A DNA stretch of 22,107 nt from NCBI GenBank assembly GCA_005800405.1, contig SYFN01000101.1, forward strand, positions 1-22,107, written 5' to 3'. Within the stretch, counting starts at the first letter, position 1. Every line of letters begins with the position of its first letter. Origin of the DNA: Burkholderiales bacterium. GTDB lineage: Bacteria > Pseudomonadota > Gammaproteobacteria > Burkholderiales > Burkholderiaceae_D. The notes beneath the pieces were generated by a model. That model saw only the letters and a program-made list of their open reading frames with translations. It was not told the DNA's origin and did not search any database. Position numbers and translations under genes: made by a program. Positions 1 to 22,107 of this stretch are shown piece by piece.

Positions 1-2
1 CG

Positions 3-128
3 GTTACTGATGCAGAGCTTAAAATGATCGAAGATCGATTGAATCACCGCCCCAGAAAACGATTGGGATTTAAAACCCCGCATCAGGTGTTTCATGAATC
101 TCTAAACCGTGTTGCACTTCGTACTTGA
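3..128 (+). CDS. IS30-family transposase, C-terminal fragment (5' end outside window)
   Basis: The frame is open from the window edge and ends at TGA 126-128, giving 41 residues. It contains LNHRPRKRLGFKTPHQVF, the characteristic end of the DDE integrase domain of IS30-family transposases (usually N-RPRK-LG-KTP-EVF). Only this tail is visible, so it cannot be judged whether the gene is intact. In IS30 elements the inverted repeat usually overlaps or directly follows the transposase stop, so the element probably ends near 125-150, but the other repeat is outside the window and the boundary cannot be fixed. The A+T-rich DNA that follows looks like accessory sequence. Confidence 0.85.
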   Translation, partial: VTDAELKMIEDRLNHRPRKRLGFKTPHQVFHESLNRVALRT

Positions 129-254
129 AACCACGAATTAATTTCTCATGCAAATAATCGAAATGAGGAATGCAGCCTCGAGGGTAACAAGAAAATATGT
201 ATTTTTATAAAAAATATTGAACATATTGAAAATCAAGCCCATGGATAGCTTGAC

Positions 255-899
255 TTGAAAATCTCCCAAAAAATAACGAATATTTTCTCCTTTTATGTGG
301 AAAAATATGAGAATGCCAGATCAAAAGGAAATCTTTCAGAGATCAATAAAGCCATGCGTCCGGAATTAGAAAAGCCGGCAGCCACAGAAAAACAAAAGAA
401 ATTGGCGGAAGGTATTCGCCGCAAACTAAAGCAAATTCGTGAGTTCAATAACAATCCCAACGAATTAGAAGCATTCATTGATTATTTCAAAAACCCTGCT
501 AGCTCGTATGACTCTGAAAAAATATCAGACTACGAAGCATTTCTGGCAATATTTTATAAATACATCAATCAACTTGATCGAGATACTCAAACACAATGCC
601 TGAATGTAGCAGACCAACTTGAAGGTGAATTACAAATTGACCGGGGAGACGATTTCGAGATTTTTTATGATGCGGAGATGGAAATCCAAAGGCCAGAGGT
701 CTTCGACTTAGTAAATGCCTTAAAAGAATACGATGCACCGTCATCATCGCTTTTGAGTTTTTTCAATTATTTGAAAGATGGAAAATCAACAATCAATTCA
801 GAGTCTTACTGGAAATTAGTGCAGTTCGCAGTAAACCAGAATTCGGCGGTGCAAACGATCCTGCCGCTTGATCAAATTGATTTTTCAAGGCATTCGTAA
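255..899 (+). CDS. Hypothetical protein, A+T-rich orphan ORF
   Basis: I do not recognise this 214-residue product. It is strongly charged and appears largely helical, with Lys/Glu-rich stretches (for example EKQKKLAEGIRRKLKQIREF near residues 45-64), no signal peptide and no membrane segment. The start is uncertain. TTG 255 is the first start codon after an in-frame TAG at 246-248 and has no convincing Shine-Dalgarno; the first in-frame ATG is at 354 and would give 181 residues. Base composition is much more A+T-rich than the catabolic genes to the right, and it lies about 125 bases from the end of an IS30 transposase, so recent transfer or a remnant of a larger gene is plausible. It could be a real accessory gene or a decayed one. 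Confidence 0.5.
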   Translation: MKISQKITNIFSFYVEKYENARSKGNLSEINKAMRPELEKPAATEKQKKLAEGIRRKLKQIREFNNNPNELEAFIDYFKNPASSYDSEKISDYEAFLAIFYKYINQLDRDTQTQCLNVADQLEGELQIDRGDDFEIFYDAEMEIQRPEVFDLVNALKEYDAPSSSLLSFFNYLKDGKSTINSESYWKLVQFAVNQNSAVQTILPLDQIDFSRHS

Positions 900-1094
900 A
901 AAATTGGATTTTCGATTTACGAGAATACGCTGTTAGAAAAAATATCAACAAACCAGCTAATACGACTAGCCAGTAAACATTGGTAATTCGCGCGCATCCG
1001 GGAGTTGCCAACGGCCGTGTCGACAATGACAACTCGCCATTTTTTCACCAGAAAATGCGTACCGATGCGCGCTGACCGATATTCGTTTAGATGG

Positions 1095-2441
1095 TTAAGA
1101 CGACCTGGCCCCAAACACCTGCTCCATCTCCCGCCGGAATTTCACGGCCGTTGAACTCGCATCAAACGCGACATCGCTCCAACTGACCGCCTGACCAGCC
1201 TTGACCGGTTTGATCAGTTTCACGCCGTGGGCAAGACCGAGTGGCAAACCGCCGAGTGCAATCGACTCGCTGGCCGGGAACAGCTTGCCGTACACAGTGA
1301 AACCTCCCTCGCCATCCAGCACCTCGCCAGCGGCCAGATCACGCTTGGCGGTGGCCACGACATCCCCATGCCAACAAATGGGTGCGCCGGTAGATTCAGC
1401 GCGCACACCCATCGACGCCACTGTAATACCCAGCTCCAGACCAATCAGGTGATACGGCTTGTACATCGCAGAGTATTGACCGCTAGGATCCGTCACCAGG
1501 CCATACTCGCGGAAGCAGCGCGCCACGTACTCGCTGTCGGCCGCAAAGGTGACATACACACCCCAGCGCAAATCGCGGAATACCGGACGCGTATCGCGCT
1601 CCAGACTGGAGATGACTTCGACCTGACCGCGCACGTCCAGAATGCCGCCATCGGATTTCGGTTTGAGTATGCGCGCCAGATCATCGACACCGACCGCAGG
1701 AAAACGCAAACCGCTCGGTGCAGAGAGTCCGGTGGCGTTGGCGACAGAGGCCATTTCAATCGCACTTTTGGTGCCATCCAGGAAGCTGTTGAACATCTGC
1801 GCGTTCATGCCGCCTTTGGCAGCGTCTTCGGCAGTCAGACCATAGTGCTGCCAGACAGTGTCCGGCGTGGAGCCGTGATAGCTCGATAAATACTTGGTGC
1901 CCTTGCCTGCAGCGACCACCGAGAAACCAGCGGCGCGTGCCCAGTCCACCATTTCGCAAATCAAGGCGGGCTGATCGCCATAAGCGAGCGAATACACGAT
2001 ACCCGCCTCGTCGGCGCGCTTCTTGAGCAGCGGACCGGCGAGTGCATCGGCTTCCACGTTGACCATCACAATGTGTTTGCGATGCTCGCAGCAAGCCAGT
2101 ACGTGCGCGATGCCGATGGCAGGGTTACCCGTGGCATCGATGATGATGTCGATATGCGGCGATTTGATCAGCGCCATGCCGTCATCAATGATGGCAGTGG
2201 TCCCTTGCTTTGCCGCTGACTCGAGTGAGGTCGCCGTGAAGCTGTCCTCTTTCCAGCCCACGTTGCGCAAGGCGGCTTTGACACGATCAGGCGAGAGGTC
2301 AGCAATGCCAACCATGTGTAGGCCCGGCGTGCGCGGCACCTGCGACAGATACATTGAGCCGAACTTGCCCGCGCCGTTCATGCCGACGCGCACAGGTTGA
2401 CCGTCTGCAGCGCGCTGCTGCAGTTTTGCAAAAAGATTCAT
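1095..2441 (-). CDS. NAD(P)-dependent oxidoreductase with C-terminal SAF domain
   Basis: The 448-residue protein has an N-terminal Rossmann fold with the dinucleotide loop GMNGAGKFG (residues 20-28) followed by VGIADLSPDR, as in homoserine-dehydrogenase-like oxidoreductases. The C-terminal part (about 360-430, from AKRDLAAGEVLDGEGGFTVYGK) is a SAF domain. The frame stays open upstream to 2549, but that would overlap phyH; ATG 2441 lies 14 bases after the phyH stop, is preceded by a weak GGGGAT, and begins just before the Rossmann strand, so I use it. It is the last gene of the gntR-phyH unit. The substrate is unknown. By family it would oxidise or reduce a small polar metabolite, possibly the product of the neighbouring dioxygenase, but that is inference. 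The frame is intact. Confidence 0.85.
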   Translation of the reverse strand: MNLFAKLQQRAADGQPVRVGMNGAGKFGSMYLSQVPRTPGLHMVGIADLSPDRVKAALRNVGWKEDSFTATSLESAAKQGTTAIIDDGMALIKSPHIDIIIDATGNPAIGIAHVLACCEHRKHIVMVNVEADALAGPLLKKRADEAGIVYSLAYGDQPALICEMVDWARAAGFSVVAAGKGTKYLSSYHGSTPDTVWQHYGLTAEDAAKGGMNAQMFNSFLDGTKSAIEMASVANATGLSAPSGLRFPAVGVDDLARILKPKSDGGILDVRGQVEVISSLERDTRPVFRDLRWGVYVTFAADSEYVARCFREYGLVTDPSGQYSAMYKPYHLIGLELGITVASMGVRAESTGAPICWHGDVVATAKRDLAAGEVLDGEGGFTVYGKLFPASESIALGGLPLGLAHGVKLIKPVKAGQAVSWSDVAFDASSTAVKFRREMEQVFGARSS

Positions 2442-2455
2442 CGATATCCCCGGAC

Positions 2456-3307
2456 TCAGGCAGCCATGCCGTCGGGCATGCCATGCTGCTCGCTGACTGG
2501 GGTGCCGTCTTTCCAGGGCAAATCGACCGGATACGATTGGACCAGCCAATCATCAGGCAGACACTCGATCGGCGTGACGTCGCGATGCGCGATATAACCA
2601 GGACGCTTAAAGCGGCGAATGTGATTCGACACCGCGCACAGGCTCAGGTATACCGTCACGCGATTCCAGGGCGACAAGTTGGGCGCAGAGCCATGGACCA
2701 GGCAGCCGTGGAAAAGTAGCATGGAACCGGCTGGACCTTTCGGCGCCACGATGCCGCCCTTGTCGACCAGCGTGCGGATGTTGTCGTTGCTGATGGTCCA
2801 CAGCGGATAGCTGGTGGTTGAGGTGTCGTGACCGGCTTCAAGTGCGCCCATCTTGTGGCTGCCGGGGATGAACATCAGCGGACCGTTGAACTCGTTCACT
2901 TCGTCGAGGAAGATGGCCACATTCATCGCGCGTGCTTCAGGCATTTGGTCATCATTGAGCCAGGTACCGTAATCCTGATGCCACTGCCAGATGTCGCCAT
3001 CAAAGGCCATCTTGCCGTTGACCCTGAACTGGTGCATGTAGAGCTTCTCGTTGAACAATTGCTCGACCGGCTTGACCATACGCGGATGACGCGCCAGACG
3101 GGCAAAGGGCTCGCTGTACATATGCGCGGCGAAATTGGTGCGCACGGCTGTCTTGCCCTTTTCGCGAATATTCTCCGCGCGGTCCTGCGCGTACAGATGG
3201 GGGACTTCGTCGGTCAGCGTCTTTATTTCGTCGGGTGAGAAGTGCGACGGGCAGAACAGGTAACCATCACGGTCAAACTGATCGAGCTGTTCCTGAGTGA
3301 GTTTCAT
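2456..3307 (-). CDS. Phytanoyl-CoA dioxygenase (PhyH) family, EctD-like Fe(II)/2-oxoglutarate hydroxylase
   Basis: This 283-residue protein is a non-haem Fe(II)/2-oxoglutarate oxygenase. The iron ligands read directly as H110 and D112 (QWHQDYGTW) and H205 (LVHGSAPN), with R216 placed to bind 2-oxoglutarate. The segments WHQDYGTW and NGPLMFIPGSH resemble the ectoine hydroxylase signature (WHSDFETWH, NGPLM-IPGSH), but the match is partial and no ectABC genes are nearby, so I do not call it EctD. The start ATG overlaps the gntR stop in ATGA and is preceded by AGGAGA at 3318-3313, indicating translational coupling. The SAF oxidoreductase follows after 14 bases. The likely role is hydroxylation of a small metabolite whose product the oxidoreductase then processes; the substrate is not predictable from sequence. 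Confidence 0.88.
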   Translation of the reverse strand: MKLTQEQLDQFDRDGYLFCPSHFSPDEIKTLTDEVPHLYAQDRAENIREKGKTAVRTNFAAHMYSEPFARLARHPRMVKPVEQLFNEKLYMHQFRVNGKMAFDGDIWQWHQDYGTWLNDDQMPEARAMNVAIFLDEVNEFNGPLMFIPGSHKMGALEAGHDTSTTSYPLWTISNDNIRTLVDKGGIVAPKGPAGSMLLFHGCLVHGSAPNLSPWNRVTVYLSLCAVSNHIRRFKRPGYIAHRDVTPIECLPDDWLVQSYPVDLPWKDGTPVSEQHGMPDGMAA

Positions 3308-4080
3308 GCCTGTCTCCTGTGGTGACTATCGGGATTGGGTTTAGGATTAGGTGGAGAATGGGGTTCAGCAGCGCGATTTGCACTGGATGGTGCATTGGCG
3401 GACTTGGCGGTCATGGCGATGGCATCGCCCGAGACGCCGAGCCGGGCAACCAGCGATTCACCCGCTTTTTCGCAATGGAGCAAAGCCTGCTGCTGCGCCG
3501 CGTCTGGTCGACCGGAAACGATCAGTTCCAGCATTTTTTCATGCTCATCCCAGACCGAGTGGCGCGCGCCAGCCTGACTCAAGGTCACGCCCATGATGCG
3601 TCGTATGTGATTCCAGTTACGCTCGGCGGCCTGCAGTAGCACAGGATTGCCCGCCGCTTCGTAGATTGCACGGTGAAAAGCAATGTCGGCCTCGATCATC
3701 GCGCGCAGATCGCGGCCGCGGGTGGCGGCCCGGCCGGCGCCGATCAGTCGAAACGAAAGGTTGGCCTGACGACGTGCCGCTTCGCGAGCAGCCAGGCCAT
3801 CCAGCACTGAACGAACTTGATAAAGCTGGGCGATATGGTCGGCAGTGAGCGGTGCCACCATCACGCCGCGACCACCGGCATCAATCACCAACCCGTCACG
3901 CTTGAGCAGCAAAATGGCCTGAAGAATGGGTTGACGCGACACCGCAAGACGCTCGGCCAATGCCTCTTGCGTGATGCGCTGACCAGCCGCGAAACGGCCT
4001 TCGCAGATGGCGTCAATGATCGCGCGGTAGGCTTGCTCAGCGAGATCGGGCGCCGCATTGAGCGGAGTAATGTCGGTCAT
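3304..4080 (-). CDS. GntR/FadR-type (FCD) transcriptional regulator
   Basis: This 258-residue regulator has an N-terminal winged helix (about 10-78, including ITQEALAERLAVSRQPILQA) and a C-terminal FCD ligand-binding domain. The FCD metal ligands can be placed at D132 and H136 (ADIAFHRAIYEAAGNP), H180 (WDEHEKML) and H202 (LLHCEKA). The last 30 or so residues are a Pro/Asn/His-rich low-complexity tail beyond the usual domain end. FCD regulators generally bind small carboxylic acids and repress adjacent catabolic genes. It is the first gene of a unit with phyH (ATGA overlap) and the SAF oxidoreductase. A perfect palindrome lies 20 bases upstream of its start, so autoregulation is likely. There is no clear Shine-Dalgarno before ATG 4080. 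Confidence 0.9.
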   Translation of the reverse strand: MTDITPLNAAPDLAEQAYRAIIDAICEGRFAAGQRITQEALAERLAVSRQPILQAILLLKRDGLVIDAGGRGVMVAPLTADHIAQLYQVRSVLDGLAAREAARRQANLSFRLIGAGRAATRGRDLRAMIEADIAFHRAIYEAAGNPVLLQAAERNWNHIRRIMGVTLSQAGARHSVWDEHEKMLELIVSGRPDAAQQQALLHCEKAGESLVARLGVSGDAIAMTAKSANAPSSANRAAEPHSPPNPKPNPDSHHRRQA

Positions 4081-4100
4081 AAGGTGGCAGTCGAGTATTG

Positions 4101-4118
4101 TATTCTGTATACAGAATA
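4101..4118. promoter_or_regulatory. Perfect 18-bp palindrome, likely GntR operator
   Basis: TATTCTGTATACAGAATA is identical to its own reverse complement. The core TGTATACA is the form of site commonly bound by FCD-type GntR regulators. It lies just upstream of the gntR start and overlaps the best -10 box, a position suited to autorepression. That the protein encoded at 3304-4080 binds it is inference. Confidence 0.75.
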
Positions 4119-4141
4119 ACTGAGAACATACCTAAAGGCAA
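4113..4141 (-). promoter_or_regulatory. Putative sigma-70 promoter for gntR-phyH-SAF unit
   Basis: On the minus strand TTGCCT (4141-4136) and TATTCT (4118-4113) are separated by exactly 17 bases. The -10 hexamer is the first part of the palindrome, so a bound repressor would occlude it. Transcription would start around 4106, leaving a leader of about 25 nt. Confidence 0.5.
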
Positions 4142-4182
4142 GTAAAATCAAGGGACTACCAGGATGCTCTCAACAAAGGAAG

Positions 4183-5016
4183 CTATCTGGCCCGCGTTGC
4201 TCGCGCCACGATTCGCTCCGCCTTGAAGATCACGGGGCGGTCAACCATCATCCCGTCCACGGCCACCGCAGCACCCTGACTGCCGGCAGCTGCGACCAGC
4301 ACACGCTCTGCCCAGTCCACTTCGGCCGCCTGCGGGAGATAGCTGGCATGAACCACGCTCAGCTGTGCTGGATGAATGCAGAGCTTGGCGCCAAACCCGA
4401 AACGCTTGCCGCGCAGGGTTTCCGATGCCAGCACAAGCTTGTCGTCAATGGCCGTGGTCACGCCATCAATCGGCGCGGCAATGCCAGCCAAGCGCGACGC
4501 CAGTACCAGTTGCGAGCGGAAGTAATCCAGCTCGCGGTCATCGCCCTCGATACCCAGGTCGACCGCAAAATCAATACTGCCGAAGGCGAGCCGCTCCACC
4601 CCGTCTGCCGCAAGCAGCGCGGAGAGATTCGCGAAACCCTGGGCACTTTCGATCAAGGGCAGCACCCGTTGCGCGCCCGCTTTGCGCAGACGCTATATGT
4701 CGGCCACCTGTGCTGCCTTGGGCAACATGACGGCCGCCACACCGGGATGTGCGCACAGCGCTAGGTCAGAAGCGAACCATTGGGTGTCAGCCGTGTTGAT
4801 ACGAAGGCAGATTGACTTCTCAGCCGACAGCCAGCTCGCGACCGCAGCCCGGGCGCTGTCTTTTTCCACTGGCGAGACCGCATCTTCGAGATCAATGATG
4901 ACCACATCCGCGCCCGCCGCCATCGCCTTGTCGAAGCGTTCGGGGCGACTGCCGGGAACAAACAGGTAGGACACCGACGCAGCCGCCATGTCTGACAATA
5001 TTGGCAGGGTGGACAT
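4183..5016 (-). pseudogene. CitE/HpcH-like CoA-ester lyase interrupted by an in-frame amber codon
   Basis: Read through one TAG (4695-4693, codon 108 of 278), this is a full-length CitE-family lyase of 277 residues. LFVPGSRPERF (18-28) and DVVIIDLEDAVSP come before the stop; LPLIESAQGF with E123, FGSIDFAVDLG with D149, and GFGAKLCIHPAQL come after it, all in the same frame. The interruption falls in QVADI-stop-RLRKAGAQR. A single CAG-to-TAG change is the simplest origin. The family cleaves 3-hydroxyacyl-CoAs such as malyl-CoA or citramalyl-CoA. Its start ATG directly abuts the CoA-transferase stop (TGA then ATG), so it is the third gene of that operon. A GTG at 4665 could at most restart the second half. 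Unless the amber codon is suppressed or is a sequencing error, the enzyme is not made. Confidence 0.85.
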
Positions 5017-6195
5017 TCAGATCGCCTTCTCGTTGGACAGCGCATCCACGGCATCGGGCGCATAGCCCAGCTCGGTCAGAATCGCGCGCGTGTGTTCACC
5101 GAGTGCGGGGATGGCATCCATGCGCGCCTCCCACGCCGTGCTGACGCCCGGAGGCAGCGGGGCCCTCACCTCGCCCACCGGGCTGGCCACGCTGGCCCAC
5201 CGGTCGCGCGCGCGCAGCTGCGCATGATCCCAGAGCTCATGCATGTCGTTGAGACGGGCGCAGGCGATCGGCGCATCGTCCAGACGTTCGATGATCTGTT
5301 TCGCTGTCAGCGAGGCAAAACTGCTGCAAATGATCTCGTAGAGCGCCTTGCGTGCAGCGCTTCGCTTGCTGCTCGAGTCAAAGCGCGTATCGGTCGCCAG
5401 CGTGGGCTGCAGAAGAACCTTCTCGCAGAACAGCACCCACTCGCGCTCATTTTGCAAACCCAGCATGACGATCTTGCCATCGCCCGCAGGGAAAGGCCCG
5501 TAGGGATAAATCGTTGCATGAGCCGCCCCCGCCCGCACTGGGGGTGGCGCGCCTTCATAAGCGTAGTACAGCGGGAAACTCATCCACTCGGTCATACTCT
5601 CCAGCATGGAGACATCGATGCGGCAGCCTTGGCCGGTGCGGCCGCGCTGGATCAGTGCCGCCAGAATATTCGTGTACGCATACATGCCAGCAGCAATATC
5701 GGCGATTGATGCCCCAGCTTTGGCGGGTGTGTCTTCGGTGCCGGTGACGGACAGAAAGCCTGATTCACTCTGAATCAGCAAATCGTAGGCCTTTTTATCG
5801 CGATAGGGACCATCAGCACCGTAACCGGAAATATCGCAAACGATCAGCCCGGGAAAGCGGGACGACAGTGCCTCGAATGACAGGCCCAAACGCGCGGCGG
5901 CGCCCGGGGCTAGGTTCTGCACCAGCACGTCTGCCTTGGCCAGCAGGCGATCAAGAATCGTGCTCGCCTCAGGATGCTTGACATCCAGCGACAGACTTTC
6001 CTTGGAGCGGTTCACCCACACAAAATGCGACGACATGCCTTTGACACGATCATCATAAGCGCGCGCAAAATCGCCCACACTAGGACGCTCGATCTTGATC
6101 ACGCGAGCCCCGAGATCAGCCAGCTGCCGCGTGCAAAATGGCGCAGCAATGGCGTGTTCCAATGTGATGACGGTGATGCCGTCCAACGGGCGCAT
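5017..6195 (-). CDS. CaiB/BaiF family class III CoA-transferase (itaconate-CoA transferase-like)
   Basis: The 392-residue product begins MRPLDGITVITLEHAIAAPF, typical of class III CoA-transferases, and has the usual family length. The conserved DISGYGADGPYRDKKAYDLL block (121-140) precedes SIADIAAGMYAYTNILAAL, where D166 aligns with the catalytic aspartate of formyl-CoA transferase. The frame is open to ATG 6219, but AAGGAG (6206-6201) sits five bases upstream of ATG 6195, so that start is used. It moves CoA from an acyl-CoA donor to a carboxylate. Between a MaoC-type hydratase and a CitE-type lyase, the best guess is activation of a C5 dicarboxylate such as itaconate or mesaconate. The exact acceptor cannot be told from the sequence. 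Confidence 0.88.
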   Translation of the reverse strand: MRPLDGITVITLEHAIAAPFCTRQLADLGARVIKIERPSVGDFARAYDDRVKGMSSHFVWVNRSKESLSLDVKHPEASTILDRLLAKADVLVQNLAPGAAARLGLSFEALSSRFPGLIVCDISGYGADGPYRDKKAYDLLIQSESGFLSVTGTEDTPAKAGASIADIAAGMYAYTNILAALIQRGRTGQGCRIDVSMLESMTEWMSFPLYYAYEGAPPPVRAGAAHATIYPYGPFPAGDGKIVMLGLQNEREWVLFCEKVLLQPTLATDTRFDSSSKRSAARKALYEIICSSFASLTAKQIIERLDDAPIACARLNDMHELWDHAQLRARDRWASVASPVGEVRAPLPPGVSTAWEARMDAIPALGEHTRAILTELGYAPDAVDALSNEKAI

Positions 6196-6312
6196 GGTCT
6201 CTCCTTCGCGGGTATTCATGGTTATTTACATCGTGGCTCGCCGGTTTTCAGACGAAAGCCAGAGGTAGCGCGCCGATCCTCAACGCGCTCTCGGACCCTA
6301 GCCAGACGCACA

Positions 6313-7173
6313 TCATGCCAGACTTGCCTCGGCTTGCATGGCCAGCTCGCCACGGGCATTGGCCGCCCACAGCGTCACGCTACGGCCATCTTCAAGCAAG
6401 CGCCCGTGCACACTAAATGGCTCGATATCGAACAAGGGGCTGACGGCGCGAAATACAAACGAGGTGATTTCGCGTCCGGGTAATTCACGCACCGCGAGTC
6501 CGATCAGCAAAGTGGCCACCAAAGGCCCGTGCACGATCAACCCAGGATAGCCTTCCACCTCGGTGACATAAGTGCGATCGTAATGAATCCGGTGACCATT
6601 GAAGGTCAGCGCAGAATAGCGAAACAGCAGCACCGGATCAGGCACGATCTGTTGTGACCATTGTGCGTCCGTTGGAGCAGCCTTGGGTACGGCGGGCGCA
6701 TCGCCGGCTTGCAGCGGATCGCGATACACAATGTCATGCTCTTCGAAAATCACAGGCTGACCATTAACCGCGATCTCATGGGCCACCGTAACAAAAACTA
6801 GTGGGCCCGACTTGCCCTGCTTTACGTTGACCGATTTGATCAGCGAATTGCGCTCGGCGATGACACCCACAGGCAAGGCGCCGGGAAAACTCACCCGGCT
6901 ACCCGCCCACATTCTGCGGGGTAGCGTGACGGGCGGCAGGAAGCCCCCGCGCTGCGCATGACCGTCAGGACCGGCCAGCGATGCCGGGCTCATGGACCAG
7001 AAATATATCCAGTGCCACAAAAGCGGTAACGGATCACCCTCGAGGAGCGAAGCGTTCACATCCAGCGTTGCCGCCAAGGCGCTCGCCTTGCCCGCGTCAA
7101 TGAGATCACTGCACGCTTCAGTGCGACCAATCCACTGGCCAAGGTGTTGGACATCAAGAGCGTTGCTGGGCAT
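6313..7173 (-). CDS. MaoC/FAS1-like double-hotdog enoyl-CoA hydratase (itaconyl-CoA / mesaconyl-C4-CoA hydratase type)
   Basis: The 286-residue protein has an N-terminal FAS1-like dehydratase half (LLWHWIYFWSM near 51-61, GGFLPPVTLPRRMWAGSRV near 76-94) and a C-terminal MaoC half with YSALTFNGHRIHYDRTY and GYPGLIVHGPL. The D-x4-H catalytic pair of hydratase-2 enzymes appears here as N192 and H197. This layout matches proteins annotated as mesaconyl-C4-CoA, 3-methylfumaryl-CoA or itaconyl-CoA hydratases. The frame continues upstream to 7410, but that extension lacks family features and runs across the RNA described at 7340-7525; ATG 7173 begins at the expected place. It is the first gene of the unit, followed after 117 bases by the CoA-transferase. 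Its expected reaction is hydration of an unsaturated C5-CoA ester. Confidence 0.85.
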   Translation of the reverse strand: MPSNALDVQHLGQWIGRTEACSDLIDAGKASALAATLDVNASLLEGDPLPLLWHWIYFWSMSPASLAGPDGHAQRGGFLPPVTLPRRMWAGSRVSFPGALPVGVIAERNSLIKSVNVKQGKSGPLVFVTVAHEIAVNGQPVIFEEHDIVYRDPLQAGDAPAVPKAAPTDAQWSQQIVPDPVLLFRYSALTFNGHRIHYDRTYVTEVEGYPGLIVHGPLVATLLIGLAVRELPGREITSFVFRAVSPLFDIEPFSVHGRLLEDGRSVTLWAANARGELAMQAEASLA

Positions 7174-7326
7174 AGCGTGTGCCTGGGAAAACGGGAAAAC
7201 CTCTATTTTCTCCCACCCCCACCCAAGGGACAATTTGGATTTGCTGAAGGATGAATTGCATAGCGGAGGAATGTCGCCGGCTGGCAAACGCCATGAATTT
7301 CGCATGGGGTTAGAGCCGCCGGGGAC

Positions 7327-7332
7327 TATAAT
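7327..7332 (+). promoter_or_regulatory. Consensus -10 box of a putative 6S RNA promoter
   Basis: TATAAT matches the sigma-70 -10 consensus exactly and lies inside non-coding DNA. Transcription would begin at about 7339-7343, exactly where the 5' strand of the RNA closing stem starts. No good -35 hexamer is visible at 16-18 bases upstream (the region reads ATGGGGT). Confidence 0.55.
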
Positions 7333-7339
7333 CACGCAC

Positions 7340-7525
7340 TTGGAACCTGAGGGATCAGGCCGCTCGCGGCGCTTGCATCCCCTGTCGCGCGCCTGTGTTG
7401 GCTGGGGCATTGCCCCTCACAGGACGCGCACTGACCCGTGATTGGCTGCCGTTCGCGTGTGCCGGGCAGGATGCAAGAATCCCCCGTGACACCCTTGCCA
7501 TCGACCCTGACGAGGCAGGTTCTTT
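7340..7525 (+). ncRNA. ssrS: Rod-shaped structured RNA, probable 6S RNA
   Basis: 6S RNA binds sigma-70 RNA polymerase by imitating an open promoter. Four nested helices are readable. The closing stem is GAACCTG 7343-7349 with CAGGTTC 7516-7522, then a symmetric 5x5 internal loop, then TCAGG 7355-7359 with CCTGA 7506-7510. A 9-bp helix pairs 7372-7380 (CTTGCATCC) with 7469-7477. An 11-bp apical helix pairs 7387-7397 with 7418-7429, with one bulged A at 7424. The tip is GGGGC-ATT-GCCCC (7404-7416). The 3' side between the last two helices (7430-7466) can fold its own small hairpin, as in the 6S central bubble. Total length is about 185 nt, the 6S size, and the 5' strand has ATCCCCTG, similar to TCCCCTG in E. 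coli 6S. A TATAAT box lies just upstream. Assignment rests on architecture, not on a search; an unrelated structured leader of the haem gene is the alternative. Confidence 0.68.
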
Positions 7526-7538
7526 ATCGGAGAGCCTC

Positions 7539-8153
7539 ATGAATTTTTTTCAAAAATTTATCGACAGCCGCATCCTTGGCGTCCTCTTTTTGACAGTCGC
7601 CGGAACGGCCGGGGCACAAAGCACGCCGCCCTCGTCCGTCGACGCCTCGTTCATACAATCAACGCGAGGCATCGCTGACGAGCTGCTCGGCCAACTCGGA
7701 CAAAAACTGAAAGCCGCAATGGCGACCGATGGTCCGGTAGCGCCAGTAAGTGTCTGCAAAGAAGCCGCACCCTCGATCGCACACCAGCTCTCCCTTGCCA
7801 ATCAGGCCAAAGTCACCCGCGTAGGCACGCGCGTGCGCAACCAAAACATGGGGGTCCCCAATGCGTGGCAAAAGGAAGCCTTGACCCAATTTGAGACCCG
7901 CCTGTCGCAAGGTGAAAAAGCTACCGACATCGAGTACTGGCAAGTCGGGGACAATGGCCAAGGCAAAAGTGAACTACGCTACGCAAAAGCAATCGCGGTT
8001 CAACCGCAGTGTCTTAGCTGCCATGGGTCTGCGCAAGATATCGTCGCACAACTGGCCGAAAAACTTCGCCTTGAGTATCCCAACGATCAGGCGACTGGCT
8101 ACAGTGCAGGTCAGCTGCGAGGCGCTGTGGTCATCACGCGCCCGTTACCGTAA
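7539..8153 (+). CDS. Periplasmic c-type haem protein, DUF3365/Tll0287-like
   Basis: A 204-residue exported protein. Residues 1-26 form a signal peptide (hydrophobic RILGVLFLTVAGTAGA, likely cleaved before Q27). The single CxxCH haem-binding motif is C158-L-S-C161-H162, followed by GSAQDI. The body (SVCKEAAPSIAHQLS, VGTRVRNQNMGVPNAWQ) matches the DUF3365/Tll0287-like domain, which carries one covalently bound haem and has been suggested to sense redox state or ligands. The frame is open from 7395, but ATG 7539 is preceded by GGAGAG (7529-7534) and starts the signal peptide, so it is the start. It lies 13 bases after the putative 6S RNA and could be read through from its promoter. A possible terminator follows at 8171-8209. 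Electron-transfer partners are not identifiable. Confidence 0.85.
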   Translation: MNFFQKFIDSRILGVLFLTVAGTAGAQSTPPSSVDASFIQSTRGIADELLGQLGQKLKAAMATDGPVAPVSVCKEAAPSIAHQLSLANQAKVTRVGTRVRNQNMGVPNAWQKEALTQFETRLSQGEKATDIEYWQVGDNGQGKSELRYAKAIAVQPQCLSCHGSAQDIVAQLAEKLRLEYPNDQATGYSAGQLRGAVVITRPLP

Positions 8154-8170
8154 AACCTCAGCCGGTCGTC

Positions 8171-8209
8171 CTTGTCCATCGCAGCCCAGCCAAGTGGATC
8201 AAGCTTTTT
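8171..8209 (+). terminator. Possible intrinsic terminator after the haem protein gene
   Basis: CTTGTCCA (8171-8178) pairs with TGGATCAAG (8195-8203) through eight base pairs with one bulged T, a 16-nt loop, and is followed at once by CTTTTT (8204-8209). The loop is long and the stem is not G+C-rich, so strength is uncertain. Confidence 0.4.
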
Positions 8210-8356
8210 CTAACGCGATGTGTCGCGAGATAATTTCGTAGAGCCGACCCTCACGACAAGCCTTCCATCGATCGCAATGCTTCGCATCTCGCATTTTTTC
8301 AGAGGTGCTAGGTCAGCGCGTCACTCGCTCCCAGTTCAAACCATCAGGAATGTATC

Positions 8357-10297
8357 TTGTCAATCAGTAATCCAGAATTTTCGCAATCTTCCGTCATGCG
8401 GCCCGTCAGTATCTCGGGCGGCGGCACTCACCATCATGAACCTTTGTCCGTGCTGGTTATCGCCGCTATCGGCGTTGTCTTTGGCGATATCAGCACCAGT
8501 CCTCTGTACGCATTAAAAGAGTGCTTCAGCCCCGAGCACGGCATACCGTTCTCCGAGAGCGCGGTGCTGGGCATCATCTCGATGATTTTCTGGGCCCTTT
8601 TACTGGTAGTCACCCTGAAATATGTTGCCTTCGTTTTGCGTGCCGACAATCAGGGTGAAGGCGGCGTGCTCTCGCTGATGGCATTGGCACTGCGCTCGGC
8701 ACGCGCTGACCGCAAGTCCTACACGCTATTGCTGATGCTGGGTGCGCTGGGTGCCTGCATGCTGCTGGGCGAGTCGGTGATCACCCCCGCCATCTCAGTG
8801 CTATCGGCGGTGGAAGGTCTGGAGGTGGTTAACCCGGACATGAAGCGTTTCGTGATTCCGATCACCCTGCTGATCGTGACCGGCCTCTTCCTGATCCAAC
8901 GCTACGGCACCGCTGCAGTCGGACGCTTCTTCGGGCCCATCATGCTGATCTGGTTTGCTGCATTGGCTGGCTTTGGCGCGGCCAGCATTCTGGATAGCCC
9001 CGGCATCCTGCGCGCGATTAATCCTCTCTATGCAGCGGCTTTCATCAGCGAGCACACGCTGCAAGCGTACATCGTGATGGGCTCAGTCGTTCTGGTCGTC
9101 ACCGGCGTCGAGGCGCTCTATCTGGACATGGGGCACTTTGGTCGCAAGCCGGTGCGTCTTGCTTGGCTGCTGGTCGCACTGCCTGCTTTGCTGATCAATT
9201 ACTTCGGCCAGGGTGCGCTTCTGCTATCCCAGCCCGAGGCCGCGAGTAATCCTTTCTTCCTGATGCTGCCCTCTTGGTCTCTGTGGCCCATGATCGGATT
9301 GGCGACCATTGCTACCGTGATCGCCTCGCAAGCGGTCATCTCGGGCGCATTTTCGCTCGCCAATCAGGGCATCCTGCTGGGTTTTCTGCCGCGCATGCAG
9401 ATTCTCCACACCTCGGACACCGAACGGGGGCAAATTTACATGCCTGTCGTGAATTGGCTGCTACTCGTCCTGGTGATTTTCACCGTGATTCAGTTTCGCG
9501 AGTCTCGCAATCTGGCTGCCGCCTATGGCATTTCGGTAACGACAACCATGCTGATTACCACGATCCTGCTGGCCGTGGTGATGTACAGGGAATGGAAAAT
9601 ACATCCCTTCTTGGTGATTGCACTGGCGATGCTGTTTTTTATCGTCGACTTCTCTTTCTGGACTGCCAACCTGATCAAGGTCAAGGATGGTGGCTGGTAC
9701 CCAATGATGCTGGGTGCACTCTGCTTCGTGATGCTCACCACCTGGCACAAAGGGCGCAGACTTTTGCGTGAACGCGTTGTCGATGAATCCGTTCACCTAC
9801 CCGAATTTGTTGATTCATTGTTGGCGCACCCGCCGCATCGTGTCGAAGGCACAGCCGTCTTTCTGACCGCGCATATCGATTTTGTTCCAGTGGCATTTCT
9901 ACACAACCTCAAGCACAACCGCGTTCTGCACGAACGCGTGCTGTTTCTAAAACTCTCTATCTGGGATGTCCCTTATGTCCGCGATGAAGAACGTCTGACC
10001 ATCAGCGAATTAGGCAACAACATCTACGTTGTACGTGCGGTCCATGGCTTCAAGGAGACACCGTACATCAACACCGTGCTGAAGTTACTCGAACAGCAGC
10101 ATGGTCTCACGCTCGATCTATCAGAGACGTCCTTTTTCCTGGCACGCGACACCGTGGTGCCCAGTAATTTACCGGGCATGGCCTTGTGGCGCGAGCGTTT
10201 GTTTGCGTGGATGATTCAAAACGCTGCGAAGCCATCGGATTTCTTCCGCATTCCCCCGAACCGAGTGGTGGAGCTGGGAACGAAAATCGAAATTTAA
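8357..10297 (+). CDS. kup: Low-affinity potassium uptake transporter Kup (K+:H+ symporter)
   Basis: An inner-membrane K+ transporter of the KUP/HAK/KT family. The N-terminus has the diagnostic [21 protein letters not shown], then [16 protein letters not shown] and [19 protein letters not shown], followed by about twelve hydrophobic segments up to residue 455 and a soluble C-terminal domain ([18 protein letters not shown] onwards). With the TTG start it is 646 residues, slightly longer than the usual 620-630. TTG 8357 has AGGAA (8346-8350) six bases upstream; ATG 8396 would give 633 residues. Either is acceptable, TTG is preferred for its ribosome-binding site. The frame is intact throughout. 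It is a single-gene unit, convergent with the methyltransferase at 10346-11098. Confidence 0.96.
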
Positions 10298-10345
10298 ACA
10301 GTGTCGTACTCGAGGGGCCTCAGGACGGGCCGCCTTTTCGCCAGA

Positions 10346-11098
10346 CTAGCGAACTCGCTGGAACGGCACGCGATACAGCCACACCGGTTTGCCTTCGACG
10401 GTGCGCAGCACGGCAGTGGCTTTTAATTTTTCTGCAGGAAATTCAAGACTCGCCAACCATGCGCCGGGTCGCATTTCAATCGCTGCTTTTTCCACTGCAC
10501 GCGGCATCGTTTCAGGTCGCTGAAACAGGTACACCATGTCATGCACCGACCAATCTGCACCCCACATATCGCCTTGTCGAATACGCGCCCAAGGACACAG
10601 CAATGCAGTCAGTGCGCGCAATGGCCAGCTCCACTCAATGCCGTGTAGTGTGGCCTGTGGGTAGGCAGATCGCAAGGCGCGCAAGCCATGACCCAGACCA
10701 CAGCCGGCATCAAGAATGGACGCACCCGGCCTCAGTGGCGCGTTGTTTGCCATGCCGGTCAATGCCTCGGCTGGTGTCGGAAACAAGGGCGCATCGCGCC
10801 AGGCATTCATCGGATACACCAGCGCCACGATGACCAGTGGCAGCAGCCAGGCCCACGCAGGCAGGCTCACTGCACCCGACAAAAGCAGCGATAGTGGAAA
10901 GCCTGCTGCCACTGCAACACGTCGCCAAAAGCTTCCTGCCAGCACGCTAAGCAGGGCACCCAATACCATCGCAGCGCTTAAAGCCACCCACAGCGGAACA
11001 CCGGCCTTTTGCAAAAATCCGTAGACAATCCAACTGCCCACCCAGGCAATCAGGGCAAGCAAGGGCCAGCGCAGCAATGAAATCGGAATATTTGGCAC
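10346..11098 (-). CDS. Membrane-anchored class I SAM-dependent methyltransferase
   Basis: The 250-residue protein starts with about four hydrophobic segments within residues 10-97, then a soluble class I methyltransferase domain. The SAM-binding motif I is ILDAGCGLGHGL (128-139), followed by LHGIEWSWPLRALTALL with an acidic residue at the ribose-binding position, and RQGDMWGADW as motif II/III. The substrate is unknown; a membrane-embedded N-terminus with a cytoplasmic methyltransferase suggests a lipid, quinone or membrane-protein target, but that is inference. It is convergent with kup and divergent from the small gene at 11190. No strong intrinsic terminator is visible in the 48 bases between it and kup. 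Confidence 0.8.
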   Translation of the reverse strand: MPNIPISLLRWPLLALIAWVGSWIVYGFLQKAGVPLWVALSAAMVLGALLSVLAGSFWRRVAVAAGFPLSLLLSGAVSLPAWAWLLPLVIVALVYPMNAWRDAPLFPTPAEALTGMANNAPLRPGASILDAGCGLGHGLRALRSAYPQATLHGIEWSWPLRALTALLCPWARIRQGDMWGADWSVHDMVYLFQRPETMPRAVEKAAIEMRPGAWLASLEFPAEKLKATAVLRTVEGKPVWLYRVPFQRVR

Positions 11099-11189
11099 GC
11101 GTGGATTATATTCGCGTGATGCAAACGACTGTAAAAATGACTACACTCGTCCCCGCTTGCGTCTCACACTGCCATTCCAAGGAGAACCC

Positions 11190-11405
11190 ATGAAGGTCAA
11201 ACAAATTCTGTCCGGTGTCGAACTCGTCATTGCCGATCTTGAGGTTCAGCTCGAGGGTGAGCTGCGCTCCAGTCATACCTTGTGTGCGTTGCTGCGCGAC
11301 GAGGGCGGCAAGGAGGTGCTGATCCCGCTGAACACGCCCGACGGTCGCCCTATCTTCATGAATCCTGACAACGCCATCGCCGATGGCTCCGACCTTTCGC
11401 ATTAA
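11190..11405 (+). CDS. Small conserved-looking hypothetical protein (71 aa)
   Basis: I do not recognise this protein. ATG 11190 is preceded by a good ribosome-binding site, AAGGAGA (11179-11185), which decides the start over an upstream in-frame start at 11157. The product is acidic with no signal peptide or membrane segment. Two parts are seen: a beta-rich N-terminus (VKQILSGVELVIADLEVQLE) and a C-terminal segment with PLNTPDGRPIFMNPDNAI. It ends 8 bases before the nhaA pseudogene and would be co-transcribed with it. The strong ribosome-binding site and G+C-rich codon use like the neighbours argue that it is genuine. No function can be offered. Confidence 0.65.
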   Translation: MKVKQILSGVELVIADLEVQLEGELRSSHTLCALLRDEGGKEVLIPLNTPDGRPIFMNPDNAIADGSDLSH

Positions 11406-11413
11406 CAACGCTC

Positions 11414-12534
11414 ATGCCGACCCGTTTGCTCACCGACACATTCAACCGCTTTTTCGAATCCGAGAAAGCCGGCGGCTTGCTGCTGCTTTTCGCCACCATC
11501 ATCAGCGTGGCACTGACCAATTCTGCGCTGGGTCCGCAGTACCTCGGTGTCTAGCAATCGGAGTTTGCCGGCATGACGCTGGAGCACTGCATCAACGACG
11601 GTCTGATGGCGATCTTTTTCCTGATGATTGGTCTCGAGCTGGAACGCGAGTTATATGTCGGCGAGCTGTCCATCGTGCGTAATCCGATGTAGCCGATTTT
11701 CCTGCGCTGGGCGGCATGCTCGTGCCAGCTTTGCTGCATTACGGATTCAACGCTGGCCTGCCCTCTCAACCCGGTGTGGGCATACCGATGGCGACCGACA
11801 TCGCCCTCGCGCTGCTGGGTGCGCGCATTCCGGCGTCACTAAAAGTGTTTGTAGTGGCCTTTGCAGTGATCGACGATCTGGATGCCATCGTCATGATCGC
11901 CTTGTTCTACACCGATACCGTGGTACTGCATTATTTGGCGGCGAGTCTGGCCGTTTGGGCTTTACTACTCGGTCTGAATCGCGTCTGGCGTATTGATTCA
12001 ATCTCTGTTCACGTAGCAGGTGGTGTGCTGATGTGGGCGTTGATGCTCAAGTCAGGGGTGCATGCCACCGTCGCTGGCGTGATGCTCGCTTTCGCCATCC
12101 TCTTCTGGAAACGAAACGATGCCGAGTACTCGCCTTCCCGCCACCTTGAAAACAGATTGCACAAGCCGGTCGCGTTCGTGGTGCTGCCGATTTTCGCGCT
12201 GGCCAACACCGGTATCGTGATCGGTGCGGGATGGCTGGAGCACCTGAGTGGTCCGAATGGCTTGGGGGTCATCCGTGGATTGGTTTTCGGTAAACCCGCA
12301 GGGGTGGTATTGCTCTCGATCATCGCTGTCATGCTTGGTATCTGCAGCCTCCCGGCCGATCTGCGCTGGCGTCATGTCATCGGTGCAGGCATGCTGGGCG
12401 GAATCGGTTTCACGATGTCGATCTTTATTACCAACCTGGCATTCGCTGATCAACCGGATCTCATCAATGCCTCCAAAATGACCGTGTTCGTCGCTTCGCT
12501 GATGGCGGACATCCTCGGTTTTTTGTGGTTGTGA
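11414..12534 (+). pseudogene. nhaA: Na+/H+ antiporter NhaA, multiply disrupted
   Basis: The full NhaA plan is readable but broken. ATG 11414 starts MPTRLLTDTFNRFFESEKAG. TAG at 11552-11554 interrupts it where NhaA normally has the Trp of a FW-x-x-EFAG-like motif. [19 protein letters not shown] follows, then a second TAG at 11690-11692. After PIF one base is missing between 11701 and 11702 (TTCCTGCG, where TTCGCTGCG would restore FAALGGMLVPALL). MATDIALALLGARIP lacks five residues relative to the family's DIAFALGVLALLG, an apparent 15-nt in-frame deletion. VIDDLDAIVMIALFYT keeps the two transport aspartates but has Asp where Gly is usual. The C-terminus to FLWL is intact. With four independent lesions the gene is almost certainly non-functional. 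Confidence 0.93.
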
Positions 12535-12658
12535 TTTTGTGGCTCGGGAGAGACCGACCCCGCCTGATGGCCAGCGGCGCCCTCGCAAAACAGCGCTACG
12601 AGGCAGCACTCGATTGCATAGAGCTGCGGCTCGAGGACGCAGCCACCCCCTAGGACGA

Positions 12659-13174
12659 TCAGAGAAAACGGTCGAGCAGTCGGCGCGAGTGGCGATCCAT
12701 CGCACGCATGTCTTCGATGCGATACGTCACGCCGTGGCTGTCCGAAATCAGCAACCCATTACCACGCAGCCGACGAATATCTTCCTCACCTTTGAGAACA
12801 AAACTAGTGAGACCTCGGTCAGTGCGCACCTGCCAGGTGCTGGGGGTGGAGAAAGTAGAGACTGCTGTCAGCCTGTCAATCACCGGAATGAAATCGCGCT
12901 GAGCGATTTCATCCATGAGTAGTTTGCGACTGTCAGCGTCGAGTTCTGCAATGCTTGCAACAAAGGTCAGTTCGTGGCCTTCGCTGTCGAGCAACGACAC
13001 GTTCTCGCCCGGCGCCTCGATAGGAAAAGGCTGCGCCGGCACAATACCCTCGTGCGACTGACCGTGCTCGTCAGTAAATACCAAACGTCCGAACGCATCG
13101 CGCCAGAGGCGGTGTCGCCCTGGCTGGAACTGTTTGCCGATAGTCTCTTCGGTCACGTCACTCGCCTCGCTCAT
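12659..13174 (-). CDS. DUF1854 protein associated with cyanophycin genes
   Basis: A 171-residue soluble protein with no signal peptide or membrane segment. It fits the DUF1854 family: GRHRLWRDAFGRLVFTDE (19-36), PAQPFPIEAPGENVSLLD, RDFIPVIDRLTAVSTF and a C-terminal GVTYRIEDMRAMDRHSRR. Proteins of this family are found beside an ABC transporter and cyanophycin synthetases in Burkholderiales, as here; their biochemical role is, to my knowledge, undefined. Its start overlaps the ABC transporter stop in ATGA (13171-13174), so the two are translationally coupled and probably work together, for example as an accessory subunit of the transporter. It is intact. Confidence 0.85.
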   Translation of the reverse strand: MSEASDVTEETIGKQFQPGRHRLWRDAFGRLVFTDEHGQSHEGIVPAQPFPIEAPGENVSLLDSEGHELTFVASIAELDADSRKLLMDEIAQRDFIPVIDRLTAVSTFSTPSTWQVRTDRGLTSFVLKGEEDIRRLRGNGLLISDSHGVTYRIEDMRAMDRHSRRLLDRFL

Positions 13175-15474
13175 GACGCCACTCGGGCGAGCGGAATGTG
13201 TACCCGTGGTGGTTCCTGATCTTCCGTATCGACGTTACGTGCCTGCGCCTCATACAGCCGCCAGTAAGCACCACGCTCGGCCATCAGTTCTTCATGCGAG
13301 CCCAACTCGACCACTTCGCCACGCTCCAGCACGACGAGTCGGTCAGCGCGACGCAATGTGGACAAGCGATGCGCGATCGCAATCGTCGTGCGCCCTTGCA
13401 CCAGATTATCGAGCGCTTTCTGAATTTCTTTTTCGGTCTCGGTATCCACGCTGGAGGTCGCCTCATCCAGCATCAAAATGCGTGGATTGATCAGCAGAGC
13501 GCGTGCGATCGAGATCCGCTGGCGTTCGCCACCGGACAAGCCCTGACCGCGTTCGCCGACGATGGAGTCATAGCCATGGCGCAGACGAAGAATGAATTCA
13601 TGTGCGTGCGCCGCACGCGCTGCTGCGACGATTTCCGACCGGGTTGCATTCGGCTTGCCATACGCAATGTTTTCGGCGATCGTGCCGTGGAACAGAAAAG
13701 GCTCCTGCAGTACTAGTCCAATATACTGCCGATAATCTGCAACTGGATGGCGCCGGATGTCCGTTCCATCCATCATGATGGCGCCATCGGAGACATCATA
13801 GAAGCGGCAAATCAGATTCATCAGCGTACTCTTGCCTGAACCGCTGTGTCCGACCAGACCAATCATTTCGCCGGGACGAATATCGAAGTTCACGCCTTTG
13901 AGAATGCGGCGGCTGCCGTGTCTAAAGCCCACCTCACGCAACGAGATCACGCCCTGCTTCGCCGGTACAGGCAAGGGGTTGGTGGGCTCAGGCACGCTCG
14001 ATTTGTGATCCAGAATGTCAAAAATCCGCTTCGCACCCGCCGCCGCTTTTTGCGTGTGCGACACGATGCGGCTCATGGAATCGAGTCTGCCGTAGAAACG
14101 TCCAATGTAGGCAATGAAGGCGACCAGTACGCCCACCGTGACTCCACGGTGCATCACCAGCCAGATGCCGAAACCCCAAACCACCAGCAGACCTACCTCG
14201 GTGAGCATGGTGACCGTGGGTGCAAACAAGCTCCAGGTCCGATTGAGTTTGTCATTCACTGCGAGGTTGTGCATGTTCGCATCGCGAAACCGCTGCGACT
14301 CGCGCGACTCCTGAGCAAACGCCTTGACTACCCGAATGCCGGGAATCGTATCGGCCAGCACATTCGTGACATCGCCCCAGATACGATCGATTTTTTCAAA
14401 GCCGGTACGCAAACGGTCGCGCACCGAATGAATCATCCAAACGATCAGAGGCAGTGGCAGCAACGTCACTACGGTCAGCCAGGGATTGATCGTGAAAAGA
14501 ATCACCGCCGTCATCGCCAACAGCAGCACATCCGTGGCGAAATCAAGCGCATGCAGCGATAGAAACACACAGATACGATCCGATTCATTGCCGATACGAG
14601 CAATCAGATCGCCCGTACGCTTGGCGCCGAAGTATTCGAGCGAGAGCGTCATCAGGTGATCAAAGGTCGCGGTGCGCAAATGTGCACCGATGCGTTCCGA
14701 CACGAGCGCCAGCAAGTAGGTACGCCACCATCCCAGCCCCCATGCCGTCAATGCGGCAATCAGCAATCCGGAGAGGTAAAGCATCACGTCATGCGTGTCG
14801 ATCTCGGCACCCGTGTGCGTAGGAATCAGGATCTCGTCCATCAAAGGCATGGACAGATAAGGAGGCACCAGCGTTGCCGCAGTCGCCGCCAGTGTCAGGA
14901 AAAAACCCAGCAGCAGCAGCAAGCGATAGGGCCTGGCAAATCGCCAGAGACGAAACAGTACCCAAGTGGATACGGGCTGCAGAAGCTCGCGATGGCATAC
15001 CGGACATTCCTCGCTGTCCTCGGGTAACGCAGATTGGCAGCTAGGACAACGGGCTGCCGCTTCATCCGTGGTCAGGGCTTGGCCGGCGCGCGTCATCTGC
15101 ACGCGCTCGAACTGCTGCATCAGACGTATGGCGCCGACCTCCTGCTCCAGCGTGAAGCGCCAGCGAGCAAGGCAGGATTGCACATTATGCAAAGCCAGCG
15201 TGGCCACACCAGCATGATCGCTGTGATGCAGACTCAATTCGCCCGACAGCGGCCAGCTGACCCACCCGTGTCCATCCGAATCGCTTATCATTCGATCCGT
15301 CGTCAGCAGAACTCTGCTGGCAGAGAACCGCAGAGCCGCATCAAGATCGGGTTCCATCATGGCCAGCACTTGCTCGCCCTCATGCAGCGGTAGCAAGAGT
15401 CTGTTGATTACAACCGATTGACTGTCCTGAGACAGGGCACCGGTCAGATTGGGTGACGATACACGTGAAGACAT
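13171..15474 (-). CDS. Cyanophycin-associated ABC exporter-type transporter with N-terminal zinc ribbon
   Basis: A 767-residue half-transporter with membrane and ATPase domains fused. Residues 1-135 form a soluble extension whose RVLLTTDRMI segment resembles bacterial PH-like domains. A zinc-ribbon motif follows with C143, C146, C157 and C160. The transmembrane domain spans about 182-460 in exporter style. The nucleotide-binding domain has Walker A GHSGSGKST (542-550), Q-loop at Q590, signature LSGGERQ (646-652), Walker B ILMLDE (666-671) and H-loop H702, all intact. Such proteins act as dimers. It is divergent from cphA' and coupled by ATGA overlap to the DUF1854 gene. The cargo is unknown; cyanophycin-derived dipeptides, arginine or aspartate are obvious guesses from context only. 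The extra N-terminal part is unusual for this exporter class and may be regulatory. Confidence 0.9.
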   Translation of the reverse strand: MSSRVSSPNLTGALSQDSQSVVINRLLLPLHEGEQVLAMMEPDLDAALRFSASRVLLTTDRMISDSDGHGWVSWPLSGELSLHHSDHAGVATLALHNVQSCLARWRFTLEQEVGAIRLMQQFERVQMTRAGQALTTDEAAARCPSCQSALPEDSEECPVCHRELLQPVSTWVLFRLWRFARPYRLLLLLGFFLTLAATAATLVPPYLSMPLMDEILIPTHTGAEIDTHDVMLYLSGLLIAALTAWGLGWWRTYLLALVSERIGAHLRTATFDHLMTLSLEYFGAKRTGDLIARIGNESDRICVFLSLHALDFATDVLLLAMTAVILFTINPWLTVVTLLPLPLIVWMIHSVRDRLRTGFEKIDRIWGDVTNVLADTIPGIRVVKAFAQESRESQRFRDANMHNLAVNDKLNRTWSLFAPTVTMLTEVGLLVVWGFGIWLVMHRGVTVGVLVAFIAYIGRFYGRLDSMSRIVSHTQKAAAGAKRIFDILDHKSSVPEPTNPLPVPAKQGVISLREVGFRHGSRRILKGVNFDIRPGEMIGLVGHSGSGKSTLMNLICRFYDVSDGAIMMDGTDIRRHPVADYRQYIGLVLQEPFLFHGTIAENIAYGKPNATRSEIVAAARAAHAHEFILRLRHGYDSIVGERGQGLSGGERQRISIARALLINPRILMLDEATSSVDTETEKEIQKALDNLVQGRTTIAIAHRLSTLRRADRLVVLERGEVVELGSHEELMAERGAYWRLYEAQARNVDTEDQEPPRVHIPLARVAS

Positions 15475-15632
15475 GAATGGGGGGTCGGGTCTGCGATGCG
15501 ATCTGTATTTAGTCTGGGTCTCTGTGAATCATGCCGCCCAAGCCTGCGGGAATCAGCGCGGATTGTCGCGAAATCTACCGTACTCGTCCAACGCCGCCGC
15601 CATATTACCCTTTTACGCCGTTTTAATTTGAC
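15475..15632. promoter_or_regulatory. Divergent intergenic region between ABC transporter and cphA'
   Basis: These 158 bases separate two divergent units of one functional cluster, so both promoters must lie here if neither is read from outside. I see no convincing -35/-10 pair or operator. The bases just before ATG 15633 (TTTTAATTTGAC) contain no Shine-Dalgarno, so cphA' may be weakly translated or start at ATG 15660, which also lacks one. Confidence 0.4.
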
Positions 15633-17846
15633 ATGACCCCATCTGCCCCTGCCTTCGACATGCCCGAGGGCCCGCTGGAAATCGATGTTCTCCGTGTAAC
15701 CTACCTGCGCGGCCCCAACATGTGGACCTACCGCTCGGTGCTGGAGGCCTGGCTGGACCTCGGCGAGTTGGAAAACTGGCCCAGCAACAAGCAGCCCGGC
15801 TTCATCGACCGGCTTCTGGCTGTGCTACCCCAAGTCGCGGCGCACCACTGCAGCCCCGGCGTCGCCTACGGTTTCGAGCAGCGGCTGCGCGAAGGTACCT
15901 GGATGGGTCACATCCTTGAACACATAATTATCGAATTGCTGGAGTTATCGGGTATGGAAGCCGGATTCGGCCAGACGCGCGAAACCACCCAATCCGGAAC
16001 CTACCGCATGGTCTTCCGCGTACCCGACGAGACGGTCGGCCGCACGGCGCTCGACTCCGGCCTCGCGCTGCTGCACGCTGTGATTAACCGTCAGCCCTTC
16101 GATATCGAGCCCGAGCTGGCCAAGATACGCAAAGTGATTGATGAGCACTACCTGGGCCCGAGCACCGCACATATCGTGGCCAGTGCCAACCAGCGCAAAA
16201 TTCCGCACATTCGCCTCAACAAGGGCAGCCTGGTTCAGCTTGGCTATGGCGCCCTGCAAAAGCGTATCTGGACCGCCGAGACTGACCTCACCAGTGCGAT
16301 CGCCGAGGGTATCGCCGGTAACAAGCACATGACTAAGTCGCTGCTGAAAAGCTGCGGTATCCCCGTACCAGAGGGTGAAGTGGTTCACAGCGCTGACGAA
16401 GCCTGGGAAGCCGCACAAGAGATCGGCGTACCCGTCGTAGTGAAGCCCCGCGACGGTAACCGTGGCCGAGGCGTCATGCTCAATCTGTCCACGCGAGAGG
16501 AAATCGACACTGCCTATGCAGTCGCGTTGGCGGAAGATATCGATGTCATCGTCGAGCGCTACATCATCGGACATGAGCACCGCGTTCTGGTGGTGGGCGG
16601 ACAAGTCGTTGCTGTCGCACGTGGCGAAAGCGCCTGGGTTACCGCGGATGGCCAATCCAGCATCGATCAACTGGTCGATGCACAAATCAATAGCGACCCG
16701 CGTCGTGGCAATGCCGATATTCACCCACTCGAAACGCTCCATCCAAAAACCAACAGCGTGATTCAGGCCAATCTGCAGCGGCAGGGACTCGCGCCCCTTG
16801 ATGTTCCTGAAGCGGGCCGTCGCGTGCTGATTGCTGCCAATGGCAATCATGCGATCGAATGCACCGATCGCATCCATCCCGACGTCGCCTATTTGTGCAC
16901 ACTGGCCGCCCGCGTGGTTGGGCTCGACATCGCGGGCATCGATCTTGTGTGCGCCGATATCAGCCAGCCGCTGGAATCTCAGGGTGGCGCCGTGGTCGAA
17001 GTCAATGCCGGTCCCAGTCTACTCATGCATTTGCGGCCGGCAGAGGGAGTGCCACAGCCCGTCGGTAATGCGATTGTCGGTCACCTCTTCCCCGAGGGTC
17101 AGCGTGGACGCATACCGATTGTGGGTATCTCCGGCAGCGTAGTGACTACCGCCGTGGCCCGCATGGTCGCGTGGCTGATGCAGCTCTCTGGCGCTCAGGT
17201 GGGCCTTGCATGTCGGGATGGCTTGTTCGTGGGTCCAAGGCGCCTCGAGAACGGCAATGCCGCACACTGGGAGTCTGGTCAGCGCCTGCTGATCAATCGC
17301 AATGTTGAAGCTGCCGTATTTGAGCATGACCCGATCACGCTGCTCACTGAGGGACTTGCTTATGACCGTTGCTGGGTCGGCGTAGTCACCGACAGCGAGC
17401 CGGTGGACGGGCTCGATGAACAGTTGATGACCGAGTCCGAGCATCGCTACAAGATTTTGCGCACTCAGGTCGATGTGGTGGTCGAGACCGGTTTTGCCGT
17501 GCTCAATGCCGCCGATGACACTGTTCTGTCCATGAGTGAGCTTTGCGATGGTGAGGTGATTCTGTATGCGATCGATGGTCAGCACCCAGCGCTACTGGCC
17601 CACCGCGAGGCTGGCAAACGCATCGTGTGCATTCGCAAGGGCCAGATCGAATGTGCGTCCGGCAGTACCGTTACACATTGCTTCGACCTGCACGCCAATG
17701 TCAGCCCGGCAACGCGCGCACTGCCAGCCGAGGTTCTACTACCCGCCATCGCAGCCGCTTGGGCGCTCGGTCTGAATGACGCAACCGTACGCACAGGTCT
17801 GGAGACCTTTGCCACCGATGAGACTCAAAAACTGGTGATTGCCTGA
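15633..17846 (+). CDS. cphA': Cyanophycin synthetase paralogue CphA' with degenerate Mur-ligase P-loop
   Basis: A 737-residue homologue of CphA with its three-domain plan. The N-domain (about 1-165) includes YLRGPNMWTYRSV and GHILEHIIIELLELSGMEAG, giving H93, E96, H97 and E101 in an HxxEH-type arrangement. The ATP-grasp G-domain (about 166-490) is intact: GSLVQLGYG, VVVKPRDGNRGRGV and VVEVNAGPSLLMHL. The Mur-ligase-like M-domain is shortened, and its P-loop reads GISGSVVTT (498-506) where CphA has GVNGKTTT; the ATP-binding lysine is absent. It should therefore not ligate arginine through the M-site. Cyanobacterial CphA2, also lacking an active M-site, polymerises beta-Asp-Arg dipeptides, and a similar role is possible here. 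It is followed two bases later by cphA. Confidence 0.9.
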   Translation: MTPSAPAFDMPEGPLEIDVLRVTYLRGPNMWTYRSVLEAWLDLGELENWPSNKQPGFIDRLLAVLPQVAAHHCSPGVAYGFEQRLREGTWMGHILEHIIIELLELSGMEAGFGQTRETTQSGTYRMVFRVPDETVGRTALDSGLALLHAVINRQPFDIEPELAKIRKVIDEHYLGPSTAHIVASANQRKIPHIRLNKGSLVQLGYGALQKRIWTAETDLTSAIAEGIAGNKHMTKSLLKSCGIPVPEGEVVHSADEAWEAAQEIGVPVVVKPRDGNRGRGVMLNLSTREEIDTAYAVALAEDIDVIVERYIIGHEHRVLVVGGQVVAVARGESAWVTADGQSSIDQLVDAQINSDPRRGNADIHPLETLHPKTNSVIQANLQRQGLAPLDVPEAGRRVLIAANGNHAIECTDRIHPDVAYLCTLAARVVGLDIAGIDLVCADISQPLESQGGAVVEVNAGPSLLMHLRPAEGVPQPVGNAIVGHLFPEGQRGRIPIVGISGSVVTTAVARMVAWLMQLSGAQVGLACRDGLFVGPRRLENGNAAHWESGQRLLINRNVEAAVFEHDPITLLTEGLAYDRCWVGVVTDSEPVDGLDEQLMTESEHRYKILRTQVDVVVETGFAVLNAADDTVLSMSELCDGEVILYAIDGQHPALLAHREAGKRIVCIRKGQIECASGSTVTHCFDLHANVSPATRALPAEVLLPAIAAAWALGLNDATVRTGLETFATDETQKLVIA

Positions 17847-17848
17847 GC

Positions 17849-20452
17849 ATGGAAATTCTGCAAACGGGGGCCCTGCGCGGGCCGAATCTATGGAGTCGCT
17901 ACACGGCGCTCGAGATCGAAGTGCGCTGTACGCCAGCCGAGCTCGGTCTCGATCAAATACCGGGTTTTGAAGAAACGCTGCGTAGCCTCTTCCCCGGTGT
18001 CGGTGAACTGCGCGCCCCGGGCTACACGGGTCCGCTGACCCTGGCGCACGTACTGGAAGCGACCCTGCTGGCAATGCAGGCACAGGCAGGCTGCCCGGTC
18101 AGCTTCAGTCTGACCTCCGTGACACCCGTCGCCGGGGTGTTTCAAGTCATCGTGGAGTACAGCGAAGAAGACGTTGGCCGTCTTGCTTTCGACATGTCCC
18201 AACGAATTATCGCGCATGCATTGAAATTGTCGACCGGGCAAATCGGTCCGCAGGCCAGCGCGCCTAATGTGCCGGCGATGCTAGCCGAGCTGCGCGAGCT
18301 CGATGAAAATAATCGCCTCGGACCAAGCACAGGCTCGATTGTCACCGCGGCCGTCGCACGTGGCATACCTTTCAGACGGATGACCAGCGGTTCGCTGGTG
18401 CAGATAGGCTGGGGTCACCGGCAGCGACGCATACAGGCAGCCGAAGTCGATTCCACCAGCGCGGTCGCCGAAGCAATCGCACAAGACAAGAATCTCACCA
18501 AGCACCTGTTGCATGCGGCGGGCGTACCCGTTCCAACCGGCGCGCCTGTAAAGTCCATCGATGAAGCCTGGGAAGTCGCGCTGCGCATTGGCTTGCCCGT
18601 CGTGGTCAAGCCGCAAAATGGCAGCCAGGGCAAAGGCGTGACAGTCAATATTCAAACACGTGAGCAAATCGAGAAAGCCTTCCATGCTGCGACCGGCAAA
18701 AGCCCCGTATTGGTCGAAAAATTTTTTCCCGGTAGCGACTACCGCCTGCTCGTCGTTGGCAACAAGCTCATTGCAGCGGCGCGGCGCGATCCACCGCAGG
18801 TAACGGGAGATGGCGAGAACTCGGTCAGGCAGCTCGTGGATATCGTGAACGCCGACCCGCGTCGCAGTGATGGTCACGCCACCTCTCTGACCAAAATACG
18901 ATTCGATGACATCGCCGTGGCCTGCCTGTCAGCGCAGGATCTGCACCCGGATTCGGTACCCGAAAAAGGTCGACGCGTGATCTTGCGCAATAACGCCAAC
19001 CTGAGTACGGGCGGCACCGCCACCGATGTGACCGATGACGTCCATCCCGAAGTCGCCGCGCGCGCCATCGACGCTGCTGCCATGGTGGGACTGCATGTCT
19101 GTGGTGTCGATATCGTCTGCGAGAGCATTATGCGTTCCCTGGAAGAGCAGAATGGTGGCTTGGTCGAAGTCAATGCTGCTCCTGGATTACGCATGCATCT
19201 CTCGCCCTCTTATGGCAAAGGCCGTAACATCGGTGAAGCCATCATGCAGCTGATGTTCGAGCACGGTGATGACGGCAGGATCCCCGTAGTCGCAGTCACC
19301 GGCGTCAATGGCAAGACCACCACCACCCGGCTGATCACCCACGTGCTCACGGCAAGTGGTTTATGCGTCGGGATGACGAATACCGATGGCGTATTTGTCG
19401 ATGGCCGTCAGACCGACAGCGGTGACTGCAGCGGTCCCAAGAGCGCACGTAATGTGCTCTCGCATCCACATGTGCAGGCCGCTGTACTGGAAACAGCGCG
19501 CGGTGGCGTGCTGCGCGAGGGCCTTGGTTTCGAGAAATGCGCAGTCGCTGTCGTCACCAATGTCGGTGAAGGCGACCATCTCGGCATGAATCATGTGCAC
19601 ACGCCCGAAGATGTCTCTCGCGTAAAGCAAATCATCGTGCAAAACGTCGCACCCAATGGCTACGCAGTACTGAATGCCGCCGATCCCCTGGTAGCGGGTA
19701 TGGCGCCGCACTGTCCCGGCAAGGTCATTTTCTTCGCGCAGAATGGGAATCATCCCGTCCTGGTCACCAACCGGGCGCGCGGTAACCGTGTGGTGTTTGT
19801 CGAAGGTAGCGACATCGTGGTGACGGAGGGTGCCATGCAACACCGCATGTCCATGGCCGACGTACCCATGACGCAGGGCGGACTGCTGGGATTTCAGATC
19901 GAGAACACCCTGGCCGCTGTGGGTGCCTGCTGGGGACTCGACATGGACTGGCAGCACATTGTCAGTGGCATCAACAGCTTCCACAACGACAGCAAGAATG
20001 CACCGGGTCGCTTCAACCTGATGCGCTATCGCGATGCCACGGTAGTGGCCGACTACGGACACAATCCGCATGCCATGCGCGCGCTGGTCGCCGCCTTTGA
20101 CGCGCTGCCTGCACAACAAGGCATGAAACGCACCGTCGTCATTAGCGGCGCCGGTGACCGTCGTGATGAAGACCTGCGCGAACTGACGCGCGTGCTCGGG
20201 GCTGCGTTCGACAATATCGTTCTTTTCGAAGATGCCTGCCAGCGTGGTCGTGCGGATGGTGAAGTCCTCGGTCTTCTGCGTGAAGGCCTGCAAGGTGCCA
20301 TACGCGCCAGCCATGTAGAAGAAATCCGTGGCGAGTTCATCGCGATTGACCGCGGTTTGTCACTGCTGAAACCGGGCGACCAGTGTTTGGTACTGGTCGA
20401 TCAGGTCGAAGACGCCTTGGCACATCTGGCGATGCGGGTGACGGAAAACTAA
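17849..20452 (+). CDS. cphA: Cyanophycin synthetase CphA
   Basis: Cyanophycin synthetase builds multi-L-arginyl-poly-L-aspartate, a nitrogen and carbon reserve, by adding Asp to the backbone (ATP-grasp domain) and Arg to the side chain (Mur-ligase domain). The 867-residue length is normal. The ATP-grasp part has GSLVQIGWGHRQRRIQAAE, VVVKPQNGSQGKGV and LVEVNAAPGLRMHLSPSYG. The M-domain has an intact P-loop, TGVNGKTTTTRL (484-495), and continues with ARGGVLREGLGF, VVTNVGEGDHLG, SKNAPGRFN and DYGHNPHAMRALV. The N-domain is divergent: GPNLW is kept but the region matching the CphA' HxxEH motif reads H67-V-L-E70-A71, with A75 where CphA' has E101. It starts two bases after the cphA' stop, indicating one operon. 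No cyanophycin-degrading genes are present here. Confidence 0.97.
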   Translation: MEILQTGALRGPNLWSRYTALEIEVRCTPAELGLDQIPGFEETLRSLFPGVGELRAPGYTGPLTLAHVLEATLLAMQAQAGCPVSFSLTSVTPVAGVFQVIVEYSEEDVGRLAFDMSQRIIAHALKLSTGQIGPQASAPNVPAMLAELRELDENNRLGPSTGSIVTAAVARGIPFRRMTSGSLVQIGWGHRQRRIQAAEVDSTSAVAEAIAQDKNLTKHLLHAAGVPVPTGAPVKSIDEAWEVALRIGLPVVVKPQNGSQGKGVTVNIQTREQIEKAFHAATGKSPVLVEKFFPGSDYRLLVVGNKLIAAARRDPPQVTGDGENSVRQLVDIVNADPRRSDGHATSLTKIRFDDIAVACLSAQDLHPDSVPEKGRRVILRNNANLSTGGTATDVTDDVHPEVAARAIDAAAMVGLHVCGVDIVCESIMRSLEEQNGGLVEVNAAPGLRMHLSPSYGKGRNIGEAIMQLMFEHGDDGRIPVVAVTGVNGKTTTTRLITHVLTASGLCVGMTNTDGVFVDGRQTDSGDCSGPKSARNVLSHPHVQAAVLETARGGVLREGLGFEKCAVAVVTNVGEGDHLGMNHVHTPEDVSRVKQIIVQNVAPNGYAVLNAADPLVAGMAPHCPGKVIFFAQNGNHPVLVTNRARGNRVVFVEGSDIVVTEGAMQHRMSMADVPMTQGGLLGFQIENTLAAVGACWGLDMDWQHIVSGINSFHNDSKNAPGRFNLMRYRDATVVADYGHNPHAMRALVAAFDALPAQQGMKRTVVISGAGDRRDEDLRELTRVLGAAFDNIVLFEDACQRGRADGEVLGLLREGLQGAIRASHVEEIRGEFIAIDRGLSLLKPGDQCLVLVDQVEDALAHLAMRVTEN

Positions 20453-20545
20453 GGGGCCTCAGCGATGAAGCCAGATGATGGCACCTTGTTTACCGTGAGT
20501 GGATAGTTCGATTTTATCCAGCCAGTGTTTAACTGATGGCCAGTG

Positions 20546-21967
20546 ATGAAAAATAAAATAAAAAATGATCCCGTATTTGCCTTTGTCGACATTGAGACAA
20601 CAGGATCGAACTTTGAAGGCGACAGAATTACCGAGATCGGCATCAAAACCCTCACCGAAGATGACGAGATCATTTGGGAAAGTCTGATCGATCCGCAAAC
20701 CTTTATCCCACAAAAAATTCAAAGACTCACGGGCATTACGCCGCAAATGGTGGTTGGCAAGCCGACTTTTGAGGAAATCGCCTGGCAAATCAAGGAGGAG
20801 CTGGAGGGAAAAATATTTGTGGCGCACAACGCGCGCTTTGATTATGGCTTTATCAGGGCATCCTTCAAAAGGATGGGTATTGATTTTCGCCCGAAGGTTT
20901 TGTGCACCGTAAAGTTGTCGCGCTTGCTTTTTCCTGATCAGCCGCGCCACAATTTAGATACGATCATTCACCTACACCAGCTCATAGTGAGTGCCAGGCA
21001 TAGAGCATTGGGTGATGCAGATTTGCTCGTGCAATTCTGGCATGTGTGCGAAAAATTATTCGGAAAGGAACGACTGCTCGCTGCAGTGGACGAACTGACA
21101 GGGAATGCCAGTCTCCCTCCCAACATCAATCAAACGCTGATTGATGCGATTCCTGATACTCCGGGTTGCTATATTTTTTACGGAGAAAATAAAGCCCCTT
21201 TATATATCGGTAAAAGTATTTCGATGCGGAGCAGAGTCATGGGACATTTTCAAAATGCGCTCTCAGACCGAAAGGAAATGAAACTTTCTCTGCAAGTGCA
21301 TGATATTGAATGGATTGAGACCGGAGGTGAGCTATCCGCACTTATTTTGGAATCGAGGCTCATCAAAGAACGCATGCCCAGCACAAATATCAAACTACGC
21401 CGCTCAAAAGATTTATGCGCCTGGCGTTTGATTGAGGATAATTCAGGCGTACAAAAACCTATACTGGTCACTCACAAAAGCTTACAACCTGGCCTACAGG
21501 AAAATCTTTTCGGCTTGTTTTATAGCAAACGGGAAGCACATGGTTATTTAGCCGCTATTGCAAAAAAATACCGGCTCTGTGAAGGTTTACTCGGCCTCGA
21601 GAAGTTAATCGAAGGGAAGCCTTGTTTCGGCTATCAGGTAAAAAAATGCGATGGCGCCTGTATCGGCGCCACGTCAGTTGAGATTCACAATCTGAAACTT
21701 AAAACCGCATTGGATTTATTTAAAGTTCAGACTTGGCCATTCGATAGTGCCATCGCAATCAAAGACGGAGAAAAAATGATCGTTCTTGACAAATGGTGCT
21801 ATCTTGGAACAGCAAGCGACCATGAGGCGCTTTACGCATTGGCGAATTCCGGCCACGCGGAGTTTGATTTAGATATTTATAAAATCATCAAAAAAGCACT
21901 GAAAGGCTCGCACAAAGATCAAGTAACTCGGTTGTCCATGCATGAAAAAATTGATGCAAACAACTGA
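20546..21967 (+). CDS. DEDDh 3'-5' exonuclease fused to GIY-YIG (UvrC/Cho-like) nuclease
   Basis: A 473-residue two-nuclease fusion. Residues 1-175 are a DnaQ-like exonuclease with D15 and E17 (FVDIETTG), D99 (AHNARFDYGFI), H152 and D157 (HRALGDADLL), a complete DEDDh set. Residues about 200-290 are a GIY-YIG domain like UvrC/Cho: GCYIFYG...PLYIGKS, R227 or R229, and E269 (ALILESRLIKE). The C-terminal part contains KPCFGYQVKKCDGACIG, the cysteine segment that follows this domain in UvrC-type proteins. A DNA-repair role is likely. ATG 20546 is preferred over GTG 20543 immediately before it; no good Shine-Dalgarno is visible. Base composition is clearly A+T-richer than cphA upstream, and an IS481-like end begins three bases after the stop, so acquisition is plausible. 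Confidence 0.9.
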   Translation: MKNKIKNDPVFAFVDIETTGSNFEGDRITEIGIKTLTEDDEIIWESLIDPQTFIPQKIQRLTGITPQMVVGKPTFEEIAWQIKEELEGKIFVAHNARFDYGFIRASFKRMGIDFRPKVLCTVKLSRLLFPDQPRHNLDTIIHLHQLIVSARHRALGDADLLVQFWHVCEKLFGKERLLAAVDELTGNASLPPNINQTLIDAIPDTPGCYIFYGENKAPLYIGKSISMRSRVMGHFQNALSDRKEMKLSLQVHDIEWIETGGELSALILESRLIKERMPSTNIKLRRSKDLCAWRLIEDNSGVQKPILVTHKSLQPGLQENLFGLFYSKREAHGYLAAIAKKYRLCEGLLGLEKLIEGKPCFGYQVKKCDGACIGATSVEIHNLKLKTALDLFKVQTWPFDSAIAIKDGEKMIVLDKWCYLGTASDHEALYALANSGHAEFDLDIYKIIKKALKGSHKDQVTRLSMHEKIDANN

Positions 21968-21969
21968 AA

Positions 21970-22107
21970 TGTAGTAGTCGCGACTTGATCTGACAGTTAC
22001 CCGATTTGATCGATACGGCTGCCAGGTCAAATTCAGTTATTCAATGTGGCGATTTTATCGTGCCACGCCTCCTTTCCCTCAATGAGTGTTTGCATTGGAG
22101 TGCGTCC
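21970..22107 (-). mobile_element. IS481-like element, transposase-distal end (continues beyond window)
   Basis: TGTAGTAGTCGCGACTTGATC at 21970 onwards, with the following GACAGTTACCC, resembles the terminal repeats of IS481-type elements, which commonly begin with TGT. A transposase tail on the minus strand ends 63 bases inside this boundary. The other end, and hence target duplication and intactness, is outside the window. The 21970 boundary is an inference. Confidence 0.6.
22033..22107 (-). CDS. IS481-type transposase, C-terminal fragment
   Basis: On the minus strand the frame enters from the window edge and ends at TGA (22035-22033), giving 24 residues beginning GRTPMQTLIEGKEAW. The pattern (G+)RTPMQT-hydrophobic-(D/E)GK is the usual C-terminal tail of IS481-family DDE transposases, following the integrase core, though some IS3-type enzymes end in a similar way. 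Too little is visible to decide whether the gene is intact. Confidence 0.65.
   Translation of the reverse strand, partial: GRTPMQTLIEGKEAWHDKIATLNN

Follow-up and report, generated by a model that had tools for sequence, protein, structure and literature searches.

A tandem cyanophycin synthetase pair in Burkholderiales with reciprocal loss of active-site motifs and a possible division of labor between synthesis and priming

The DNA analyzed here (referred to as the window; 22,107 nucleotides) is an entire contig of a Burkholderiales genome that is 71% complete and, among named relatives, closest to Oxalobacteraceae MAGs. Two cyanophycin synthetase-like genes lie in tandem on its plus strand, separated by 2 nucleotides. 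The upstream gene, cphA' (15633..17846, + strand), encodes 737 residues comprising an N domain with a complete metallopeptidase-like site, an ATP-grasp G domain without an aspartate pocket, and a dead M core that lacks the Mlid lobe. The downstream gene, cphA (17849..20452, + strand), encodes a full-length synthetase of 867 residues in which the G and M motifs are present and the N-site is broken. The open reading frames of a preliminary description of this locus, and the residues quoted in it (H93, E96, H97, E101, and GISGSVVTT at 498 in CphA'; H67, E70, A71, A75, and GVNGKTTT at 485 in CphA), were correct throughout. CphA exceeds the cut-off of the TIGR02068 equivalog model (923.3 bits against 850) and CphA' falls below it (680.7 bits), scoring instead above that of subfamily NF010623 (952.9 bits against 877). 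No further PF18921 copy was found besides these two in the incomplete source genome.

Divergent from the pair, on the minus strand, are genes for a cyanophycin metabolism-associated ABC transporter (NF052233; 13171..15474, − strand; 1325.6 bits, cut-off 880) and a cyanophycin metabolism-associated DUF1854 protein (NF052234; 12659..13174, − strand; 210.2 bits, cut-off 150). Farther along, an NhaA antiporter reading frame (11716-12534) starts at roughly residue 100 of the family model and may be truncated or frameshifted. Over the collection of loci described below, an ABC transporter homolog scoring above 400 bits accompanies 105 of 109 pair loci, and cphA' precedes cphA on a shared strand in 110/110 two-gene loci, with a median gap of 22.5 nucleotides when start codons are assigned mechanically. 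The tandem arrangement and its ABC neighbor are already known: the accessible text of PMC10687191 describes clusters with two cphA genes and an ABC gene but without cphB (‘Group 1’, in Accumulibacter and others), with both copies expressed evenly in Accumulibacter, which bears out the earlier remark that such pairing is familiar in Burkholderiales.

The N-domain site is defined by work on SuCphA1, where a Cx19HxxEH motif supplies the metal ligands C59, H79, and H83 and the base E82, and where H57, F67, R70, and E87 surround the metal center; E87 hydrogen-bonds a ligand histidine and is no ligand itself (PMC9262961). This site cleaves cyanophycin into primers, acting slowly and internally, with 4-mers as the chief product (PMC9262961). 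Upon alignment, both SuCphA1 and CphA' show HCFRHEHE at the eight positions, CphA shows LA--HEAA, and TmCphA1 shows DV--MARK. CphA' carries the Cx19HxxEH motif and all 8/8 residues (H71, C73, F81, R84, H93, E96, H97, and E101, corresponding in order to H57, C59, F67, R70, H79, E82, H83, and E87; 15843..15935, + strand). CphA lacks the motif, with alanine in place of both C59 and H83 and a deletion of the loop bearing F67 and R70, so that the remnant from H67 to A75 (18047..18073, + strand) is devoid of the cysteine ligand and the second histidine. Alignment with a solved CphA1 therefore locates the metal site in the HxxEH region, complete in CphA' and broken in CphA, and the hydrolytic, primer-making N-domain site that the preliminary description ascribed to CphA1 matches the published one. 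The ligand assignment needed revision: the HxxEH positions were well chosen, but the third ligand, a cysteine (C73 in CphA', alanine in CphA), had been overlooked, and E101, proposed as a likely ligand, occupies the non-ligand E87 position.

The M domains show the converse pattern. In CphA, the P-loop GVNGKTTTT (19301..19327, + strand), with its lysine, and the ETARGG and DHLG ligase motifs (19490..19585, + strand) are intact, and the G domain retains the equivalents of R323, N394, S396, and R458. In CphA', the P-loop is degenerate (GISGSVVTT; 17124..17150, + strand) with T505 at the lysine position, the ARGG arginine is a proline, H586 is replaced by glycine (D585 is kept), and Mlid is absent. 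Across 121 CphA' proteins, ARGG is kept in none, Mlid is absent in 114, and the P-loop lysine is kept in 27; the lysine loss highlighted earlier thus holds for the window's CphA' but is no general rule, the universal loss being that of ARGG. The CphA' of Ralstonia eutropha H16, studied by Adames and colleagues, is reportedly without part of its J-loop. An AlphaFold2 model of the window's CphA' has a mean pLDDT of 90. Two M residues stand out within this degenerate core. R610 and D614 (17460..17474, + strand), found in 121/121 CphA', occupy the places of S603 and E607, the SuCphA1 M residues that contact polymer held at the N site (PMC9262961). An arginine at position 603 is also present in CphA (60/69), and D614 alone therefore distinguishes CphA'.

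The G domain of CphA' is altered more selectively. Its aspartate-recognition residues (16623..17024, + strand) are lost, R323 being replaced by G331 and R458 by L464, and the ANLSTGG loop that includes S396 being shortened by five residues near N405; the roles of these residues, one of which holds the α-carboxylate of the incoming aspartate, are those given in the accessible portion of PMC9427784. The ATP-binding core is kept (K220 in 120, K261 in 121, D431 in 120, E450 in 119, and N452 in 120 of 121 proteins). The substitutes for the two aspartate-binding arginines are themselves near-invariant (G331, 16623-16625, in 117/121; L464, 17022-17024, in 115/121), hinting at a re-tooled acceptor site. 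These features invite comparison with CphA2, and CphA' might link β-Asp-Arg dipeptides together into short chains through its G domain, with the N-site as an accessory. The conserved ATP-grasp core, the near-invariant substitutes, and the lack of an M ligase and usually of Mlid, as in the available descriptions of CphA2, would suit such an enzyme. CphA' departs from CphA2 in that the N-site motif is present, and the proposal is improbable. The recycling of β-Asp-Arg dipeptides by CphA', as suggested in the preliminary description, is likewise less likely, because the aspartate-holding residues are lost and because additional G-site residues are missing from three CphA' proteins of one gamma-proteobacterial family, in all of which the N-site persists; in one of the three, Pfam detects the N domain only. 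L211 was considered as a CphA2 yardstick for the G domain and set aside since it scores higher against CphA1 than against CphA2 chains; L212 was likewise unused.

The generality of the pattern was assessed in genome surveys. PF18921 matched 148/399 Burkholderiales genomes, 147 of them with a best match at E 3.5e-32 or better, the exception being G369; TIGR02068, for which at most two candidates were scored per genome, also matched 148/399, the two sets differing by G046 and G369 among the matches listed. In a sample of the class, the two models matched 25/377 and 27/377 genomes, respectively, four being Burkholderiales. The collection combines about one pair per genus with single-enzyme loci and loci found by peptide pattern, some of which may come from the same species, and yielded 312 aligned cph proteins. 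Loci L111-L181 came from the PF18921 model, and L003-L081 from six peptide patterns, one of which overlaps the N-site motif and so biases this subset towards it. Twenty-five of the 312 proteins were left out as fragments or other forms, including L060, a CphA' broken into two reading frames whose N part is too short for scoring, and L210, an odd third copy in G030.

The full N-site is present in CphA' of 72/72 pair loci (the window and 71 found with the PF18921 model, about one per genus, with L175 and L176 sharing a genus); the CphA' class is defined by N-site residues, yet none of the 72 loci was lost thereby, and the three outside the 69 scorable pairs were dropped for their CphA. Over all loci, there are 121 CphA' proteins with the N-site and 108 intact adjacent CphA proteins with M motifs, none of which has the strict C/H/E/H motif. 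N and M motifs occur together in 49 enzymes, none of them in a locus with CphA', as judged from the whole genome for 21 and from the flank alone for 28. Viewed from the M domain, 163 enzymes have intact motifs: 114 lack strict C/H/E/H, and all of these come from CphA'-bearing genomes or loci (108 beside CphA' and 6 at another genomic site); the other 49 carry it, and all come from loci without CphA'. The six non-adjacent enzymes are full-length proteins with a broken N-site in pair-carrying genomes of two genera; three were placed in the tree described below, and their clade-mate from a pair-less genome of the same genus (G396, L190) has an intact N-site. Proteins with neither motif set are the divergent lone enzyme L203, the frameshifted CphA of L171, and the CphA of L046, which is truncated by the contig end and lies 3.4 kb away from its CphA'; the latter two are the two-gene loci that deviate in class.

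Several unusual arrangements were also encountered. L218, in G369, is a pair-locus relic consisting of fragmentary CphA', CphA, and ABC genes, and no full CphA was matched in that genome. L213:193-3582 and L204 hold an additional CphA-like reading frame (1129 residues when read mechanically, with a weak N domain), which adjoins a cyanophycinase match and runs divergently from a second CphA that lacks an N-site. At L196:6188-7879, L198:6255-7931, and L199:1508-3199, an M-domain-only protein of about 560 residues follows a complete gamma-proteobacterial CphA.

Conservation was compared over the 69 scorable pairs, drawn from about as many genera. Invariant columns number 25/136 in the N domain of CphA' and 11/126 in that of CphA, whereas in the M core they number 10/229, among them R610 and D614, in CphA' and 49/230 in CphA. 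All eight N-site residues fall among the 25 invariant columns of CphA' (hypergeometric p 4.6e-7). Mean identity follows the same trend, being 0.654 in CphA' versus 0.586 in CphA for the N domain, 0.650 versus 0.712 for the G domain, and 0.462 versus 0.684 for the M core. Twelve comparisons of dN/dS could be computed: relative to CphA, CphA' has the lower N-domain ratio in 11 and the higher M-core ratio in 11, the remaining M-core comparison being a tie. Six of the 12 share four genomes, and a thirteenth pair, L013/L014, was incomputable. The two proteins are under reciprocal constraint. Ratios are far below 1 in both copies, and neither gene is therefore a pseudogene. Ordinary decay of a duplicate, with one copy drifting towards a pseudogene, could account for motif loss in each copy and has an actual example in G369, whose only copy of the locus is a broken relic; it is already disfavored by these ratios and by the recurrence of one pattern in 69/69 pairs, and its probability is negligible. 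A non-catalytic CphA', retained as a partner of CphA for architecture or regulation and bearing the N-site as a relic, would agree with a dead M domain and an altered G domain that are still predicted to fold and remain under purifying selection. A relic, however, would not be expected to be kept strictly while the rest of the protein varies, and this role is very unlikely.

A quick tree built from 91 sequences places CphA' on one side of a branch with SH-aLRT support of 98 and gives the CphA set of proteobacterial pairs a support of 99; both values rose to 100 when two solved enzymes were added. CphA' and CphA each group with unsplit enzymes of Planctomycetes, and the 7/47 single-enzyme loci that share the ABC and DUF1854 neighborhood are all Planctomycete. 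This common clade and neighborhood indicate that the split originated inside this family of loci, and most pairs probably descend from a single event. Since the two main clades fit a single old split, the pair counts given above measure its maintenance rather than independent events. The Planctomycete locus L048:3634-8169 is divided otherwise, one protein consisting of the Mur ligase domains (M) only and the next of N and an intact aspartate-type G; a topology test of whether L048 is a separate split gave an AU p of 0.152. Elsewhere in Planctomycetes, an unsplit cyanophycin synthetase of 1089 residues (L055:5887-9156) ends in a SET domain (PF00856, E 5e-13).

Based on these data, a simple model would suggest that an ancestral three-site synthetase was duplicated within the ABC/DUF1854 locus and that the copies then lost functions reciprocally. 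CphA would build the polymer, its G domain adding aspartate and its M domain arginine, and, having no N-site of its own, should need a primer. CphA', with a dead M domain and no aspartate pocket, would no longer synthesize; it would act as a dedicated, metal-dependent endo-cyanophycinase whose site is formed by the N domain and a wall of the dead M core, cutting growing chains into short primers for CphA to extend and possibly mobilizing stored polymer too. We judge it reasonably likely that CphA is a primer-dependent synthetase to which CphA' gives primers in trans; the activity of CphA', its metal, the transfer of primers, and any hetero-oligomer are predictions from sequence. This division of labor, proposed in outline before, is the best-supported reading because complementary conservation and reciprocal constraint coincide with a published trans effect, in which the isolated SuCphA1 N domain turned primer-dependent TmCphA1 primer-independent (PMC9262961). 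The lost aspartate pocket, the two retained polymer-contact positions, and the reciprocal dN/dS ratios are new and appear to strengthen the case for a reciprocal split.

Several observations argue against the model. A lone CphA without an N-site is viable, as TmCphA1 works with no CphA' described in its organism, and L203 may be a second example. In engineered SuCphA1 heterodimers, the N-site performed somewhat better in cis (PMC9262961). The conserved ATP-grasp core of CphA' would seem superfluous for pure primer supply. H267, critical in the G sites of SuCphA1 and TeCphA1 (PMC9262961 and the accessible portion of PMC9427784), is a glutamine in the window's CphA and in 112/116 of its class, though also in 25/47 complete enzymes. 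Finally, expression of the cphA-like genes of R. eutropha H16 gave no detectable cyanophycin, according to the available text of a review citing Adames et al. 2013 (PMC8560796). A proposed contribution in trans of E215 from CphA' to the G site of CphA was dropped, as the E215 alignment column was off by one.

The distribution of cyanophycinases bears on whether CphA' also degrades polymer. With CphB-type enzymes called at TIGR02069 scores above 230 bits (a self-set division; the next match beneath it scores 172), they were found in 10/10 Burkholderiales genomes with a single PF18921 enzyme, which represent four genera, six genomes coming from one and G028 being 80% complete, and in 1/50 pair-only genomes (0/28, and G356 in 1/22). 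The contrast (Fisher p 1.5e-10, relatedness ignored) is weaker than its figures, because the single-enzyme genomes come from four genera and some of the 50 are incomplete. CphE-like proteins scored above the family cut-off in 4/50 pair-only genomes; in the window's genus, no cyanophycinase was matched in 21 genomes, and no isoaspartyl dipeptidase exceeded the curated cut-off in 13 searched. The accessible text of PMC10206079 reports a recognizable cyanophycinase in 2.8% of 903 beta-proteobacterial genomes with cphA1, calls this unanticipated, and suggests unknown isozymes. The CphB contrast raises the possibility that CphA' is the missing beta-proteobacterial cyanophycinase. In its broader form, which is tentative, the ligase sites would have been disarmed and the primer-making peptidase would both start chains and free stored nitrogen, the classical gene being mostly dispensed with. 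A narrower form makes CphA' chiefly a mobilizing enzyme, a former synthetase turned cyanophycinase in CphB-less bacteria, for which primer supply is secondary or absent. Both the CphB and CphE-like counts and the published rarity of cyanophycinases are in keeping with it, as is the N-site being the sole CphA' site never found lost here; the slow, internal cleavage into 4-mers by the SuCphA1 site, the lack of an isoaspartyl dipeptidase match, the narrow and partly incomplete genome sets, and the chance that some other unrecognized cyanophycinase exists make it rather unlikely.

If the division of labor holds, cells could tune the two activities separately, and naturally occurring proteins could be used to test the primer model. 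A CphA of this kind expressed alone should then be primer-limited, a prediction relevant to cases in which heterologous cyanophycin production has failed or been weak. CphA' would also be a candidate answer to the puzzle, as the available part of PMC10206079 presents it, of why most cphA-bearing beta-proteobacteria have no recognizable cyanophycinase, and the split enzyme a candidate explanation for clusters with two cphA genes and an ABC gene but no cphB, as outlined in PMC10687191. Among the matches listed in searches of the open-access literature, tandem cphA genes and the N-site are both described, but no description of reciprocal N-site and M-site loss was found. Accounts of R. eutropha H16 and of the Group 1 clusters, which share the tandem genes and, in Group 1, the ABC gene and the absence of cphB, describe the arrangement and, in their accessible portions, make no mention of N-site loss or retention.

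Among characterized enzymes, TmCphA1 (PDB 7lgn; the other solved chain, 7lgm, is the A. baylyi enzyme) is primer-dependent and shares with CphA the absence of C59, H83, and the F67/R70 loop; H79 and E82 are missing from it as well, and the descriptions of it are of a single enzyme. In the quick tree it falls among complete gamma-proteobacterial enzymes, suggesting that its N-site was lost independently, and its interpretation as the orphaned half of such a pair was rejected on this ground. CphA2 resembles CphA' in having neither M ligase nor Mlid, as far as the accessible description goes, but it lacks the N-site motif and polymerizes dipeptides (PMC9262961), whereas CphA' has the N-site and has lost its aspartate-recognition residues. 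The unsplit Planctomycete enzymes (L050, L051, L053-L056, and L058) share the neighborhood and clade of the pair and combine intact N, G, and M sites in one protein. SuCphA1 and TeCphA1, both cyanophycin synthetase 1, have the same N-G-M architecture, CphA' corresponding to them in its N-site and CphA in its G and M motifs. In those enzymes three sites reside in one polypeptide, and the primer-making site was reported in 2022 inside the polymerase itself (PMC9262961); here, the sites are distributed over two proteins with losses in each, and polymerase and putative primer-maker are separate genes.
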